A stretch of 64,000 nt of DNA, from the NCBI GenBank assembly GCA_009886115.1, contig VFJJ01000051.1, positions 1 through 64,000 on the forward strand, read 5' to 3'. The notes beneath the pieces are model-generated. The model worked only from the letters and a program-made list of their open reading frames with translations, made no database searches and was not told where the DNA came from. Positions within the stretch are counted from its first letter, which is position 1. Each line of letters starts with the position of its first letter. This DNA is from Actinomycetota bacterium (GTDB lineage Bacteria > Actinomycetota > Acidimicrobiia > IMCC26256 > VFJJ01). Below are positions 1-64,000 of the stretch, piece after piece. The position numbers were made by a program, and so were the translations under genes.

Positions 1-41
1 GAGCGGCGCGGGGTGGCGGGGTGTCGGGGCTTCCGTGCCGG

Positions 42-1136
42 TCAGCGGGCGGCGCTGAGGCGGAGGTCGGGATGGGAACGGGGGGTCTCGGGGTGCGACG
101 TCGACGTGCTGGGCCGATCGTCGAGGGCCCAACCGGTGAGCAGCGCCCCGAGGAGCCGCTCGGGATCGTCGTCGGTCGCGAACCAGGTGATGCGGGGATC
201 ACGCCTGAACCACATGCGCTGGCGTCGGGCCAGAGCGCGGGTACGAGCGACGATCTCCGGGAGCACGTCGACGGGCGCCCGGCCTGACAGGAGCTCTTTG
301 TAGCCGATGGCCTGCGCTGCGGTGCGCGACATTTCCGGGTGGCGCCGAGCCAACAGCGCGACCTCATCGGCCAGGCCGGCCGCCAGCATGCCCCGCGCCC
401 GGCGTTCGATCCGAGCCGCCAGGACCGGCCGGGGCAGCCAGACGCCGGCGAGACGAACCGGGAACACGGGCTCGCCGTACGACGACATCCCCGGTCCGAA
501 CGACGAGAACGGTCGACCGGTCCCGTTGACCACCTCGAGGGCCCGCACCACGCGTCGGTGGTTCGTCGGCTCGATGCGGCGTGCCGCCTCGGGATCGAGC
601 ACGTCGAGCTCGGCGTGGAGGCGGGCCAAGCCTCCGGGGCTCGATGCTGCGACCTCCAGCCTGGCCCGGATCCCCGGGAAGTCGCCGGGCAGCGTCAATC
701 CGTCGACGACGGCCTGCACGTAGAGCCCGGTGCCGCCCACGAGACAGGCACGGTGGCCACGCCCCTCGATCTCGGCCACCACCTCGGACACTGCCGACTG
801 GGTTCGGGCGACCGACCACTCCTCGTTCGGCTCGACGACATCGAGGAGGTGATGGCGTACCCGCCGCTGCTCGGCCAGGGTCGCCTTGGCCGTCCCGAGG
901 TCCATCCCCCGGTACACCTGCATCGAGTCGAGCGTCACGATCTCGACGTCACCGAGAACCTCGGCGACGGCCAGGGCCAGGCTCGACTTCCCCGAGGCCG
1001 TGGGCCCGACCAGCGCCAGATGGGTTCGCCCGCCGGGTCTGCTCGTTCTCTCGTTGCGACGCTCCGACAGGGGGACCTCGACGCGAGGGCCGGCCACGCC
1101 CGGACGGGAGCGGGCGCTCGGGGCCTCAGCCGGCAT
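42..1136 (-). CDS. miaA: tRNA dimethylallyltransferase MiaA
   Basis: Transfers a dimethylallyl group to N6 of A37 in tRNAs reading codons that begin with U; MiaB then thiomethylates the product. The P-loop GPTASGKS is at residues 44-51, followed by DSMQVYRGMD (substrate Asp) and GGTGLYVQAV, all in family order. The protein is 364 residues, longer than the usual ~300-310, because about 38 residues precede the P-loop strand. The ATG at 1136 lies 11 bases inside the end of miaB, so translation is probably coupled; a downstream GTG could be the real start. The C-terminal tail is Ser/Thr/Pro rich. Function is secure, the start is moderately so. Confidence 0.95.
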   Translation of the reverse strand: MPAEAPSARSRPGVAGPRVEVPLSERRNERTSRPGGRTHLALVGPTASGKSSLALAVAEVLGDVEIVTLDSMQVYRGMDLGTAKATLAEQRRVRHHLLDVVEPNEEWSVARTQSAVSEVVAEIEGRGHRACLVGGTGLYVQAVVDGLTLPGDFPGIRARLEVAASSPGGLARLHAELDVLDPEAARRIEPTNHRRVVRALEVVNGTGRPFSSFGPGMSSYGEPVFPVRLAGVWLPRPVLAARIERRARGMLAAGLADEVALLARRHPEMSRTAAQAIGYKELLSGRAPVDVLPEIVARTRALARRQRMWFRRDPRITWFATDDDPERLLGALLTGWALDDRPSTSTSHPETPRSHPDLRLSAAR

Positions 1137-2598
1137 CGAGGCTCAGGGCGATCGCCGCGGCGACGCCGGGCGCGGCCTCGCCATCCCGGACTGCATGGCC
1201 GCCGGCGCTGGACTCGGCGCGGTCGAGGTGGGCCGAGACCGGGATGCGGATGCGGGCCCGACGCGGGACGCTCGTCACCTTGACCAGACGCCCGGCGAGA
1301 TGATGGGGCGCCGCCGCGGTGATCTCGACCTCGGCGTAGGAACCGGCTCGCAGGTCGGCCGCGAAGTGGACGAGCTTGTTCTGCCTGGTGCGGGCCGAGA
1401 GCATCGCGGCGTCCTTCTTCGACGGACCCTCGACCAGGACCTCCTCGACCCGCCCGATCCGCGCTCGGGCCCGCTCGAGGGCACTCGCTTCGACGACCTC
1501 GACGAGACGCCGCATCCGCTGACGCGCCACCGCATCGGGGACGAACTCGTCGGCCATCAACGCCGCCTCGGTGCCGGGCCGGGGCGAGAACACGAACGTG
1601 TAGGTGCTGTCGTAGTTCGCCTCGCGGGCCACCTCGAGCGTGCGCTCGAAGTCGTCGTCGGTCTCGCCGGGGAACCCCACGATGATGTCGGTGGTCACGG
1701 CCAGGTCGTCGACCGCGGCACGGGCCATGGCCAGGCGCTCGAGGTACCGCTCGGCCGTGTAGCCCCGATGCATCCGCGCCAGGATCCGATCGCTCCCCGA
1801 CTGCAACGGCAGATGCAGATGCTCGCACACCGACCGGCACTCGGCCATGGCGCTGGCCGTCTCCGGACGCAGGTCCTTCGGATGCGGCGACGTGTACCTG
1901 ACCCGCCGGATGCCGGGAATCGCGTCGACCGCACGCAACAGATCGGCGAAGAGGGGTCGCCACTGTCCGGCCCCGAGATCGCGCCCGTACGAGTTGACGT
2001 TCTGGCCGAGGAGGGTGATCTCGGTGACGCCGTCGGCCGCGAGGCCCTCGACCTCGTGCACGATGTCGCCCAGGCGTCGACTGATCTCCTTGCCGCGCAC
2101 CGCGGGAACGATGCAGAAGGCGCACGAGTTGTCGCAGCCGATCTGGATCGTCACCCACGCTGCGTGCTCGACGTCGCGCCGGGCCGGCAGTGCCGACGGG
2201 AACGTCTCGGACTCCTCGAGGATCTCCACGACCGGGCCCGAGCGTCGAGCCTGGTCGAGCAGCACTGCCGCGCGGTCGAGGTTGTGGGTTCCGAACACGA
2301 CGTCGACGTGGGGCGCTCGCATCTGGATCGCCTCGCGGTCCTTCTGGGCGAGACACCCCGCGACGGCGATCTGAACATCGGGGCGGACGGCCTTCAACGA
2401 CGCCAGGTGGCCGAGATGGCCGTACAGCTTGTTGTCGGCGTTCTCCCGGATGCAGCAGGTGTTGAGGACCACCACGTCGGCCGCTTCGACGTCGGTGGTG
2501 GCCTCCATGCCGTCGGCCGCGAGCAGGCCCGCGATGCGCTCGGAATCGTGTTCGTTCATCTGGCACCCGAAGGTGCGGATGTGGAAGCGGCGGGTCAC
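1126..2598 (-). CDS. miaB: tRNA-2-methylthio-N6-dimethylallyladenosine synthase MiaB
   Basis: Radical-SAM methylthiotransferase that converts i6A37 to ms2i6A37 in tRNA. The UPF0004 domain has cluster cysteines at C11, C48 and C82, the radical-SAM motif is C155-x3-C159-x2-C162, and a TRAM RNA-binding domain follows near residues 370-440. The 490-residue length is normal apart from a ~40-residue Ala-rich tail. The start is GTG at 2598. A TACACT -10 hexamer sits six bases upstream, so the message looks leaderless and the gene has its own promoter rather than depending on recA. It is followed directly by miaA. The two tRNA-A37 enzymes form one unit. Confidence 0.96.
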
Positions 2599-2604
2599 GG
2601 GGGA

Positions 2605-2610
2605 AGTGTA
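2605..2610 (-). promoter_or_regulatory. -10 element TACACT of leaderless miaB
   Basis: The minus strand reads TACACT, then six bases (TCCCCC), then the GTG of miaB. There is no space for a Shine-Dalgarno site. This matches the TANNNT -10 of actinobacterial leaderless transcripts. I see no TTGACA-like -35. Confidence 0.6.
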
Positions 2611-2635
2611 CGGGCCCGTTGGCGCCGGACGACCC

Positions 2636-3682
<1,047 letters not shown>

Positions 3683-3733
3683 CGGATCCTCCTAGAGCGG
3701 TTGCACATCGTCGACAGGTCGTGGTCAGAACCC

Positions 3734-3747
3734 CGAACAGACATTCG
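3734..3747. promoter_or_regulatory. LexA (SOS) box upstream of recA
   Basis: The minus strand reads CGAATGTCTGTTCG, which differs from the CGAAC-N4-GTTCG actinobacterial/Firmicute LexA palindrome at one base. It lies 52 bases before the recA start and just downstream of the predicted -10 at 3765-3770, where LexA would block transcription. Confidence 0.65.
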
Positions 3748-3764
3748 AGAGGCTCATGCGGAGG

Positions 3765-3770
3765 AGGATA
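3765..3770 (-). promoter_or_regulatory. candidate recA -10 element TATCCT
   Basis: The minus strand reads TATCCT about 83 bases before the recA start. It fits the TANNNT pattern seen elsewhere in the window. The start point would fall near 3758, immediately before the LexA-like box. The -35 region is not recognisable. Confidence 0.4.
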
Positions 3771-3885
3771 CGCACGGGGTGTGACACAAACCCCGGACCC
3801 CGATGTCGAGTGCAGCTTCGGCATCGAGAACACGGCGAGCAGGTCGAACCACCGGCGTGGAGTTCCACCGATGGGATTCAACCTA

Positions 3886-4512
3886 TCAGCGAACGTTCGT
3901 TCGATCAAGCATTCTCGCCCGAAACGCCGCTCGGGCCGAGTTGGGCGCCAGAGGCGCCACGGCCAGCGGCACGTACCGGTTCCCGATCCCGTCGGGCACG
4001 CTCTCGAACAACACCAGCTCGGTCACGGCGAATCGGGGCCCGACCGTCTTGCCGGCCAGGTCGTTGAGCAGCAGCCGGACGTCGGCTTCGTCCGTCAGCT
4101 GGCACACGGTGAGATGCGAGAGGTGGGGCCGCCGATCGGTGGCGAAGCCCATCCGTTCGAGGGGGCCGCTCAGGCCCCGTGCCGCCGTCTCGATCCGATG
4201 ACCGCCCTGGGCCACCCCGAGCCACACCGTCGAGGCTCGCATCGGTGACGGAAACGCCCCGAAGCCCCCGAACTGCATCGAGAACTGCGAGATGCGGGCG
4301 GTGGCCGCCGCCATGGCGAGCGCCACCGATCGGGCCTCGTCGGTCATTCCGAGGAAGCGCAGGGTCACGTGCCACTGCTCGCGCCGCGACCACCGGAGGA
4401 TGTCGCGCTGGGTCCGGCGCGGTCCGAGATGCTGCTCGATCGCGAGGATGACCGGATCAGGCGGTCGAATGCCGATGAACAGGCGACGAGAGCGGCCATA
4501 GAGGTCGGGCAT
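3886..4512 (-). CDS. thpR: RNA 2',3'-cyclic phosphodiesterase (2'-5' RNA ligase family)
   Basis: 2H phosphoesterase that hydrolyses 2',3'-cyclic phosphate RNA ends. The two signature motifs are HVTL at H48 and HLTV at H133, with spacing normal for the ThpR/LigT group. I chose the ATG at 4512 (208 residues) because it has GAGGAG at 4520-4525 and clears the cinA stop by 17 bases. A longer in-frame reading back to 4788 would run through cinA and is Arg/Pro junk. The gene sits in the rimO-pgsA-cinA-thpR run ahead of recA. Its physiological substrate is unknown. Confidence 0.88.
   Translation of the reverse strand: MPDLYGRSRRLFIGIRPPDPVILAIEQHLGPRRTQRDILRWSRREQWHVTLRFLGMTDEARSVALAMAAATARISQFSMQFGGFGAFPSPMRASTVWLGVAQGGHRIETAARGLSGPLERMGFATDRRPHLSHLTVCQLTDEADVRLLLNDLAGKTVGPRFAVTELVLFESVPDGIGNRYVPLAVAPLAPNSARAAFRARMLDRTNVR
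3890..3903. promoter_or_regulatory. second LexA-like box, consensus half-sites
   Basis: The sequence CGAACGTTCGTTCG has both half-sites of CGAAC-N4-GTTCG intact. It overlaps the last codons of thpR (stop at 3886) and lies about 208 bases upstream of the recA start. It could serve a distal recA promoter. Being inside a coding end, it could also be chance. Confidence 0.4.
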
Positions 4513-4529
4513 GACTGTGCTCCTCGCGC

Positions 4530-5855
4530 CTAGCTGTGGCCGAGCGCCAGCAGGCGCATGCGCAAGAGGTTGAGGACCGAGATGCTCGAGAACTGGCGGA
4601 TCCGGTCTCGATCGCCCGGCAGCCGGGTCGAGACGGCTTCGAGCGGCACGCCCGGGATCGCCAGGCCCATCCAGACCGTACCCACCGGATGACCGTCGAG
4701 CGGGTCGGGGCCGGCGACACCGGTCGTCGAGATCCCGACATCGGCGCCGAGCACCCGACGGACGTTGTCGGCCATCTCGCGAGCGCACTGGGCCGAGACC
4801 ACCTCGGGCGCCTGCACCCCGAGCACCGAGCGCTTGACGTCGGTGGCGTACGAGACCACGCCGCCCCGGAACACCTCGGACGCCCCCGGCACCGAGCAGA
4901 TGCGCGACGCCACCAGCCCGCCCGTGACCGACTCGGCCACGGCGAGGGTCCAGCCCCGCTTCCGACAGAGGTCGAGGACGGTGTGCTCCATCGTCTCGTC
5001 GTCGACGGCGAACACGAGATCGCCGACCAGCGCACGCAGGGTGGCTTCCTCGGGCTCGATGAGCGCATCGGCCTCCTCGGCCGAGGGGGCCTTGGCGGTC
5101 ATGCGGATGCAGATGCCCTCGATCCCCCGAGCCAGGAAGGCGATGGTCGGGTTGCTCTGGGCCTGCACCCGAGCGTCGATCATCTCGGCCAGACCCGATT
5201 CCGAAGCACCCCAGGTCTTGAGCGTGCGCGACACGATGACCGCGCGCTCACCCATGCGGTCGAGGAGATCGGGGAGCACCTGTTCAGTGATCATGCGGGT
5301 CATCTCGTAGGGAACGCCGGGCACGGCGTACACGACCTTTTGACGCTGCTCGAAAGTATCGGGCGGGCCGATCGGGCACTTGAGGCCTGGGGCGGTCCCG
5401 ATGGGGTTCCAGAGGACCGCTGCGCCCTCGGGCACATCGGCCTGGCGCAGGTTGTTGGCCGGGAAGTCGCGTCCTCGGGCGGCGAACATCCCTGCGATGT
5501 GCTCGACGATGCGTTCGTCGCGCACGAGTGGGGCCGGCGTCGACGAGGAGACGGCGTGGTCGAGGCGACCGAGATGATCGAGGCCGTCGCGGGCTCGACC
5601 CATCACCGTGGCGATGCACTCCCGGGTCACGTCATCGGGCGTGGGGCCGAGGCCGCCGCAGACGATCACGGCGTCGGCGCCGGCGAGCAGACGTTCGAGC
5701 GCCGCCACGATCCGGTCCTCGTTGTCGCCGATCTTCACGTGCTCGACGGTGTCGATCCCGTGCTCGGCCAGACGTTCACCGATCCAGGCGCTGTTCGTGT
5801 CGACGATCTGGCCGAGCAACAGCTCGGTCCCGATGGCCAGGACCTCGCATCTCAT
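4530..5855 (-). CDS. cinA: CinA family protein (nicotinamide-nucleotide amidase)
   Basis: Two-domain CinA. The N-terminal MoaB/MogA-like (MoCF) domain has GGLGPTPDD near residue 68. The C-terminal PncC-type domain (about 290-440) deamidates NMN for NAD salvage. The C-terminal motif reads AESVTGG where most members have AESCTGG; the Ser is kept, and the Tyr/Lys of the SYATDVK stretch are present. The 441-residue length is normal. AAGGAG precedes the ATG at 5855 by nine bases. In Actinobacteria the gene lies between pgsA and recA, as here; the clgR-type regulator often found in between is missing. Confidence 0.93.
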   Translation of the reverse strand: MRCEVLAIGTELLLGQIVDTNSAWIGERLAEHGIDTVEHVKIGDNEDRIVAALERLLAGADAVIVCGGLGPTPDDVTRECIATVMGRARDGLDHLGRLDHAVSSSTPAPLVRDERIVEHIAGMFAARGRDFPANNLRQADVPEGAAVLWNPIGTAPGLKCPIGPPDTFEQRQKVVYAVPGVPYEMTRMITEQVLPDLLDRMGERAVIVSRTLKTWGASESGLAEMIDARVQAQSNPTIAFLARGIEGICIRMTAKAPSAEEADALIEPEEATLRALVGDLVFAVDDETMEHTVLDLCRKRGWTLAVAESVTGGLVASRICSVPGASEVFRGGVVSYATDVKRSVLGVQAPEVVSAQCAREMADNVRRVLGADVGISTTGVAGPDPLDGHPVGTVWMGLAIPGVPLEAVSTRLPGDRDRIRQFSSISVLNLLRMRLLALGHS

Positions 5856-5918
5856 CGATCTGCGCTCCTTCGCCCGAACGGGCTCCTGGGTCGGCTCGTC
5901 GCGAAGACGTGCCGACGG

Positions 5919-6584
5919 TCATGACGGGTCGAGGTTCGCCACCGGCTCTCCGGGGCGGGGCCGGGTGGCTCTGAACACGATCTGTGCGCCCGACCACACG
6001 GTGAACCCGCAGGCCACCCAGAGCCCGAGGTCGAGCAGCCAGCGCTCGTCGACCAGGACGGGGGTGATGGCCAACAAGACCGCGCCCATCTGCACGTTGG
6101 TCTTGACCTTGCCGAGCATCGTGGCTGGCAGCGAGACGCCGCGCCGGCCGAGCACCGACCGGTAGACCTGGATGCCCACCTCGCGGCCGGTGACCACCAG
6201 TACCGGGAGCCAGGCGAACAGGTCGTCGGCCGCGAGGGTGATGAAGGCGCCCACGGTGAAGAACTTGTCGGCAAGAGGATCGAGGAACGCCCCCGAGCGC
6301 GTTGCACCGTCGCGGCGGGCCAACCAGCCGTCGAACCCGTCGGATGCGCTCAGCACGAACCAAGCCCCGACCGCGAGCCACGAGGCACCGTCGGTGGCGA
6401 CCAGCCACAACCACGGGACCGTCAGGACGATCCGAGCGGCGGTCACCGCGTTGGCCGGGGTCATGATCGCCCTGTCGTTGAAGCGCCTGATTGCGGGGAC
6501 GCTCACCGCATGCGCCGGGACCGGGACCGGAGCCGGAGCCGGCACGGAGGCCGGTCCCGGCGGCGGCCCGAGCGGTTCGCTCAC
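5919..6584 (-). CDS. pgsA: CDP-diacylglycerol--glycerol-3-phosphate phosphatidyltransferase-like membrane enzyme
   Basis: Makes phosphatidylglycerol phosphate (or a related phospholipid) from CDP-diacylglycerol. The CDP-alcohol phosphotransferase motif is at about residues 82-106: D82, D85-G86, A89-R90, G98, D102, D106. The spacing between AR and G is seven residues, one less than the usual eight. Several hydrophobic helices follow. I start at the GTG at 6584, which overlaps the rimO stop as GTGA; this gives a 40-residue Pro/Ala-rich N-terminal tail. An ATG at 6464 would remove that tail and is the main alternative. Substrate specificity within the family is inferred from the neighbourhood. 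Confidence 0.88.
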   Translation of the reverse strand: MSEPLGPPPGPASVPAPAPVPVPAHAVSVPAIRRFNDRAIMTPANAVTAARIVLTVPWLWLVATDGASWLAVGAWFVLSASDGFDGWLARRDGATRSGAFLDPLADKFFTVGAFITLAADDLFAWLPVLVVTGREVGIQVYRSVLGRRGVSLPATMLGKVKTNVQMGAVLLAITPVLVDERWLLDLGLWVACGFTVWSGAQIVFRATRPRPGEPVANLDPS

Positions 6585-8035
6585 AGGGCCGCTCCGACCG
6601 CCGAGATCGGGCCGGTCGTGGCCGGAGCAGTCGCCGGCGTCACCGCTGCGAGGGCGACAGCCTCGAGATCGGCGCCCATCGCGCCGGTGACCAGGGCCCG
6701 GACGATGGATCCGGGACGACCAGCGAGACACCCGCTGACGGTGACGACACCATCGATCTCGGGCGCTTCGCGATGGGTTCGGCCCACCGCAACTCCAGCA
6801 GCCGCAGCGGAGGCGGCACCAGTGGGGGCGGCGCCAGCGCCATCGGCTTCGGCATCCCGCTCGAACCGGTCGATGAGCACCTCGACGGTAGTGCCGATCA
6901 GGGCGTCGCGACGTGACGCGGTGATGGGATCCTGGAGCGCCGCGCACTCGCGCAGCCGTTCGGCCACCAGCTCGGGATCGGGGGCACCGTCCATCGACGC
7001 CGCGGCCGTTCCGTCCTCGCGTGAGAACGCGAAGAACCCCGCCCAGTCGAGCTCGACATCGGCGAGAAAGCCCAAGAGTGCGTCGTGGTCGTCCTCGGTC
7101 TCGCCCGGGAAGCCGACGATGAACGACGAGCGGAACGCCGCCTCGGGTCGCCGGTCACGGATGCCGTCGATCATCGAGCGGAAGCGGTCGCCGTCACCCC
7201 AGCGGGCCATGCGGCGCAACAGCGGCCGGGATGCGTGCTGGAGCGAGAGGTCGAAGTACGGGACGACCGTCGGCAACTCGACCATCGTCGACACCAGCGG
7301 GTCGCGTACCTCCGACGGGTAGAGGTACAGCAGGCGGACGCGCTGGAGCCCGTCGACCGCCAGCTCGTCGAGGCGCCTGAGGAGCGGGGCCAGCGACCCG
7401 GGCTCACCCACGTCGCGGCCGTACCACGCCAGATCCTGGGCGACGAGGACGAGCTCGGCGACACCGCCGTGGACGAGGGAGCGGGCCTCGGCCAGGATCG
7501 ACTCGGGGGTGCGCGACCGCTGGGCGCCGCGGAACGACGGGATGGCGCAGAAGGCGCAGGCCCGGTCGCAGCCCTCGGCCACCTTCAGGTACGCCCACGG
7601 TGCGCTCGGCGCCGCCCGCGGCAGTTCGAGCAGGTCACGGACACCCTTGGGCTTGCGCTTGAGGGCGATGGCGGTGGGCACGAGGAATCCGGCGACCGCG
7701 GCGATCGAGCCCTCACCCGCGAACCCCACCACGGCGTGCACCTCGGGGAGGGCCTCGGCCAGCTCGGCCCCGTACCGCTCGGCCATGCAGCCCGTCACCA
7801 CCACGCGTGCACCTTCGGGGGCGGCGTCGGTCAGGGCCAGCGTGACCTCGATCGACTCGACCCGGGCGGCCTCGACGAAGGCGCACGTGTTCACCACGAC
7901 CAGGTCGGCGTGGGCGGCGTCGACCGCGGGCACCAGCCCGTCGGCGATGAGCGAGGCCCTCACCTTGTCGGAGTCGACCGCGTTCTTGGGGCAGCCGAGG
8001 GTCTCGACATGAAATCGGCGAACCGGACTCGACAT
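6581..8035 (-). CDS. rimO: ribosomal protein S12 methylthiotransferase RimO
   Basis: Radical-SAM enzyme that adds a methylthio group to Asp of ribosomal protein S12. It is a MiaB paralogue: N-terminal cluster cysteines C15, C51 and C83, radical-SAM C156-x3-C160-x2-C163, and a C-terminal TRAM domain. The TRAM region carries a low-complexity Ala insertion near residues 400-420 that is not typical. The ATG at 8035 is preceded six bases upstream by the -10 TAGGCT, so it appears leaderless and heads the rimO-pgsA-cinA-thpR unit. A second leaderless promoter fires the other way for the gene at 8097. Confidence 0.95.
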   Translation of the reverse strand: MSSPVRRFHVETLGCPKNAVDSDKVRASLIADGLVPAVDAAHADLVVVNTCAFVEAARVESIEVTLALTDAAPEGARVVVTGCMAERYGAELAEALPEVHAVVGFAGEGSIAAVAGFLVPTAIALKRKPKGVRDLLELPRAAPSAPWAYLKVAEGCDRACAFCAIPSFRGAQRSRTPESILAEARSLVHGGVAELVLVAQDLAWYGRDVGEPGSLAPLLRRLDELAVDGLQRVRLLYLYPSEVRDPLVSTMVELPTVVPYFDLSLQHASRPLLRRMARWGDGDRFRSMIDGIRDRRPEAAFRSSFIVGFPGETEDDHDALLGFLADVELDWAGFFAFSREDGTAAASMDGAPDPELVAERLRECAALQDPITASRRDALIGTTVEVLIDRFERDAEADGAGAAPTGAASAAAAGVAVGRTHREAPEIDGVVTVSGCLAGRPGSIVRALVTGAMGADLEAVALAAVTPATAPATTGPISAVGAAL

Positions 8036-8041
8036 CTCCCA

Positions 8042-8047
8042 AGCCTA
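8042..8047 (-). promoter_or_regulatory. -10 element TAGGCT of leaderless rimO
   Basis: The minus strand reads TAGGCT, six bases, then the rimO ATG. No consensus -35 is visible. It is divergent from the promoter at 8084-8089. Confidence 0.6.
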
Positions 8048-8083
8048 CCGGCCCCACCCCGGCTCGACCGGGGTGCCGACAGG

Positions 8084-8089
8084 TAGTGT
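8084..8089 (+). promoter_or_regulatory. -10 element TAGTGT of leaderless acidic-protein gene
   Basis: The plus strand reads TAGTGT, seven bases, then the ATG at 8097. There is no ribosome-binding site between them. Confidence 0.55.
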
Positions 8090-8096
8090 GCGCCCC

Positions 8097-8516
8097 ATGC
8101 CGCTCTTTCGCCCGCTCCGGCCATCGGACGACGCCGACGACGAAGCATCTGAGGAGGAGGACGACGACTACCAGTACGACCCCGAGGGCGTCCCTCCCAT
8201 GGTGGAGATCGGGCGGTTCCCCAAGTTGGCGACGATCATCCTGCGACGTCGTTTGGAGACCGTCGGCATCACGGTGATGGTCGAGTGGACCGATCCCGGC
8301 GCCGACGCCGTGGGGACGCTCCTCGTTCCCGAGCCCTCAGCGGAGTTCGCCGAGGCCGTCGTCAACGAGCTCGACATCGCCGACGAGGTTCCCGACACGT
8401 CGCCGTCGGCGTACCTGGGCCGGATCGAGGAGCACCTCAGCGCGATCGGCGGGCTCCTCGAGGAGCTCCGGGCCCGGGTCGAGCTCATCGAAGCCGGCGA
8501 GGGCGACGACTCCTAG
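8097..8516 (+). CDS. hypothetical protein with acidic N-terminus
   Basis: A 139-residue protein that I do not recognise. Residues ~9-25 are a run of Asp/Glu, followed by a compact region around IGRFPKLATIILRRRLE and a C-terminal amphipathic helix (about 108-135) that could form a short coiled coil. There is no signal peptide or membrane segment. I start at the ATG at 8097 because TAGTGT lies seven bases upstream, as for a leaderless message; an in-frame GTG at 8073 lies upstream of that -10. It is divergent from rimO and convergent with the PilZ-like gene. Codon use is like its neighbours. Confidence 0.7.
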   Translation: MPLFRPLRPSDDADDEASEEEDDDYQYDPEGVPPMVEIGRFPKLATIILRRRLETVGITVMVEWTDPGADAVGTLLVPEPSAEFAEAVVNELDIADEVPDTSPSAYLGRIEEHLSAIGGLLEELRARVELIEAGEGDDS

Positions 8517-8564
8517 CGTCCTCAGCTCTGCTTGGATCGAGCGGCCTCGGACGAGAAGGCGCCG

Positions 8565-8825
8565 TCATCTCGTCCAGCGATGGCGCCGAGCGTGCCGGGC
8601 CACCAGGTCTGCGAGCCGGGCGGCTACGGTCGGATCGACGCGCACGAATCGACAGTGGATCCGATACGTGCCATCGCCGCCCAGGCGCGGAGACTCGGTG
8701 CGCACGACCACCGCGTCGGTCGAGGCGGGACCATCGGCGAGCGTGAGAGGTATCGGCCCCCGAAGCTCGAACTTGACCCAGCGCCAGCTGCACCGGGAAC
8801 GGCACGGGTCGACCCGTCCCGGCAC
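8565..8825 (-). CDS. PilZ-like small protein downstream of ftsK
   Basis: An 86-residue ORF whose GTG directly follows the ftsK stop (TAG then GTG), implying translational coupling. Its sequence resembles the second half of a PilZ domain: alternating strands near residues 14-40, then a stretch ending YRIHCRFVRVDP and a terminal helix that reads like the strand and helix at the end of PilZ. The N-terminal RxxxR and DxSxxG motifs that bind c-di-GMP are missing, so it either lost ligand binding or is a remnant. Overlapping frames here look like random GC-rich translations. The fold assignment is my inference. Confidence 0.5.
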   Translation of the reverse strand: MPGRVDPCRSRCSWRWVKFELRGPIPLTLADGPASTDAVVVRTESPRLGGDGTYRIHCRFVRVDPTVAARLADLVARHARRHRWTR

Positions 8826-11534
8826 CTACGAGCGCAGGGCGAGGCTCTGCTCGTACTCGTCGACGGTCATCAGGACGGTCCGGGCCTTCGACCCTTCGGA
8901 CGGTCCCACGACGCCCCGCTGCTCGAGCAGATCCATGATGCGCCCGGCCCGGGCGAAGCCCACCCGCAGCTTGCGCTGGAGCATGCTGGTCGAGCCGAGC
9001 TGGGACCGCACGATCATCTCCATCGCCGCCACGATCAGGTCGTCGTCGACGTCGTCGGCGGTACCACCCCCGCCCGTCGAACCGCCGGTGGCGTCAGGCC
9101 CGCCCGGGCCCCCCTCGGCGATCCCGTCGACGTACGACAGCTCCTCGACCTGGCGCTTCCAGTGGATCGAGACCTTGCGGATGTCGGCCTCGTCGATCCA
9201 CGCGCCCTGGATGCGCTGCGCCGTCCCCGACGAGGCCGCCAGCAGGAGCATGTCACCCTTGCCGATGAGCTTCTCCGCCCCGGCCTGATCGAGGATGACT
9301 CGGGAGTCGGCGATCGACGACACCGAGAACGCCAGGCGCGACGGCACGTTGGCCTTGATCACGCCGGTGATGACATCGACGGATGGCCGCTGCGTGGCGA
9401 TCACGAGGTGGATGCCGACCGCCCGGGCCATCTGGGCGATCCGGCAGATGCTCGTCTCGACGTCTCGGGCGGCGACCATCATGAGGTCGTTGAGCTCGTC
9501 GACCACGATGAGGATGAACGGCAGCCGCTCGTAGCGCGGCTCGCCGGTGGTGGTCTCGCTCGGTGCGCCGTTGATGGCTGCCAGCTCGCCCCGGTCGTAG
9601 GCCGCGTTGTAGCCGGTGATGTCGCGGACGCCGACCTCGGACAGCACGTCGTAGCGCCGCTCCATCTCGCGCACCGCCCAATCGAGGGCGTTGGCCGCCT
9701 TCTTGGGGTCGACCACGACCGCCGTGAGCAGGTGGGGCAGGTCGTTGTAGGCGGTCAACTCGACCCGCTTGGGGTCGATGAGGATCATCCGCACCTGGTC
9801 GGGCGTGGCCCGCATCAGGATCGACGTGATGATCGAGTTGATGCAGCTCGACTTGCCGGCACCGGTCGCGCCAGCGATCAGCACGTGCGGCATCGTCGCC
9901 ATGTTGGCGGTCACGGGGCGACCGGCGATATCGCGTCCGATGCCGACCTCGAGCGGATGGACGGCCGCGGCAGCCTCGGGCGAGCTGAGGATCCCTCCGA
10001 GCGAGACCAGCTGCCGCTGGCGGTTCGGCACCTCGACCCCGATGGCCGAACGCCCGGGGATGGGCGCCAGGATGCGCACGTCGGCCGACGCCATGGCGTA
10101 GGAGATGTCCTTGGTCAGCGAGGTCACCTTGTTGACCTTCACGCCGGCGGCGAGCTCGAGCTCGTACCGGGTGACGGTGGGCCCCACGGTCATCCCGACC
10201 AGGCTGGCTTCGACGCCGAACTGGTGGAGCGTGGCCTCGAGCGTCCGGCCGCCCTCCTCGACGAGCTTGCGGTCGATCGGCCGGGCGGCGCCGTTCGACA
10301 ACAGGCCCAACGGTGGCAGCTTCCAGTGCCCGGTCGGCTGCTCGGCGCCGAGGCGCATGGCCAGCTGCTCGCCGTCGACGGGGGGTGCGTCGTCGACCGG
10401 GGCGGTCCGAGGTCGCGTTCGGCGCCCGGCGGCCTCGACGCTCGGGCCGGCGGGAGTCGCGGGAGTCGATGGGGCGGACCCCGCGACCTCCACGGGGTGC
10501 TCGGGTGCCGGGGCCGCATCGTGGACCTGGTCACCATGGTCACCCTGGTCGTACAGGCTGAGCACGACTCGAGCGTCGCGGGCCCGGTCCCGTCGAGCGC
10601 GATCACCCCCACGGGAGCGGGGCGCGTCGGTGCCGAGATCGAGCATCGCATCGACAGGATCGTCGGCATCGTCGGCATAGACGGCGTCGACGGGTGCCCG
10701 TCGTGACGGGCGCGAGTACTCTTCGAGGGAGCCCAGGGCCCGGATCGAGCTGATCATCGAACCCATGGCCCACCGGATGCTGACGCCGCAACCCCGGAGG
10801 ACCCGGCGGACCGAGATGCCGCTGGCCACGATGAAGCCCAACGTGGCGATGCAGATCAGGACCGAGGCCGCGCCCCAGCGGGCCAACCCGGCCTCGAGCG
10901 TGCCGCCGACGAGAGCCCCGAGCAGCCCCCCGGCGCGACGCAGCGAGTCGAGGGTCCCGTCACCGACGGGAGCGTCGCTGAAGATGTGGAGCAAGCCGAT
11001 CCACGCGCCGAACAAGATCGGCAGCCCGACAGCGACGCGCACCACCGGGGAGGCCGGACGCTCCCCTGTCGGGGAGCCCGGTGTCCGCACCAACCCGGTC
11101 GAGCTGTCCGAGCCCGTGAGCAACACGCCGCCGACGAGCACCGCGACCACCGGCAGCACGTAGCGGCCCAGCCCGACCAGGGCGCCCGACGCCAGCCGGA
11201 TCGACCGGCCCAACGGGCCCGACTGGTCGACGTAGACGCCCAGCGCGACGACGATCCCGAGCGAGACCGAGGCCAGGCCCCAAACGTCACGACGGTGGTA
11301 CCGCAGGACCCGGGCCGCGGCGGCCGTTGCTCGCGACGGCTCGCGTTCACGCCGACGAGCGGGAACCGACCGGTCGTGACGGGACGGTCGTCGACCAGCA
11401 CGGGCGCCGGCAGCGGGACGGGCCCGGCTGGCGTCACCGGGCCGGGGCTTGGCCCGAGCCACCGGCCGAGCGCGGGGAGTTGGTTGCTGACGCCCGCGCG
11501 ACGGTGTGCTCTTGCGTGTCGATGATCCACTCAC
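8826..11534 (-). CDS. ftsK: DNA translocase FtsK/SpoIIIE
   Basis: Septum-anchored ATPase that pumps chromosomal DNA during division. A basic Arg/Pro N-terminus (1-80) is followed by about four membrane helices (84-241), a charged linker to ~400, then the motor: Walker A at G555-S562 (GATGAGKS), Walker B ending D679-E680 (VVDELNDL), and a gamma winged-helix domain (about 835-895) for KOPS reading. The Walker B follow-on is LNDL rather than the common FADL. At 902 residues it is full length. The start is GTG at 11534, with TACGGT six bases upstream, so leaderless. It lies downstream of rnj. Confidence 0.97.
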   Translation of the reverse strand: MSGSSTRKSTPSRGRQQPTPRARPVARAKPRPGDASRARPAAGARAGRRPSRHDRSVPARRREREPSRATAAAARVLRYHRRDVWGLASVSLGIVVALGVYVDQSGPLGRSIRLASGALVGLGRYVLPVVAVLVGGVLLTGSDSSTGLVRTPGSPTGERPASPVVRVAVGLPILFGAWIGLLHIFSDAPVGDGTLDSLRRAGGLLGALVGGTLEAGLARWGAASVLICIATLGFIVASGISVRRVLRGCGVSIRWAMGSMISSIRALGSLEEYSRPSRRAPVDAVYADDADDPVDAMLDLGTDAPRSRGGDRARRDRARDARVVLSLYDQGDHGDQVHDAAPAPEHPVEVAGSAPSTPATPAGPSVEAAGRRTRPRTAPVDDAPPVDGEQLAMRLGAEQPTGHWKLPPLGLLSNGAARPIDRKLVEEGGRTLEATLHQFGVEASLVGMTVGPTVTRYELELAAGVKVNKVTSLTKDISYAMASADVRILAPIPGRSAIGVEVPNRQRQLVSLGGILSSPEAAAAVHPLEVGIGRDIAGRPVTANMATMPHVLIAGATGAGKSSCINSIITSILMRATPDQVRMILIDPKRVELTAYNDLPHLLTAVVVDPKKAANALDWAVREMERRYDVLSEVGVRDITGYNAAYDRGELAAINGAPSETTTGEPRYERLPFILIVVDELNDLMMVAARDVETSICRIAQMARAVGIHLVIATQRPSVDVITGVIKANVPSRLAFSVSSIADSRVILDQAGAEKLIGKGDMLLLAASSGTAQRIQGAWIDEADIRKVSIHWKRQVEELSYVDGIAEGGPGGPDATGGSTGGGGTADDVDDDLIVAAMEMIVRSQLGSTSMLQRKLRVGFARAGRIMDLLEQRGVVGPSEGSKARTVLMTVDEYEQSLALRS

Positions 11535-11540
11535 GCCCCA

Positions 11541-11546
11541 ACCGTA
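11541..11546 (-). promoter_or_regulatory. -10 element TACGGT of leaderless ftsK
   Basis: The minus strand reads TACGGT, six bases (TGGGGC), then the ftsK GTG. It is the same geometry as at miaB, rimO, rnj and dapB. Confidence 0.6.
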
Positions 11547-11642
11547 ACATCAGCAACAGGGCGCGACCGGGCTTTCACGACCGGGCCGGCACCGCTGCAC
11601 TCTCCCGGCCGGGGTCGAAGCGACGCCGGGGATCGACGTCGC

Positions 11643-13352
11643 TCACACCTCCATGATCACCGGCACCACGATGGGGCGGCGCTTGGTGGCCTTGGTGATG
11701 TAGCGCTGGAGCGCGAGACGGATCCGGTTCTCGAGGGCCTCGATCGCGACGAGCCCGTCCATGAACGGCGGATCGGACAGCGCAGCCTCGGCGACGGCCT
11801 CGGCGCCGACGAGCAGGTCCTCGGAGTCGGGCATGTAGATCCAACCCCGGGTGACGATCTCGGGCCCGCTCACGAGCGCTCCGGTCTGGGTGTCGATGGA
11901 GGCGACGACCACGACCATCCCCTCCTCGGAGAGCACGCGCCGATCGCGCAGCACGCCCCGGCCGATGTCGCCCACGATCCCGTCGACGAACAGGTACCCC
12001 GACGACACCGCCGAACGCTCGACCGACACGCCGCCGTTGGTGAGCACCACGGCGTCGCCGTCCTGGCAGATCATCACGCGGTCCTCGGGCATGCCGACGG
12101 CCCGGGCCAGGCGGGTGTGGTGCACGAGATGGCGGTACTCGCCGTGGATCGGCACGAAGTACTCGGGCTGCACGATGCGCAGCAGGCGCTTGAGATCCTC
12201 GGCCGAGGCATGCCCCGAGACGTGCACCGGGTGAATGCCACCGTGCACGACATCGGCGCCACGGCGGTGGAACCCGTTGATCGTGCGATGGACGTTGTGC
12301 TCGTTGCCGGGGATGGGCGTGGCCGAGAAGATGACGAGGTCGTCGGCTCCGACCTTGAGCCACTTCGACTGACCGGCCGCCATGAGCGACAGGGCCGACA
12401 TGGGCTCGCCCTGCGAGCCGGTGCAGATGATGCAGATCTCCGACGGCTGGTACCGGTCGATCTCCTCGATCGGGATCACCGACGATGCAGGTACGGGGAA
12501 CAGACCCATCTGGCGCGCCAGCGAGACGTTGTTGCCCATCGAGCGACCGAGGAACGCGATGCGCCGATGCTCGGACACCGCGGCCTCGGCGATCTGCTGC
12601 ACCCGGTGCAGGTGCGACGAGAAGCAGGCGCTGATGATGCGCTTGCCTCGGTTCTCGGCGAACACGCGCCGCAACTCGGGACCGACGCTCGACTCCGATC
12701 CGGTGTGGCCGGGCTCTTCGGCGTTGGTCGAGTCGGACAGCAGCAGCCTGATGCCGTCTTTGGCGATCGACTCGATCAGCGCCAGATCGGTGAATCGGCC
12801 GTCGACGGGCGCCTCGTCGAGCTTGAAGTCGCCCGAGTGCAAGATGGTGCCCTGGGGCGTGAAGAACGCAATCGCGTTGGCGTGCGGTACCGAGTGGGTG
12901 ACCGGGATGAACTGCACGTCGATGGGACCGACGCGCACACGCTGGCCGTCGGGCACCGGACGGAGCTCGGTGCGGTGCATCACCCCGTGCTCTTCGAGAC
13001 GGCCCTTGGCCATCCGGAGGGTGAGCTCGGCGCCGTACATGGGGACCTGGAGATCGGCGAGCAGGTGGGCCATGCCGCCCACGTGGTCCTCGTGCCCGTG
13101 GGTCAGGAGGACGGCGTCGACCCGGTCGGCGTTGTCGCGCAGGTACGTGAAGTCGGGGAGCACGAAGTCGACCCCGGGCATGGCGTGGTCGGGGAACATC
13201 AGGCCGAAGTCGACGACCAGGATCCGTCCGTTCACCTCGATGCAGGCGCAGTTGCGACCGATCTCGCCCAGCCCGCCGAGGAAGATGACCCGGACCGAGT
13301 CGTCGCTGGCCTCTCTGGTCGAGGTTCGCGATCGCTTCTCTGGATTGGCCAC
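11643..13352 (-). CDS. rnj: ribonuclease J
   Basis: Metallo-beta-lactamase/beta-CASP nuclease with 5'-3' exonuclease and endonuclease activity in mRNA decay and rRNA maturation. The zinc motif HGHEDHVGG lies near residue 85, the beta-CASP middle and the C-terminal domain follow, and the 569-residue length is normal. A Ser/Arg/Thr-rich tag of ~20 residues precedes the fold. The start is GTG at 13352 with TAGGTT six bases upstream (leaderless). In many Actinobacteria dapA lies immediately upstream of rnj; here the upstream neighbour is a divergent zinc-ribbon gene. Confidence 0.96.
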   Translation of the reverse strand: MANPEKRSRTSTREASDDSVRVIFLGGLGEIGRNCACIEVNGRILVVDFGLMFPDHAMPGVDFVLPDFTYLRDNADRVDAVLLTHGHEDHVGGMAHLLADLQVPMYGAELTLRMAKGRLEEHGVMHRTELRPVPDGQRVRVGPIDVQFIPVTHSVPHANAIAFFTPQGTILHSGDFKLDEAPVDGRFTDLALIESIAKDGIRLLLSDSTNAEEPGHTGSESSVGPELRRVFAENRGKRIISACFSSHLHRVQQIAEAAVSEHRRIAFLGRSMGNNVSLARQMGLFPVPASSVIPIEEIDRYQPSEICIICTGSQGEPMSALSLMAAGQSKWLKVGADDLVIFSATPIPGNEHNVHRTINGFHRRGADVVHGGIHPVHVSGHASAEDLKRLLRIVQPEYFVPIHGEYRHLVHHTRLARAVGMPEDRVMICQDGDAVVLTNGGVSVERSAVSSGYLFVDGIVGDIGRGVLRDRRVLSEEGMVVVVASIDTQTGALVSGPEIVTRGWIYMPDSEDLLVGAEAVAEAALSDPPFMDGLVAIEALENRIRLALQRYITKATKRRPIVVPVIMEV

Positions 13353-13358
13353 GGGGCG

Positions 13359-13364
13359 AACCTA
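13359..13364 (-). promoter_or_regulatory. -10 element TAGGTT of leaderless rnj
   Basis: The minus strand reads TAGGTT, six bases (CGCCCC), then the rnj GTG. Confidence 0.6.
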
Positions 13365-13484
13365 CCAGTTGCAGCGGGTTCGGCACCGTGGTCAGGGCGT
13401 GACCGGGCTGCCTGCCCGGCCACGTGTGCGAGCCGCGTGTCGGGGTACGTCCGGGGGGTGCCCGAGGGCTCGTACCGGGCCCGA

Positions 13485-13490
13485 TAGGGT
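13485..13490 (+). promoter_or_regulatory. candidate -10 TAGGGT for the zinc-ribbon gene
   Basis: TAGGGT lies 28 bases before the GTG at 13513 on the plus strand. Unlike the leaderless cases, there is room for an AGGAGG at 13501-13506, so this unit has a short leader. Confidence 0.4.
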
Positions 13491-13512
13491 GGCGCCAACG
13501 AGGAGGTGCCCC

Positions 13513-14160
13513 GTGGCCCAGTGTCGGACGTGCGGGAATTCGGTCAGCGAGCAGAGCCCCTATTGCAGTCGGTGCGGAACGCCCGACCCGGCTCAGGCCG
13601 TGGGCCCGCCCCCTCCGCCGGCGCCAGCTGCGCCCCCGGCCTGGCTCGCGGGCGCCGGTCAGCCGCCCGCACCGGGACAGCCGGGCAGCTGGGGTCCGGG
13701 CCCGGCTCCGGGCGGACCGCCGCCGCCGACGCCGGTCGTGAAGAAGAGGTCACCAGCCAACAAGGCGGTCAGGATCGTCGCCGGGATCGTCGCCGCGTTC
13801 CTGGTCGTCGTCATCGTCATCGCCGCCACCAGCTCCAACGGCGACGACGAGCCGGCGGCGGGCGACGTCGTCACCGACGGCACGACCAGGTTCCCCGACG
13901 ACGTGTTCGAGGAGGTGATCGGCGCGTGCGTCACCGGCGTGGGCTCCGACAGTCCTGGCGCCACCCCGAGCCAGATCCGCAGCTTCTGCGAGTGCACCTG
14001 GAACGAGGCCCAGCGCAGCGGCATCCCGTTCTCGCGGTTCACCGGCCAGGAGAAGGCATCGGCGTCAGGCACCTCGACGACGAGATCTCCGTCCGCCGCC
14101 ACGCCAGACGATGTTCAAGCGGTCTTCGACACCTGCCAGGAGGAGCTCGCCGAAGCCTGA
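13513..14160 (+). CDS. zinc-ribbon single-pass membrane protein
   Basis: A 215-residue protein of unknown role. The N-terminus is a zinc ribbon (CRTC near residue 4 and CSRC near 18), followed by a Pro/Ala/Gly-rich linker (about 28-76), basic residues, one membrane helix (VAGIVAAFLVVVIVIAA, about 90-106) and an outward domain. That domain contains three or four cysteines (around ACVTG, CECTW and TCQEE), which could form disulphides. The GTG at 13513 follows AGGAGG at 13501-13506 with six bases between. It is divergent from rnj and convergent with the thiolase. The topology suggests a sensor or scaffold linking cytoplasm to envelope, but this is a guess. Confidence 0.85.
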   Translation: MAQCRTCGNSVSEQSPYCSRCGTPDPAQAVGPPPPPAPAAPPAWLAGAGQPPAPGQPGSWGPGPAPGGPPPPTPVVKKRSPANKAVRIVAGIVAAFLVVVIVIAATSSNGDDEPAAGDVVTDGTTRFPDDVFEEVIGACVTGVGSDSPGATPSQIRSFCECTWNEAQRSGIPFSRFTGQEKASASGTSTTRSPSAATPDDVQAVFDTCQEELAEA

Positions 14161-14196
14161 TGGCCTCACAGCCTGTACGGCACCGCCCGAGAGGCG

Positions 14197-15393
14197 TCAG
14201 CCCAGCTCGCTGCCCACGATGGCCACGAAGCTCACGCAGGCACCGGGGCGTCCACCCAGGTTGTGGGTCAGGGCCAGGTTCTTGCCGGCGGCCACCGACG
14301 GGATCTGGCGGGCCCCGGCTTCGCCGCGGAGTTGCATCCAGCACTCGAAGAGCATCCGCAGGCCCGATGCCCCGATGGGATGGCCGAACGACTTGAGGCC
14401 ACCGTCAGGGTTGACGGGCAGCTCACCGTCGAGGTCGAACACCCCTGCCAGCACGTCCTTCCAGCCCAGACCCCGCTCCGAGAAACCCAGGTCCTCCATG
14501 AGCACGAGCTCGGTGGGCGTGAAGCAGTCGTGCACCTCGGCCATCGCCAGTTGCGCGCGCGGGTTCGTGACCCCGGCCTGGCGGTAGGCGTCCTCGGCCG
14601 AGCGCACGACCTCGAGGAACGTCGTGTAGTCGTAGTCGGGGTCGATCGGACCCGACGCCGGACCGGCCACGAACGAGAGCGCCTTGACGTACAACGGGTT
14701 CGGGCAGTACCGGTGGGCGTCCTCGGCCCGCACGATGATGGCCGCCGCGGAACCGTCGGAGACGCCCGAGCAGTCGAACACACCGAGTTGGCCAGCCACC
14801 AAGGGTGCCGCGGCGATGGTCTCGCACGACACCTCCTTGCGGAACTGCGCCCGGGCGTTGAGCGCCCCGTTCTTGTGGTTCTTCCATGCGATTCGGGTGA
14901 TGACGTCCTTGAGCTCCTGGGCATCGAGCCCGTAGCGATTCGCGTAGGCCGGTGCCAGGTACGAGAACGCGGCGGGGGCTGCGATGCCGATGGCGCTGCC
15001 GTCGTTGGTGGGGTTGGGCGTGACCAGACCCGAGTAGCCGGAGTCCTTCAGCTTCTCGACGCCGATGGCCATGGCCGTGTCGTAGGCGCCCGAGGCGATG
15101 GCGTAGCAGGCGTTCCGGAACGCCTCCGAGCCCGTCGCGCAGTAGTTCTCAATGCGCGTCACGGGCTTGTAGTCGAGCTGGAGGGGTCGCGACAGCGTGA
15201 GGCCGCTCACACCCGAGCCCATGGTGCCGACCCAGAATGCGTCGACGTCGTCGATGCCCAGCCCGGCCGAGGCCAGCGCGTCGGCCGATGACGAGAGCAG
15301 CAGGTCGTCGACCGACTGGTCCCAGTGCTCGCCGAAGGGCGTGCACCCCATCCCGATGATCGCCACCCGGTCGCGAATCCCGTTCGACGCCAT
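14197..15393 (-). CDS. thiolase family protein (SCP2/archaeal acetoacetyl-CoA type)
   Basis: A 398-residue thiolase-fold enzyme acting on CoA thioesters. The nucleophile is C85 in NYCATGSE; HDCFT and the GHPIGASG loop near the C-terminus supply the other catalytic groups. It belongs to the short SCP2/archaeal branch, which lacks the long loop domain of FadA/AtoB. Members pair with DUF35 proteins, as in archaeal thiolase/HMG-CoA synthase complexes and in steroid side-chain aldolases. The ATG at 15393 has GGGGAG upstream; in-frame sequence further upstream crosses a palindrome and is not coding. It is the last gene of the liv/CoA-enzyme run, after the HMG-CoA-synthase-like/DUF35 fusion. The direction of reaction and the substrate are unknown. 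Confidence 0.88.
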   Translation of the reverse strand: MASNGIRDRVAIIGMGCTPFGEHWDQSVDDLLLSSSADALASAGLGIDDVDAFWVGTMGSGVSGLTLSRPLQLDYKPVTRIENYCATGSEAFRNACYAIASGAYDTAMAIGVEKLKDSGYSGLVTPNPTNDGSAIGIAAPAAFSYLAPAYANRYGLDAQELKDVITRIAWKNHKNGALNARAQFRKEVSCETIAAAPLVAGQLGVFDCSGVSDGSAAAIIVRAEDAHRYCPNPLYVKALSFVAGPASGPIDPDYDYTTFLEVVRSAEDAYRQAGVTNPRAQLAMAEVHDCFTPTELVLMEDLGFSERGLGWKDVLAGVFDLDGELPVNPDGGLKSFGHPIGASGLRMLFECWMQLRGEAGARQIPSVAAGKNLALTHNLGGRPGACVSFVAIVGSELG

Positions 15394-15414
15394 CGTTTCG
15401 CTCCCCACATCTCG

Positions 15415-15461
15415 AAATTTGTGCAGAAATCGTCGCCTGGCGACGATTTCTGCACAAATTT
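15415..15461. repeat. 47-base perfect palindrome (23-base arms)
   Basis: Arms 15415-15437 and 15439-15461 are exact reverse complements around a single T. The outer part is AT-rich (AAATTTGTGCAGAAAT), unlike the surrounding DNA; the inner part is CGTCGCC/GGCGACG. It lies between the fusion gene stop (15474) and the thiolase start (15393). No T-tract follows, so it is not a textbook terminator. It could be an mRNA processing hairpin, an operator or a REP-like element. Confidence 0.9.
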
Positions 15462-15473
15462 GGGCTGGTGCTG

Positions 15474-16901
15474 TCAGCCCCGGATGGGGCGGGCTTTCCA
15501 GAAGTAGTTGTGCACCGTACCGAGCGGCGAGGTGTAGAGCCGCCGGAAGGTCATTTCGACGCGCTGGCCGATCGCCACCTCGGCGGCCACGCAGTCGGTC
15601 AGCTCCACGTTGAACCGGCCTCCGCCGTCGAAGTCGATGATCGCCGCCACGAGAGGAGGCGACGGCGAGTAGGCCAGACGGTCGATCGTGTACGTGACGA
15701 TCGTGGCTCTCCGGTCGGCCATGGGGATTGCCTCGAAGCGGTCGACCGTCCGGCACTTGGGGCAGACCCGCTGCGGTGGCAACGTGATCGCCGAGCACGC
15801 CAGGCACCGGTTGCCGACGAACGCGTACTTCCACGATTCGTTGCGCAGCCCGGGCGGGGCCATGGGCCGCTCGGGATCGGGCCGGCGAGGCGGGTCGCGA
15901 TCGAGGAAACCTCGCCAGGTGAGGAAGTCGGTGTACGGGAGCCCGCCGCGGCCCGAAGAGGCCAGCTCAGCGACCGTGGCCGTCGGCCGGTAGGCAACCA
16001 GGGCTTCGGTGGTGCGCCACACGAGGGCGTCGGCTCCGTCGGCTAGAACCACCTGGAGGATGGTCTGGGCCGGCGCGGCCCGATCGAGCGCCGAGGCGAG
16101 CAACAGGTTGGGCGCCGCCGCTCCCGTGTTGCCGATGGTGGAAACGAAGTCGTCGACGAGGGCTTCCTTGCGGGCGCCGATCCGGGCCCGCACGACGCCG
16201 ACGGCACGGGCGTGCAGGCCGGCCACGACGAGATGGTCGACCTCGTCGATCGTGATGCCCGCCGCCTTCAAGGCATCGGTGACCGCCGCCTCCGCGAGCG
16301 GCACGTACGCATGCTCGCCGAAGCGGTCCTCCCAGGTCCTCGATGCCGGCTCACCCGGGGTGCGCCACCGGTCGAGGAACTCGGTCGTAGCACTGGCTCG
16401 TCCGAGCAGCTCACAGATCACCGGCGCCTCCGGGGTGCCCTCGCCCAGGAGCACCGCGACCGCACCATCACCGCCGTCGCGCTCGTCGGCTGAGGACGGC
16501 AGACCGGTCCGAACGTCGGAGGTGACGACGAGCGTCGCCCCGGGACCGCCCTGTCGTACCCCGGCCAGCGTCGCGGCCACGCCCGAGCGCACCGACCCGG
16601 CCATGTCGGCGGCCAGCACCGAATGGTCGAGCCGGAGTGCGGCGTGCACGCCGACGGCGTTGGTCTTGTCGGCATACGCCGGAACGGTCGTCGAGAGCCA
16701 CAACTGGTCGGGACGAACGCCCGGGGTCGCCCCCAGCGCGGCGCGCCCGGCCTCGACGGCCATCGAGGTGCTGTCCTCGTCGTACGACGCGACGCTGCGC
16801 GTGCCCCGTCCGCCTCCGCTTCCCAGCGCCGCACCGATGGCTGACCGATCGAGCCGCCAGTACGGCACGTACACGCCGTACCCCAGCACTCCCCTGCTCA
16901 T
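15474..16901 (-). CDS. HMG-CoA synthase-like domain fused to DUF35 OB-fold
   Basis: A 475-residue fusion. Residues 1-~310 follow the 3-hydroxy-3-methylglutaryl-CoA synthase/KAS III thiolase fold (opening VLGYGVYVPYWRL, late GNTGAAAPN). Residues ~350-475 are a DUF35 unit: a rubredoxin-like zinc ribbon C366-x2-C369/C380-x2-C383 and an OB fold. In archaea separate thiolase, DUF35 and HMG-CoA synthase subunits form one channelling complex; here two are fused and the thiolase is next door. The expected nucleophile position appears to be V104 (AGSVRSG), and the upstream Glu motif reads STTVPAY, so condensation activity is doubtful. The ATG at 16901 follows AGGAGG at 16905-16910. The fold is secure, the reaction is not. 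Confidence 0.85.
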   Translation of the reverse strand: MSRGVLGYGVYVPYWRLDRSAIGAALGSGGGRGTRSVASYDEDSTSMAVEAGRAALGATPGVRPDQLWLSTTVPAYADKTNAVGVHAALRLDHSVLAADMAGSVRSGVAATLAGVRQGGPGATLVVTSDVRTGLPSSADERDGGDGAVAVLLGEGTPEAPVICELLGRASATTEFLDRWRTPGEPASRTWEDRFGEHAYVPLAEAAVTDALKAAGITIDEVDHLVVAGLHARAVGVVRARIGARKEALVDDFVSTIGNTGAAAPNLLLASALDRAAPAQTILQVVLADGADALVWRTTEALVAYRPTATVAELASSGRGGLPYTDFLTWRGFLDRDPPRRPDPERPMAPPGLRNESWKYAFVGNRCLACSAITLPPQRVCPKCRTVDRFEAIPMADRRATIVTYTIDRLAYSPSPPLVAAIIDFDGGGRFNVELTDCVAAEVAIGQRVEMTFRRLYTSPLGTVHNYFWKARPIRG

Positions 16902-16992
16902 GGTCCTCCTTGTCGACGGGCGACGCCGCGATGAGCAACCTGGCACCCGCGCTGGAACCCATGGCGCCAGCGCGGGTCTCGGTGATGGAAGC

Positions 16993-18420
16993 TCAACCCG
17001 CGAACACGTACTCCTTGGCGAAGGGTGACTCGACGACCTCCTGCAGGGCCAGGAGGTTCCGGTCGGTCTTGGCCGGGTCGAACCTGAAGATCGCGCTCTC
17101 GATCGGCGGCACCCGCTCGTCGGGCGGGCCGTAGGTGTAGTTCCCGGCCAGGCCCTCGAAGTCGACCTCACCGAGCTGCTGGACGGCGTTCACGAGCCCT
17201 TCGTGGCTCAGGTCACCCAGGGCGACGGCCTTCTCGAGCGCGGCGTGGGCCGCCAGGGTTGCCGTGTAGCCGGTGAGCAGGAACGTGCTCGGCGCTGCTC
17301 CGTCCCCGTACTTCTCGACCCGGTCGAGGAAGTTCTTCATGCCCGGGATCTCCGGATCGCCGAACTCGCCGCCGTCTCCCACGAGATAGAAGTTGGCGAA
17401 CGCGGCGCCGTTGTCGCCGCCGGCGAGCAACGACAGGAAGCTCGGCAGCGTGCCGATGAAGACGGGCTCGAAACCGAGTGACCGGGCTCCGGTCATGAGG
17501 CCGGTCTGCTCCCTCGGCGTCGACACCGAGAACACCACTTCGCAGCCTGCGTCGGCGAGCTCGGTCACCTGGGCGGTGAAGTCGGTGTCGCCTGAGTTGT
17601 ACGTGGTGTCGGCTGCGAACTCGAAGCCGTACTTCTCGGCGGCGAACTCCAGCCCGGTCAGGCCCGACTCGCCGTACGAATCGTTCTGCGCGAACGTGCA
17701 CGCGGTCTGGCCCGCCCCCTCGAGGTTGGTCTGCCAGAACTCGACGCCGTTGATCATCTCGATCTCGTACGGAGCCGAGTACGGGAGGAAGTTCGGGTTG
17801 CGCACCCACTCCCCGGCCAACGAGCCGGGGATGGCGAGGATGTTGTCCTCGACGAGGAACTCGGCCATGGCCTTGGTCACCGGCGTTCCCAGGATGTTGG
17901 TGAACATCACCACGTCACCCTTGATCTGCTGGTACGCCTGCACCGCGACCGGCGCCTCGTTCTTGGAGTCGGCGACCTTGATCTCGACCTTGTACTTGCC
18001 CGCGATGCCGCCGAGCTCCTCGTTCACGAAGTCCCAGTACGTCTGGGCACCCACGAGCAGGTCGGTGCCCACGAAGGCCAGGGGCCCGGTCTGGTCGAGC
18101 ACCGCACCCACGGTGATCGTCTCGCCATCGAAACCGTCGACCTCTTCAGGATCGCCGACCGGGGCCGGCACCGTGGTCGTGGCGTCAGGTGGGGGTTCGG
18201 TGCTCTCGGTCGAATCGCCGCTCGTCGTGGTGTCACCCGGGCCCGCCGTGGTCGCGGCCGTCGTGTCGCCGCTCGGGGCTGTGGTTTCACCGGTGGCCGG
18301 AGTCGTCGCGTCGTCATCGTCGTCGCCGCACGCGGCAGCGACGAGACCGAGCGCCAGGAGTCCGGCGACGAGACGCACGAGTCGCCGTGTCCGAGCGGGG
18401 TGGTGCACGTGCTGGTTCAT
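16993..18420 (-). CDS. branched-chain amino acid-type ABC transporter substrate-binding lipoprotein
   Basis: Lipid-anchored periplasmic-binding-type receptor (type I fold, LivJ/LivK family) of the adjacent importer. The signal peptide ends in a lipobox with the acylated C31 (VAAAC), followed by an Asp run and a Thr/Ser/Gly/Asp linker to ~90, then the two-lobe binding domain from ITVGAVLDQTGPLAFVG. The 475 residues include a longer linker than usual. I chose the ATG at 18420 because GGGAGAG precedes it and upstream in-frame codons lack a signal peptide. Ligands of this family range from amino acids to urea and aromatic or acyl compounds; the downstream CoA enzymes suggest a carbon source catabolised as a CoA thioester. 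Confidence 0.92.
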   Translation of the reverse strand: MNQHVHHPARTRRLVRLVAGLLALGLVAAACGDDDDDATTPATGETTAPSGDTTAATTAGPGDTTTSGDSTESTEPPPDATTTVPAPVGDPEEVDGFDGETITVGAVLDQTGPLAFVGTDLLVGAQTYWDFVNEELGGIAGKYKVEIKVADSKNEAPVAVQAYQQIKGDVVMFTNILGTPVTKAMAEFLVEDNILAIPGSLAGEWVRNPNFLPYSAPYEIEMINGVEFWQTNLEGAGQTACTFAQNDSYGESGLTGLEFAAEKYGFEFAADTTYNSGDTDFTAQVTELADAGCEVVFSVSTPREQTGLMTGARSLGFEPVFIGTLPSFLSLLAGGDNGAAFANFYLVGDGGEFGDPEIPGMKNFLDRVEKYGDGAAPSTFLLTGYTATLAAHAALEKAVALGDLSHEGLVNAVQQLGEVDFEGLAGNYTYGPPDERVPPIESAIFRFDPAKTDRNLLALQEVVESPFAKEYVFAG

Positions 18421-18460
18421 GATTCGCTCTCCCATGGTGTGAGCCGGGCGACGCATCGCC

Positions 18461-19537
18461 TCAGGGCGTCGACCGGGCGGTACGGAAACGGGCCTTGGCC
18501 CGCAGCCACAGGGCAGCGAGGCCCCGGGGCTCGAACAACAGGAACACGATCAGGAGAGCTCCGAAGAGCATCTCGTTGAACGCCGCGATCGACACGATGC
18601 CGCCCTCGCCCTTGACCTCGTAGAGGAACGGCAGCTTGTCGCTGTACTTCTCGACGATCTCGGGCAACGGACCGAGGAACAACGCTCCGAGGACCGCTCC
18701 CGACACCATACCCACGCCGCCGACGATGATGATGGCGACGTACTGGATCGACAGGAAGATGTTCCAGCTCGTCGGGCCCACGAACTGCTGCTGCACACCC
18801 AGCATGGCCCCGGCCATGGCCGCCATCGAGCTCGAGATCACGAAGGCGCCGATCTTGTACCGCGGCAACGAGATGCCGACCACCTCGGCGGCGACGTCGC
18901 GGTCGCGAACCGCCTGCAGGGCCCGACCCGGACGCGAGCGCACGATGTTGGCCGACACCAGGACGAACAGGCCGGCGAGGATCCACACGAGGTAGTAGAG
19001 ACCCTGCAGCTCGCTGAAGTCCTTGCCCGGTATCGAGAAACTCCGGAAATCGGTGAACCCCAACGAGAGCTCGGCCTGGCTCGTGGACGTGCCGTTGGTG
19101 CCGCCGGTGACCCGATCCCAGTTCTCGAAGATGTGGATGCCGATGAACACCAGGCCCAACGTGACCACGACGAGGTAGTTGCCCTTGAGCCGTAACGCGA
19201 AGGGGCCGACGATGCCACCGATGACGCCGCCGATCACTCCCGCGGCCAGGAGCCACAGCGGCAGGGGCCAGCCCCGGGCGGCGCCGAGGTACGCGGCGGT
19301 GTACGCGCCGCACCCGAGGAAGAACGCGTGCCCGAGCGACACCTGGCCGGTGAAACCGGTGAGCACGTTGAGCCCCACCGCTCCCATGGCGAAGATGCCG
19401 GCCGACACGAGCACGGTCATCCAGAAGTCGCCACTCACGACGAAGGGCACGAGAACACCGACCGCGACGACGAGCCCGATCGAGACGCGCGAGAAGCGTG
19501 TGGGAAGCAGTCGGAGTGCCGTGTCGTCGGTGGCCAT
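18461..19537 (-). CDS. livM: branched-chain-type ABC transporter permease LivM
   Basis: A 358-residue inner-membrane permease with about nine or ten hydrophobic segments; the LTGFTGQVSLGHAFF signature near residue 60 is typical of LivM. It forms the channel with LivH. The ATG at 19537 shares one base with the livH stop (TGATG), so the two are translated in tandem. In-frame codons upstream of this ATG lie within livH in another frame and are not credible. The specific substrate cannot be read from the permease. Confidence 0.92.
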   Translation of the reverse strand: MATDDTALRLLPTRFSRVSIGLVVAVGVLVPFVVSGDFWMTVLVSAGIFAMGAVGLNVLTGFTGQVSLGHAFFLGCGAYTAAYLGAARGWPLPLWLLAAGVIGGVIGGIVGPFALRLKGNYLVVVTLGLVFIGIHIFENWDRVTGGTNGTSTSQAELSLGFTDFRSFSIPGKDFSELQGLYYLVWILAGLFVLVSANIVRSRPGRALQAVRDRDVAAEVVGISLPRYKIGAFVISSSMAAMAGAMLGVQQQFVGPTSWNIFLSIQYVAIIIVGGVGMVSGAVLGALFLGPLPEIVEKYSDKLPFLYEVKGEGGIVSIAAFNEMLFGALLIVFLLFEPRGLAALWLRAKARFRTARSTP

Positions 19538-20430
19538 CACACTCGCTCCACGGCGCGGCTGCCGAACAGGCCCGTCGGCTTGAGCACCAGGATCGCGATC
19601 ATCACGACGAAGGGCATCACCGAGTGGAACCCCTGGCCCAGCCACTCGGCGTTGGGCTCGATGTAGCCGGTGGTCATGACCTCGGTGACACCGATGACCA
19701 CGCCACCGACGATTGCGCCGAGCGGCGAGTCGAGGCCGCCCAGGATCATCGCCGGGAAGGCCCGCAACGCCGAGAAGCTCAGCGTGGAGTTGACCGATGC
19801 CGAGTCGGCGCCGAGCATGACGCCGGCCACCACGGCCACGACGCCAGCGATGGCCCACGAGATGGCGAACACGCGAGCGACGCTGATCCCCTGAGCCAGG
19901 GCGGCCTCCTGGTCGATCGCCGCGGCCCGCATGGCAACGCCCCATGCACTGAAGCGGAAGAACAGGAAGAACCCGAGCACCACGATCGCAGCGAAGAGCA
20001 CGGTGAAGAACCGCACCTGGGTGATGACGACCCCACCGAGCTCCCACTGGTCGGTGCCCCAGGGATCGTCGAGGAGCACCTCGGTGCTCCAGATCGACTG
20101 CTGCACCTGTTGGATCAGGATCAACAGGCCGAGGGTGACCATGATCACGGTGAACGCCGGCTGGCCCACGAGCTTGCGCAGCACGAGTCGTTCGAGGATC
20201 ACCGCCAGGATTGCCATGGTCGCCATGGCCATCAGCATCGCCACGATGAACGGCAGGTCCCAGGTGACCGAGTAGTTGTACGTGAGGTACGCGCCGAGCA
20301 GCACGAAGCCGCCGTGAGCGAAGTTGATCGTGCCCGTCGACTTGAACACCACCACGAAACCCAGCGCCACCAAGGCGTAGATCGACCCGAGCGCCGTGCC
20401 GGCGACGAGCAGGTTCAGGAACTTGTCCAT
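19537..20430 (-). CDS. livH: branched-chain-type ABC transporter permease LivH
   Basis: A 297-residue permease, partner of LivM. It starts MDKFLNLLVAGTALGSIYAL and has the family stretch GTINFAHGGFVLLGAYL near residue 34, plus about eight membrane segments. It begins four bases after the livG stop and ends overlapping livM. Its length is normal for LivH. Together with livG, livF and the lipoprotein it makes a complete importer. Confidence 0.93.
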   Translation of the reverse strand: MDKFLNLLVAGTALGSIYALVALGFVVVFKSTGTINFAHGGFVLLGAYLTYNYSVTWDLPFIVAMLMAMATMAILAVILERLVLRKLVGQPAFTVIMVTLGLLILIQQVQQSIWSTEVLLDDPWGTDQWELGGVVITQVRFFTVLFAAIVVLGFFLFFRFSAWGVAMRAAAIDQEAALAQGISVARVFAISWAIAGVVAVVAGVMLGADSASVNSTLSFSALRAFPAMILGGLDSPLGAIVGGVVIGVTEVMTTGYIEPNAEWLGQGFHSVMPFVVMIAILVLKPTGLFGSRAVERV

Positions 20431-20434
20431 GGCA

Positions 20435-21196
20435 TCAGCTCGCTTCGCCGAGATAGGCGCGGATCACGTTGGGGTCGTTGGCGATCTGCTCCGGAGTGCC
20501 GACGGCGATCACCTGGCCGAACTCCAGGACCAGGAGCCGATCGGCCAGGTCCATCACGAAATGCATGTCGTGCTCGACGAGGACCATCGCCACCCCCAGC
20601 TCGTCACGGATGTCGAGGATGTAGCGGGCCATGCCTTCGGTCTCCTCGAGGTTCATCCCGGCCACCGGCTCGTCGAGCAACAGCACCTTGGGGTCCATGG
20701 CCAGGGCCCGTCCGAGCTCGATGCGCTTCTGGATCCCGTAGGGCAGGGTGCCGATGGGCTGACGGCGGTAGGGGGTGAGCTCGAGGAGCTCGACGATCTC
20801 CTCGCAGCGACGGCGGTGCACGATCTCCTCACGCTTGGCTCGCCCCACCCAGAGTGCCCCGGCGATGAACCCCGTCTTCATGAGGTGGTGCCGGCCGAGC
20901 ATCAGGTTCGAGATCACGTCGAGATTCGAGAACAGGGCAAGATTCTGGAACGTTCGGGCAATCCCGAGCGAAGCGATCTTCGACGGCGGAAGGCCCGTGA
21001 GCTCAAGACCCTCGAGCTTGATCGAGCCTCTCGGCTCGTACACCCCGTTGAGGCAGTTGAAGATCGAGGTCTTGCCCGCGCCGTTGGGACCGATGACCGC
21101 GAACAGCTCACCCGCCTCGACATCGAAGGTGACGTCGGAGATCGCTCGCACGCCGCCGAAGCTGAGGGAGATCTCGCGGACCTCGAGCAGGCTCAT
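20435..21196 (-). CDS. livG: branched-chain-type ABC transporter ATP-binding protein LivG
   Basis: A 253-residue ATPase subunit. Walker A is GPNGAGKT (about 37-44), the signature is the LivG-specific LPYGIQKR in place of LSGGQ, Walker B is VLLLDEP, followed by the switch His (VEHDM). It overlaps the livF stop by four bases (ATGA), so expression is coupled. All catalytic residues are present. Confidence 0.95.
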   Translation of the reverse strand: MSLLEVREISLSFGGVRAISDVTFDVEAGELFAVIGPNGAGKTSIFNCLNGVYEPRGSIKLEGLELTGLPPSKIASLGIARTFQNLALFSNLDVISNLMLGRHHLMKTGFIAGALWVGRAKREEIVHRRRCEEIVELLELTPYRRQPIGTLPYGIQKRIELGRALAMDPKVLLLDEPVAGMNLEETEGMARYILDIRDELGVAMVLVEHDMHFVMDLADRLLVLEFGQVIAVGTPEQIANDPNVIRAYLGEAS

Positions 21197-22056
21197 GCGT
21201 CGCCCACCTGTGCAGCACCAGCACGTGCAGCCGCCGCCGCGTTCGTCGCCTTGTAGTGCTCGCGGGCGTCGCGGTACGACCGGCGTCCGGCGGTTCCCAT
21301 GCCCAGATAGAGGTCCTTGATCTTCTCGTCGTTGCGCAACTCGTCGGCCGAGCCCTCGCGCGCCACCCGGCCGTTCTCGAGCACCACGGCCCGGTGCGCG
21401 ATCGACAGCGCCATCGAGGCGTTCTGCTCGACCAGGAGCACGCTCGTGCCTTCCGCGTTGATGTCGACGATGATCTGGCGGATCTGCTCGACGACCATCG
21501 GGGCCAGGCCCAGCGAGGGCTCATCGAGCACGAGGAGCCGAGGTTGGGCCATGAGCGCCCTGCCGATGGCCACCATCTGCTGCTCGCCCCCCGAGAAGAA
21601 CCCGGCCCGCTGGCCTCGACGCTCGGCGATCTTCGGGAACCAGCCCATGACCTTGGCATGCGTGGCTGCCGTCGCCGCCTTGTCCCGAACGGTGAAGCCG
21701 CCGGTGCGGAGGTTCTCGTCGACGGTGAGCTCACCGAAGATCCGCCGACCTTCCATGACCTGCGCTATGCCCGCCCTGACGATGGCGGTCGACGACTGCC
21801 CGTCGATCCGACGCCCGTCGAGCACGATCTGGCCTCGCGTGATCTTCGCCCGGTGCACGGGCAGCAGCCCGGTGACGGCCCGCAAGAGGGTGGTCTTGCC
21901 CGCCCCGTTGGCGCCGAGGATCGCCACGATGGAGCCCCGCGCGACCTCGAGCGACACGCCGCTCAGGCCCACGATCACATCCTGGTAACGCACCTCGAGA
22001 TCGTCGACCCGGAGGATCGGCTCGGTCGTCGCGTCGTCGTCAGCGTGTTCCACCAT
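21193..22056 (-). CDS. livF: branched-chain-type ABC transporter ATP-binding protein LivF
   Basis: The second ATPase, 287 residues. Walker A is GANGAGKT, the signature is FSGGEQQM, Walker B is LVLDEP and the switch is VEQN. A C-terminal Ala-rich extension of ~35 residues exceeds the usual ~235-residue LivF. It is the first gene of the seven-gene liv/CoA-enzyme run. Directly before its ATG the minus strand has eight G residues, which act as a poor Shine-Dalgarno and are a slippage-prone homopolymer. Confidence 0.94.
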   Translation of the reverse strand: MVEHADDDATTEPILRVDDLEVRYQDVIVGLSGVSLEVARGSIVAILGANGAGKTTLLRAVTGLLPVHRAKITRGQIVLDGRRIDGQSSTAIVRAGIAQVMEGRRIFGELTVDENLRTGGFTVRDKAATAATHAKVMGWFPKIAERRGQRAGFFSGGEQQMVAIGRALMAQPRLLVLDEPSLGLAPMVVEQIRQIIVDINAEGTSVLLVEQNASMALSIAHRAVVLENGRVAREGSADELRNDEKIKDLYLGMGTAGRRSYRDAREHYKATNAAAAARAGAAQVGDA

Positions 22057-22064
22057 CCCCCCCC
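22057..22064 (-). repeat. G8 homopolymer abutting the livF start codon
   Basis: Eight C on the plus strand (G8 on the coding strand) lie immediately next to the livF ATG. A TTACCAT stretch about 30 bases upstream (22086-22091 is TACCAT on the minus strand) may be the -10 of the unit. Confidence 0.6.
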
Positions 22065-22152
22065 AAAGAGACTGGCAGTTCGACCATGGTAACCCGCATC
22101 GTCGCCGTATGGGTGGGTGGCACGATCGGCGTCGAACTGCTGCCGTTCGCGC

Positions 22153-22947
22153 CTAGAGGTCGAGCATGGCATCGAGACCCAGCGTGAGTCCTGGGCGCGA
22201 CATCACCTGACGGACGGCCAGCAACACGCCAGGCATGAACGACGTGCGGTCGTAGCTGTCGTGGCGGATCGAGAGCGTCTGGCCGGCCGTACCGAGCAGA
22301 ACCTCCTCGTGAGCCACCATCCCTCGCAATCGCACGGAGTGGACCCGGATCCCCCCTGCGCCTTCGCCGCCTCGAGCGCCTTCCAGGACGTACGTGGTCG
22401 TGGGATCGGCCGCCCACGCAGACGACGCCGCGGCCATGCGTTCGGCGGTCATCATGGCCGTGCCCGACGGAGCGTCGATCTTGGCGTCGTGGTGAAGCTC
22501 GATGATCTCGGCCGTCTCGAAGAACGGCGCCGCCAGCTCGGCGAAGCGCATCAACAAGATCGCGCCGATGGCGAAGTTGGGTGCGATCACGGCGTTGCAC
22601 GGTGCCTGGCTGAACAACGCGGTGAGCTCGGCGATGTCGGTGGCACTGAAGCCGGTCGTGCCGACCACGGCGTGGATTCCCTGCTCGGCGAGCCACGTCA
22701 AGTTGTCGCGCGCTGCGTCGAGCTCGGTGAAGTCGATGGCCACCTGCACTCCAGCGGCGATGAACGCGTCACGGCGCCCGCTGATCTCGAGCCCCGTTCC
22801 GCTGATGCCGAGCTGATGGATGTCGATGCCGGCATGGTACGGATCGACGGCGGCCACCAACTCGACGTCGTCGGCCTCGCTCACAGCCTGGCAGACCGTC
22901 GAACCCATGCGGCCACCAGCTCCGAGAACTCCGACCCGTATCACCAT
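22153..22947 (-). CDS. dapB: 4-hydroxy-tetrahydrodipicolinate reductase
   Basis: NAD(P)H-dependent reductase of lysine/diaminopimelate synthesis. The Rossmann motif GVLGAGGRMG is at residues 6-15. The central GTTGF and the C-terminal substrate loop ELHHDAKIDAPSGTA are intact, and the 264-residue length is slightly long. The ATG at 22947 is preceded six bases upstream by TAGCCT, so it looks leaderless with its own promoter although it follows the M16 peptidase. The usual partner dapA is not in the window. Confidence 0.95.
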   Translation of the reverse strand: MVIRVGVLGAGGRMGSTVCQAVSEADDVELVAAVDPYHAGIDIHQLGISGTGLEISGRRDAFIAAGVQVAIDFTELDAARDNLTWLAEQGIHAVVGTTGFSATDIAELTALFSQAPCNAVIAPNFAIGAILLMRFAELAAPFFETAEIIELHHDAKIDAPSGTAMMTAERMAAASSAWAADPTTTYVLEGARGGEGAGGIRVHSVRLRGMVAHEEVLLGTAGQTLSIRHDSYDRTSFMPGVLLAVRQVMSRPGLTLGLDAMLDL

Positions 22948-22953
22948 CGGCGG

Positions 22954-22959
22954 AGGCTA
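22954..22959 (-). promoter_or_regulatory. -10 element TAGCCT of leaderless dapB
   Basis: The minus strand reads TAGCCT, six bases (CCGCCG), then the dapB ATG. Confidence 0.6.
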
Positions 22960-22994
22960 CCCGCTGCTGTCACGATGCTCTCAGGCGATCGTGC

Positions 22995-24260
22995 TCAGGC
23001 GACGCGATCGGCGAAGGCGTCCTCGGTGAACGGCCCGACGACAGCCAGCACCGGCGATGAACCAACGAAGAGGCGCTCGACCACCCGGCCGATGTCGTCG
23101 AGGCTGACCGCGTCGAACTCCGCGACCATCTCGTCGATCGACGGCAGCTCGCCCAGGGTCAGCTCGCTGCGCCCCAATCGCGTCATCCGCGACGACGAGC
23201 TCTCGAGTCCCAACGCGATGCCACCCTTCATGGAGCCCTTGGCGTTGGCCAGCTCCCGGGCCGTGATCGAGCCGTCGCGTACGAGACGGTCGACCTCGAC
23301 GCCGATGAGGTCGAGCACCTGGCTGGCTTGGTCGGGCGACGTGCCCGCATAGATGGCGAGCGCGCCGGTCTCGACGTACGCCGCCCGGTAGGAGTACACC
23401 GAGTACGCCAGCCCGCGCTTCTCGCGGATCTCCTGGAAGAGCCTCGACGCCATACCCCCGCCGAGCACGTGGTTCAGCAACGAGATGGCGTGACGGTCGA
23501 CATCGGTCCGGGAGACGCACGGGACGCCCCACACGATGTGGGCCTGCTCGGTCGGGCGCTCGTACACGTACAACCGTCGAGGCTCGGCCAGCGCCGGCAG
23601 CTCTCGGTCGGGACGATCTCCGACCACGCCCCGCTGACCGGCGACGACCCGCTCGACGAACGCGTCGTGATCGAGACGGCCGGCCGCCGCCACGACGATC
23701 GAGCGGGGTCGGTAGTGCGCGCCGTGGTAGTCGGCGATGGTCGACCGGTCCATACCCTCAATCGTGTCCTCGGTGCCGAGCACCTCGCGGCCCAAGGGGT
23801 GCGACGGGTAGAGGGCTTCCGCGAAGAGCTCGTGAACGAGATCGTCGGGCGTGTCGTCACGCATGTGGATCTCTTCGAGGATGACCTGGCGCTCCGACTC
23901 GATCTCGTCCGGGCGAAAAGCCGGGGCCCAGATGATGTCGGAGAGGATGTCGAGCGCCATCTCGAGGCTCTCGTCGAGCACGCGCACGTAGAACGCCGTG
24001 TACTCCTTGGTGGTGAAGGCGTTCATCTCCCCACCCACCGACTCGACCGCCTCCGCGATCTCGAGCGCCGTACGCGTCTCGGTCCCCTTGAACAACAGAT
24101 GCTCGAGGAAGTGCGACGCCCCCTGCTCGGCCGGGGCCTCGTCGCGCGATCCCGCATCGACCCAAAAGCCGACCGACACCGACCGCAGCTCGGGCATGGC
24201 CTCGGTGACGACCCGCAGGCCGTCACCGAGCACCGAACGTCGCACCGCGTCGGTCGTCAC
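22995..24260 (-). CDS. M16 family zinc metallopeptidase
   Basis: Pitrilysin/insulinase-family protein of the mitochondrial-processing-peptidase type, 421 residues. The inverted zinc motif HFLEH is at residues 50-54 and the C-terminal inactive repeat is present, as in bacterial single-chain halves that dimerise. In Actinobacteria and Firmicutes this gene follows pnp, as here (112 bases after the pnp stop). The GTG at 24260 has neither a clear Shine-Dalgarno nor a close TANNNT, so the exact start is uncertain. The protein substrate is unknown. Confidence 0.9.
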   Translation of the reverse strand: MTTDAVRRSVLGDGLRVVTEAMPELRSVSVGFWVDAGSRDEAPAEQGASHFLEHLLFKGTETRTALEIAEAVESVGGEMNAFTTKEYTAFYVRVLDESLEMALDILSDIIWAPAFRPDEIESERQVILEEIHMRDDTPDDLVHELFAEALYPSHPLGREVLGTEDTIEGMDRSTIADYHGAHYRPRSIVVAAAGRLDHDAFVERVVAGQRGVVGDRPDRELPALAEPRRLYVYERPTEQAHIVWGVPCVSRTDVDRHAISLLNHVLGGGMASRLFQEIREKRGLAYSVYSYRAAYVETGALAIYAGTSPDQASQVLDLIGVEVDRLVRDGSITARELANAKGSMKGGIALGLESSSSRMTRLGRSELTLGELPSIDEMVAEFDAVSLDDIGRVVERLFVGSSPVLAVVGPFTEDAFADRVA

Positions 24261-24372
24261 GAGTGAGCACCGATGTCGACGAGCCAGAGCACCGGGACGA
24301 CGACCCGTTGGTCGTCACCCGGCGCGAAATCCCTGACATCCCACGCTGTGGTCACGAAGGGAGCCGAAGCCG

Positions 24373-26916
24373 CTAGCGCCGGCGCGGGCCACCGCGACGG
24401 GGACCCCCGCGTCCACCCGGACCGCTCCGCCCACCGGGGCCGCCGCGATCGCCGCCACCACCGCCACCGCCGGCGCCACGTTCTTCGGCCGGACCCAGGT
24501 CGCCGAAGAGCTCCTTGGCCTGATCGTCCCAGGATTCCTCGAACGAGACCCGGTCGGCCGGGTTCTGCACACCCTCGCCGACGGCACCGTTGGAGCTCTC
24601 GCCCCGGTCGCCGCCGCTGTCGCGATCGTCGTCGGAGCCCGAGCGACCGCCACCGCCGCCGCCGCCACCGCCGCCGCTGCTGCTGGTGCTCGGGGCTGCG
24701 GTCGCCGCGTCACCGGCCAACGACAGCGACAACTTGCCGTTGGGGTCGATGTCGTCGACCCGCACCGTGACGGAGTCGCCGAGGTTGAGCACGTCCTCGA
24801 CCCGGTCGATGCGCTTGCCGCCACCGAGCTTGGAGATGTGGACCAGGCCGTCACGGCCCGGGAGGATGTTGATGAACGCACCGAACTTGGTGACGTTGAC
24901 CACGGTGCCCTGGTACTCGGCACCCACCTCGGCCTGCGGCGGGTTGATGATCGACTCGATCATGCGCCGGGCGGCGTCCATCTGGGCGCTGTCGCGAGCC
25001 CCGATGGTGACCGTACCGAACGCGCCGTCGCCGTCGACCGAGACCTCGGCCCCGGTCTCCTGCTCGATGGCGCGGATCGTCTTGCCCTTGGGCCCGATGA
25101 TCTCGCCGACCTTGTCGCCGGGCACCTCGATCGAGATGATCTTCGGCGCCGTGGCCCCGACCTCTTCCCGAGGCCGCGAGATGGCGTCGAGCATCACGTC
25201 GAGGATGGCCATCCGAGCGTCACGGGCCTGCCCGAGGGCCTGCTTGAGGACGTCGGCGGGGATGCCGTCGATCTTGGTGTCGAGCTGGAGGGCCGTCACG
25301 AAGTCACCGGTCCCGGCGACCTTGAAGTCCATGTCGCCGAAGGCGTCCTCGACACCGAGGATGTCGGTGAGGGTCGTGTACTTGCCGTCCTGGAAGATGA
25401 GGCCCATGGCGATCCCGGCCACCGGGGCCTTGATCGGCACGCCGGCGTCCATGAGCGACAGGGTCGAGCCGCACACCGAGCCCATCGACGTTGAACCGTT
25501 CGACGAGAGCACGTCGGAGACGACCCTCAGCGTGTACGGGAACTCCTCCGAGGTCGGGATGACCGGGATGAGCGCCCGCTCGGCGAGGGCGCCGTGGCCG
25601 ATCTCGCGACGCTTGGGCGAGCCCACCCGTCCCGTCTCGCCCGTGGAGTACGGAGGCATGTTGTAGTGGTGCATGTAGCGCTTGGACGTGTCGCCGCCGA
25701 TGGTGTCGAGCATCTGCTCCATCTTGGGCATGCCCAGCGTGGTCACCGACAACACCTGGGTCTCGCCCCGCTGGAAGAGCCCCGTGCCGTGCGCGGTCGG
25801 GATCACCCCGACGTCGCTCGAGATCTTGCGCAGGTCGCGGGGTCCACGACCGTCGATGCGCAGACCCTCGTTGACCGCACGCGACCGGCTGATCTCCTTC
25901 TGGAGCCCCCGGGCCGCGGCCTTGACCTCACGGCCGCGGCCGGCGAGCGCTCCGGGTGCGTCGCTCGTGCCGACGAGCTTGGCGGCCAGGTCGGCCTCGA
26001 TCTCGGCCAGCCGGGCGTTGCGGGCGGCCTTGTCGGCGATGGTCATGGCCTCGGCGAGCTGGTCGCCGGCGGCGGCCTTCACCGCAGCCTTCACGTCGTC
26101 GGCGTAGTCGACGAACAGCGTGTAGGGCATGGTCACGATGGGACCCCGCTCGGCCTCGACGCGGGCCTTGAGCTGGAGCTGGAGGTCGATCGACTGGCCG
26201 ATCGGGCCCTTCGAGAACTCGAGGCCCTCGGCGATGACCTCCTCGGTGACCTTGGGGGCGCCGGCTTCGTAGAGCTCCCACGAGGCTTCGGTGCCGCCGG
26301 CTTCCACCATCATGATGGCGATGTCGCCAGCGTCGGTGCGTCGACCGGCGACCACGATCTCGAACGTCGATGCGGCACGCTCGTCGAACGTGGGGTGCGC
26401 GAGCCACTGGCCGTCGTGATGGGCCAGGCGGACGGCGCCGATGGGGCCGTCGAACGGGATCCCCGAGATCGTCAACGCCGCCGAGGCCCCGTTGAGCAGG
26501 GCGATGTCGTACGGGTTGACCATGTCGACGCCGAGCACGGTGCCGACCACCTGGACCTCGTTGCGGAACCCTTCGGGGAACGCAGGACGCAGGGGTCGGT
26601 CGGTGAGACGGCAGACGAGGATCGCCGACTCGCTCGGACGGCCTTCCCGGCGGAAGAACGAGCCGGGGATCTTGCCCACGGCGTACATGCGCTCTTCGAC
26701 GTCGATCGTGAGCGGGAAGAAGTCCATCCCCTCACGCACGTTGCGGGCGGCGACTGCGGTCACGAGGACCGAGGTGTCGCCGATGGAGACGAGGACCGCG
26801 CCATCGGATTGCTGGGCGAGGACGCCCGTCTCGAAGGACAGGATTCGGGGAGCCTCCGCGGTCGGTCCACTGACGGGACCCTCACTGCGGATGGCGGAAA
26901 CGGCGGCAATGGTCAT
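24373..26916 (-). CDS. pnp: polyribonucleotide nucleotidyltransferase (PNPase)
   Basis: Phosphorolytic 3'-5' exoribonuclease of the degradosome. Two RNase PH-like domains flank a helical domain (1-~560); KH (EVPGDKVGEIIGPKGKT) and S1 (VGAEYQGTVVNVTKFGAFI) domains follow. The 847 residues exceed the usual ~740 because of a ~120-residue disordered tail rich in Gly, Arg and Asp. I start at the ATG at 26916, which AAAGGAG precedes; an upstream in-frame stretch to 27120 is not conserved. It lies downstream of rpsO, the standard pairing. A hairpin at 27077-27101 lies in its leader. Confidence 0.96.
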   Translation of the reverse strand: MTIAAVSAIRSEGPVSGPTAEAPRILSFETGVLAQQSDGAVLVSIGDTSVLVTAVAARNVREGMDFFPLTIDVEERMYAVGKIPGSFFRREGRPSESAILVCRLTDRPLRPAFPEGFRNEVQVVGTVLGVDMVNPYDIALLNGASAALTISGIPFDGPIGAVRLAHHDGQWLAHPTFDERAASTFEIVVAGRRTDAGDIAIMMVEAGGTEASWELYEAGAPKVTEEVIAEGLEFSKGPIGQSIDLQLQLKARVEAERGPIVTMPYTLFVDYADDVKAAVKAAAGDQLAEAMTIADKAARNARLAEIEADLAAKLVGTSDAPGALAGRGREVKAAARGLQKEISRSRAVNEGLRIDGRGPRDLRKISSDVGVIPTAHGTGLFQRGETQVLSVTTLGMPKMEQMLDTIGGDTSKRYMHHYNMPPYSTGETGRVGSPKRREIGHGALAERALIPVIPTSEEFPYTLRVVSDVLSSNGSTSMGSVCGSTLSLMDAGVPIKAPVAGIAMGLIFQDGKYTTLTDILGVEDAFGDMDFKVAGTGDFVTALQLDTKIDGIPADVLKQALGQARDARMAILDVMLDAISRPREEVGATAPKIISIEVPGDKVGEIIGPKGKTIRAIEQETGAEVSVDGDGAFGTVTIGARDSAQMDAARRMIESIINPPQAEVGAEYQGTVVNVTKFGAFINILPGRDGLVHISKLGGGKRIDRVEDVLNLGDSVTVRVDDIDPNGKLSLSLAGDAATAAPSTSSSGGGGGGGGGGRSGSDDDRDSGGDRGESSNGAVGEGVQNPADRVSFEESWDDQAKELFGDLGPAEERGAGGGGGGGDRGGPGGRSGPGGRGGPRRGGPRRR

Positions 26917-27076
26917 GCCGCGCTCCTTTCTGGTGACGACCGTGCCCGGCCGGTTCCCAGTGGTCATCCCCCGGCGAAGGCCGGCCCGACACGAGCGCGG
27001 CACCAGCGCTCGGCGCACGGGCGGCGGGGTCGGGAGATCACGACTGACAACCGACGATGACATCGGTCGAGTGAGA

Positions 27077-27101
27077 CGTCGACCGGCATTCCCGGCCGAC
27101 G
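27077..27101 (-). other. stem-loop in the rpsO-pnp intergenic leader
   Basis: On the minus-strand RNA, ten bases pair with ten (one G-U) around a five-base loop: 27092-27101 with 27077-27086. It lies 161 bases before the pnp start in a 273-base spacer. In enterobacteria a pnp leader hairpin mediates autoregulation; a similar role here is only a hypothesis. It is not followed by a T-tract. Nothing else is recognisable in the spacer. Confidence 0.5.
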
Positions 27102-27189
27102 ATGATGCTAGGCGCGCCACGAGGGGCTCGAGCGCGTTGACGGTTGCGGTCCCGGCCAGCGGGTGGACGCACCATCGGGGGAGAGGGGG

Positions 27190-27447
27190 TTACCGGCGGA
27201 GGCCCAACTTGGCGATGAGCGCCCGGTACCGGTCGACGTCGGTCCGGCGCAGATAGTCGAGGAGACGGCGACGCCGCCCGACGAGCATCAGCAGCCCGCG
27301 ACGTGAGTGGTGGTCCTTCTTGTGCACCTTCAGGTGCTCGGTGAGATGGGAGATACGCTCGGAGAGGAGCGCCACCTGAACCTCGGTCGAGCCGGTGTCG
27401 GTCTCGTGGGTCCGGTGGGCCGCGATCGTTGCGGAAGGGTCAGGCAT
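27190..27447 (-). CDS. rpsO: 30S ribosomal protein S15
   Basis: An 85-residue primary 16S rRNA-binding protein of the small-subunit platform. The hallmark [16 protein letters not shown] and the [21 protein letters not shown] block are intact. I start at the ATG at 27447; the longer frame to 27564 is not conserved. The Shine-Dalgarno is weak. A TACGGT on the minus strand at 27491-27496 may be its -10. It is followed by pnp. Confidence 0.97.
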
Positions 27448-27576
27448 CAGCGCAGGACGTCCCTGTGTTCGTGTCGTTCGTAAGCTGGCACCGTAGCAGG
27501 TCGGCGCCACCGAGCCCGGGATCGACCCCGTATGGCCCGCACGGCCGTTCCAGGCCGCCATCACTCCAGGCCGCGA

Positions 27577-28398
27577 TCACTCCAGGCGCTGGAGGAATCG
27601 GACCCGGGCCTCACCCGAGAACCGGGCCGGTGGGCCGTCGACGCCGTGCACGCGCATGAGCACGTCACCGAGCGGCGTCGACATCCCCGACACGGCGATC
27701 GTGACCGGGTGCCCGACCCCGTCGATGTCGCCCAGGTACTCCCCCGCGGCCGGCAGGCAGAACTCGGGCCAGACGGCCACGCGCAGCTCGTGGCCGGCTG
27801 GCGCCACGAACACGCCGCGCGCCTCGTGGGCCCGCCCGAGCAGCATGGCCGCTCCCGCGACATCGCCCCCGGCGAGCAGGCCCCGGATACGGGTCGACGA
27901 GTACACCGCAGCCGAGTCGGCGACGAGGTCGAGAGCGACCACGTCGAAGCCCAAGCCGCGGCCCATCTCCTGGAGCAGCGCCACGTTGCCCTTGCGCTGG
28001 TATCCGAAGTGGAAGTCGGCGCCCACGCACACCGTCTTGGCCCGGGCCCGCTCGACGAGGACCTCGAGAACGAACTCCTCGGCGGTCTCGGTACGCCGGT
28101 GCTCGTCGAAGGTGACGACCCAGACCGCATCGAGCAGGCCCGTGCGCTCGAGCAGCTCGAGGCGGTGGGGCAACGAGGTGAGCAGCCGGGGCGCCGACTC
28201 CGGGCGCACCACGCGGGCCGGGTGCCGATCGAACGTGACGAGCCCGGCGGCGAGGCCGCGCTCGTCGGCCAGACGGCGCACCTCACGGATGAGGGCCTGG
28301 TGACCGAGGTGCACGCCGTCGTAGGCTCCGATCGTCACCGCAGATCCGCGCGACGACACGGCGGCGACGATGGGGTCGGCGTCGCGAAAGACCTGCAT
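27577..28398 (-). CDS. ribF: RibF-type FAD synthetase with degenerate riboflavin-kinase domain
   Basis: The N-terminal FMN adenylyltransferase domain is complete: GAYDGVHLGH at residues 24-33, FDRHP near 57, FGYQRKG near 131, and SSTRIR at 167-172. The C-terminal region (~187-273) should be the riboflavin kinase, but the GxPTAN motif and the NxGxRPT segment are absent; only a short barrel-like remnant (LPAAGEYLGDI) is left. Full RibF is ~310-330 residues; this is 273. It should make FAD from FMN, with FMN supplied by another kinase. It is coupled to truB by a TGATG overlap, the usual actinobacterial order. Confidence 0.88.
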   Translation of the reverse strand: MQVFRDADPIVAAVSSRGSAVTIGAYDGVHLGHQALIREVRRLADERGLAAGLVTFDRHPARVVRPESAPRLLTSLPHRLELLERTGLLDAVWVVTFDEHRRTETAEEFVLEVLVERARAKTVCVGADFHFGYQRKGNVALLQEMGRGLGFDVVALDLVADSAAVYSSTRIRGLLAGGDVAGAAMLLGRAHEARGVFVAPAGHELRVAVWPEFCLPAAGEYLGDIDGVGHPVTIAVSGMSTPLGDVLMRVHGVDGPPARFSGEARVRFLQRLE

Positions 28399-29318
28399 CA
28401 GGTGTCGATCCCCACGACGACGAGCGGGCGGGCCTCAGCCCCGGCCATCGCATACACGGCGAGCAGCTCACCGGCCTCACCGAAGACCGCGAACGATCCC
28501 GAGCCGCCTGCGCCGGGAAGCGACCGCCCTCGACGCACGTCGACCTCGAGCGGGCCCGAGACGGTCAGGTGCGCCATGCCCCGGACGGCCTCGGACGGAG
28601 GGAGCAGCGCGGCCAACGGTTCGGCGGCGATGACGTCGAGCGAACGGGCGTCGCCGTCGGTGAACGCCCCGACGGCCGTGCGTCGCAGCCGGCCGAGATG
28701 GGCGTGACCGCCGAGCGCCTCGCCCAGGTCGGCGGCCAGCACCCTGACGTAGGTCCCCGACGAGCACTCGACGAGCACGGTGGCCGTGGGGGCGGCACGG
28801 CCCTCGAGGTCGGGCGCCTCACCGAAGTCCTCGACCTCGAAGCGAGCGATGGTGACGGGCCGGGGCGCCCGCTCGACCTCGATGCCCTCGCGGGCGAGCT
28901 CGTGGAGCCGCCGACCCCCGACCTTCACGGCCGAGACCATCGGCGGCGTCTGCATGATGTCGCCGATCGAAGCCGCCGCGGCGGCCTCGACCTGCTCGCG
29001 CTGCAGCCCGTCCATGGCGGTACGGGCCGTGACGGTCCCCGAGGCATCGAGCGTGGTGGTTGCCGTCCCGAACACCACGACGCCGCGATACACCTTCGTG
29101 GTGTCCTGGAGGAAGCGCAGCAGGCGCGTCGCCCGTCCGATCCCGACGAGCAGGACCCCGGTGGCGTCGGGATCGAGGGTACCCGCGTGGCCCACCCGTC
29201 GCAGCCCGTAGATCCGGCGGAGGACGGCGACCACGTCGTGGGAGGTCATCCCCGGCGGCTTGTCGACGACGACGATCCCGTGCACGTCGGCATCGGTGGG
29301 GCGGGCGCGGCGGGCCAC
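28398..29318 (-). CDS. truB: tRNA pseudouridine(55) synthase TruB
   Basis: Makes pseudouridine 55 in the T-loop of tRNAs. The catalytic Asp is D49 in GHAGTLDPDATG, after the KPPGMTSHD motif. The catalytic domain is full and a short PUA-like C-terminus brings the length to 306 residues. The start is GTG at 29318, 43 bases after the nrnA stop. The stop overlaps the ribF ATG (TGATG). Confidence 0.95.
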   Translation of the reverse strand: MARRARPTDADVHGIVVVDKPPGMTSHDVVAVLRRIYGLRRVGHAGTLDPDATGVLLVGIGRATRLLRFLQDTTKVYRGVVVFGTATTTLDASGTVTARTAMDGLQREQVEAAAAASIGDIMQTPPMVSAVKVGGRRLHELAREGIEVERAPRPVTIARFEVEDFGEAPDLEGRAAPTATVLVECSSGTYVRVLAADLGEALGGHAHLGRLRRTAVGAFTDGDARSLDVIAAEPLAALLPPSEAVRGMAHLTVSGPLEVDVRRGRSLPGAGGSGSFAVFGEAGELLAVYAMAGAEARPLVVVGIDT

Positions 29319-29361
29319 GACGATCAGCGCCGACGGCTCGGCCCGGCCGGGCTCGGACGGG

Positions 29362-30333
29362 TCACAGGGTCGAGACGATGCGGGCGATGGTGTCGGCTAC
29401 GCCGGCCGACGACGTGAACCCGGCAGCGAAGCGGTGACCGCCACCCCCGTTGAGCTGGGCGATGTGGGCGACGTCGGTCTCGCCCACCGAACGCAGGCTG
29501 ACGCGCCAGGTGCCGTCGACGGCTTCCTTGAGGATGCAGGCCACCTCGGCCTCCCGGGTTCGGCGCAGGAGGTCGATGAGGCCCTCGAGCTCGTCGAAGG
29601 TGACACCGTGACGCTCGAGGTCGGCTCGAGACACCGCGGCCCACACGAACGACCGCTCGACATCGAGGGTGGCTCGTCCGAGCACGTCCGAGACGAGCTG
29701 CAGGTAGGCGAACCGGTGCTCCTCGAACAGGCAGCGCGACAACTCGGCGATGGGGAGGTCGAACCGGGAGAGCTCACTGGCGATCGAGAACACCTCGGCC
29801 GTCGTGCACTCGTAGGTGAAGCGCCCGGTGTCGCAGACGATGCCGGCGTAGAGGCAGGTGGCGACGTCGCGGGTGAGGGGCAGTCCCAGACGCTGGATCA
29901 GTCGGTACACGATGACCGCGGACGCCGCGGCGGCGGGGTCGACGACGTTGATGGTGCCGTAGCAGTCGTTCGAGACGTGGTGGTCGACGACCACGAGCTC
30001 GCGGGCGGCCTTGGCCGAGACGGCCAGCTCGCCGAGTCGATCGAGCGAGCCGCAGTCGAAGGTGATCATGCACTCCGGGGTCGTCGGGAAGCCCTGGGGA
30101 GGCGTCAGCAACTCGAGGCCGGGGAGCAGGCGGTAGTGCGGGCCGATCACGAACGGCTCAGGGAACGAAGCGATCGTCTCGCGGCCCGATGCCCGGAGCG
30201 CGTGGTGCAGGGCCAGGGTGGAGCCGAGGGCATCGCCGTCGGGGTTCACGTGGCACGCCAGGCTGATCGACGAGGCCGATCGGAGGACCAGCACGGCCCG
30301 CTCGAACGGCTGGTCGGGATCGTCGTCTGTCAT
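29362..30333 (-). CDS. nrnA: DHH/DHHA1 phosphoesterase (NrnA-type oligoribonuclease / pAp phosphatase)
   Basis: A 323-residue DHH-family phosphoesterase that degrades nano-RNAs and probably 3'-phosphoadenosine 5'-phosphate. Metal ligands are in HVNPDGDALGS (from H28) and DHH at residues 117-119; the DHHA1 substrate loop NGGGGHRFAAGF lies near the C-terminus. It overlaps the rbfA stop by four bases (ATGA). Its position between rbfA and truB is the conserved actinobacterial one. It would finish the RNA decay begun by RNase J and PNPase, also encoded in this window. Confidence 0.93.
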   Translation of the reverse strand: MTDDDPDQPFERAVLVLRSASSISLACHVNPDGDALGSTLALHHALRASGRETIASFPEPFVIGPHYRLLPGLELLTPPQGFPTTPECMITFDCGSLDRLGELAVSAKAARELVVVDHHVSNDCYGTINVVDPAAAASAVIVYRLIQRLGLPLTRDVATCLYAGIVCDTGRFTYECTTAEVFSIASELSRFDLPIAELSRCLFEEHRFAYLQLVSDVLGRATLDVERSFVWAAVSRADLERHGVTFDELEGLIDLLRRTREAEVACILKEAVDGTWRVSLRSVGETDVAHIAQLNGGGGHRFAAGFTSSAGVADTIARIVSTL

Positions 30334-30917
30334 CGCTGCCCCTCCTCCGTCACGGGCCTCACGTCGTCGAGACCGCCGAGCCCCGCATCGACACCATCGT
30401 CATCGACCACATCGACCACATCGGCATCGGGCCCATCGTCATCGTCGATTTCTTCGAGGTCATCGTCGTCGTCGTCCTCGACGTCATCGTCATCGAGACG
30501 AGCTCGCGGAACCCGATAGTTCGACTCGTCGACGGCGACCTCGTGGTCGGCCCCGTCCCAGCTCCTGAGGATGTCGTCGATCCGGGATCCGACAGCCGGG
30601 GCCAGGTCCTCGGAGAAGGTCAGGTGAGGAACGTACCGCAGACGCAGCCGCTGGCCCAAGGCTTCCTTGACGCGGGGTACCAGCCGTACCAAGGCCGCAC
30701 TGGTGTCGAGCCGCTCGGACGGCTCCGGATCGCGCAGCCGCCCCTCGTCCTGGCGCGCGCTGGTGTAGTACGCCGTCGCTTCCCGAAGATCGCCGGTGAC
30801 GTCGACCCCGGTGACCGTAAACCATCCGAGTCGGGGGTCGTCGAGCAGCTCGAGCTCCTCGGCGATGACCTCTCGGATCGCTTCGGAGACCCTGGCCGTG
30901 CGGGTGCCCTTCTTCAT
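30330..30917 (-). CDS. rbfA: ribosome-binding factor A with long acidic tail
   Basis: Cold-shock 30S maturation factor with a KH-like fold. Residues 1-~118 match RbfA (RTARVSEAIREVIAEELE, DPRLG, VPHLTF). Residues ~140-185 are almost entirely Asp/Glu with Val, so the 195-residue total is well above the usual ~120-130. The acidic tail is unlikely to bind rRNA and could mimic RNA or bind basic ribosomal proteins. ATGA overlaps link it to DUF503 upstream and nrnA downstream. Confidence 0.94.
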   Translation of the reverse strand: MKKGTRTARVSEAIREVIAEELELLDDPRLGWFTVTGVDVTGDLREATAYYTSARQDEGRLRDPEPSERLDTSAALVRLVPRVKEALGQRLRLRYVPHLTFSEDLAPAVGSRIDDILRSWDGADHEVAVDESNYRVPRARLDDDDVEDDDDDDLEEIDDDDGPDADVVDVVDDDGVDAGLGGLDDVRPVTEEGQR

Positions 30918-31216
30918 GGCTCATCCAGCTCTGCATAGGTGGTCGAGATCTCCAAGACCTCGACATCGGGCGCGGTGTCCACGAATCGTTCCATGACGGC
31001 GAGCTGATCCTCCAAGTGGCCGTGCGTCGCCGAAACCAAGGCCACCCCGATTGTGGCCCTCTGCCACAGATCGTGATGGTCGACCTCGGCCACCGACCAG
31101 TGGAAACGGTGCCGCAACCCTTCGACGATCGGTCGGAGCACGGCCCGTTTCGCCTTGAGGGAACGGGCCTCGGGGATGTGCAGCTCGATGCGGACCGTCG
31201 CCGCGTGCAGAGGCAT
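30914..31216 (-). CDS. ylxP: DUF503 (YlxP-like) protein
   Basis: A 100-residue conserved protein between infB and rbfA in many Gram-positives. The family start is recognisable (RIELHIPEARSLKAKR, then HRFHWSVAEVD). I chose the ATG at 31216; a longer reading toward 31402 invades rsgA. It ends in a four-base overlap with rbfA. It is thought to act in ribosome biogenesis by association; no biochemical role is established to my knowledge. Confidence 0.9.
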   Translation of the reverse strand: MPLHAATVRIELHIPEARSLKAKRAVLRPIVEGLRHRFHWSVAEVDHHDLWQRATIGVALVSATHGHLEDQLAVMERFVDTAPDVEVLEISTTYAELDEP

Positions 31217-31230
31217 CGTGGTGGCCCGCG

Positions 31231-32190
31231 TCACCGTCGGCGCCGGCGGGCACGGCCGGCCACGGCCTGCGACTCGGCCGAGATCTCGGCGCTCAGCTTG
31301 CCGTGATTCGCCCATCGATCGGGGTCGAGACGACCGGCCCCGATCGCCCGGGCGATGGCGCACCCCGGCTCGCCGTTGTGGCGGCAATCGTGGAAGCGGC
31401 ACTGGACGACCAACGCGGCGATGTCGGGAAAGGCCTCGGCCAGCGCCGAGTCGCTCATCATGGCCACGTTGCGCAGGCCCGGCGTGTCGATGAGCGCTCC
31501 CCCGCCGGGCAGCTCGACGAGTTGACGGACCGATGTGGTGTGGCGGCCCCGCCGGTCGCCGGAGCGGACATCGCCGATGGCCTGCACGTCGCGACCCACC
31601 AGGGCGTTGGTGAGCGTCGACTTCCCGGCGCCCGACGGGCCCAGGAGCACCGAGGTGAGACCGGCGAGGCGGGCCTTCAGCTCGGCCACTCCCACACCGG
31701 TGGTGGCGCTGACCGCCATCACCTCGACCCTCGCACCTCCGAGGCGTCGCGTGAGCAGCGCGACCGCTCTGGCCGTGGGGTCGACGACTCCATCGTCGGC
31801 CCGCTGAGCGCTCCCGCCGCGGCTCGCGATCGCGCTCGCCGAGGCGGCGCCGGAGACGAACAGATCGGACTTGGTGAGCAACACCAGGGGCTCGGCGCCG
31901 CTGCTCTTGACGATCACCAACTCGCGTTCGACGCGGTTGGCGTTGATCGGACGGTCGAGACCGTGGATCAGCACCACGACGTCGACATTGGCCGCCAGCA
32001 CCTGGACCGCACCGTCGAGGCGCGGGTCCTGGCGCACGAGCGCCGACCGGCGTGCGGCGATGGCCACGAGTCGCCGGTCGACGACCGACACCCGGTCGCC
32101 GACCGCCGGCAGCACGTTCTCGAATCGAGCCCTCACCTCGTCACCGCCGTCGAACGCAACGGTGCAATCGATGCGCTCGACCCTCACCAC
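31231..32190 (-). CDS. rsgA: ribosome small-subunit GTPase RsgA
   Basis: Circularly permuted GTPase that checks late 30S maturation. An OB fold (GRVVRVER onward) is followed by the G domain with TKSD before the P-loop GPSGAGKST and by DTPG, then the zinc motif CRFHDCRHNGEPGC. The start is uncertain: GTG at 32190 gives 319 residues with GAAGG just upstream, while a GTG at 32352 would overlap infB by 88 bases. The gene follows infB and precedes DUF503, a position where most Actinobacteria have no rsgA, so it looks inserted into the operon. Confidence 0.9.
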   Translation of the reverse strand: MVRVERIDCTVAFDGGDEVRARFENVLPAVGDRVSVVDRRLVAIAARRSALVRQDPRLDGAVQVLAANVDVVVLIHGLDRPINANRVERELVIVKSSGAEPLVLLTKSDLFVSGAASASAIASRGGSAQRADDGVVDPTARAVALLTRRLGGARVEVMAVSATTGVGVAELKARLAGLTSVLLGPSGAGKSTLTNALVGRDVQAIGDVRSGDRRGRHTTSVRQLVELPGGGALIDTPGLRNVAMMSDSALAEAFPDIAALVVQCRFHDCRHNGEPGCAIARAIGAGRLDPDRWANHGKLSAEISAESQAVAGRARRRRR

Positions 32191-32264
32191 CCGGCCTTCA
32201 CGAAGGTCGGGCGGTGAGGCGGCTCGGCTGCGATCGGGATCGATGCCGGCCCGGGAGCCCGGAG

Positions 32265-35200
32265 TCAGGTCCGCGGGATCTCCCGCATCGTGTAGGTCTC
32301 GATGAGGTCGCCGCCCTTGAGGTCCTGGAAGTTCTCGAGGCCGACACCGCACTCGAAGCCCGACTGGACCTCGCGCACGTCGTCCTTGAACCGGCGCAGC
32401 GATGCGATCTCGCCCTTCCAGATGATGACGCCCTCACGGAGGAAGCGGACCAACGAGCCTCGGGTGATGGTGCCGTGGCGCACCATGCAGCCGGCGACCC
32501 GACCGACACGGGGGATCGCGAAGATCTCGCGGACCTCGGCCTCGCCCGTGACGACTTCCTCGAACTCCGGCTGGAGCAGACCCAGCATGGCGTTCTGGAT
32601 GTCTTCAATCACCTGGTAGATGACTTCGTAGAGGCGAACCTCGACATCCTCGTGGGCGGCCAGGTCGCGAGCGATCCGGTCGGGCCGCACGTTGAACCCG
32701 ATGATCGTGGCGTTCGACGCCATCGCCAGCTGGATGTCGTTCTCGGTGATGCCGCCCACGCCGCGGTGCACGAAGGCCAGCTTCACATCGTCGCGCTCGA
32801 GCTTGCGGAGCGACTCGACGATGGCTTCCAGCGAGCCCTGCACGTCGGCCTTGACGATGAGGTTGAGCGTGGCCACCTCGCCCCGCTGGATGTGGGCGAA
32901 GATGTCTTCGAGCTTGGTGCCGCCGTGGCCGACCGCGGCCGAGCCGATGAGCTCGGCCTGGCGACGCCGACGCGACCGGGCCTGGGCGATGGTCCGGGCG
33001 ATCTTGTCGTCGGGAGCGACCCGGAGATCGTCACCGGCCGATGGCACCTCGTCGAAGCCCAGCACCTGCACCGGCGTCGACGGTCCGGCCTCGGTGAGAC
33101 GGTTTCCGTGCTCGTCGAGCATGGCCCGCACCCGGCCCCAGGCGCCACCGGCAACCACGGGATCACCGATGCGCAGCGTTCCGCGTTGGATGAGCGCCGT
33201 GGCGACGGGGCCCCGCCCGATGTCGAGGTGTCCTTCGAGCACCACGCCCCGGGCGGGGGCGACGGGGCTGGCCTGGAGCTCGGCGAGAAGCTCCTCGTCG
33301 TTGTCGGCCATGAGCAAGATGGCCTCGAGCAGGTCGTCGACACCGAGGTTCTGCAGGGCCGAGAGCTCGACCATCATGGTCGTGCCGCCCCACTCCTCGG
33401 GGATCAGACCGTGCTCGGAGAGCTGCTGACGCACCCGGGTCGGGTCGGCGTCCTCCTTGTCGATCTTGTTGATCGCGACGATGATCGGGACCTCGGCCGC
33501 CTTGGCGTGGTTGAGCGCCTCGATCGTCTGCGGCATCACCCCGTCGTCGGCGGCGACGACGAGCACCGCGATGTCGGTGGCCTGGGCGCCACGGGCGCGC
33601 ATCGCGGTGAATGCCTCGTGTCCGGGGGTGTCGATGAACGTGATCTTCCGGCCGTCCTGATCGACCTGGTAGGCCCCGATGTGCTGGGTGATCCCACCGG
33701 CCTCCGAGGCGACGACGTTCGCCTCTCGGATGCGGTCGAGCAACTTGGTCTTGCCGTGGTCGACGTGACCCATGACCGTCACCACGGGGGGACGGATCAC
33801 GAGATCTTCTTCAGCGTCTTCGAGCTCGTCGTCGGCGAACAGCGCCTGGAGCTCGTGCTCCTCCTCGGAGCCCGGGTCGACCAGGATGAGCTGGTCTGCG
33901 ATGCCGAAGTCTTCGAAGACGAGCTCGATCATCTCGTCGGTGAGCGACTGGGTGCCCGTGACCATCTCGCCGGCGTTGAACAAGATCCGGACGAGGTCGG
34001 CGGCCGTGCGGCTGAGCCGGGCGCCGAGCACCTGGCACGACGTGCCGCGGGGGACGACGATGTCGCCGTCGGGCAACGGGGCGTCCTTGGGCGTGTACGA
34101 CATCTGCTGGGGGGTCAGCTCGTCGAGCTGGCGACGCCCCTTCTTCTTCTTGGGCCGCCGCTGCTGGGGCTGAGGGCCCCGCCCGCGCCCACCCGGACCA
34201 CCGCCGGGACCACCGCCGGGACCACCGCCACCAGGACGGGCGAAACCGCCGGGACCACCACCGCCAGGAGCACCGCCGCCAGGGCGGGCGAAGCCACCGC
34301 CACCACCAGGAGCACCGCCGCCAGGACGGGCGAAGCCACCGCCACCACCAGGACGGGGACCGCTGGTTTGACCACCACGACCGGCTCCGAAACCACCGCC
34401 ACCCGGCCCCGCAGGCCGGCCCATACCGGGCGGAGGAGGCGGACGCTTTCCCATGCCGGGCGGGGGCGGAACGGTCTTGCCCGACGGAGCGCGAGGCGGC
34501 GACGGACGGCTGGGTGCCGCACCGTCGACCGGCGCACCGGGTGCAACTGGAGCTGTCGGGGCTGCTGCGGCCACCGCGGGACGCATCACGGCGCCAGGAA
34601 CCGGCGTCGGGAGCTCGATGTTCGGAAGGCCTTCCGGCCGACGAACGTCATGACGCTCGCCCGGCACGATCGGGGCGACCGGGCGCTCGACGGGGACCGG
34701 AGGCGGGGGGCTCGACCGGACGATGGAGCGTCCCTCGGTCGAGCGCACGATGCGGTGCGTGCCGGCGTCGACGGGTGCCGCCGACGCCGCTACGGGCTGG
34801 CGCGCCGGGTCGACGGGCAACCCCGTTGCCACCGTTGCCACCGTTGCCACCGTCACGACCGGGGCATCGACCGCTGCCGCGACCCGTCGCTCGGGCGGGG
34901 CGGGAGCCTCGATCGCCTCGCGAGCGACGGGCTCGAGCGCGGCAGCAGTCGCCGTCTCGACGAGTGTCGCCACTTCGGCCACGGCCACGACCACGGCCGC
35001 GGGCTCGGCGGCCGTCTCGGCAGGCCCGGCAGCGCTCATGGCCCGACCCTTCGCCGGCGCCGGCTCCTCGGGGGGAGCCTGCTCGGGAGGACGGGTCAGA
35101 CCGTCGGCGTGCGCCTTGCGGGCGACGCGATCGGCCAATGCCTGGTCGATCGAGGCCGAATGGCTCTTGACGCCGGCCTTGTAGCGCTCCATGACGTCGA

Positions 35201-35267
35201 GCATCTCCGCGTTGGAGAGCCCCAGCTCACGCGCCAGCTCGTAGACCCTGATCTTCTTGGGTGCCAA
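32265..35267 (-). CDS. infB: translation initiation factor IF-2
   Basis: GTPase that loads initiator tRNA on the 30S. The IF2-N domain is at residues 1-52, a long low-complexity region spans ~55-380, a second IF2-N follows, and the G domain has GHVDHGKT at 500-507 and DTPGH at 546-550. Domains II, III and the C2 tRNA-binding domain complete 1000 residues. The linker ends in Gly/Pro/Phe/Ala/Arg repeats encoded by near-identical DNA units (34190-34365). The start is TTG at 35267, with GGGA about ten bases before. It lies downstream of ylxR and upstream of rsgA. Confidence 0.97.
34190..34365 (-). repeat. in-frame tandem repeats in the infB linker
   Basis: Near-identical units encoding [14 protein letters not shown] are repeated about three to four times, with shorter GGP units beside them. 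The reading frame is kept. Copy number probably varies between strains. Confidence 0.8.
34823..34855 (-). repeat. 9-base tandem repeat in infB (VAT units)
   Basis: A GTTGCCACC-type nonamer repeats about three and a half times on the plus strand, coding for three or four Val-Ala-Thr units in the IF-2 linker. Confidence 0.8.
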
Positions 35268-35327
35268 GTGTTGTGTTCCCGCTCGTCGTCTCGTCCCGCC
35301 GGGCGCCTGTCGCCCCCGTCGTTCCTG

Positions 35328-35645
35328 CTACTCGGTTGTGGCGCTCACCAGCTCGTGCGGGCCGGCCTCATCGTTTCCCTGATCAGCAGCACCAAACAGT
35401 CTCGCACGCAGCGCGGTCAATGCTTCAGTCGAAACCGGTGAACGTAGTGCCCGCGTGAATTGTTGTCGATCGGAAGCCCGATCGAAGCACGCAGCCGACC
35501 CTGCGCACAACCAGGCACCCCGCCCCGGCGCCCGGCGGTCGTCGGTGAGACGCCCGTCGGATCCGAGTGCCATCCGTACGAGGTGCTCCGGTGTCGTGAC
35601 CCGCCGGCACCCGATGCAGGTGCGCCGCGGGCCCTCGTCGTTCAC
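35328..35645 (-). CDS. ylxR: YlxR/DUF448 RNA-binding protein
   Basis: A 105-residue protein with the family signature RRTCIGCRRVTTPEHLVR near the N-terminus and GRGAWLC in the middle. YlxR proteins bind RNA, and in Bacillus one modulates RNase P. It overlaps the nusA stop by four bases and precedes infB, the conserved nusA-ylxR-infB arrangement. Confidence 0.94.
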   Translation of the reverse strand: MNDEGPRRTCIGCRRVTTPEHLVRMALGSDGRLTDDRRAPGRGAWLCAGSAACFDRASDRQQFTRALRSPVSTEALTALRARLFGAADQGNDEAGPHELVSATTE

Positions 35646-36964
35646 CCTGGATTCGCTCCTTCGTCGACACCTTCGACTTCATCGACGGCGACGGCGACGG
35701 CCGCTTCGCTGTCGTCCGCCGTCTCCACGGCCGCGTCGCCCACGGCAACTTCGCCCACGGCGGCTTCCACCACGGCGACTTCCACCGGATCACCCGCGGG
35801 TGCTCCTGCTTCGGATTCGTCGTGCGGCGTCGTCGCCACGGTCGAGGCGTTCCCAGCTGCTTCTTCGTAGCCGAGCTGCGCAGCGGGGATCGCCTCGCCC
35901 CCGTCGGCCGGCTGGAACATGAGTGCGCCTTCGTCGTTGCGGAACCACTCACCCTCGGCGTAGTCGTCCTCGGGCTCGTCGACGGCGGTGGCGAGCTGCG
36001 TCTCGCTCTTGATGTTGATCTGCCAGCCGGTGAGGCGGTACGCGAGCCGGGCGTTCTGGCCTTCCTTGCCGATCGCCAGCGAGAGCTGCGAGTCGGGCAC
36101 GATCACCAGCGCCACCCCGGTCTCGGGGTTGAGCTGGACTTCCTTGACCTTGGCCGGCGACAGCGCCCGCATCACGAACTCGGCCGGGTCGGGCGAGTAG
36201 GGAACGATGTCGACCTTCTCGCCGCGCAGCTCGTTCACGACCATGCGCACCCGCGAGCCTCGGGCCCCCACGCATGCGCCGACCGGGTCGACGTTGTTGT
36301 TGTTCGAGTGGACCGCGATCTTCGAGCGGTGCCCGGGCTCTCGGGCCAGGGCCTTGACGACGACCACGTTGTCGGAGATCTCGGGGACCTCGAGTTCGAA
36401 CAACCGCTTGACCAGCCCGGGGTGCGTACGGGACACGACGATCTGGGGGCCCTTGGACGTGCGCCGCACCTCGACGATGTACGCCTTGAGTCGCGAGCCG
36501 TGCTCGTAGCGCTCCTGCGGGACCTGCTCGGCCTGCGGCAGCAGCGCCTCGACCCGTCCCAGGTCGAGCAGCGTGTACCGCTGGTCGGTCTGCTGGATGA
36601 TCCCCGTGACGATGTCGCCCTCGCGTCCGGCGTACTCCTCGTACTTCATCTCCCGCTCGGCCTCGCGGATCCGCTGCATGATGACCTGCTTGGCCGTCTG
36701 CGCTGCGATGCGTCCGAAGTCCTTGGGCGTGTCGTCCCACTCGCGGGTGATGTTGCCGTCCTCGTCGACCTCTTGGGCGAACACGGCGATCTCGCCCGTC
36801 TCGGCGTCGATCTCGACGATCGCCTCTTCAGCCGCTCCCTGGAGCCGCTTGTAGGCCATCACCAGTGCGTTGGCGAGTGCTTCGAGGAGGATCTCGACGT
36901 CGATCCCCTTCTCGCGCTCGATGACCTTGAGCGCCTCGATGAGCTCGGCGTTGGCCGCCATCAT
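35642..36964 (-). CDS. nusA: transcription termination/antitermination factor NusA
   Basis: Binds RNA polymerase and promotes pausing, termination and rRNA antitermination. It has an N-terminal polymerase-binding domain, an S1 domain (near 130-200) and two KH domains (VGACVGARGSRVRMV, then LSLAIGKEGQNARLA). An acidic/Ala C-terminal tail of ~90 residues follows. I chose the ATG at 36964 (440 residues) because it overlaps the rimP stop as ATGA and has AAGGGGG upstream. It is the second gene of the operon. Confidence 0.96.
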   Translation of the reverse strand: MMAANAELIEALKVIEREKGIDVEILLEALANALVMAYKRLQGAAEEAIVEIDAETGEIAVFAQEVDEDGNITREWDDTPKDFGRIAAQTAKQVIMQRIREAEREMKYEEYAGREGDIVTGIIQQTDQRYTLLDLGRVEALLPQAEQVPQERYEHGSRLKAYIVEVRRTSKGPQIVVSRTHPGLVKRLFELEVPEISDNVVVVKALAREPGHRSKIAVHSNNNNVDPVGACVGARGSRVRMVVNELRGEKVDIVPYSPDPAEFVMRALSPAKVKEVQLNPETGVALVIVPDSQLSLAIGKEGQNARLAYRLTGWQINIKSETQLATAVDEPEDDYAEGEWFRNDEGALMFQPADGGEAIPAAQLGYEEAAGNASTVATTPHDESEAGAPAGDPVEVAVVEAAVGEVAVGDAAVETADDSEAAVAVAVDEVEGVDEGANPG

Positions 36965-37491
36965 CGCCCCCTTGTCGTGGTGGAAGGTGCAGTTGGGCGA
37001 GTGGGTCGGGGTGCCGGACCCCACTCGAAGACCGTGTGGGCGCTGGCGATCTGGTCGTACCCGATGCGCCGGAGCTCGTCGCCGACGAGCACGTCGACAC
37101 CTTCGTCATCGCTGCCATGGAGCGTTCCCTGATGGCGGCGCTGGCCGGAGACGAGGCCGGTCGTCTTGACGGCGATGGTGGTTCCGCGGGCCCGCTCGAA
37201 GTGCAACGGGCGGCGGAGGGGCCGCTCGAGGCCGGGGCTCGAGACCTCGAGGGTGTACCGACCGGCGAAGAGCGCTCCCCGATCGCCGTCGAGCTCGTCG
37301 AGGACCGGGTTGACCGCCCTGGTGACCTCCGTGATGGCGTCGAGATCGACGCCGCCCTCACGGTCGATGAGTACCCGCAGGATCGTGGACGTGCCCGTGG
37401 TGACCAGCTCCACGTCGTAGAGCTCGGTCCCGAGCTCGTCGAGGAGAGGAGCGATACGGCTGCGGATGCGTTCGATCTTGTCGACCGCCAT
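36961..37491 (-). CDS. rimP: ribosome maturation factor RimP
   Basis: A 176-residue 30S assembly factor. The N-terminal alpha/beta domain includes LYDVELVTTG, ILRVLIDREGGVDLD and YTLEVSSPGLERPL; an SH3-like C-terminal domain and a Pro/Thr tail follow. The ATG at 37491 has AAGGAGGAG upstream. An in-frame GTG at 37584 would extend the protein through the hairpin-T-tract, which is less likely. It heads the rimP-nusA-ylxR-infB operon. Confidence 0.95.
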   Translation of the reverse strand: MAVDKIERIRSRIAPLLDELGTELYDVELVTTGTSTILRVLIDREGGVDLDAITEVTRAVNPVLDELDGDRGALFAGRYTLEVSSPGLERPLRRPLHFERARGTTIAVKTTGLVSGQRRHQGTLHGSDDEGVDVLVGDELRRIGYDQIASAHTVFEWGPAPRPTRPTAPSTTTRGR

Positions 37492-37532
37492 GCGGCTCCT
37501 CCTTCTCGGTCGCTCGGTCTGGTTCGGGCCAA

Positions 37533-37560
37533 CAAAAAGACGTGGGCCAGCGCCCACGTC
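37533..37560 (-). terminator. hairpin plus T-tract (proS terminator and/or rimP-nusA leader attenuator)
   Basis: On the minus strand a nine-base stem (GACGTGGGC / GCCCACGTC, loop GCTG) is followed by TTTTTGTT. It lies 90 bases after the proS stop and 42 bases before rimP. It is the only classic intrinsic terminator I found in the window. A TAACCT hexamer at 37612-37617 would start transcription upstream of it. Confidence 0.85.
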
Positions 37561-37611
37561 CAGGTCGTTCCCCTTGCGGGCCACCCGTCGGACATCCCGG
37601 GCGGCTCCGGC

Positions 37612-37617
37612 AGGTTA
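37612..37617 (-). promoter_or_regulatory. candidate -10 TAACCT for rimP-nusA-ylxR-infB
   Basis: The minus strand reads TAACCT about 120 bases before the rimP ATG and upstream of the hairpin-T-tract. No consensus -35 is seen. Confidence 0.35.
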
Positions 37618-37649
37618 CCACAGGAGGGCGCAGAGGCCAGGCACCGGCG

Positions 37650-39431
37650 TCAGGGCCGGACGCCACCCAGCACGCCGGCTGCGTCGGCCAGGGGGAGCTC
37701 GTCGCGCGTCCCCGTCGCCCTGATCTTGCGCTCGACCACGCCCCGTCCGACCCCCTTGGCTCCCACGATGACCTGCACCGGGATCCCGAGCAGGTCGGCG
37801 TCGGCGAACTTCACCCCCGGGCTCGCTTCACGATCGTCGAAGAGCACGTCGACACCCGCCGCCACCAGATCGGCGTAGAGCTGCTCGGCCGCTGCAGCCG
37901 CCGTCACCGCGGCCTCGCCCTTGCCAGCCAGCGCGAGCAGGTGCACGTCGAACGGCGCCAGCTCGGCGGGCCATTTCAGACCCTGCTCGTCGTGGTGCTC
38001 CTCGGTGACGGCTGCGACGACCCGCGAAACGCCGATGCCGTAGCAGCCCATCACCATCGGGTGTTGCGCTCCGTCGGCGTCGGTGTACTCCGCCCCCAGC
38101 GCCGTCGAGTACTTGGTGCCGAGTTGGAAGGTGTGGCCGACCTCGATCCCGCGGTCGACTCGCAGCGGCGATCGGCACAGCGGACACGAATCGCCGGTCA
38201 CCACCGCGGCGACCGGGGCCCATGTGTCGACGCGGAAGTCGCGTCCGAGCACCGCGTCGCGAACGTGGTGCTCGGCCCGGTTGGCGCCGGTGACCCAGCT
38301 CGCCCTGTCGCGTACCGCGGGATCGGCGATGATCAGGGCCACGTCGGGATGATGTGGCCCGATGTAGCCCCGGGGCAGATCGGGGCGGGCGGCGAAGGCC
38401 TCGTCGTCGAGCGGGACGGCCTTGGCCGGTGCGACCACCCCGGCCAGGGCGTACTCGTTGACGGTCCGGTCGCCTGGCACCAGTGCCAGCCCGAGGCGCC
38501 CGTCGAGCGCGCCGCCGGCGAAGCTGAACGCGAAGCACTTGAGCGTGACGCCGGCGTCGATGCCGAGCTGCTCGGCCACGGCGGCGATCGTCGCCGCATC
38601 GGGCGTGTGGACGGGCGTCATCGCGGGAACGCCGTCACCAAGAGGCGCGAGCGACGGCGTCGCCGTCGGAGCCAGCTCGCCGTCGGCATCGACGGCGGAG
38701 CTGGTGTGACGGATCGCCCGGGTGGCGGCTTCCACGTTGGCGGCGTAGGTGCAGGCCTGACACCAGACGAAGTCGTCCTCCCCCACCGCGGCCACGGCCA
38801 TGAACTCGTGGTTCACGTCGCCGCCGATCTCGCCCGACTGGGCCACGACCGGACGGAACGTCAGGCCGCAGCGCTCGAACACCCGGTGGTAGGCGTCGAA
38901 CATGAGCTGATAGTTGGCCCGGAGGCCATCGACGTCGACGTCGAAGGAGTACCCGTCCTTCATCAGGAACTCGCGCCCCCGGAGCAGGCCGAACCGGGGC
39001 CGGAGCTCGTCGCGGTACTTCCAGCCGATCTGGTAGAGGTTCACGGGCAGGTCTCGGTACGACGAGAGCTCGCCGGCCACGAGCGAGGTGACGACCTCTT
39101 CGGCCGTGGGAGCGAGGCAGAACTCCGACTCCTTGCGGTCCTGGAGCTTGAACATCAACGGCCCGTACGCCTGGTCGCGCCCGGTCTGGGCCCACAGCTC
39201 GAGGGGCTGGATCTGGGGAAGCAGCACCTCCTGGGCCCCAGCGGCGTCCATCTCCTCCCTCACGATCTGCTCGACCTTGCGCAACACCCGGTAGCCCAAC
39301 GGGAGCCAGGAGTAGATGCCGGCGGCGACCTTGCGGATGTAGCCCGCCCGCACGAGCAGCTTGTGACTCTCGACCTCGGCGTCGGAGGGGTCGTCGCGCA
39401 GCGTGCGCAGGAACAGCCGGCTCATTCGCAT
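37650..39431 (-). CDS. proS: prolyl-tRNA synthetase (bacterial type with editing domain)
   Basis: Class II synthetase charging tRNA-Pro, 593 residues. The catalytic core is split by the YbaK-like editing insertion (about 225-400), which removes mischarged alanine. The start MSRLFLRTLRDDP and the motif GREFLMKDGYSFD are typical; the C-terminal anticodon domain follows. The start is ATG at 39431 or 39425; no Shine-Dalgarno is present (the spot reads CCTCCCC), but TAACCT lies eight bases before the first ATG, so the message is probably leaderless. It is upstream of rimP, the conserved actinobacterial order. Confidence 0.95.
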   Translation of the reverse strand: MRMSRLFLRTLRDDPSDAEVESHKLLVRAGYIRKVAAGIYSWLPLGYRVLRKVEQIVREEMDAAGAQEVLLPQIQPLELWAQTGRDQAYGPLMFKLQDRKESEFCLAPTAEEVVTSLVAGELSSYRDLPVNLYQIGWKYRDELRPRFGLLRGREFLMKDGYSFDVDVDGLRANYQLMFDAYHRVFERCGLTFRPVVAQSGEIGGDVNHEFMAVAAVGEDDFVWCQACTYAANVEAATRAIRHTSSAVDADGELAPTATPSLAPLGDGVPAMTPVHTPDAATIAAVAEQLGIDAGVTLKCFAFSFAGGALDGRLGLALVPGDRTVNEYALAGVVAPAKAVPLDDEAFAARPDLPRGYIGPHHPDVALIIADPAVRDRASWVTGANRAEHHVRDAVLGRDFRVDTWAPVAAVVTGDSCPLCRSPLRVDRGIEVGHTFQLGTKYSTALGAEYTDADGAQHPMVMGCYGIGVSRVVAAVTEEHHDEQGLKWPAELAPFDVHLLALAGKGEAAVTAAAAAEQLYADLVAAGVDVLFDDREASPGVKFADADLLGIPVQVIVGAKGVGRGVVERKIRATGTRDELPLADAAGVLGGVRP

Positions 39432-39439
39432 GGCCGGGG

Positions 39440-39445
39440 AGGTTA
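39440..39445 (-). promoter_or_regulatory. -10 element TAACCT of leaderless proS
   Basis: The minus strand reads TAACCT, eight bases (CCCCGGCC), then the ATG at 39431. Confidence 0.5.
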
Positions 39446-39460
39446 CGCGCCACTGCATGC

Positions 39461-39512
39461 CGACCAGGAGTGAGTTGAGCCCGGCAGGTCCCGGACAACT
39501 CACTCCTGGTCG
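39461..39512. repeat. 17-base inverted repeat between proS and the methyltransferase gene
   Basis: The arms 39461-39477 (CGACCAGGAGTGAGTTG) and 39496-39512 are exact reverse complements around an 18-base spacer. The element lies between two divergent leaderless promoters, so it is not transcribed from either. It could be an operator for both genes or a dispersed intergenic palindrome. Confidence 0.9.
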
Positions 39513-39515
39513 GCT

Positions 39516-39573
39516 GGGGGCGGGCCTGGGGGCGGGCCTGGGGCGGGCTGGGGGCGGGGGCCTGGGGGCCGGG
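39516..39573 (+). other. G-quadruplex-prone G-tract region
   Basis: The plus strand has at least nine runs of three to five G separated by one to three bases (GGGGGCGGGCC-type units). It directly follows the inverted repeat and ends about 18 bases before the -10 of the methyltransferase gene. Confidence 0.7.
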
Positions 39574-39591
39574 CCAGCGGTTCTGCTGGCC

Positions 39592-39597
39592 TACCGT
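39592..39597 (+). promoter_or_regulatory. -10 element TACCGT of leaderless methyltransferase gene
   Basis: The plus strand reads TACCGT, six bases (GGGGTC), then the GTG at 39604. Confidence 0.6.
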
Positions 39598-39603
39598 GGG
39601 GTC

Positions 39604-40389
39604 GTGACCGGCCTGCACCACACAGCAGCGGTCGGCTTCGAACGGGCGGCCGAGGCGTACGAACGGGGGCGTCCGTCGTACCCGACGACGGCCATCGCCG
39701 CGCTGGTGCGGGCCACGGGCGCCGACCACCGCTCGACCGTGCTCGACGTCGCGGCGGGCACCGGCAAGCTCACACGGCTCCTGAGCGCCACGGGCCTCGG
39801 ACGGTTGATCGCCGTCGAGCCGGTCGAGGCCATGCGGCGGACCTGTTCGGCAGCCGTCCCCCGGGTGCCCGTCGTCGCGGGGCTGGCCCAGGCGCTCCCG
39901 CTGCGCGACGGCGTGGCCGACGTGATCACCGTCGGCCAGGCCTTCCACTGGTTCGCCGGACCCGAGGCCCTCGCCGAGCTGCACCGGGTGCTGAAGCCCA
40001 AGGGGTGCTTGGCTCTCGTGTGGAACGTGCCCGATACGAGCCTCGGTCAAGACGGCTGGGTGGCCGCCCTCGAGGTGATCGCCGACCGTCACCTCGGCGA
40101 CACGCCGAACCAGCGGAGCGGCAACTGGCGGACCGCGTTCGACGACCAGCCGTGGTTCGGGCCCTTGTCACACCAGGCGTTCACGTCGCTCCAGCACCTC
40201 TCGCCCGAGGCTGTCGTCGACCGGATCGCTTCGGTGAGCGTCATCGCCGCCCTACCCGACGCCGAGCACCGCTCCGTGCGGGCCGAGCTGGCCGAGCTCG
40301 TCGCCACCCATCCCGACACCGCCGGCCGAGCAGAGATCGCGCTCCCCCACCAGACCGATCTCTACGTGGCCCGACGCCTCCCCCTCTGA
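39604..40389 (+). CDS. class I SAM-dependent methyltransferase
   Basis: A 261-residue methyltransferase of the UbiE/small-molecule type. SAM motif I is VLDVAAGTGKLTRLL (about 39-53), the acidic motif II VEPVEAM follows, then the AQALPLRDGVADVITVGQAFHWF stretch, shared with a broad group of trans-aconitate-like and polyketide/sterol methyltransferases. The GTG at 39604 is six bases after TACCGT (leaderless); upstream in-frame sequence is the G-rich tract and not coding. It is divergent from proS and followed on the same strand by the PhoX-family gene. The substrate cannot be inferred. Confidence 0.85.
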   Translation: MTGLHHTAAVGFERAAEAYERGRPSYPTTAIAALVRATGADHRSTVLDVAAGTGKLTRLLSATGLGRLIAVEPVEAMRRTCSAAVPRVPVVAGLAQALPLRDGVADVITVGQAFHWFAGPEALAELHRVLKPKGCLALVWNVPDTSLGQDGWVAALEVIADRHLGDTPNQRSGNWRTAFDDQPWFGPLSHQAFTSLQHLSPEAVVDRIASVSVIAALPDAEHRSVRAELAELVATHPDTAGRAEIALPHQTDLYVARRLPL

Positions 40390-40481
40390 GCGGTCACGCT
40401 GAGCTTCGCCTGGAGCGCACAACGACGCTCACCCCGCTCGGCCACTACCCTCCGTACACTTGGCATTTCACGGGGGGAACC

Positions 40482-42005
40482 ATGCATCGACGTCAATTTC
40501 TTCGGCGGGGTATCGCCGGGGTCGGGGCGGGCGTCGTCGTACCCTCGATCTCGATGCTCCATGCCCGGGCTCAGGTGGCGCCGACCGCGCCGGGGATCAG
40601 CCCCTACGGGCCGTTGTCGGAGACCCCGGACGACAACGGGCTGTTGCTTCCTGAGGGGTTCAGCTCACGGGTGATCGCCGTGGCCGGGGAACCCGTGGGC
40701 GACACCGGGTACGCCTGGCACGCCTACCCCGACGGCACCGCGACCTTCGACGACGGCGAAGGCGGTTGGTACTACGTGTGCAACAGCGAGGTGTTCGACT
40801 TCCTCGTGCCCGAGTCGGGGGGCGCGTCGGCCATCCACTTCGGACCCGATGGCGAGATCCTCGACGCGTACCGGATCCTCGAAGGGAGCAACTCCAACTG
40901 CGCCGGCGGCCCGACCCCGTGGGGAACCTGGCTGAGCTGTGAGGAGAACTTCGGCGAGACCGGGAGGGTGTTCGAATGCGACCCGACTGGCGTGAAGCCG
41001 GCGGTGGTCCACGAGGCCCTGGGCCGGTGGGCGCACGAAGCGGTCGCCGTCGATCCCGACGACGAGATCCTGTACCTGACCCAGGACCACCCCGAAGGTC
41101 TGCTCTACCGGTTCAGCCCCAATGCCTACCCGGACCTGTCGGCCGGCGTGCTCGAGGCGTGCATCGTCGTGTTCGGCGGCGCGGTCACATGGGGTCCGGT
41201 GGTCGACCCGTCGGGCGTGAGCGCGCCGACGCGGACCCAGGTTCCCGGGGCGACCGTCTTCACCGGCAACGAGGGGATCTGGTACCACGAGGGCTGGATC
41301 TACTTCACGACCAAGTACGACCACTCGGTGCACGGCATCGACCTCCGGGCCCAGATCTATCAGCTGATCTGGAAGGGCGATCCCGAAGGGCTCGGAGTCG
41401 AGGGCGCTGTGTTGTCGGGCGTCGACAACATCACCGTCGACGCGGGGACCGGTGATCTCGTCGTGGCCGAGGACGGCGGCAACATGGAGCTTGTGATCAT
41501 CACGCCCGAGGGCGTGCTGGCGCCACTCGTCCGGGTGATGGGCCAGGATGGCTCCGAGGTGACGGGTCCGGTCTTCAACCCAACGCGCGACCGGCTCTAC
41601 TTCTCGTCTCAGCGAGCCCCGGCGCTCAAGCCGTTGCGAGAGATCGTGCCCGGCCTCGACTCCGATGATCTCACGGCCGGCGTGACCTACGAGATCACCG
41701 GACCGTTCCGGGGGCGCGTCGAGCCGCCGCCGCCGCCCACGACCACCACGACCGCGCCAGCCACGACCACCACCACGACGGCGACGACAACGACCACGAC
41801 GGTCCCGTCACCGATCACCACCCTCACAGCGGCGCGCGACGCCGCAGCGGCCGCAAGCAGCGATGACGACGGCGACGACGGTTCCAGCGCGGCGCCCATC
41901 GCCATCGCCGGCGTGATCGTCGTCGCGGCCGTTGGCGGTGCGATTGCGCTTCGCCGCCGTAAGCAGGGACCTGACGACGCCAGCCCTGACGGGCTCGACG
42001 GGTGA
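40482..42005 (+). CDS. Tat-exported PhoX/DUF839 family protein with C-terminal membrane anchor
   Basis: A 507-residue surface protein. The N-terminus is a twin-arginine signal (RRQFLRRGIAGVGAGVVVP) with cleavage near ARA. Residues ~60-400 match the PhoX/DUF839 beta-propeller, with the typical GGPTPWGTWLSCEENFGE; family members are calcium-dependent alkaline phosphatases, and others are uncharacterised. A Pro/Thr stalk (~415-450), an Ala/Asp stretch, one membrane helix (~470-492) and RRRK form a tail anchor. GGGGGGA precedes the ATG at 40482. A TACACT near 40453-40458 may be its -10. It would act outside the membrane, perhaps in phosphate scavenging. Confidence 0.87.
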   Translation: MHRRQFLRRGIAGVGAGVVVPSISMLHARAQVAPTAPGISPYGPLSETPDDNGLLLPEGFSSRVIAVAGEPVGDTGYAWHAYPDGTATFDDGEGGWYYVCNSEVFDFLVPESGGASAIHFGPDGEILDAYRILEGSNSNCAGGPTPWGTWLSCEENFGETGRVFECDPTGVKPAVVHEALGRWAHEAVAVDPDDEILYLTQDHPEGLLYRFSPNAYPDLSAGVLEACIVVFGGAVTWGPVVDPSGVSAPTRTQVPGATVFTGNEGIWYHEGWIYFTTKYDHSVHGIDLRAQIYQLIWKGDPEGLGVEGAVLSGVDNITVDAGTGDLVVAEDGGNMELVIITPEGVLAPLVRVMGQDGSEVTGPVFNPTRDRLYFSSQRAPALKPLREIVPGLDSDDLTAGVTYEITGPFRGRVEPPPPPTTTTTAPATTTTTTATTTTTTVPSPITTLTAARDAAAAASSDDDGDDGSSAAPIAIAGVIVVAAVGGAIALRRRKQGPDDASPDGLDG

Positions 42006-42080
42006 CGCCAGGCGGCGTGAGCGTGTTGCACGACTGAAGGCGCCGTCTCCGACCCGACCCACTGCGTGTCGCGCCTATCG

Positions 42081-43316
42081 TCAGCTGTCGTAGCGGCGTT
42101 TGATCTCGACGATGCGGTCTTGGGCGTGGTTGGCGTCGTCGCCTTGGCTGGCGAGGAGCTGGTCGCGGTCGCGGCGGGCCTCGCGCTCGGCGATGGTGGT
42201 GTCGGCCCGGGCGATGGCGGCGTCGGTGCCGTGCTCGTGGATGAACTCGGCCCACTCCACGAGGGCCTCGACCATCTCCGACTCGGCGACCACGGCGACG
42301 TTGCGGCCCTTGACGAACAGGTGCCCCCGCTTGTTGCCCGCGGCGATCCCCAGATCGGCCTCTCGGGCCTCGCCCGGCCCGTTGACGACGCAGCCCATCA
42401 CCGCGACCTGCAGCGGCAGCTCGCGCTCACCGAAGGCGGCCATGGCCCGCTGCGCCACGTCGATCACGTCGACCTCAGCCCGTCCGCACGAGGGGCAGGC
42501 GATGAGGTCGACGCTCTTGCGTTCCCGTAGCCCCATGGCCTCGAGCAGCTGGCGGCCGGCCCTCACCTCCTCGACCGGGTCGGCGGTGAGCGAGTAGCGG
42601 ATGGTGTCGCCGATGCCCTCGGCGAGGAGCGTCGCGATGCCGGCCGTCGACTTGATCAGCCCGGCGGGCGGTGGACCGGCCTCGGTGACACCGAGGTGCA
42701 GCGGATGATCGGTGACGTCGGCCAGCATCCGGTAGGCCTCGATCATGAGCATCACGTTCGACGCCTTGACCGAGATCTTCACATCGTCGAAGCCGACCTC
42801 GGCGAAGTAGGCCAGTTCCTGCTGGGCCGACTCGACCATGGCCTCGGGCGTGACCCGTCCGCCGTGCTTGGCGTAGAGCGCAGGGTCGAGCGAACCGCCG
42901 TTCACCCCGATGCGGATGGGCACGTTGCGGTCGCGGCATTCCTGGGCCACGAGCTTGATGTGCTCGGGGCGACGGATGTTGCCGGGGTTGAGGCGCAGGC
43001 AGGCCACGCCAGCGTCGAGCGCAGCCAGGGCCATCTTGTACTGGTGGTGGATGTCGGCCACGATCGGGACGGGCGAGCGGGGCACGATCTGCGCCAGGCC
43101 CTCGGCCGCTTCGATCTCGTTGCAGGTGCAGCGCACGATGTCGGCGCCGGCAGCGGCCAACGCGTAGATCTGCTGGAGGGTCCCCTCGACGTCGGCCGTC
43201 TTGGTGATCGTCATCGACTGCACGGTGATCGGCGAGCCACCGCCGACCGGTACCGTCCCGACGTGCAGGAGGCGGGTGATCCGGCGCGGGTGGGTGGTCG
43301 AGCTGTTGGCGTCCAT
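42081..43316 (-). CDS. ispG: (E)-4-hydroxy-3-methylbut-2-enyl-diphosphate synthase IspG (GcpE)
   Basis: Iron-sulphur enzyme of the MEP isoprenoid pathway, 411 residues. The TIM-barrel start (GGGSPITVQSMTITKTADV) and the C-terminal [4Fe-4S] ligands (CPSCGRAEVD, then CVVNGPGEA) are intact. A charged ~50-residue tail extends beyond the usual end. It lies 42 bases after the site-2 protease gene, in the conserved dxr-rip-ispG order. It shows that the organism uses the MEP route. Confidence 0.96.
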   Translation of the reverse strand: MDANSSTTHPRRITRLLHVGTVPVGGGSPITVQSMTITKTADVEGTLQQIYALAAAGADIVRCTCNEIEAAEGLAQIVPRSPVPIVADIHHQYKMALAALDAGVACLRLNPGNIRRPEHIKLVAQECRDRNVPIRIGVNGGSLDPALYAKHGGRVTPEAMVESAQQELAYFAEVGFDDVKISVKASNVMLMIEAYRMLADVTDHPLHLGVTEAGPPPAGLIKSTAGIATLLAEGIGDTIRYSLTADPVEEVRAGRQLLEAMGLRERKSVDLIACPSCGRAEVDVIDVAQRAMAAFGERELPLQVAVMGCVVNGPGEAREADLGIAAGNKRGHLFVKGRNVAVVAESEMVEALVEWAEFIHEHGTDAAIARADTTIAEREARRDRDQLLASQGDDANHAQDRIVEIKRRYDS

Positions 43317-43358
43317 CAGCGCGAACTCATCGGAGGAAGGCCATCAGGAGGACGGCCA

Positions 43359-44576
43359 TCAGAACGGGTTCTGCTGACCGCGCACGAGATCGAGATAGAT
43401 CGAGGTGATGGCGATGAAGGCCACCATCACCAGCACGGCGCCGGCCAAGGGCATGATCTTGTTCATGTCGGCCTGAACCCGACGGCGGCGGACGGTCGAT
43501 GCCACCTTCTCGTAGGTGGCGATGGCGATCAAGCCACCGTCGAACGGAGGCAGCGGCAGCAGGTTGAAGATCGCCAGGGCCAGGTTGATGATCGCCATGA
43601 CGATCAGCACGCTGCGGATGCCGTCGCGCGCTGCGTCGCCGCCGAGGTCGTAGAGGCCCACGACCGAGACGAACCGGTTCTCGTCGGCCTTGTCCTGCAC
43701 CTGCTCGTCGTCGGTGAACAGGCCCTGCACGTAGCCGTCGAGGTTGCCGAAGAAGCCGCCGAACGCACTGATCGTGCCCGTCGTCTGACGCCAGATGTCG
43801 CCGACCGAGGTGGTCAAGGACTCGACGGGACCCAGCCGGTCGTACCGGCCCTCGGGACTGATGCCGAGACGGCCGACGCCTTCGACGCTCTCGGGCGTGG
43901 CCGTCACCGAGCGGGGCTCCTCCCCCGGCCGCTGGTACACCACTGTGACCGCCTGCCCGGCCAGCGGCTGCACGATCTCGGGCACGTCGGCCCACTCCTC
44001 GACCGGCGTGCCGTCGATGGAGAGGATCGTGTCGCCGGGCTGGAGGCCCACGGCCGCGGCAGGTGTCCCTTCGCCGACGACGTTGACCACGGTGGTCGCC
44101 CGAGCCACGCCGAAGCCCGCGTACACGACGAACAACAACACGAAGGCCAGGAGCACGTTCATGAACGGGCCCGCGAAGGCGACGATGAAGCGCGACCGGT
44201 AGCGCTTCGAGCGGTAGGTGCGGTCCTCGTCGGCCGGATCGACCTCCTCGAGGTTGTTCATGCCGATGATCTTCACGTAGCCCCCGAGGGGGAGGGCCTT
44301 GAAGCCGTACTCGGTCTCGCCCCGGCGGAACGACCAGATGCGGGGACCGAAGCCGGCGAAGAACTCGGTGACCTTCATGCCCGACCACTTGGCCGCGGCG
44401 AAGTGCCCGAACTCGTGCACGACGATGAACACGACCAGTCCGCCGAGCACGCCCAGCAGGTTGACGGCCGAGGCCGGCCGGATGATCGTGAACAGCACGA
44501 GGGCCACGACCACCAGCACGACGTTTCGCACCGTGGTCTTGCGGTCGAGCTGCTGCTCTTCGAAGACGTCTCGCAT
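43359..44576 (-). CDS. site-2 (M50) intramembrane metalloprotease, Rip1/RseP type
   Basis: Zinc protease that cleaves membrane anti-sigma factors or other signal proteins within the bilayer. The zinc motif HEFGH lies in the first helix region (about 54-58), a single PDZ domain (about 165-235) follows, and the third ligand motif NLLPLPPFDGG is near residue 330. At 405 residues it is of normal length. AGGAG precedes the ATG at 44576. It sits between dxr and ispG, as Rip1 does in Mycobacterium. Confidence 0.94.
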   Translation of the reverse strand: MRDVFEEQQLDRKTTVRNVVLVVVALVLFTIIRPASAVNLLGVLGGLVVFIVVHEFGHFAAAKWSGMKVTEFFAGFGPRIWSFRRGETEYGFKALPLGGYVKIIGMNNLEEVDPADEDRTYRSKRYRSRFIVAFAGPFMNVLLAFVLLFVVYAGFGVARATTVVNVVGEGTPAAAVGLQPGDTILSIDGTPVEEWADVPEIVQPLAGQAVTVVYQRPGEEPRSVTATPESVEGVGRLGISPEGRYDRLGPVESLTTSVGDIWRQTTGTISAFGGFFGNLDGYVQGLFTDDEQVQDKADENRFVSVVGLYDLGGDAARDGIRSVLIVMAIINLALAIFNLLPLPPFDGGLIAIATYEKVASTVRRRRVQADMNKIMPLAGAVLVMVAFIAITSIYLDLVRGQQNPF

Positions 44577-44664
44577 CCTGCTCCTGTCAGCGCCGACGCT
44601 GCGTCACCCGTTCGTCGGCGGCGGGCTCCACGGATGCAGGCCCGCTACGACGATCGAGCATCGC

Positions 44665-45789
44665 TCATGCGCCACGGCGGCGATCGATGATCTGGGTGGC
44701 TCGGGCGCGTCCGCGAGCATCGGCGTCGAGCACAGCACCGAGCGTACCGGCCGGACCGGCGGTCTCCGACGCGAGCACCTCGCCGATCGTCTCGTCGATC
44801 GCCAGCCAGGAGACCTCGCCGGCCAGGAACGCCTCGACGGCGACCTCGTTGGCCGCGTTGAGCAGCGCCGGGGCCAGCCCGCCGACCCGGGCGGCCTCAT
44901 AGGCATGGGCCAGGCAGCGGAACGTCTCGAGATCGGCGGTCTCGAACGTGAGTTGCGACAGCCGGGTCCAGTCGATGACCCCGACGGCCTGCGGGACCCG
45001 ACCCGGGTCGGCCATCGCATAGCCGATCGGCCCGCGCATGTCGGGCATCGAGAGCTGGGCGATGGTGGCGCCGTCGCAGAACTCGACCATCCCATGGATG
45101 ATCGACTGGGGGTGGATCACCACCTCGATCTGGTCGAGCGAAACCTCGAAGAGCTCCTTGGCTTCGATGACCTCCAGGCCCTTGTTCATGAGCGTCGACG
45201 AGTCGATGGTGATCTTGGGGCCCATCGACCACGTCGGGTGCTTGAGCGCCTCCTCGACCCGCACGTCGGCCAGCGCGGCCCGCGTGCGGCCGCGGAACGG
45301 CCCGCCGCTGCCGGTGATGAGCAGACGCCGGACCTCGGCCGGCGATCCGGCCCGCATCGCTTGGTACAAGGCCGAATGCTCGGAGTCGACGGGAACGATG
45401 ACGCCGCCGCCGTCCATGCGGGCCTTGGCCACGACCGGCCCGGCGGCGATGAGGCTCTCCTTGTTGGCCAAGCCGAGCCGCTTGCCCGACTCCAGCGCCG
45501 CCAGTGTGGCCGGCAACCCGGCGAAGCCCACGACGGCGTTGATGACGATGTCGACGTCGTCGAGGCTGGCCAGACCGGCGAGAGCCGACGGATCATCGCC
45601 GCAGATCCGAGCCTTCCCCGCGGCGACGCCGAACTCGAGCGCCTGGGCGGCGAGCAGGTCGACGTTTCGCCCCGAGGCCAGCGCCACCACGCGGTAGCGC
45701 TCGGGGTTGGCGCGCACGACGTCGAGGCTCTGCGTGCCGACCGAGCCGGTCGAGCCGAGCACCGCCACCCCGAGTCGATCAGTCCTCAT
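44665..45789 (-). CDS. dxr: 1-deoxy-D-xylulose-5-phosphate reductoisomerase
   Basis: Second enzyme of the MEP pathway, NADPH and metal dependent, 374 residues. The nucleotide motif GSTGSVGTQSLDVV is at residues 12-25, the metal/substrate motif DSEHSALYQ near 154, and the C-terminal helical domain is present. TTGGAG upstream of the ATG at 45789 is a weak ribosome site. The gene follows cdsA after a 214-base spacer that holds palindromes. Confidence 0.96.
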   Translation of the reverse strand: MRTDRLGVAVLGSTGSVGTQSLDVVRANPERYRVVALASGRNVDLLAAQALEFGVAAGKARICGDDPSALAGLASLDDVDIVINAVVGFAGLPATLAALESGKRLGLANKESLIAAGPVVAKARMDGGGVIVPVDSEHSALYQAMRAGSPAEVRRLLITGSGGPFRGRTRAALADVRVEEALKHPTWSMGPKITIDSSTLMNKGLEVIEAKELFEVSLDQIEVVIHPQSIIHGMVEFCDGATIAQLSMPDMRGPIGYAMADPGRVPQAVGVIDWTRLSQLTFETADLETFRCLAHAYEAARVGGLAPALLNAANEVAVEAFLAGEVSWLAIDETIGEVLASETAGPAGTLGAVLDADARGRARATQIIDRRRGA

Positions 45790-45799
45790 GCCGTCTCCA

Positions 45800-45828
45800 A
45801 GTCGCCTGCGGCGACGTCGCCGGCGACT
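45800..45828. repeat. nested GTCGCC/GGCGAC palindromes
   Basis: AGTCGCC at 45800-45806 pairs with GGCGACT at 45822-45828, and between them 45810-45821 (GGCGACGTCGCC) is itself a perfect palindrome. It lies just upstream of dxr in the cdsA-dxr spacer. Confidence 0.75.
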
Positions 45829-45961
45829 CCGGGACCTCGCTGCGCTCGGCGAAAATCAACGGCACATCCTCACTGTGTTCCAATCGGCAGTTGTCGACCT
45901 GAGACCGAGGTGCCGGCAGCACCCGGTCCGGAGAATCCCGCACTCACCCCGCTCGCTCCGA

Positions 45962-46006
45962 TGAGAGCTCGAAACCGGAAGATCCACGTAACCCTGTGAG
46001 CTCTCA
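45962..46006 (-). other. inverted repeat overlapping the cdsA stop codon
   Basis: TGAGAGCTC at 45962-45970 and GAGCTCTCA at 45998-46006 are exact reverse complements. The second arm includes the cdsA TGA. It may form a 3'-end hairpin; no T-tract follows. Confidence 0.5.
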
Positions 46007-47791
46007 ACCGATGTCGAGCACGATCGTGAGGTAGTACGCGAAGGGCATCGAGAACAACAGACCGTCGAACCGGTCGAACACGCCGCCGTGACCGGGAAGG
46101 AGCCCGCCGAAGTCCTTGATCCCCAGATCGCGCTTGATCATCGACTCGGCGAGATCGCCGATCGGTGCCGCCAGGCCGACCACGAGACCCAACCAGAGGC
46201 AGTGGACCCGGCTCGTGTCCCACGGAGCGATCTCGTGCACACCCAGCACGGCCACGGCGATGGAGCCGGCGACACCGGCGAAGAACCCGGCCCAGGTCTT
46301 GTTGGGCGAGATGTGCGGGGCCAGGCGCTGATGGCCGATGTGGCTGCCGACGAGGTAGGCCGCGATGTCGTTGACCACGACGCACAGCGCGACGCCGATC
46401 ACGAGACCCACGCCGTCGACTGACCGGCCGAGGAGCAGCCCCACGAAGCCGGCGAGCATCCCGATGTAGCCGAACCCGAGGTAGGTCATCCCCAGGTTGG
46501 CCACGGGTCTGGCCCGCACGGCACCTGTGAGGTACCACAGCATCGTGAACACGATGATGATCCCGATGACGAGGGGGAACGCCTCGGGGCCGCGCTTGAA
46601 CGCGATCGCCGGCATGGCGGCGGCGCCGATCATCCCGAGCAGGGCAGCTGGGCGATAGCCCTGCGATCGCGATCCGGCGTAGAGCTCGGCCGTGGCCAGT
46701 GCGCCGATCACCGACGCCAGCGCGGCCACCCAACCCCGACCCAGGTTGAACGCCAGGAGGGCCACGATGCCCATGGCCACACCGACGACGATCCGCACCA
46801 CGAGGTCGTCGGGTCGGGAAGGCTCGTTAAACATCTCGGGCGGTCCGAAGTCGGGCTCGGCACGCAGCTGTCCGGTCCCCAGGCCCGGCCCGCCCCCGAG
46901 GAGGGGTCCCTCGGCGTCGGCGTCGTCGTCGATCGCACCCGGCTGCACGCTGCTCGGACCTCCGCGGGCGGTGCGACGGCCCGCACCGCCACCCGGGCGA
47001 CGCTCGGCTCCCCGCGCCCGACGCTCCTGCACCTGGCGGGCGAAGACATCGTCCTCGTCGACATCGGGTTCGTCGTCGGACAGCGCCCCGAGGGCGTCGT
47101 CGTCCTTGATGAGCTCGTCCGGATGGAAGTCGGGCTCGGCCCAGTCGCCCGAGTGATGGCGAAAACGGGGTGCCGACACCTTCGACCAGGCGTCGCCCTC
47201 GTCGTCGTCGGGCTCGTCTCCGAAGATCCTCGGCATCTGTCCGGTTGCCGGCTCGGTCCAATGCGGCAGGCGCGTCGAAGCTTCAGCCCGGCCCGGATCC
47301 GGCTGAGCGTCGGCTTGGGCTCGCAGCGCCCGTTCATCCAGGGCCCGCTCGGCCCGCTCGGCCTCAGCCCGCTGTGCCCGCTCGGCCCGGGCCCGCTCGG
47401 CCTGCTCGGCCTGGGCCGCCTGGGCGCGCTCGGCCTGGGTCTGCGCCAGGCGCTCGTCGGCTCCGATGACCCGGCGGGGCCCAGCTGCGGCCACGGGCGC
47501 CGAAGCGCCGGTACCACGGACAGAGCGTTCGATGCCACGCGCGTCGGCGAGCTCGTCGCCGTCATCGTCATCGGCGTCGTCATCGGCGTCGCCGAACGAC
47601 GAGCCACCGAGACGCATCGATGGCGCGAACCGGGGATCCGGTCCCGGGCCTCCCGGCGTGGGCGCACCAGCTCGCCCGACGCTCTGCCCGCGTTCCATCG
47701 CCAGGCGCGCCTCGTCGGCACCGATGATGCGCACGCGCTCGCTCGGCGCGGCGGAGCGGTCAGGAAGCTGGTCGTCGCCGTGATCGTCCAC
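46004..47791 (-). CDS. cdsA: phosphatidate cytidylyltransferase with large N-terminal cytoplasmic extension
   Basis: Makes CDP-diacylglycerol, the precursor that PgsA (also in this window) uses. The C-terminal ~270 residues are a normal CdsA: about eight membrane helices, SPNKTWAGF, and the signature AESMIKRDLGIKDFGGLLPGHGGVFDRFD. Ahead of it lie ~320 residues with no membrane segments: acidic stretches, a Glu/Arg/Ala/Gln coiled-coil stretch (~125-165) and further acidic/Arg parts. I start at the GTG at 47791, with GGGAGGA nine bases before; an upstream GTG/ATG to 47929 is possible. TACCGT at 47844-47849 is a candidate -10. The extension has no family I recognise. Confidence 0.92.
   Translation of the reverse strand: MDDHGDDQLPDRSAAPSERVRIIGADEARLAMERGQSVGRAGAPTPGGPGPDPRFAPSMRLGGSSFGDADDDADDDDGDELADARGIERSVRGTGASAPVAAAGPRRVIGADERLAQTQAERAQAAQAEQAERARAERAQRAEAERAERALDERALRAQADAQPDPGRAEASTRLPHWTEPATGQMPRIFGDEPDDDEGDAWSKVSAPRFRHHSGDWAEPDFHPDELIKDDDALGALSDDEPDVDEDDVFARQVQERRARGAERRPGGGAGRRTARGGPSSVQPGAIDDDADAEGPLLGGGPGLGTGQLRAEPDFGPPEMFNEPSRPDDLVVRIVVGVAMGIVALLAFNLGRGWVAALASVIGALATAELYAGSRSQGYRPAALLGMIGAAAMPAIAFKRGPEAFPLVIGIIIVFTMLWYLTGAVRARPVANLGMTYLGFGYIGMLAGFVGLLLGRSVDGVGLVIGVALCVVVNDIAAYLVGSHIGHQRLAPHISPNKTWAGFFAGVAGSIAVAVLGVHEIAPWDTSRVHCLWLGLVVGLAAPIGDLAESMIKRDLGIKDFGGLLPGHGGVFDRFDGLLFSMPFAYYLTIVLDIG
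47335..47460 (-). repeat. GCCCGCTCGGCC-type degenerate repeats in cdsA
   Basis: Short units on the plus strand (GCCCGCTCGGCC and variants) encode the Ala-Glu-Arg-Ala heptad-like segment of the CdsA extension. Confidence 0.6.
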
Positions 47792-47843
47792 GCTGGTGTT
47801 TCCTCCCGGGTGCGAGACGCTCTCGTACCACCTGCAACGCGCC

Positions 47844-47849
47844 ACGGTA
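47844..47849 (-). promoter_or_regulatory. candidate -10 TACCGT for cdsA
   Basis: The minus strand reads TACCGT 52 bases before the GTG of cdsA, in the 134-base spacer after frr. No consensus -35 is visible. Confidence 0.35.
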
Positions 47850-47925
47850 CCCCAGGGGACCGTCGGGACGATGGTTTCGGGCGAAGTGTCCGCCGCTCGA
47901 GCAAATGCTCGGTCGGCACGTCCGA

Positions 47926-48486
47926 TCAAACCTCGAGCAGCTCGGCTTCTTTGTGCGAGAGCTTGGCGTCGATGATCTCCACGAACTCGTGGGTGATCTT
48001 CTCGAGTTCCTTCTCGGCCCGGGCGAGAGCATCCTCGGAGATCTCCCCCTCCTTCTCGAAGTCCTCGAGGTCGCCTCGGGCATGGCGCCGGACGTTGCGG
48101 ATGGCCACGCGCGCGTCCTCGGCCTTGGTCTTGACGACCTTCACGAACTCCTTGCGTCGCTCCTCGGTGAGCGGCGGGAACGCCAGCCTGATCACGATCC
48201 CGTCATTGCCCGGGTTGATACCCAGATCGCTGCTGCGCAACGCCTTCTCGATGGCGGTGATCGTGGTCTTGTCGTAGGGCGAGATCACGAGCATCCGCGG
48301 CTCGGGCACGCTGAAACCCGCTATCTGCTGAAGTGCCATCTCCGAGCCGTAGACGTCGACCCGGAGCTTCTCGACGAGCCCCGAGTTGGCCCGTCCCGTG
48401 CGGACCCGGGAGAAGTCGTCGAGCAGATGCTCGACGGCCTTGGCCATCTTCTCCCTGGCGTCATCGAGGATTTCCTTCTCGATCAT
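47926..48486 (-). CDS. frr: ribosome recycling factor
   Basis: Splits post-termination ribosomes with EF-G. The 186-residue sequence has the RVRTGRANSGLVEKLRVDVYG motif and the GNDGIVIRLAFPPLTEERRKE block. GGAGGAGAG precedes the ATG at 48486. It follows pyrH with a 34-base gap. Confidence 0.97.
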   Translation of the reverse strand: MIEKEILDDAREKMAKAVEHLLDDFSRVRTGRANSGLVEKLRVDVYGSEMALQQIAGFSVPEPRMLVISPYDKTTITAIEKALRSSDLGINPGNDGIVIRLAFPPLTEERRKEFVKVVKTKAEDARVAIRNVRRHARGDLEDFEKEGEISEDALARAEKELEKITHEFVEIIDAKLSHKEAELLEV

Positions 48487-48520
48487 GGTGCTCTCCTCCT
48501 GGACTTGTCGCGAGACCCGG

Positions 48521-49252
48521 TCAGGACACGATGGAGCCGACACCGTCCTCGCCGAGGAGGACCCGTCGGATCGTGCCCGGCGTGATCACGTTGAACACGA
48601 TGATCGGGAGCTTGTTCTCCATGCAGAACGTGATGGCGGTCGAATCCATCACCTGGATGTTCACGTCGTTGAGCGCGTCGTTGAACGCGACCCTGTCGAG
48701 CTTCTTGGCGTCGGGAAACTTGCGGGGGTCGCGGTCGTACACGCCGTCGACGCTGCCGTGGGTGCCCTTGAGGACGGCCTCGGCGCCGATCTCGGCCGCG
48801 CGGAGCGCAGCAGTCGTGTCGGTGGTGAAGTACGGGTTCCCGGTACCGGCCGCGAAGATCACGATGCGGCCCTTCTCGAGGTGGCGGATGGCCCGCCTCC
48901 TGATGTACGGCTCGGCCACCTGGGCCATGGCGATGGCGGTCTGCACCCGGCAGGGCTGGTCGAGCTTCTCGAGCGCATCCTGCAACGCCAAGGCGTTGAT
49001 GACCGTGCCGAGCATCCCCATGTAGTCGGCGGTGCCCCGGTCCATGCCGCCGCGGGATCCCGAGAGCCCTCGGAAGATGTTGCCCCCGCCGACGACCACG
49101 GCGATCTCGACGTTGAGGTTCTCACGGGCCTCGACGATCTCGGCGGCGACCTGGTGCACGATCTCGGCGTCGATGCCGTACTTGATGCTCGTGTCGGCGA
49201 ACGCCTCGCCGGAGAGCTTGAGGAGCACTCGGCCGTAACGGCTCTGCGCCAT
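48521..49252 (-). CDS. pyrH: UMP kinase
   Basis: Amino-acid-kinase-fold enzyme that phosphorylates UMP to UDP; it is usually hexameric and UTP-inhibited. Residues ~5-20 ([12 protein letters not shown]), [22 protein letters not shown] and the uridine-binding late part are intact in 243 residues. GGAGAGG precedes the ATG at 49252; the in-frame extension to 49336 is not conserved. It sits between tsf and frr. Confidence 0.97.
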
Positions 49253-49348
49253 CACCTCTCCGATCGCCAATGCAGCCTGACTGGACGGGGCGCCAACGCT
49301 GCAACCCAGAGGACGCCCCCCATCGATCGAGGGCACCGGGCGATCAGG

Positions 49349-50197
49349 TTACTCCTCGCCGATCTTGACCCGGGCGTAGGCCGACACCGTGGCCTCAGCC
49401 CCCAGGCTCTTGACCAGCTGGGCGATCGAGACCTTCGTGTCCTTCACGAACGCCTGCTCGACGAGGCAGCGATCGCGGAAGAACCCGCCGAGGCGAGCCT
49501 CGACGATCTTGGGGATCGCCGCCTCGGGCTTGCCCTCGTTGCGCGTGATGTTCTCGTAGACCTCGCGCTCAGCGTCGATCACCGACTGCGGGACGTCTTC
49601 GCGTCGCAGCCAACCCGGCGCGGCCGACGCCGCGTGCAGCGCGACATCGTGGGCGATCTCCTGGGCCTGCGGGTTCGAGGGGTCGACGCCGCTGAGTACG
49701 ACGATGACGCCGACCGTGCCGCGACCGTCCTGACGGTGCACGTAGGTGTCGATGAGCCCGGCCCCGGCGTCGAGGCGCACGACCCGTCCCAGCGAGATGT
49801 TCTCGCCCAGTCGGGCAGCGAGCTCCTTCACCGCGGTGTCGACCGACTCGCCGGTGCCGGCGAAGGTTTGCGACGCCAGGTCGGACGCGTCGCTCGCAGC
49901 CTGGCCGGCCAGCGTCGTGACTGCGGCCTTGAAATCGTCACCCTTGGCGACGAAGTCCGTCTCGCTGTTCAGCTCGACGATGGCCCCGATCGAACCTGCG
50001 ACCGCGATGTCGATCGCCCCCTGATCGGCGGCACGATCCCTGCGCTTGTCCACACCGGCGAGGCCCTTCTCGCGAAGCCACTTCTTGGCCTCATCGAAGT
50101 CGCCACCGGTGGCTTCGAGTGCGCGCTTGCAGTCCATCATGCCGGCGCCCGTGGCCTTGCGGAGGGCGGCGACGTCCTTGGCCGAGATCTCAGCCAT
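49349..50197 (-). CDS. tsf: translation elongation factor Ts
   Basis: Nucleotide-exchange factor for EF-Tu, 282 residues. The UBA-like N-terminus (VAALRKATGAGMMDCKRALEATGGD) and the dimer core (VELNSETDFVAKGDDF) are clear. AGGAG precedes the ATG at 50197; a GTG one codon earlier is an alternative. It lies 57 bases after rpsB. Confidence 0.97.
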   Translation of the reverse strand: MAEISAKDVAALRKATGAGMMDCKRALEATGGDFDEAKKWLREKGLAGVDKRRDRAADQGAIDIAVAGSIGAIVELNSETDFVAKGDDFKAAVTTLAGQAASDASDLASQTFAGTGESVDTAVKELAARLGENISLGRVVRLDAGAGLIDTYVHRQDGRGTVGVIVVLSGVDPSNPQAQEIAHDVALHAASAAPGWLRREDVPQSVIDAEREVYENITRNEGKPEAAIPKIVEARLGGFFRDRCLVEQAFVKDTKVSIAQLVKSLGAEATVSAYARVKIGEE

Positions 50198-50254
50198 CAC
50201 ATCTCCTGGGGAATCGAATGGTCGAATGACGAAAACGGAAGGAGGAGCTGGCGT

Positions 50255-51337
50255 TCAGCCGGCATCGGCCGCGGGGGCGGCATCGGCCGCGGGGGCGTCG
50301 TCGGTCACCGCCGGCTCGGCCGCGGGGGCCTCGGCGGCCGGAGCCTCGGGCTCGGTAACCGGCGACGACGCCTCCTCGGTGGCGACGGCCGCAGCGACCG
50401 GGGCCTCCTCGGCTGCTTCGGCTGCTTCGGCCGGAGCGTTCTTGGCGGCCTCCTTGGCCTCCTTGGCAGCCTCCTGGGCGGCGAGCAGACGCTCCTCGCG
50501 GGCCCGCTGTGCGGCAGCGGCCTCGGCCTTGGCCCGGGCCTGCTCGGCGGCCCGGCGACGGGCCTCCTCGGGGTCGAGTTGACGCGGCGCCGGGGCGGCT
50601 GCTGGGGTCTCGGCCGAGCTGGCGCTCGCGGCCGGACGGGGATCGCGGGCCGCAGCGATGCGCCGACCCTCGTCGACGGCGTCGGCGATGATGCGGCACA
50701 TCAACTCGGCCGAGCGGATCGCGTCGTCGTTGCCCGGGATCACGTACTCGATGAGGTCGGGATCGCAGTTGGTGTCGACGACCGCCACGATCGGCAGCCC
50801 GAGCTTGTTGGCTTCGGTGACCGCGATGTGCTCCTTCTTGGTGTCGACGATGAACACCGCGTTCGGAGCCCGGTCGAGGCCGACGATGCCTGCGAGGTAC
50901 CGCTGGAGCTTGATGAGCTCACGACGGTTGCGGAGCGCTTCCTTCTTGGGCATGGCCTCGAACTCGCCGCTGCGCTCTTGACGCTCGAGCTCGCGCATCT
51001 TGGCGACGCGCCCATGGATCGTGGTGAAGTTGGTGAGCATGCCGCCGAGCCAACGCTCGTTGATGTACGGCATGCCGCAGCGGGTGGCGTGCTTGCGGAC
51101 GGGCTCCTGCGCCTGCTTCTTGGTGGCGATGAACAGGATCGTGCCGCCTCGCGCCGTGAGATCGCGAACGAACTGGTAGGCCTCGTCGATCCGCACCAGC
51201 GACTGCTGCAGGTCGATGATGTAGATCCCGTTGCGCTCGCCGAAGATGAACCGCTTCATCTTCGGGTTCCAACGGCGGGTCTGGTGGCCGAAATGGACGC
51301 CGGCCTCGAGCAACTGTCGCATGGTGACGACGGGCAT
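50255..51337 (-). CDS. rpsB: 30S ribosomal protein S2 with long Ala/Glu tail
   Basis: Small-subunit protein. The core (1-~235) is typical: [35 protein letters not shown] at the start and the usual [10 protein letters not shown] late motif. Residues ~240-360 are Ala/Glu/Pro/Arg rich and helical, an addition found in several Actinobacteria but long here. GGGAG precedes the ATG at 51337. A TACACT at 51563-51568 would give a ~220-base leader, the place where autoregulation by S2 would act. Confidence 0.96.
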
Positions 51338-51562
51338 GGTTGACGCTCCCTGGGTTGATCATCCGCCCGTTGTGCGTGTCGGCTCCGGTGAGCGAAGTGT
51401 CGCTCGAGCCTTCACGACCGAGGGTGCACGGGCGTGCGAGATGGCATGACGTAGGTGGGGCGGGACGGTGCCGGGGGTCTGGCACCTGTGCCGACCGTGG
51501 GTGCGGTGTGGCTCGCGCGGTGCGTGCTGTGGCTTGTGTGCACCTGGTTCGGCCGGCTCGAC

Positions 51563-51568
51563 AGTGTA
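51563..51568 (-). promoter_or_regulatory. candidate -10 TACACT for rpsB-tsf
   Basis: The minus strand reads TACACT about 226 bases before rpsB. The 246-base spacer 51338-51583 otherwise holds a GC-rich leader with no recognisable RNA gene. Confidence 0.35.
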
Positions 51569-51583
51569 CCCGGCGCCGCGACG

Positions 51584-52129
51584 TCATCCGAGTTCGGTAT
51601 CGAGCCTGACCACGTCGGCGGGGACGATCCGGCGCAACAGCAGGCGCGGGTCACGGTAGGCGCCGTCGACCCGGAGGCCGAAGTGCACCACGGCGCCTTC
51701 GTGGCCCGAGCCCATCGCCCCCGAGGCCCCGACGGTCTGGCCTCGCCGGACCCGCTCGCCTCGGGCCACCGAAACCTCGGCCAGGTACGAGTAGGTCGTG
51801 ACGACACCATCGCCGTGATCGACGGTGACGTACTCCGCTTCGCCGATCCGGCCGGCGAAGATCACCACGCCAGCACCGGCTACCTGCACTGGCGTCGACG
51901 GCTCGGCCGCGAAGTCGAGACCCCGGTGTCCGGGTCCGTACCGGTGCGAGGGCTCGCGGAACTCGGCCACGATCGCCCCCTCGACGGGGGCGCTCCAACG
52001 CAGCGGCGTGGGCCGGGCCACCTGCGCCGACGCTTCGTCTTGAACGAGTGCCGTCACGGACGACGCCGTGACCACCATCGCCAGCCCCAACCTCGACACG
52101 ATCGACGCCACCATCGACGACACCCGCAT
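51584..52129 (-). CDS. exported M23 (LytM-like) peptidase domain protein
   Basis: A 181-residue secreted protein. The signal peptide is followed by a LytM fold with GHRGLDF (zinc His and Asp) and a late VVHFGLR. The catalytic His two places before the last zinc His (HxH in active enzymes) is replaced by Val, a trait that I recall for homologues near rpsB in other Actinobacteria. It may therefore regulate or bind peptidoglycan rather than cut it. GGGGAGG precedes the ATG at 52129. A TAGCCT at 52219-52224 is a possible -10. It lies between whiG and rpsB, as in other Actinobacteria. Confidence 0.9.
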   Translation of the reverse strand: MRVSSMVASIVSRLGLAMVVTASSVTALVQDEASAQVARPTPLRWSAPVEGAIVAEFREPSHRYGPGHRGLDFAAEPSTPVQVAGAGVVIFAGRIGEAEYVTVDHGDGVVTTYSYLAEVSVARGERVRRGQTVGASGAMGSGHEGAVVHFGLRVDGAYRDPRLLLRRIVPADVVRLDTELG

Positions 52130-52240
52130 GTCTGCCTCCCCGTTCCGGACGGTTCGATCGGACGCGCTGGCGCTCCGACGAATCGAGACGGGGGAGGTGA
52201 GGCGGGGAAGGCGAGGAGCAGGCTACCGCTCCTGCGACGC

Positions 52241-53011
52241 TCAGCTACTGCTGCGCTCGGGCTCGGTGAGACGCGAGCGGAGCTGCAGGATGGCCTTGGT
52301 GTGGATCTGGCAGACCCGGCTCTCGGTGACGCCGAGCACATCGCCGATCTCGGCGAGGGTGAGCCCCTCGTAGTAGTAGAGGGTCAGCACCAGGCGCTCG
52401 CGCTCGGGCATGCGGTTGATGGCATCGGCCAGGATCCGCTTGGTCTCCTCGACCTCGTAGGCCTCGAGGGGATCTCCGGCCCGGTCGGCGATGGTGTCGC
52501 CGAGCGTCGAACCGTCGCCACGCTCGCCGGTGATGGCCTCGTCGAGGGCGATGATCCCCACGAAGGAGATCTGCGAGAGGGTGCTGGCGAGCTCCTCCTC
52601 ACTCAGGTCGAGCTCCTCGGCCAGCTCCTTGTCGGTGGGTGAGCGGCGCAGCTCGTTCTCGAGCTTCGAGTAGGCCCGTTCGATGGAGCGGGCCTTGGCC
52701 CGGATCGAGCGGGGGACCCAGTCGTAGGAGCGGAGCTCGTCGATGATCGCACCGCGGATACGGGCGATGGCGTAGGTCTCGAACTTGAAGCCCCGCTGGG
52801 GCTCGAACTTCTCGATGGCGTCGATGAGCCCGAACACCCCGTACGACACCAGGTCGGCCTGGTCGACGCTCTGCGGGAGACCGACGCCGACACGACCGGC
52901 CACGAACTTCACGAGCGGCGCGTAGTGCAGGATCAGCCGGTCGCGCGCCTCACGCAAGCCCGACTGTTTGTAGCCCGTCCAGAGTGCTTCGATACCGGGG
53001 TCTTGGTCCAT
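52241..53011 (-). CDS. whiG: RNA polymerase sigma factor, WhiG/FliA family
   Basis: A 256-residue sigma-28-type factor. Region 2 reads LVSYGVFGLIDAIEKF and YAIARIRGAIIDELR, region 3 VPRSIRAKARSIE, and region 4 LTLAEIGDVLGVTESRVCQIH. In Streptomyces WhiG commits aerial hyphae to sporulation; in motile Actinobacteria homologues drive flagellar genes. The ATG at 53011 has a poor ribosome site; an upstream in-frame start at 53080 would overlap the recombinase gene. It lies 34 bases after the Xer gene, and the pair may be co-transcribed. Confidence 0.94.
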   Translation of the reverse strand: MDQDPGIEALWTGYKQSGLREARDRLILHYAPLVKFVAGRVGVGLPQSVDQADLVSYGVFGLIDAIEKFEPQRGFKFETYAIARIRGAIIDELRSYDWVPRSIRAKARSIERAYSKLENELRRSPTDKELAEELDLSEEELASTLSQISFVGIIALDEAITGERGDGSTLGDTIADRAGDPLEAYEVEETKRILADAINRMPERERLVLTLYYYEGLTLAEIGDVLGVTESRVCQIHTKAILQLRSRLTEPERSSS

Positions 53012-53045
53012 CAGGCGTCCGCGATTCCAGGAGTCGGGCGGGGGG

Positions 53046-54020
53046 TCAGGCCCGGGGATGGGTGTCGTCGTACACCGCACGCACCCGGTCGATCGTCAGG
53101 TGGGTGTAGATCTGCGTGGTGCCCACGTCGGCGTGTCCGAGCAGTTCTTGCACACTTCTGAGGTCTGCGCCCCCTTCGAGCAGATGCGTAGCGTATGCGT
53201 GCCGCAGAGCGTGCGGGTGCAACCGCCGACCGTCGTCGACTCGGCAGCGTTCGACGATCCGTCGCGCGTCACGGGGCGTGAGGCGATGACCCCGCAGATT
53301 CACGAAGAGTGCCTCCGGCGGGGTCGCGGGGTTCGCCAACGCCGACCGCGCACGCTCGCGATAGTCGGCGACGGCGCCGATCACGGTCGGGGGAACCGGA
53401 ATCCGCCTGACCTTGGCCCGCTTGCCGAGGACGGTGATGGTGCACGCCGTCCTGTCGACGTCGTCGAGATCCATCCCACACAGCTCGGACACCCGGACCC
53501 CGGCGCCGTAGAGCACCTCGACGACGGCCCGGTCGCGCAATGCTCGGGCTCCGTCGACCGAGCGCGCCTCGAGGTCGTCGAGCAGGGCGACGGTGTCGGC
53601 GGCCCGAGGGACACGCGGGAGTCGGGACGGCCCGGCCGGGGTCCGGAGCGTGAGCGTGGGGTCGGTGGCCGTGATACCGCGCCGCACGGCCCACCGGAAG
53701 TACGAACGCAGCGCCGATCCCGAGCGGGCGACGGTCGAACGCGCCAGCCCACGTGTCGAGAGGAAGGCCACGTACCGCCGAACGAGCCGATGGTCGACCT
53801 CGCCCGGGCCGGTGACACCAGCGCGTCCGGCCCAGGTGACGAAGGCACCCACGTCGTGGTGGTAGGCCGCGCCCGTCGACGGCGCCCGGCCGGCCAGCGC
53901 CGACCACCAGGCGGCCAGCTCCCACGGCGATCCGTCACTCGACGCGATCGGCGGCTCCCCGACGGTGGCGGGTGCGCCTGAGACAGCGTGAGCGGTCGGA
54001 GACCGTTCGACCACCAGCAC
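53046..54020 (-). CDS. xerC: tyrosine recombinase XerC/XerD-like
   Basis: Site-specific recombinase for resolving chromosome dimers. The N-terminal SAM-like domain is followed by the catalytic set: Arg in AGVRVSEL, Lys in GKRAKVR, His/Arg in HPHALRHAYATHLLEGG, His in LGHADVGTT, and the nucleophile in QIYTHL. At 324 residues it is normal with a ~30-residue N-terminal extension. The GTG at 54020 or one two codons on is the start; TACGAT at 54050-54055 on the minus strand is a candidate -10. FtsK, its likely activator, is also in the window. Whether this is XerC or the sole Xer cannot be told. Confidence 0.93.
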   Translation of the reverse strand: MLVVERSPTAHAVSGAPATVGEPPIASSDGSPWELAAWWSALAGRAPSTGAAYHHDVGAFVTWAGRAGVTGPGEVDHRLVRRYVAFLSTRGLARSTVARSGSALRSYFRWAVRRGITATDPTLTLRTPAGPSRLPRVPRAADTVALLDDLEARSVDGARALRDRAVVEVLYGAGVRVSELCGMDLDDVDRTACTITVLGKRAKVRRIPVPPTVIGAVADYRERARSALANPATPPEALFVNLRGHRLTPRDARRIVERCRVDDGRRLHPHALRHAYATHLLEGGADLRSVQELLGHADVGTTQIYTHLTIDRVRAVYDDTHPRA

Positions 54021-54089
54021 ACCTCAGCTCGTCGGACGTTGCCCCTGCATCGTACGCCACCCGTGGGGACCCCCCGGACGAGCGCCCGC

Positions 54090-54189
54090 GCTGGGCGACG
54101 TTGGTCGGAGTTGGTCGGAGTTGGTTGGCGTTGAGAGGCGCTGAGAGGCGCTGGGCGGTGTTGGACGGTGTTGGACGGCGTTTCGGGCG
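54090..54189. repeat. ten-copy 10-base tandem repeat
   Basis: Ten contiguous decamers begin at 54090: variants of GTTGGTCGGA, including two identical GTTGGTCGGA, GCTGAGAGGC and GTTGGACGGC units. The period is exactly ten throughout. It lies between the start of the Xer gene and the stop of the gene at 54215, in non-coding DNA upstream of the xer-whiG unit. Confidence 0.9.
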
Positions 54190-54214
54190 TCCCACCTGTG
54201 CGCCCGGTGTGCTC

Positions 54215-54832
54215 TCATGCGATCCGTTCGTGAGCCCGGCGGTGGAGGCGGTAGGCCGCGACACGCCAGGTGCCCCCGTCGCGCTTGAGGTAGAGCTCGT
54301 TGCGCAGCTCGCCCGGGGTGCCATCGCTGGCGTCGGCACCGTCGGTGCCCTCGCTGGTGGCGCGGTTGTCGCTGGGGCCGCGGTTGTCCGCTCTGTTGCG
54401 GTCGCGGCCGACTCGGGTGGCCCGGTCGGCCAGCACGAGTCGGGTCCGCACGACCGCCTGCAGCCGTCCGGCGTCCATCGACTCCACCACCACCTGCTCG
54501 ACGAGCCCGACGTACTCGGCCTGGCGATCTCCGTAGGCCGAGACCTTGTCGGCGACGAAGTCGAGCTGGCCCCGGCCGTCACGCAGCGACGGGGCCGAGA
54601 GCTCCCAGAGCATCGGGAAGTCGAGCCGGTCCCAGGCCCACTCGTACGCCAGAGCGGTCTCCTCGGGCGACGGCCCGCGCTGCAGGAACACCGCGACGAT
54701 CATCCAGATGCCCACACCGACGATGAGGACGCCCACGAGCACGATCGGCACGATCGTCGGGCTGCCCCCGTCGGGCTTCACGTCGGCGCCGACGATCGCA
54801 CCGGTCACGGTGGTGAGGCCGCGGACGATCAC
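54215..54832 (-). CDS. membrane-anchored hypothetical protein
   Basis: A 205-residue protein with one membrane helix near residues 26-52 (IVPIVLVGVLIVGVGIW) and an outside domain that looks like an NTF2-type or cystatin-like fold: helix with YEWAWDRLDFPMLWELSA, then strands, ending RNELYLKRDGGTWRVAAYRLH. A Ser/Asp/Gly-rich loop (~150-172) interrupts it. The ATG overlaps the LLM gene stop by four bases (ATGA). I do not recognise a named family. Confidence 0.8.
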   Translation of the reverse strand: MIVRGLTTVTGAIVGADVKPDGGSPTIVPIVLVGVLIVGVGIWMIVAVFLQRGPSPEETALAYEWAWDRLDFPMLWELSAPSLRDGRGQLDFVADKVSAYGDRQAEYVGLVEQVVVESMDAGRLQAVVRTRLVLADRATRVGRDRNRADNRGPSDNRATSEGTDGADASDGTPGELRNELYLKRDGGTWRVAAYRLHRRAHERIA

Positions 54833-55821
54833 TTCCCGGCTCCCGACGCCGCGAGCGCGTTCGCGGCCGGCGCCGAGCCGTGTCGGGACCGGGACGGGGA
54901 TTGCAGGTCGAGGACTGCGGCCGCGGCCTCCTCGAGCTCGACGGTCCAGTCGGCGGGCTCGTCGAAGGGCACGAGCACGAACTTCGAGAACCCCACGTCG
55001 ATGAAGCGGCCGAGGAACCGCCGCACCTCCGCGAAGCCGATGGGGATCACCTCTGCCGGATCGATGCCGTAGCGCTGCACGAGCCCGCTCACGAGCGGGT
55101 TGTCGACGGCCTCGTGGGCGTAGCCGAGGAGCAGTCCGTAGTGCTCGGGATCGATGCGACGCCCGGAGCGCTCGGCCTCAGCCTCGACGCTGAGGCGCCC
55201 GTCCTCACAGAGCTGCGGCGTGGCGAACGACGGCAGCCAACCGTCGCCCAGGCGCCCCACCCGCCGCAGCTCGGACGGAGCCCGTCCCCCGAGCCACACG
55301 TCGGGCGGCTGTTGGACGGGCTTGGGGCCGATGGTCACGTCGTCGAGGTGGAAGTGCTGCCCGTGGTGGGTGACGCCGTCCTCGGTCCACAAGCGGCGCA
55401 TGAGCGGCAGGGCCTCGTCGAACCAGCTGGCCCGATCGCTCCGGTCGATGCCGAACACCTGCTGCTCTGTGGTGTCGACCACGCCGAGCCCGAAGGCCGG
55501 TAGCGTGCGTCCGCCCGAGAGCCGGTCGAGCGTGGCCCATTCCTTGGCGAGGAGCACGGGGTTGCGGCCCGAGAGCACCTGCACGCTCGTGCCCAGCTTG
55601 AGCCGCGACGACCGTCCGGCTGCGATCGCCAGGCCGACGATGGGGTCGATGCGGTCCGAGGTGATGCGCTCGGGCAGCCACAGCGAGTCGAACCCCAACC
55701 GGTCGAGCTCGTCGACCATGAGCCCGAACTGCGCGGCGTCGTCGCCCGGGCCCCGGCCCCCACCAGCACCTGCATCGCGGCTTCGCGAGAGGCCCAGGCC
55801 GAATCCGATGCGCACCTTCAT
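54829..55821 (-). CDS. LLM class (F420-dependent-type) oxidoreductase
   Basis: A 330-residue luciferase-like TIM-barrel protein. The opening RIGFGLG, LGFDSLWLPERI, RLKLGTSVQVLSGRNPVLLAKEWATLDRLSGGR and VWLGGRAP are typical of F420-dependent members in Actinobacteria, although FMN cannot be excluded. GGAGG precedes the ATG at 55821. It is coupled to the membrane protein downstream. The substrate is unknown; the pairing with a membrane-anchored partner is odd. Confidence 0.87.
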   Translation of the reverse strand: MKVRIGFGLGLSRSRDAGAGGGRGPGDDAAQFGLMVDELDRLGFDSLWLPERITSDRIDPIVGLAIAAGRSSRLKLGTSVQVLSGRNPVLLAKEWATLDRLSGGRTLPAFGLGVVDTTEQQVFGIDRSDRASWFDEALPLMRRLWTEDGVTHHGQHFHLDDVTIGPKPVQQPPDVWLGGRAPSELRRVGRLGDGWLPSFATPQLCEDGRLSVEAEAERSGRRIDPEHYGLLLGYAHEAVDNPLVSGLVQRYGIDPAEVIPIGFAEVRRFLGRFIDVGFSKFVLVPFDEPADWTVELEEAAAAVLDLQSPSRSRHGSAPAANALAASGAGK

Positions 55822-55991
55822 GACCGGTCTCCTCCAGATGTCAACCCGATGTCAACCCGCGGTCGAGCGTACGACCGCGTGCGCCACCCGCCACACTCGG
55901 CGCCCCCTCGAAGCGTTTCGCAGTTCCCGCGAACCGTTCGCCGAGATCGCGACGCGCCGAGCGCGCAGGCACGGCTGTCGTACCCCCCAGG

Positions 55992-55997
55992 TACGGT
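55992..55997 (+). promoter_or_regulatory. candidate -10 TACGGT for yifB-dprA
   Basis: TACGGT on the plus strand lies 123 bases before the yifB ATG in the 298-base divergent spacer 55822-56119. That spacer otherwise shows only a small GTACC/GGTAC repeat and no gene. Confidence 0.3.
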
Positions 55998-56119
55998 GAC
56001 ACCACCGAACGAGTGGCCACGGCTGCACCCCGTCGAGGGTGCGAGACAGGCCCTCCTCGCCGGCGCCCGCCCGGGCGTCGGCTGGTTGCGCCGAGCGCGC
56101 ACACGGGGAGGGGAACGCC

Positions 56120-57640
56120 ATGCTCGCGTCGGTCGTGAGTGCGTTGTTGTGCGGGATCGACGGTCAGCTGGTCACCGTCGAAGTTCACGTCTCGGGAGGG
56201 ATCCCGAGCTACACGGTGGTCGGGCTCCCCGACACCGCAGTGCGGGAGTCGAGGGAACGCATCCGCGCCGCATTGTTGTCGTCGCAGCTGCCGTGGCCGA
56301 TGAAGCGGGTCACGGTCAACCTGGCGCCCAGCGGGATCAAGAAGAGCGGCGCCGGTCTCGACCTGCCCACGGCGGTGGGGCTGCTCCTGGCGATCGACGA
56401 GCTCCCGGCCGGGTGCCTCGACGGCGTGGGTGTCGTCGGCGAGGTCGGCCTCGACGGCACGATCCGGGGGGTGCCCGGGGTTCTCGCCATCGTCGAGGCG
56501 CTGCGCGACTCCGGTCTCGACATCGTCGTGGTGCCGGTCGCCAATGCCGCCGAGGCCGAGCTCGTGGCTGGCATCACCGTGCGCCCGGCGCGAACGCTGG
56601 GCGAGCTGCGCGGCTGCCTCAAGGGAGAAGATGCCTGGCCGTCGATCCCCGATCCCGGCCCCAGCTCGGGCTGGAGCGGTGGGATCGGCGACCTCGACGC
56701 CGACGGCGACGGCGCCGATCTGGCCGACGTGCGTGGGCTGCCGATGGCCCGTCGGGCGCTCGAGATCGCTGCCGCCGGAGGCCATCACCTCCTCATGGCC
56801 GGCCCACCCGGGATCGGCAAGACCATGCTGGCACGACGACTCCACACGATCCTGCCGCCCCTCGAGCCGCAGGAGGCCCTCGAGGTCACCCGCATCCATT
56901 CGGCGGCCGGTCGACGCATCGGTGGCGGTCTGGCGCGGCGACGCCCCTTCGAGGCCCCTCACCACTCAGCGACGGCGCCGGCGCTCATAGGCGGCGGCAG
57001 CGGCCGGCTCCGACCGGGAGCGGTCACGCTCGCGCACCGGGGTGTGTTGTTCCTCGACGAGCTCGGCGAGTTCCCGCCAATCGCCCTCGAAGCGCTGCGC
57101 GAGCCCCTCGAGCAGGGCGAGGTGAGCATCTTCCGCTCGGCCGCGTCGATGGTGTTCCCGGCGGCGTTCACGCTGATCGCCTGTACCAACCCCTGCCCGT
57201 GCGGACGAGGCGCCATCTCGTGCCGGTGCAGCGACCAGGCCCGGGCCCGATACGCCCGGCGCCTGTCGCAGCCGCTGCTCGATCGCTTCGACCTCCGGCT
57301 GGCGCTCACCCCACCGGCATCCGGCGATCCGCCCGGCGAGTCGTCGCGGGTTGTACGCGAGCGCGTGATGGAGGCCGTCGCGCGGCAGCAGGCCCGCTAC
57401 CTCAACCGACCGTGGCAACGCAACGCCCAGATTCCCAGCGGGATCGTGGTGCGCGAGCTCCCGGTCTCGCCCCAGTGCGCCGACGCCCTCCGGCTGATCG
57501 GCAGCCAGGGCCGCGTGAGCGCTCGGGGCCTCATGGCCATCCGCCGCGTCGCCCAAACCCTGGCCGACCTCGACGGCCGGGCGACGCCGTCGGTCGACGA
57601 TCTCCTGCTGGCGGCCGAGCTCAGGGTCGACGTCATATGA
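56120..57640 (+). CDS. yifB: YifB family Mg-chelatase-like AAA ATPase (ComM-like)
   Basis: A 506-residue hexameric AAA helicase related to ComM, which promotes branch migration of DNA taken up by transformation. A Lon-protease-like N-terminal domain (SGIKKSGAGLDLPTAVG) is followed by Walker A GPPGIGKT, Walker B GVLFLDEL and the zinc-like NPCPCGRG motif. GGGGAGGGG precedes the ATG at 56120. It overlaps dprA by four bases, a pairing that points to DNA uptake. Confidence 0.94.
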   Translation: MLASVVSALLCGIDGQLVTVEVHVSGGIPSYTVVGLPDTAVRESRERIRAALLSSQLPWPMKRVTVNLAPSGIKKSGAGLDLPTAVGLLLAIDELPAGCLDGVGVVGEVGLDGTIRGVPGVLAIVEALRDSGLDIVVVPVANAAEAELVAGITVRPARTLGELRGCLKGEDAWPSIPDPGPSSGWSGGIGDLDADGDGADLADVRGLPMARRALEIAAAGGHHLLMAGPPGIGKTMLARRLHTILPPLEPQEALEVTRIHSAAGRRIGGGLARRRPFEAPHHSATAPALIGGGSGRLRPGAVTLAHRGVLFLDELGEFPPIALEALREPLEQGEVSIFRSAASMVFPAAFTLIACTNPCPCGRGAISCRCSDQARARYARRLSQPLLDRFDLRLALTPPASGDPPGESSRVVRERVMEAVARQQARYLNRPWQRNAQIPSGIVVRELPVSPQCADALRLIGSQGRVSARGLMAIRRVAQTLADLDGRATPSVDDLLLAAELRVDVI

Positions 57641-58848
57641 CCGCCGAAGCCGCCCCCGCTTTCCCCGCCGCTGCTTCGGGGGTCCATCGCAGCATGCAGC
57701 CCGAGGCTGGCGTAGCGGGCGTCGAGCCGTCGCCCCACGTCGCCGTAGCGGCGCTCCTGGCTCTGCGGGGCATGGGCCGGACCCAGCTCCGGGCCATCCT
57801 CGACCGGTGGCCCGCTCCCGCTGACGCCCTGCGGGCCGTCCGCCGAGGCGATGCTGCCCGGTTCCTGGCGGCGCGCTCCACGCACCCGGTGGCTCACGTC
57901 GAGACCTGGCCCGAGCGGCTCGACCCCGCTGGTGTCGCCCGACGCCTGGCCGATCGCGGCACACGGGTCGTGCTGCGCAACGATCCCGAGTTCCCGTTCG
58001 AACCTGAGCTCGACGAGTGTCCCGCTGTGCTGCTCGCCGAGGGCGACCGACCCGATGCTCTCGAGCGGCCCCGGGTGGCCATCGTCGGGACGCGTGCGGC
58101 AACGCCGCACGGGCTCGCCGATGCCCGCGATCTGGCGATGTCCTTGGCCGCCTTGGGGATCACCATCGTGAGCGGGCTGGCGATCGGGATCGATGCCGCG
58201 GCCCACGAGGGCGCGCTGGCCGCGCCCGGGGGCACCACCATCGGCGTCGTAGCGACCGGGCTCGACGTGGTGTACCCGCGACGCCACGCTGCGCTCACAG
58301 CGGCGGTCCGCCAGCGCGGGCTCGTCATCAGCGAGCACTGGTTCGGCACCGCACCCGAACGGCATCGCTTCCCGGTCCGCAACCGGATCATCGCGGCGCT
58401 CGCCGATGTCGTCGTCATCGTCGAGGCCACCGCCAAGGGCGGGGCGCTCAACACCGCCGACTGGGCGAGCAAGTACCACCGCGACGTGCTCGTCCCGCCG
58501 GGCTCTCGTCGCAACCCCGCGGCCGAGGGCACGAACCGGCTGCTGCGAGAGTTCGCCACGCCTTTGCTCGAACCGGGCGACGTCTTGCAGGCCCTGTCGT
58601 TCAGCGCCGGCTACGGCCGTGGCGGAGCGACCGTCTGGAAAGGAGCCCCGTCGTGGCCGACAGCCCGGGCAATGCGCCCGAGCGAGCTCGCAATCGAGAT
58701 CCTCTCGGCCTTCGCCGGCGATCCCGCAACCATCGACCAGCTCGCCTCGCGCACCGGGCGCGAGCTGTCGGAGGTGACCCGAGCGGCCACCGAGCTCGAA
58801 GGGTTGGGCGCCGTCACTCGGCGGCGAGGCTTCCTGTGGCCGAGCTGA
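57637..58848 (+). CDS. dprA: DNA-processing protein DprA
   Basis: Loads RecA on incoming single-stranded DNA. The Rossmann-like core has VAIVGTRAATPHG, SGLAIGIDAAAHEGAL, FPVRNRIIAAL and EATAKGGALNTA; a C-terminal winged helix (about 335-400) follows a SAM-like N-terminus. The 403-residue length is normal. The ATG lies in an ATGA overlap with yifB. recA itself lies at the other end of the window. Confidence 0.95.
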   Translation: MTAEAAPAFPAAASGVHRSMQPEAGVAGVEPSPHVAVAALLALRGMGRTQLRAILDRWPAPADALRAVRRGDAARFLAARSTHPVAHVETWPERLDPAGVARRLADRGTRVVLRNDPEFPFEPELDECPAVLLAEGDRPDALERPRVAIVGTRAATPHGLADARDLAMSLAALGITIVSGLAIGIDAAAHEGALAAPGGTTIGVVATGLDVVYPRRHAALTAAVRQRGLVISEHWFGTAPERHRFPVRNRIIAALADVVVIVEATAKGGALNTADWASKYHRDVLVPPGSRRNPAAEGTNRLLREFATPLLEPGDVLQALSFSAGYGRGGATVWKGAPSWPTARAMRPSELAIEILSAFAGDPATIDQLASRTGRELSEVTRAATELEGLGAVTRRRGFLWPS

Positions 58849-58901
58849 ACCGCTGTGCGGTCATGGCAGCGACGAGCGGGCAGCCCGAGCGAGTCGAGGC
58901 C

Positions 58902-59213
58902 TCACCTCCGGCGGCGACGGAACGCCGACTCTCGATCCGTGCGCTCTCTGTCCCAGCATCGGGCGTGCCAATGCCGCCGGGCCGACGGATCTTCCTGGGG
59001 GACGACCACGACGTGGGCGAGACCGGCGACGATCTCATGGTCGCAGCCCGGGCACCGGTACACCTTCGTGGCCTGATGCCGTGCGATCGTCCTGATCTCG
59101 ATCGCACCCTCAGGATGCTCACCGGAGTCGAGCACGAGCGGGAGCTTCCGGGGGGCAGCCACGGGCGGCTCGGCGCGGGCGGCCTCGTGGGCGCGGCGGC
59201 TGCGGCGGGGCAC
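58902..59213 (-). CDS. small zinc-binding conserved actinobacterial protein
   Basis: A 103-residue protein with CPGCDHEI near residue 54 and HWHARCW near 82, a likely four-ligand zinc site (CxxC, then HxH/C). Basic ends flank it. It resembles a small actinobacterial family often annotated only as ATP/GTP-binding. The GTG at 59213 starts 10 bases after the stop of the 37-residue membrane protein gene, so they form a unit. It is convergent with dprA. Function is unknown. Confidence 0.75.
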   Translation of the reverse strand: MPRRSRRAHEAARAEPPVAAPRKLPLVLDSGEHPEGAIEIRTIARHQATKVYRCPGCDHEIVAGLAHVVVVPQEDPSARRHWHARCWDRERTDRESAFRRRRR

Positions 59214-59223
59214 GGGACGCTCG

Positions 59224-59337
59224 CTACCTGGGTACCAGGGCCCACATCACCAGGAGTATGGCCACGACGATCGACGCGCCGAGGAAGACGACATCGGTAC
59301 GGCGCTTCACTCGGCGGCGATGCGGGTTGTAGCCCAT
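59224..59337 (-). CDS. 37-residue single-pass membrane protein
   Basis: Small ORF beginning MGYNPHRRRVKRR, then a hydrophobic helix (VVFLGASIVVAILLVMWAL) and VPR. The basic-inside, helix-out layout suggests an N-in membrane peptide. The pattern (MGxNPH, basic stretch, single helix) resembles a small actinobacterial membrane protein family. TAGCCT lies six bases before the ATG at 59337, the same leaderless geometry as larger genes here, which supports real expression. It is upstream of the zinc protein gene. Function is unknown. Confidence 0.75.
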   Translation of the reverse strand: MGYNPHRRRVKRRTDVVFLGASIVVAILLVMWALVPR

Positions 59338-59343
59338 GTCCCC

Positions 59344-59349
59344 AGGCTA
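59344..59349 (-). promoter_or_regulatory. -10 element TAGCCT of the leaderless 37-residue ORF
   Basis: The minus strand reads TAGCCT, six bases (GGGGAC), then the ATG at 59337. Confidence 0.6.
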
Positions 59350-59420
59350 CCGAGACGCACCGGCGGGGACGGGACCCACCCGGGGCAGACGCCGCGACGT
59401 TCGCAAGGTAACAGCCGTGA

Positions 59421-59810
59421 TCAGAACGCGGCCTCGAAGACCTCGATCACGGGCTCGCCGTCGCGGGGCCACAGCACCGAGGCCACATCGAAGCGGACGT
59501 CCGACCATGACGCGGCCCGTTCCTCGAGCCAGGTCGCGGCCAACACCCGCAATCTATGCTGTTTGGCTCTCCCGACCGCCTCGACGGGGGCGCCAAAGGC
59601 CTCGCTGCGGCGGGTCTTGACCTCGCAGAACACCACGGTCCTGGCCTGTGAAAGCACGATGTCGAGTTCGCCGGCCCGCACCCGCCAGTTGCGTGCCAGC
59701 ACCTGGTAGCCGCGCTCCTCGTACCACCCGACCACCAGGCCCTCACCCGCAGCGCCCAGATCGATGCGCGAACGGTCGCCTGTCCCGGAACCATCGCCCC
59801 GACGCGTCAT
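59421..59810 (-). CDS. yraN: YraN/UPF0102 nuclease-like protein
   Basis: A 129-residue endonuclease-fold protein (Holliday-junction-resolvase-like). The motif GELDIVLSQARTVVFCEVKTRRS carries the E/D-xK pattern of the fold. AGGAG precedes the ATG at 59810. It is next to DUF2469, the conserved actinobacterial order. The role is unproven. Confidence 0.93.
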   Translation of the reverse strand: MTRRGDGSGTGDRSRIDLGAAGEGLVVGWYEERGYQVLARNWRVRAGELDIVLSQARTVVFCEVKTRRSEAFGAPVEAVGRAKQHRLRVLAATWLEERAASWSDVRFDVASVLWPRDGEPVIEVFEAAF

Positions 59811-59876
59811 CGCACGCTCCTCGCCGAAACGGAGGGCTCGACGCTCGACGCTCGGCGCTCGGCGCCGGCGGCGGGC

Positions 59877-60170
59877 TCAGAGCTCTTTGCCGACCAGCTC
59901 TTCGATGTTGACGTCGTTGAACGTCACGATGTGGACCGAGGAGACGAACCGGGCTGGACGGTACATGTCCCAGACCCAGGCGTCGGTGAGACGCACGTCG
60001 AAATAGACCCGACCGCCGATGTTCAACGGGTCGATCTGGACGCCGTTGGCGAGGTAGAACCGTCGCTCGGTCTCGACGACGTACCTGAACATCGGCAGGA
60101 CGTCGCGGTACTCCTTGTAGAGCTGGAGCTCGATCTCGGTCTCGTACCGCTCCAGGTCTTCAGCGCTCAT
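59877..60170 (-). CDS. DUF2469 protein
   Basis: A 97-residue conserved actinobacterial protein with clear family stretches (YETEIELQLYKEYRDV, FRYVVETERRFYLAN). There is no membrane segment. In most Actinobacteria it follows rnhB after lepB and rplS; here rplS is directly upstream, so lepB and rnhB are missing from this locus. TACAAT at 60239-60244 is its likely -10. Function is unknown. Confidence 0.93.
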   Translation of the reverse strand: MSAEDLERYETEIELQLYKEYRDVLPMFRYVVETERRFYLANGVQIDPLNIGGRVYFDVRLTDAWVWDMYRPARFVSSVHIVTFNDVNIEELVGKEL

Positions 60171-60238
60171 GAGTCATTGGTTCGTTCGCCTGCGGCTCGT
60201 TCACGGCGGATCGGCGTCGCCACGACGCTTCACCCACG

Positions 60239-60244
60239 ATTGTA
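60239..60244 (-). promoter_or_regulatory. -10 element TACAAT upstream of DUF2469-yraN
   Basis: The minus strand reads TACAAT, a near-ideal -10, about 69 bases before the DUF2469 ATG. No strong -35 is visible. A small CCGAGT/ACTCGG stem lies just upstream at 60257-60272. Confidence 0.45.
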
Positions 60245-60293
60245 CGGGCCCGGAATCCGAGTCGGAACTCGGTTCACGACGCCTTCCGGGCGA

Positions 60294-60638
60294 TCAGGTG
60301 CGCTTCTCTTTGATCTTGGCGGCTTTACCGATCCGGTCGCGCTGGTAGTACAGCTTGGCTCGGCGGACATCGCCCCGGGTCACGACCTCGATCTGCGCCA
60401 CGATCGGCGAGTGCACCGGGAAGGTCCGCTCGACGCCGACGCCGTAGCTCACCTTGCGCACCGTGAAGGTCTCGCGCACGCCGCCGCCCTGACGCCGGAT
60501 CACCGCACCCTGGAAGAGCTGGATGCGCTCCTTGTTGCCCTCGACCACTCGGACGTGCACCTTGAGGGTGTCGCCGGGGGCGAAGGACGGGATGTCGGAC
60601 CTGAGGTTGGCCCGGTCGACGAGGTCTGTGACGTTCAT
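60294..60638 (-). CDS. rplS: 50S ribosomal protein L19
   Basis: A 114-residue protein at the subunit interface. The family stretch [26 protein letters not shown] and the late RDIRR-like region are present. AGGAG precedes the ATG at 60638 at a slightly long distance. It is 50 bases after trmD. Confidence 0.97.
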
Positions 60639-60688
60639 GACGCAAGGACTCCTGGAACGGCGGGTGTGCGCGCGGCGGGGCGCTGAGT

Positions 60689-61420
60689 CTAGAGCGGCAG
60701 GTCGTCAGCCGGGAACTCGGCGAGGACGCGCAACTCGTCGGACGACAACTCCCGACCGGCCAGCAGGTCGGGGCGGCGCTGCAGCGTACGCCGCAGCGCC
60801 TCGGCGAGCCGCCATCGGGCGATGCGCTGGTGGTCGCCCGAGCGGAGGATCTCGGGGACCGCCCAGCCCCGGAACTCGGCCGGGCGGGTGTAGTGCGGGT
60901 ACTCGAGGAGGTCGGCGGTGAACGACTCCTCGCCCGCCGAGGTCTCATTCCCGAGGACGCCCGGAACGAGGCGGGCCACGGCCTCGATCACCACCACGGC
61001 GGCGGCCTCGCCACCGGCGAGCACGAACGATCCGATCGACAGGACGTCGTCGCACAGGTGCTCAGCGACACGCTCGTCGACACCTTCGTAACGGCCGCAG
61101 ATGAGCGAGAACCCGTCGAGGCCGGCGAGCTCCCGGGCCATGGCCTGATCGAAGATCCTTCCTCCTGCGCCGAGAAGCAGGAGCGGCCGCGGGGGCTCGA
61201 CGGCCTCGACGGCAGCGAAGAGCGGCTCAGCCATGAGCACCATGCCCGCTCCCCCGCCGAACGGGGTGTCGTCGACGGTGCGGTGACGGTCGGTCGTGGT
61301 GTCACGGGGATCGTGGAGCCGCAGGTCGAGGAGACCGCGCTCGCGTGCTCGGCCGAGGATCGACAACCCGATCGGTCCGGCCACGGAGTCGGGAAAGAGC
61401 GTGAACACGTCGATGCGCAC
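60689..61420 (-). CDS. trmD: tRNA (guanine(37)-N1)-methyltransferase TrmD
   Basis: Trefoil-knot SPOUT methyltransferase for G37, 243 residues. It opens [36 protein letters not shown] and [13 protein letters not shown] form the knot and SAM site. The start is GTG at 61420. It lies between rimM and rplS. Confidence 0.97.
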
Positions 61421-61443
61421 TGGGTCAGCCTCGACTCGCGGCG

Positions 61444-61935
61444 TTACCGGTAGAGATCGAGCAGACCGGCGGGTGGGTCGACGACGAGCCGCTCGCCCTC
61501 GCTCGAGGCCAGGAACACGATGGGGATCATGATCTGCCCGTCGATGACGAGGATCTCGTGAGCCGGGTTGTCGAGGACGTCGGTCACCCGGCCAAGAGGC
61601 TGACCGTCGATGTCGACCACCGTACGGCCGAAGAGCTCGTGCACCCAGACCTCGCCCTCATCGAGCGCGATGTCGAGGGGGTCACCGAGCAACATGAGTC
61701 CGCGAAGCGCCTCGGCCGGGGTGCGGTCGGACACGCCTTCGAACAGGACGAGCCGTCGTCCCTGGTGCTCGCGTGACGAGACCACCACGAACTCGCGATC
61801 ACCCGAGTAGAGCAGCGAGCCCGGCGCGAAGCGCTCTTCCCGGTTCGAGATCGCCTCGACGACAACCTCGCCGCGGAGCCCGTGAGCCTTGATGATGCGC
61901 CCGATCTCGAGCCGGCCCCGTTGGTCGGTGCTCAC
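61444..61935 (-). CDS. rimM: ribosome maturation factor RimM
   Basis: A 163-residue 16S processing factor that binds S19. It begins with GRIIKAHGLRGEVVV and has the C-terminal PRC-barrel (VHELFGRTVVDIDG, DVLDNPAHEILVI). The start is GTG at 61935 with no clear ribosome site, so translation may be coupled to khpA 12 bases upstream. Confidence 0.95.
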   Translation of the reverse strand: MSTDQRGRLEIGRIIKAHGLRGEVVVEAISNREERFAPGSLLYSGDREFVVVSSREHQGRRLVLFEGVSDRTPAEALRGLMLLGDPLDIALDEGEVWVHELFGRTVVDIDGQPLGRVTDVLDNPAHEILVIDGQIMIPIVFLASSEGERLVVDPPAGLLDLYR

Positions 61936-61947
61936 CAGGGAAGCGGC

Positions 61948-62250
61948 TCAGTCGACGATGTCGACAGAGACCTTGACACCGTCGTTGGTTGCCGCGGCGC
62001 GAACGATCTGACGGATCGCCTGAGCGACACGCCCGCGCTTGCCGATGACGCGGCCCATGTCGCCCTGGGCGACGGTGAGGCGCAGCGTGATCTCGCCGTC
62101 GCGCGAGTCGTCGACGACGACCTGCACGCCGTCGGGATCGTCGACGATGGCTCGGGTCAGGTACACGAGGGTGGCGTGGGCCGTGACGGCCGACAGCGGG
62201 GAGCGGTCGTCGGTGTCGTCGGTGAGGTCGTCGGTCGCGTCGTCGCTCAC
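61948..62250 (-). CDS. khpA: KH-domain RNA-binding protein KhpA
   Basis: A 100-residue protein with one KH domain; the GxxG loop is VIGKRGR. The N-terminus carries an Asp-rich extension of ~25 residues, longer than usual. It is thought to pair with KhpB/Jag. The GTG at 62250 overlaps the rpsP stop as GTGA. Confidence 0.93.
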
Positions 62251-62609
62251 GTTGCTGCCTTGGCGGTCGTGACGGTCTTGGGCGCCGCCGTGGGCTTCAC
62301 GGCCTTGACGGCCTTGACGGTCTTGATCGGCCTCGCCGGCTTGACCGGACGACTGTCCTGGTAGATGGCCCAGGCGCCGGAGATCTGGAGCAGCTTGACG
62401 ACCCGGTCGGTCGGCTGGGCGCCCTTGCGCAGCCACTCGAGCGCCTTGTCGTTGTCGATCTCGACGGTCGAAGGCTCGGTGCGGGGGTTGTACTTCCCGA
62501 TGATCTCGACGAAACGGCCGTCGCGTGGCGAGCGACCGTCGGCGATGACGACTCGGTACGTGGGCTGCTTGGTCTTGCCCATCCGCATCAGACGGATCTT
62601 CACGGCCAC
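62247..62609 (-). CDS. rpsP: 30S ribosomal protein S16
   Basis: A 120-residue protein opening [19 protein letters not shown]; the S16 core ends near residue 85, and a Lys/Ala/Val/Thr-rich tail follows. The start is GTG at 62609. The sequence GGAAACACCAGC just upstream also precedes the GTG of cdsA. Confidence 0.97.
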
Positions 62610-62659
62610 GGCTGGTGTTTCCCTTCTGTGGTGCTGGTTCAGTTCGGTTGCGAGCTCAC

Positions 62660-62683
62660 GATCGATGCTGGTTCAGATCGATC
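62660..62683. repeat. small inverted repeat in the ffh-rpsP spacer
   Basis: GATCGAT (62660-62666) and ATCGATC (62677-62683) flank a ten-base loop. The 11-mer TGCTGGTTCAG also occurs twice (62632-62642 and 62666-62676). Confidence 0.5.
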
Positions 62684-62704
62684 CGTACAGGCTCCGGAGC
62701 CTAC

Positions 62705-64000
62705 TCACCGGCGGGGCGAGCCGGGGAACCCGCCTCCGGGGAAGCCGCCCCCTCCTCCCCCGCCAGCGCCGAGTCCAGGGAGTCCCGGGAGCCCGGGCAT
62801 GCCCCGCCGCTTGCCGCCCGCCATGGCCCCCATCGATTTCATCATCTTCTGCATCTGCTGGAATTCCTTCAGCAGCTTGTTGACATCCTGGGTCTGGGTG
62901 CCACTGCCCTTGGCGATACGCAGCCGCCGGGATCCGTTGATCAGCTGGGGACTCCGGCGCTCGGCCGGCGTCATCGATCGGATGATCGCCTCGACCTTCT
63001 TGAGCTCGCCGTCGTTGATCTCGGCGTTGCGGGCCTCCTTGGGCAGACCCGGGATCATCTTGATGATCGACGACAGCGAGCCCATCTTCTTGACGGCTTG
63101 GAGCTGCTCCATGAAGTCCTCGAGCGTGAACTGGCCCTTGCGCAGCCGCTCCTCGGCCTTGGCCGCCTGCTCGACGTCGAAGACCTGCTCGGCCTTCTCG
63201 ATCATCGTGAGCATGTCGCCCATCCCGAGGATCCGCTGTGCGAGGCGGTCAGGGTGGAACGGCTCGAACTCGTCGAGCTTCTCGCCGGTGCCGGCGAAGA
63301 GGATCGGCCGGCCGATGACCTCCTTGACCGACAAGGCAGCGCCGCCGCGGGCGTCGCCGTCGATCTTGGTGAGGATCACGCCGTCGATGGGCACCGCAGC
63401 GTGGAAGGCCTCGGCCACGTTCACGGCTTCCTGGCCGGTCATGGCGTCGATCACGAGCAGCACGTTGTGCGGCTGCACCGCGTCGCGTACGGCGACGAGC
63501 TCGTTCATCAGCTCGGTGTCGATCTGCAAGCGCCCCGCGGTGTCGACGATGACGATGGGCTTGCCCAGGCGAGCGGCTTCCTCCATGCCCTTGCGGGCCA
63601 CGGTCACCGGGTCGGACGGTTCGGAGAAGACGGGGACGCCCACACGCTCACCGAGCACCCGGAGCTGCTGGACGGCCGCGGGACGCTGGAGGTCGGCGCC
63701 GACGAGGAGACAGTCGTGGCCCTGGCTCTTGAGCCACTTGGCGAGCTTGCCCGCCTGGGTCGTCTTGCCCGACCCCTGGAGCCCCGCCAGCAGGATGACC
63801 GTGGGCGGCTTGGGGCTCATGGTGAGCTTGCCGGTGGTGCCCCCGAGGGTCTCGACGAGCTCGTCGTGGACGATCTTGATGATCTGCTGCGCCGGCGTGA
63901 GCGACGTGTGGACCTTGGCGTCGATCGCTCGCTGCTCGACCCGGGTGACGAAGCGCTTGACGACCTGGAAGTTGACGTCGGCCTCGAGGAGGGCCAAGCG
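62705..64000 (-). CDS. ffh: signal recognition particle protein Ffh (5' end outside window)
   Basis: GTPase that targets nascent membrane and secreted proteins. The visible part starts inside the N domain (ALLEADVNFQVVK) and holds the G domain (GLQGSGKTT, DTAGRLQID, TKIDGDARGG) and the Met-rich M domain that binds SRP RNA and signal peptides. The end is a Gly/Pro/Phe/Met-rich tail. About 25 residues at the N-terminus lie beyond 64000; the TTG at 63997 is internal. It precedes rpsP. Confidence 0.97.
   Translation of the reverse strand, partial: RLALLEADVNFQVVKRFVTRVEQRAIDAKVHTSLTPAQQIIKIVHDELVETLGGTTGKLTMSPKPPTVILLAGLQGSGKTTQAGKLAKWLKSQGHDCLLVGADLQRPAAVQQLRVLGERVGVPVFSEPSDPVTVARKGMEEAARLGKPIVIVDTAGRLQIDTELMNELVAVRDAVQPHNVLLVIDAMTGQEAVNVAEAFHAAVPIDGVILTKIDGDARGGAALSVKEVIGRPILFAGTGEKLDEFEPFHPDRLAQRILGMGDMLTMIEKAEQVFDVEQAAKAEERLRKGQFTLEDFMEQLQAVKKMGSLSSIIKMIPGLPKEARNAEINDGELKKVEAIIRSMTPAERRSPQLINGSRRLRIAKGSGTQTQDVNKLLKEFQQMQKMMKSMGAMAGGKRRGMPGLPGLPGLGAGGGGGGGFPGGGFPGSPRR

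What the first reader, a model, noticed from the sequence alone, without database searches (positions are those of the whole stretch)
14197..16901. Thiolase next to an HMG-CoA-synthase-like/DUF35 fusion whose synthase active site looks lost
In archaea, thiolase, DUF35 and HMG-CoA synthase are separate subunits of one channelling complex that starts the mevalonate pathway. Here two of the three are fused, the third is adjacent, and dxr plus ispG in the same window show the MEP route, so mevalonate synthesis is not the likely role. The fusion has Val (AGSVRSG, residue 104) where the Cys nucleophile is expected and STTVPAY where a catalytic Glu motif is expected. It may be a scaffold or CoA-binding partner of a thiolase or aldolase acting on an imported carbon source.
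Basis: partly seen in the sequence, partly recalled or inferred. Interest (0 to 1): 0.72.

Follow-up and report, generated by a model that had tools for sequence, protein, structure and literature searches.

The report
Thiolase with dead HMG-CoA-synthase partner
Two neighbouring genes encode a working thiolase and a two-domain partner descended from an enzyme of sterol-precursor synthesis that has lost its catalytic residues; the pair is found together in many bacteria and probably forms one enzyme that cuts large fatty-acid-like or aromatic CoA esters, a variant of a known kind of enzyme complex.

Summary
Window 15474-16901(-) encodes a 475-aa HMG-CoA-synthase-like/DUF35 fusion, and 14197-15393(-) an intact SCP2/archaeal-type thiolase. 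Against the solved archaeal complex (6ESQ), the synthase Cys is Val104, the Glu is Val73 and the His is lost. This is a family trait, not decay: none of 53 relatives has Cys at this position, while the thiolase Cys85, H288/C290 (HDCF) and H338 are invariant in 52 of 52. Among 296 genomes of the class, 89 have the fusion and 92 the thiolase; all 89 have both, and 96 of 103 thiolase copies lie directly downstream of a fusion (median gap 30 bp). The AlphaFold model (pTM 0.91) matches 6ESQ HMG-CoA synthase best, then MucABC and PhlABC. PhlA, published as lacking the same Cys and Glu, is a direct precedent. No HMG-CoA reductase was found in the genome. Best reading: a two-subunit thiolase whose partner is a scaffold and pocket wall, acting on bulky acyl-CoAs. 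In this window it follows a LIV-type importer whose binding protein is closest to a fatty-acid binder. New variant of a known kind; substrate unknown; complex formation inferred, not shown.

The parts
15474..16901 (-). HMG-CoA-synthase-like (res. 1-345) / DUF35 (zinc ribbon 359-384 plus OB fold 396-453) fusion, 475 aa, catalytic Cys/Glu/His lost (V104, V73)
14197..15393 (-). SCP2/archaeal-type thiolase, 398 aa, NCBIfam PRK06157 equivalog (596 bits, cut-off 403); C85, HDCF 288-291 and GHP 337-339 intact
15415..15461 (.). perfect 23-bp inverted repeat with 1-nt loop in the 80-bp gap between the two genes; one of at least 28 copies in this genome, not specific to the operon
16993..18456 (-). substrate-binding protein of a LIV-type ABC importer (Peripla_BP_6); closest solved structure 4N03, fatty acid ABC transporter substrate-binding protein
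18461..19537 (-). LIV-type permease (BPD_transp_2)
19537..20430 (-). LIV-type permease (BPD_transp_2)
20435..21196 (-). LivG-like ATPase (assigned by reading the sequence and by gene order)
21193..22056 (-). LivF-like ATPase (assigned by reading the sequence and by gene order)

Best explanation
The two genes encode one heteromeric thiolase. The thiolase subunit does all the chemistry: Cys85 takes the acyl group, the HDCF Cys290 and GHP His338 handle protons, and CoA releases the shortened acyl-CoA (retro-Claisen cleavage of a 3-ketoacyl-CoA). The partner is a fusion of what are separate subunits in archaea (HMG-CoA synthase and DUF35) and in PhlABC (PhlA and PhlB). Its DUF35 part clamps the thiolase dimer, and its catalytically dead synthase part is a scaffold that closes and shapes the CoA/substrate pocket. 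The likely substrates are bulky, non-standard acyl-CoAs at the end of beta-oxidation-like routes; in this genome probably a hydrophobic acid taken up by the adjacent ABC importer. Shown: gene content, loss of the synthase residues, retention of thiolase residues, obligate linkage, fold. Inferred: the physical complex, the scaffold role, the direction of the reaction, the substrate.
For: Synthase Cys/Glu/His lost in the window protein and Cys lost across the family; thiolase residues invariant in 52/52. Co-occurrence in 89 of 89 fusion genomes, 96 of 103 thiolase copies with the fusion directly upstream, overlapping by a few bases in some. AF2 pLDDT 89, pTM 0.91; Foldseek best 6ESQ HMGS (TMt 0.88), then MucABC and PhlABC chains. 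Published precedent: PhlA lacks Cys and Glu, only PhlC does chemistry, PhlB (DUF35) bridges (PMC6392133). DUF35 divergence tracks thiolase divergence more closely (partial r 0.60) than the synthase domain does (0.37). Neighbours elsewhere: acyl-CoA dehydrogenase, paired MaoC/FAS1-type hydratases, SDR, CoA ligase, CaiB, Rieske dioxygenase. Own genome lacks HMG-CoA reductase. Window binding protein closest to a fatty-acid binder.
Against: No complex was modelled or measured. Neighbourhoods vary: some pairs sit among housekeeping genes with no catabolic partners, so the substrate may differ between copies. 14 of 53 fusions have lost all four zinc cysteines. Conserved charged residues in the synthase domain (R35, DED 41-43, E140, E174, W179) leave room for a ligand-binding or other role.
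Confidence: 0.72

Rival explanations
1. A PhlABC/MucABC-like acyltransferase: the complex moves an acyl group between carbon acceptors (or removes one from an aromatic ring) with no free CoA-dependent thiolysis.
For: Same three-domain make-up, same dead synthase, next-best structural matches; Rhodococcus, M. avium and Streptomyces copies sit beside Rieske dioxygenase and CoA ligase genes, resembling the ibuprofen route in which the ipfDE-encoded thiolase releases propionyl-CoA.
Against: The thiolase is closer to archaeal acetoacetyl-CoA thiolase (187 bits) than to PhlC (88 bits); many copies lie with acyl-CoA dehydrogenase, hydratase and SDR genes typical of beta-oxidation.
Confidence: 0.14
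2. The thiolase-like subunit is a retro-aldolase of the Ltp2/Sal type and DUF35 joins it to a hydratase.
For: Ltp2 and Sal are also DUF35-bound thiolase-fold enzymes; the own genome holds further DUF35/SCP2-thiolase gene pairs.
Against: Sal lacks the nucleophilic Cys and Sal/Ltp2 have YDCY/YDHF in place of HDCF; here C85 and HDCF are invariant in 52/52, and the fused partner is a synthase fold, not a MaoC hydratase.
Confidence: 0.05
3. [quoted passage not shown]
For: Closest fold and sequence relative is the archaeal complex.
Against: Cys, Glu and His all lost; no HMG-CoA reductase in the genome; MEP genes dxr and ispG present.
Confidence: 0.02
4. The fusion is a decaying pseudogene-like relic next to a self-sufficient thiolase.
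For: Lost active site.
Against: Open frame in the aligned relatives, dozens of conserved charged or aromatic positions in the synthase domain, near-absolute linkage, two paralogous pairs kept in this genome.
Confidence: 0.02

Closest known systems
Archaeal acetoacetyl-CoA thiolase/DUF35/HMG-CoA synthase complex (6ESQ, Methanothermococcus thermolithotrophicus)
   Same: Same three domains; both window proteins are closest to it by sequence; synthase fold TMt 0.88
   Different: Here synthase and DUF35 are one chain, the synthase active site is lost, and the genome makes isoprenoids by the MEP route
PhlABC (5M3K) multicomponent acyltransferase of Pseudomonas
   Same: Dead HMGS-like subunit (PhlA lacks Cys and Glu) plus DUF35 (PhlB) plus active thiolase-fold subunit (PhlC)
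   Different: Three separate chains, antibiotic biosynthesis, Gly in place of Cys; here two chains and mostly catabolic neighbours
MucABC (9VBO/9VBT) of Streptococcus macacae
   Same: Multicomponent acyltransferase with a related synthase-like subunit
   Different: About 19% identity; separate subunits
Benzoylsuccinyl-CoA thiolase BbsAB (7PXP)
   Same: DUF35 plus SCP2-like thiolase acting on a bulky acyl-CoA
   Different: No synthase-like domain described
ChsH2-Ltp2 and Shy-Sal steroid hydratase/aldolases (6OK1, 9MYR)
   Same: DUF35 joins a thiolase-fold enzyme to a partner domain
   Different: Partner is a MaoC hydratase and the thiolase-fold enzyme is an aldolase without the thiolase Cys pair
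NCBIfam PRK06157 'acetyl-CoA acetyltransferase'
   Same: The window thiolase is a member (596 bits, cut-off 403)
   Different: The name gives no tested substrate and does not mention the linked fusion partner

Membership tests
HMG-CoA synthase (archaeal, PRK04262/TIGR00748) | Cys nucleophile and catalytic Glu, His | tested here: not met
   V104, V73, His replaced; never Cys in 53 relatives
HMG-CoA synthase (archaeal, PRK04262/TIGR00748) | score above curated cut-off | tested here: not met
   128 vs 244 bits and 75 vs 353 bits
HMG-CoA synthase (archaeal, PRK04262/TIGR00748) | HMG-CoA synthase fold | tested here: met
   6ESQ_I TMt 0.88
DUF35 (zf-ChsH2 + OB_ChsH2_C) | zinc ribbon Cys4 and OB fold | tested here: met
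   Pfam above cut-off for both; C366 C369 C380 C383; lost together in 14 of 53 relatives
SCP2/archaeal-type thiolase | nucleophilic Cys, HDCF and GHP motifs | tested here: met
   C85, HDCF 288-291, GHP 337-339; invariant in 52/52
PhlABC-type multicomponent acyltransferase | HMGS-like subunit without Cys/Glu + DUF35 + active thiolase subunit, gene-linked | tested here: met
PhlABC-type multicomponent acyltransferase | A2C2/B4 dodecamer held together by DUF35 | not testable with these tools
PhlABC-type multicomponent acyltransferase | CoA-independent C-acyl transfer | not testable with these tools
   needs enzyme assay
Ltp2/Sal aldolase | nucleophilic Cys absent, Tyr-based motif in place of HDCF | tested here: not met
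   C85 present, HDCF intact

The most novel reading that the evidence does not exclude
The dead synthase domain has become a dedicated acyl-CoA sensor or substrate-delivery domain: its conserved residues (R35, DED 41-43, Y76, K79, R105, E140, E174, W179) hold the bulky acyl or CoA part and gate or channel it to the thiolase across DUF35, giving a previously undescribed class of two-chain thiolases that cleave specialised (steroid-, terpenoid- or aryl-type) acyl-CoAs in many bacteria.
Probability: 0.2. Interest if true: 0.6.

Novelty: new variant of a known kind. Interest (0 to 1): 0.42.

Why it matters
It shows that the arrangement seen in PhlABC (dead HMG-CoA-synthase subunit, DUF35 bridge, live thiolase) is not an oddity of antibiotic synthesis but a common bacterial module, present in about 30% of the sampled genomes of this class and also found in Rokubacteria, Chloroflexi and Proteobacteria. 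Because DUF35 and synthase are one chain here, only two genes need be co-expressed to ask what a catalytically silent synthase subunit contributes. It also warns that annotations such as 'hydroxymethylglutaryl-CoA synthase' for these proteins are misleading.

Tried and rejected
A mevalonate role was rejected (no HMG-CoA reductase, active site lost). Ltp2/Sal aldolase was disfavoured by the intact Cys and HDCF. An intact triad elsewhere in the fusion was looked for and not found: the one synthase-domain Cys (C163) is not among the conserved residues. The LIV transporter as a conserved partner was tested and not supported. The Streptomyces cathayae importer next to the same pair first looked like a LIV system but is the peptide type by Pfam. 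The proximity of dxr/ispG is housekeeping synteny, not pathway linkage. The literature found does not describe this fusion, but only open-access papers could be searched; the 6ESQ paper itself was not held. An automatic gene caller of my own gave shifted starts in some loci; only BLAST, HMM or annotated hits are relied on.

Full report
What is there. On the minus strand lie a 475-aa HMG-CoA-synthase-like/DUF35 fusion (15474-16901) and a 398-aa thiolase (14197-15393), separated by 80 bp. They follow five genes of a LIV-type ABC importer (16993-22056) and are inserted in a housekeeping stretch between dapB, an M16 peptidase and a pnp-like gene on one side and RNase-J-like and ftsK-like genes on the other; ispG (42084-43316) and dxr (44668-45789) are confirmed by curated models. 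The genome appears to belong to the Acidimicrobiia: one relative of the same order in the search has a contig of the same length as that of a Baikal Acidimicrobiia MAG fetched under its public name (inference).

The synthase active site. Against archaeal HMG-CoA synthase 6ESQ_I the nucleophile Cys aligns with V104, the Glu with V73 and the His with a Gly position. In the AlphaFold model residue 104 starts the helix 104-116 after strand 96-99, where the nucleophile of this fold is expected. In 53 relatives from actinobacteria, Rokubacteria and gammaproteobacteria, plus one Chloroflexi MAG, the position is V, A, L, T, P or I and never Cys. More distant fused relatives (about 30-36% identity) in other actinobacteria and proteobacteria lack it as well, and one actinobacterial family has a three-gene, unfused version that also lacks it. 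So loss of catalysis is old and maintained. The rest of the domain is under strong constraint (R16, R35, D41, E42, D43, Y76, K79, R105, D129, E140, D145, E174, W179 and others), which argues against decay.

The thiolase. It belongs to NCBIfam PRK06157 and is closest in the PDB to the thiolase of the 6ESQ complex. C85, H288, D289, C290, F291 and G337-H338-P339 are invariant in 52 of 52 relatives. According to the Sal paper (PMC12329534), SCP2 thiolases use the nucleophilic Cys plus the HDCF Cys, and the Sal aldolase has Gly in place of the former; so the sequence predicts thiolytic cleavage and not aldol cleavage.

Obligate pairing. In the genome-contig scan the thiolase orthologue (57-77% identity) lies next to the fusion in every locus with enough DNA, except that two Rokubacteria loci have about 1.1-1.4 kb between them. 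Among 296 genomes of the class, 89 have the fusion and 92 the thiolase; all 89 have both. Of 103 thiolase copies 96 have a fusion directly upstream on the same strand, median gap 30 bp, with overlaps of a few bases; five of the seven exceptions start within 150 bp of a contig end. Pairwise distances of the two proteins correlate (r 0.84), and in a non-redundant set thiolase divergence tracks the DUF35 domain (partial r 0.60) more than the synthase domain (0.37, about the largest of 1000 permutations), as expected if DUF35 touches the thiolase; this is suggestive only.

Structure. The fusion model has mean pLDDT 89 and pTM 0.91. Foldseek ranks the HMG-CoA synthase chains of 6ESQ/6ET9 first (TMt 0.85-0.88), then MucABC and PhlABC subunits. 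The PhlABC paper (PMC6392133) states that PhlA lacks the Cys and Glu of HMG-CoA synthase, that only PhlC residues act in acyl transfer, that PhlB (DUF35) mediates binding, and that all three are needed for a functional enzyme. This is the mechanism proposed here, with A and B fused.

Physiology. Neighbours in other genomes are acyl-CoA dehydrogenases, MaoC/FAS1-type hydratase pairs, enoyl-CoA hydratases, SDRs, CaiB CoA-transferases and AMP-forming ligases. Rhodococcus qingshengii, R. opacus PD630, M. avium and Streptomyces clusters add a Rieske dioxygenase and a CoA ligase (the Streptomyces genes were read by eye), as in the ibuprofen route where the ipfDE thiolase releases propionyl-CoA. One relative comes from Patulibacter medicamentivorans; its cluster holds a ligase-like gene, an F420-dependent oxidoreductase and a second thiolase. 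Other copies lie among housekeeping genes. The importer in the window is not a conserved partner, but its binding protein is clearly closest, by sequence and by model, to 4N03, deposited as a fatty acid ABC transporter substrate-binding protein. Together with the absence of HMG-CoA reductase this points to breakdown of an imported hydrophobic acid in this organism; the substrate is not known.

Verdict. Not shown here: physical complex, activity, substrate.

Noticed in passing
window 15415-15461; G000 genome-wide: A perfect 47-bp palindrome between the two genes is a genome-wide repeat: 28 places match its 37-bp core with up to 2 mismatches, and none in 57 other genomes of the order. Paired changes on both arms occur (A/T variant). 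Function unknown.
   Followed up: partly
L011, L071, L073, L079: In four loci the fusion-thiolase pair lies about 1-6 kb from a dxs gene; probably inherited gene order, pathway link not tested.
   Followed up: partly
fusion family, residues 366-383 of the window protein: 14 of 53 fusions have lost all four zinc-ribbon cysteines together, so the zinc site is dispensable in part of the family.
   Followed up: no
L127-L130: One actinobacterial family has an unfused operon of HMGS-like (no Cys), thiolase and DUF35-like genes, a possible intermediate between archaeal and fused forms.
   Followed up: partly
L002 / G000:C130:21035-23709: The same genome holds a second fusion-thiolase pair (53% and 66% identity) preceded by an acyl-CoA dehydrogenase-like gene.
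   Followed up: partly
L003-L008 (G000): Several further DUF35 genes next to SCP2-type thiolase genes in this genome, suggesting a large capacity for bulky acyl-CoA breakdown.
   Followed up: no
L126 2891-9266: In Streptomyces cathayae the pair directly follows a peptide-type ABC importer (SBP_bac_5, BPD_transp_1), a different transporter type from the window's.
   Followed up: yes
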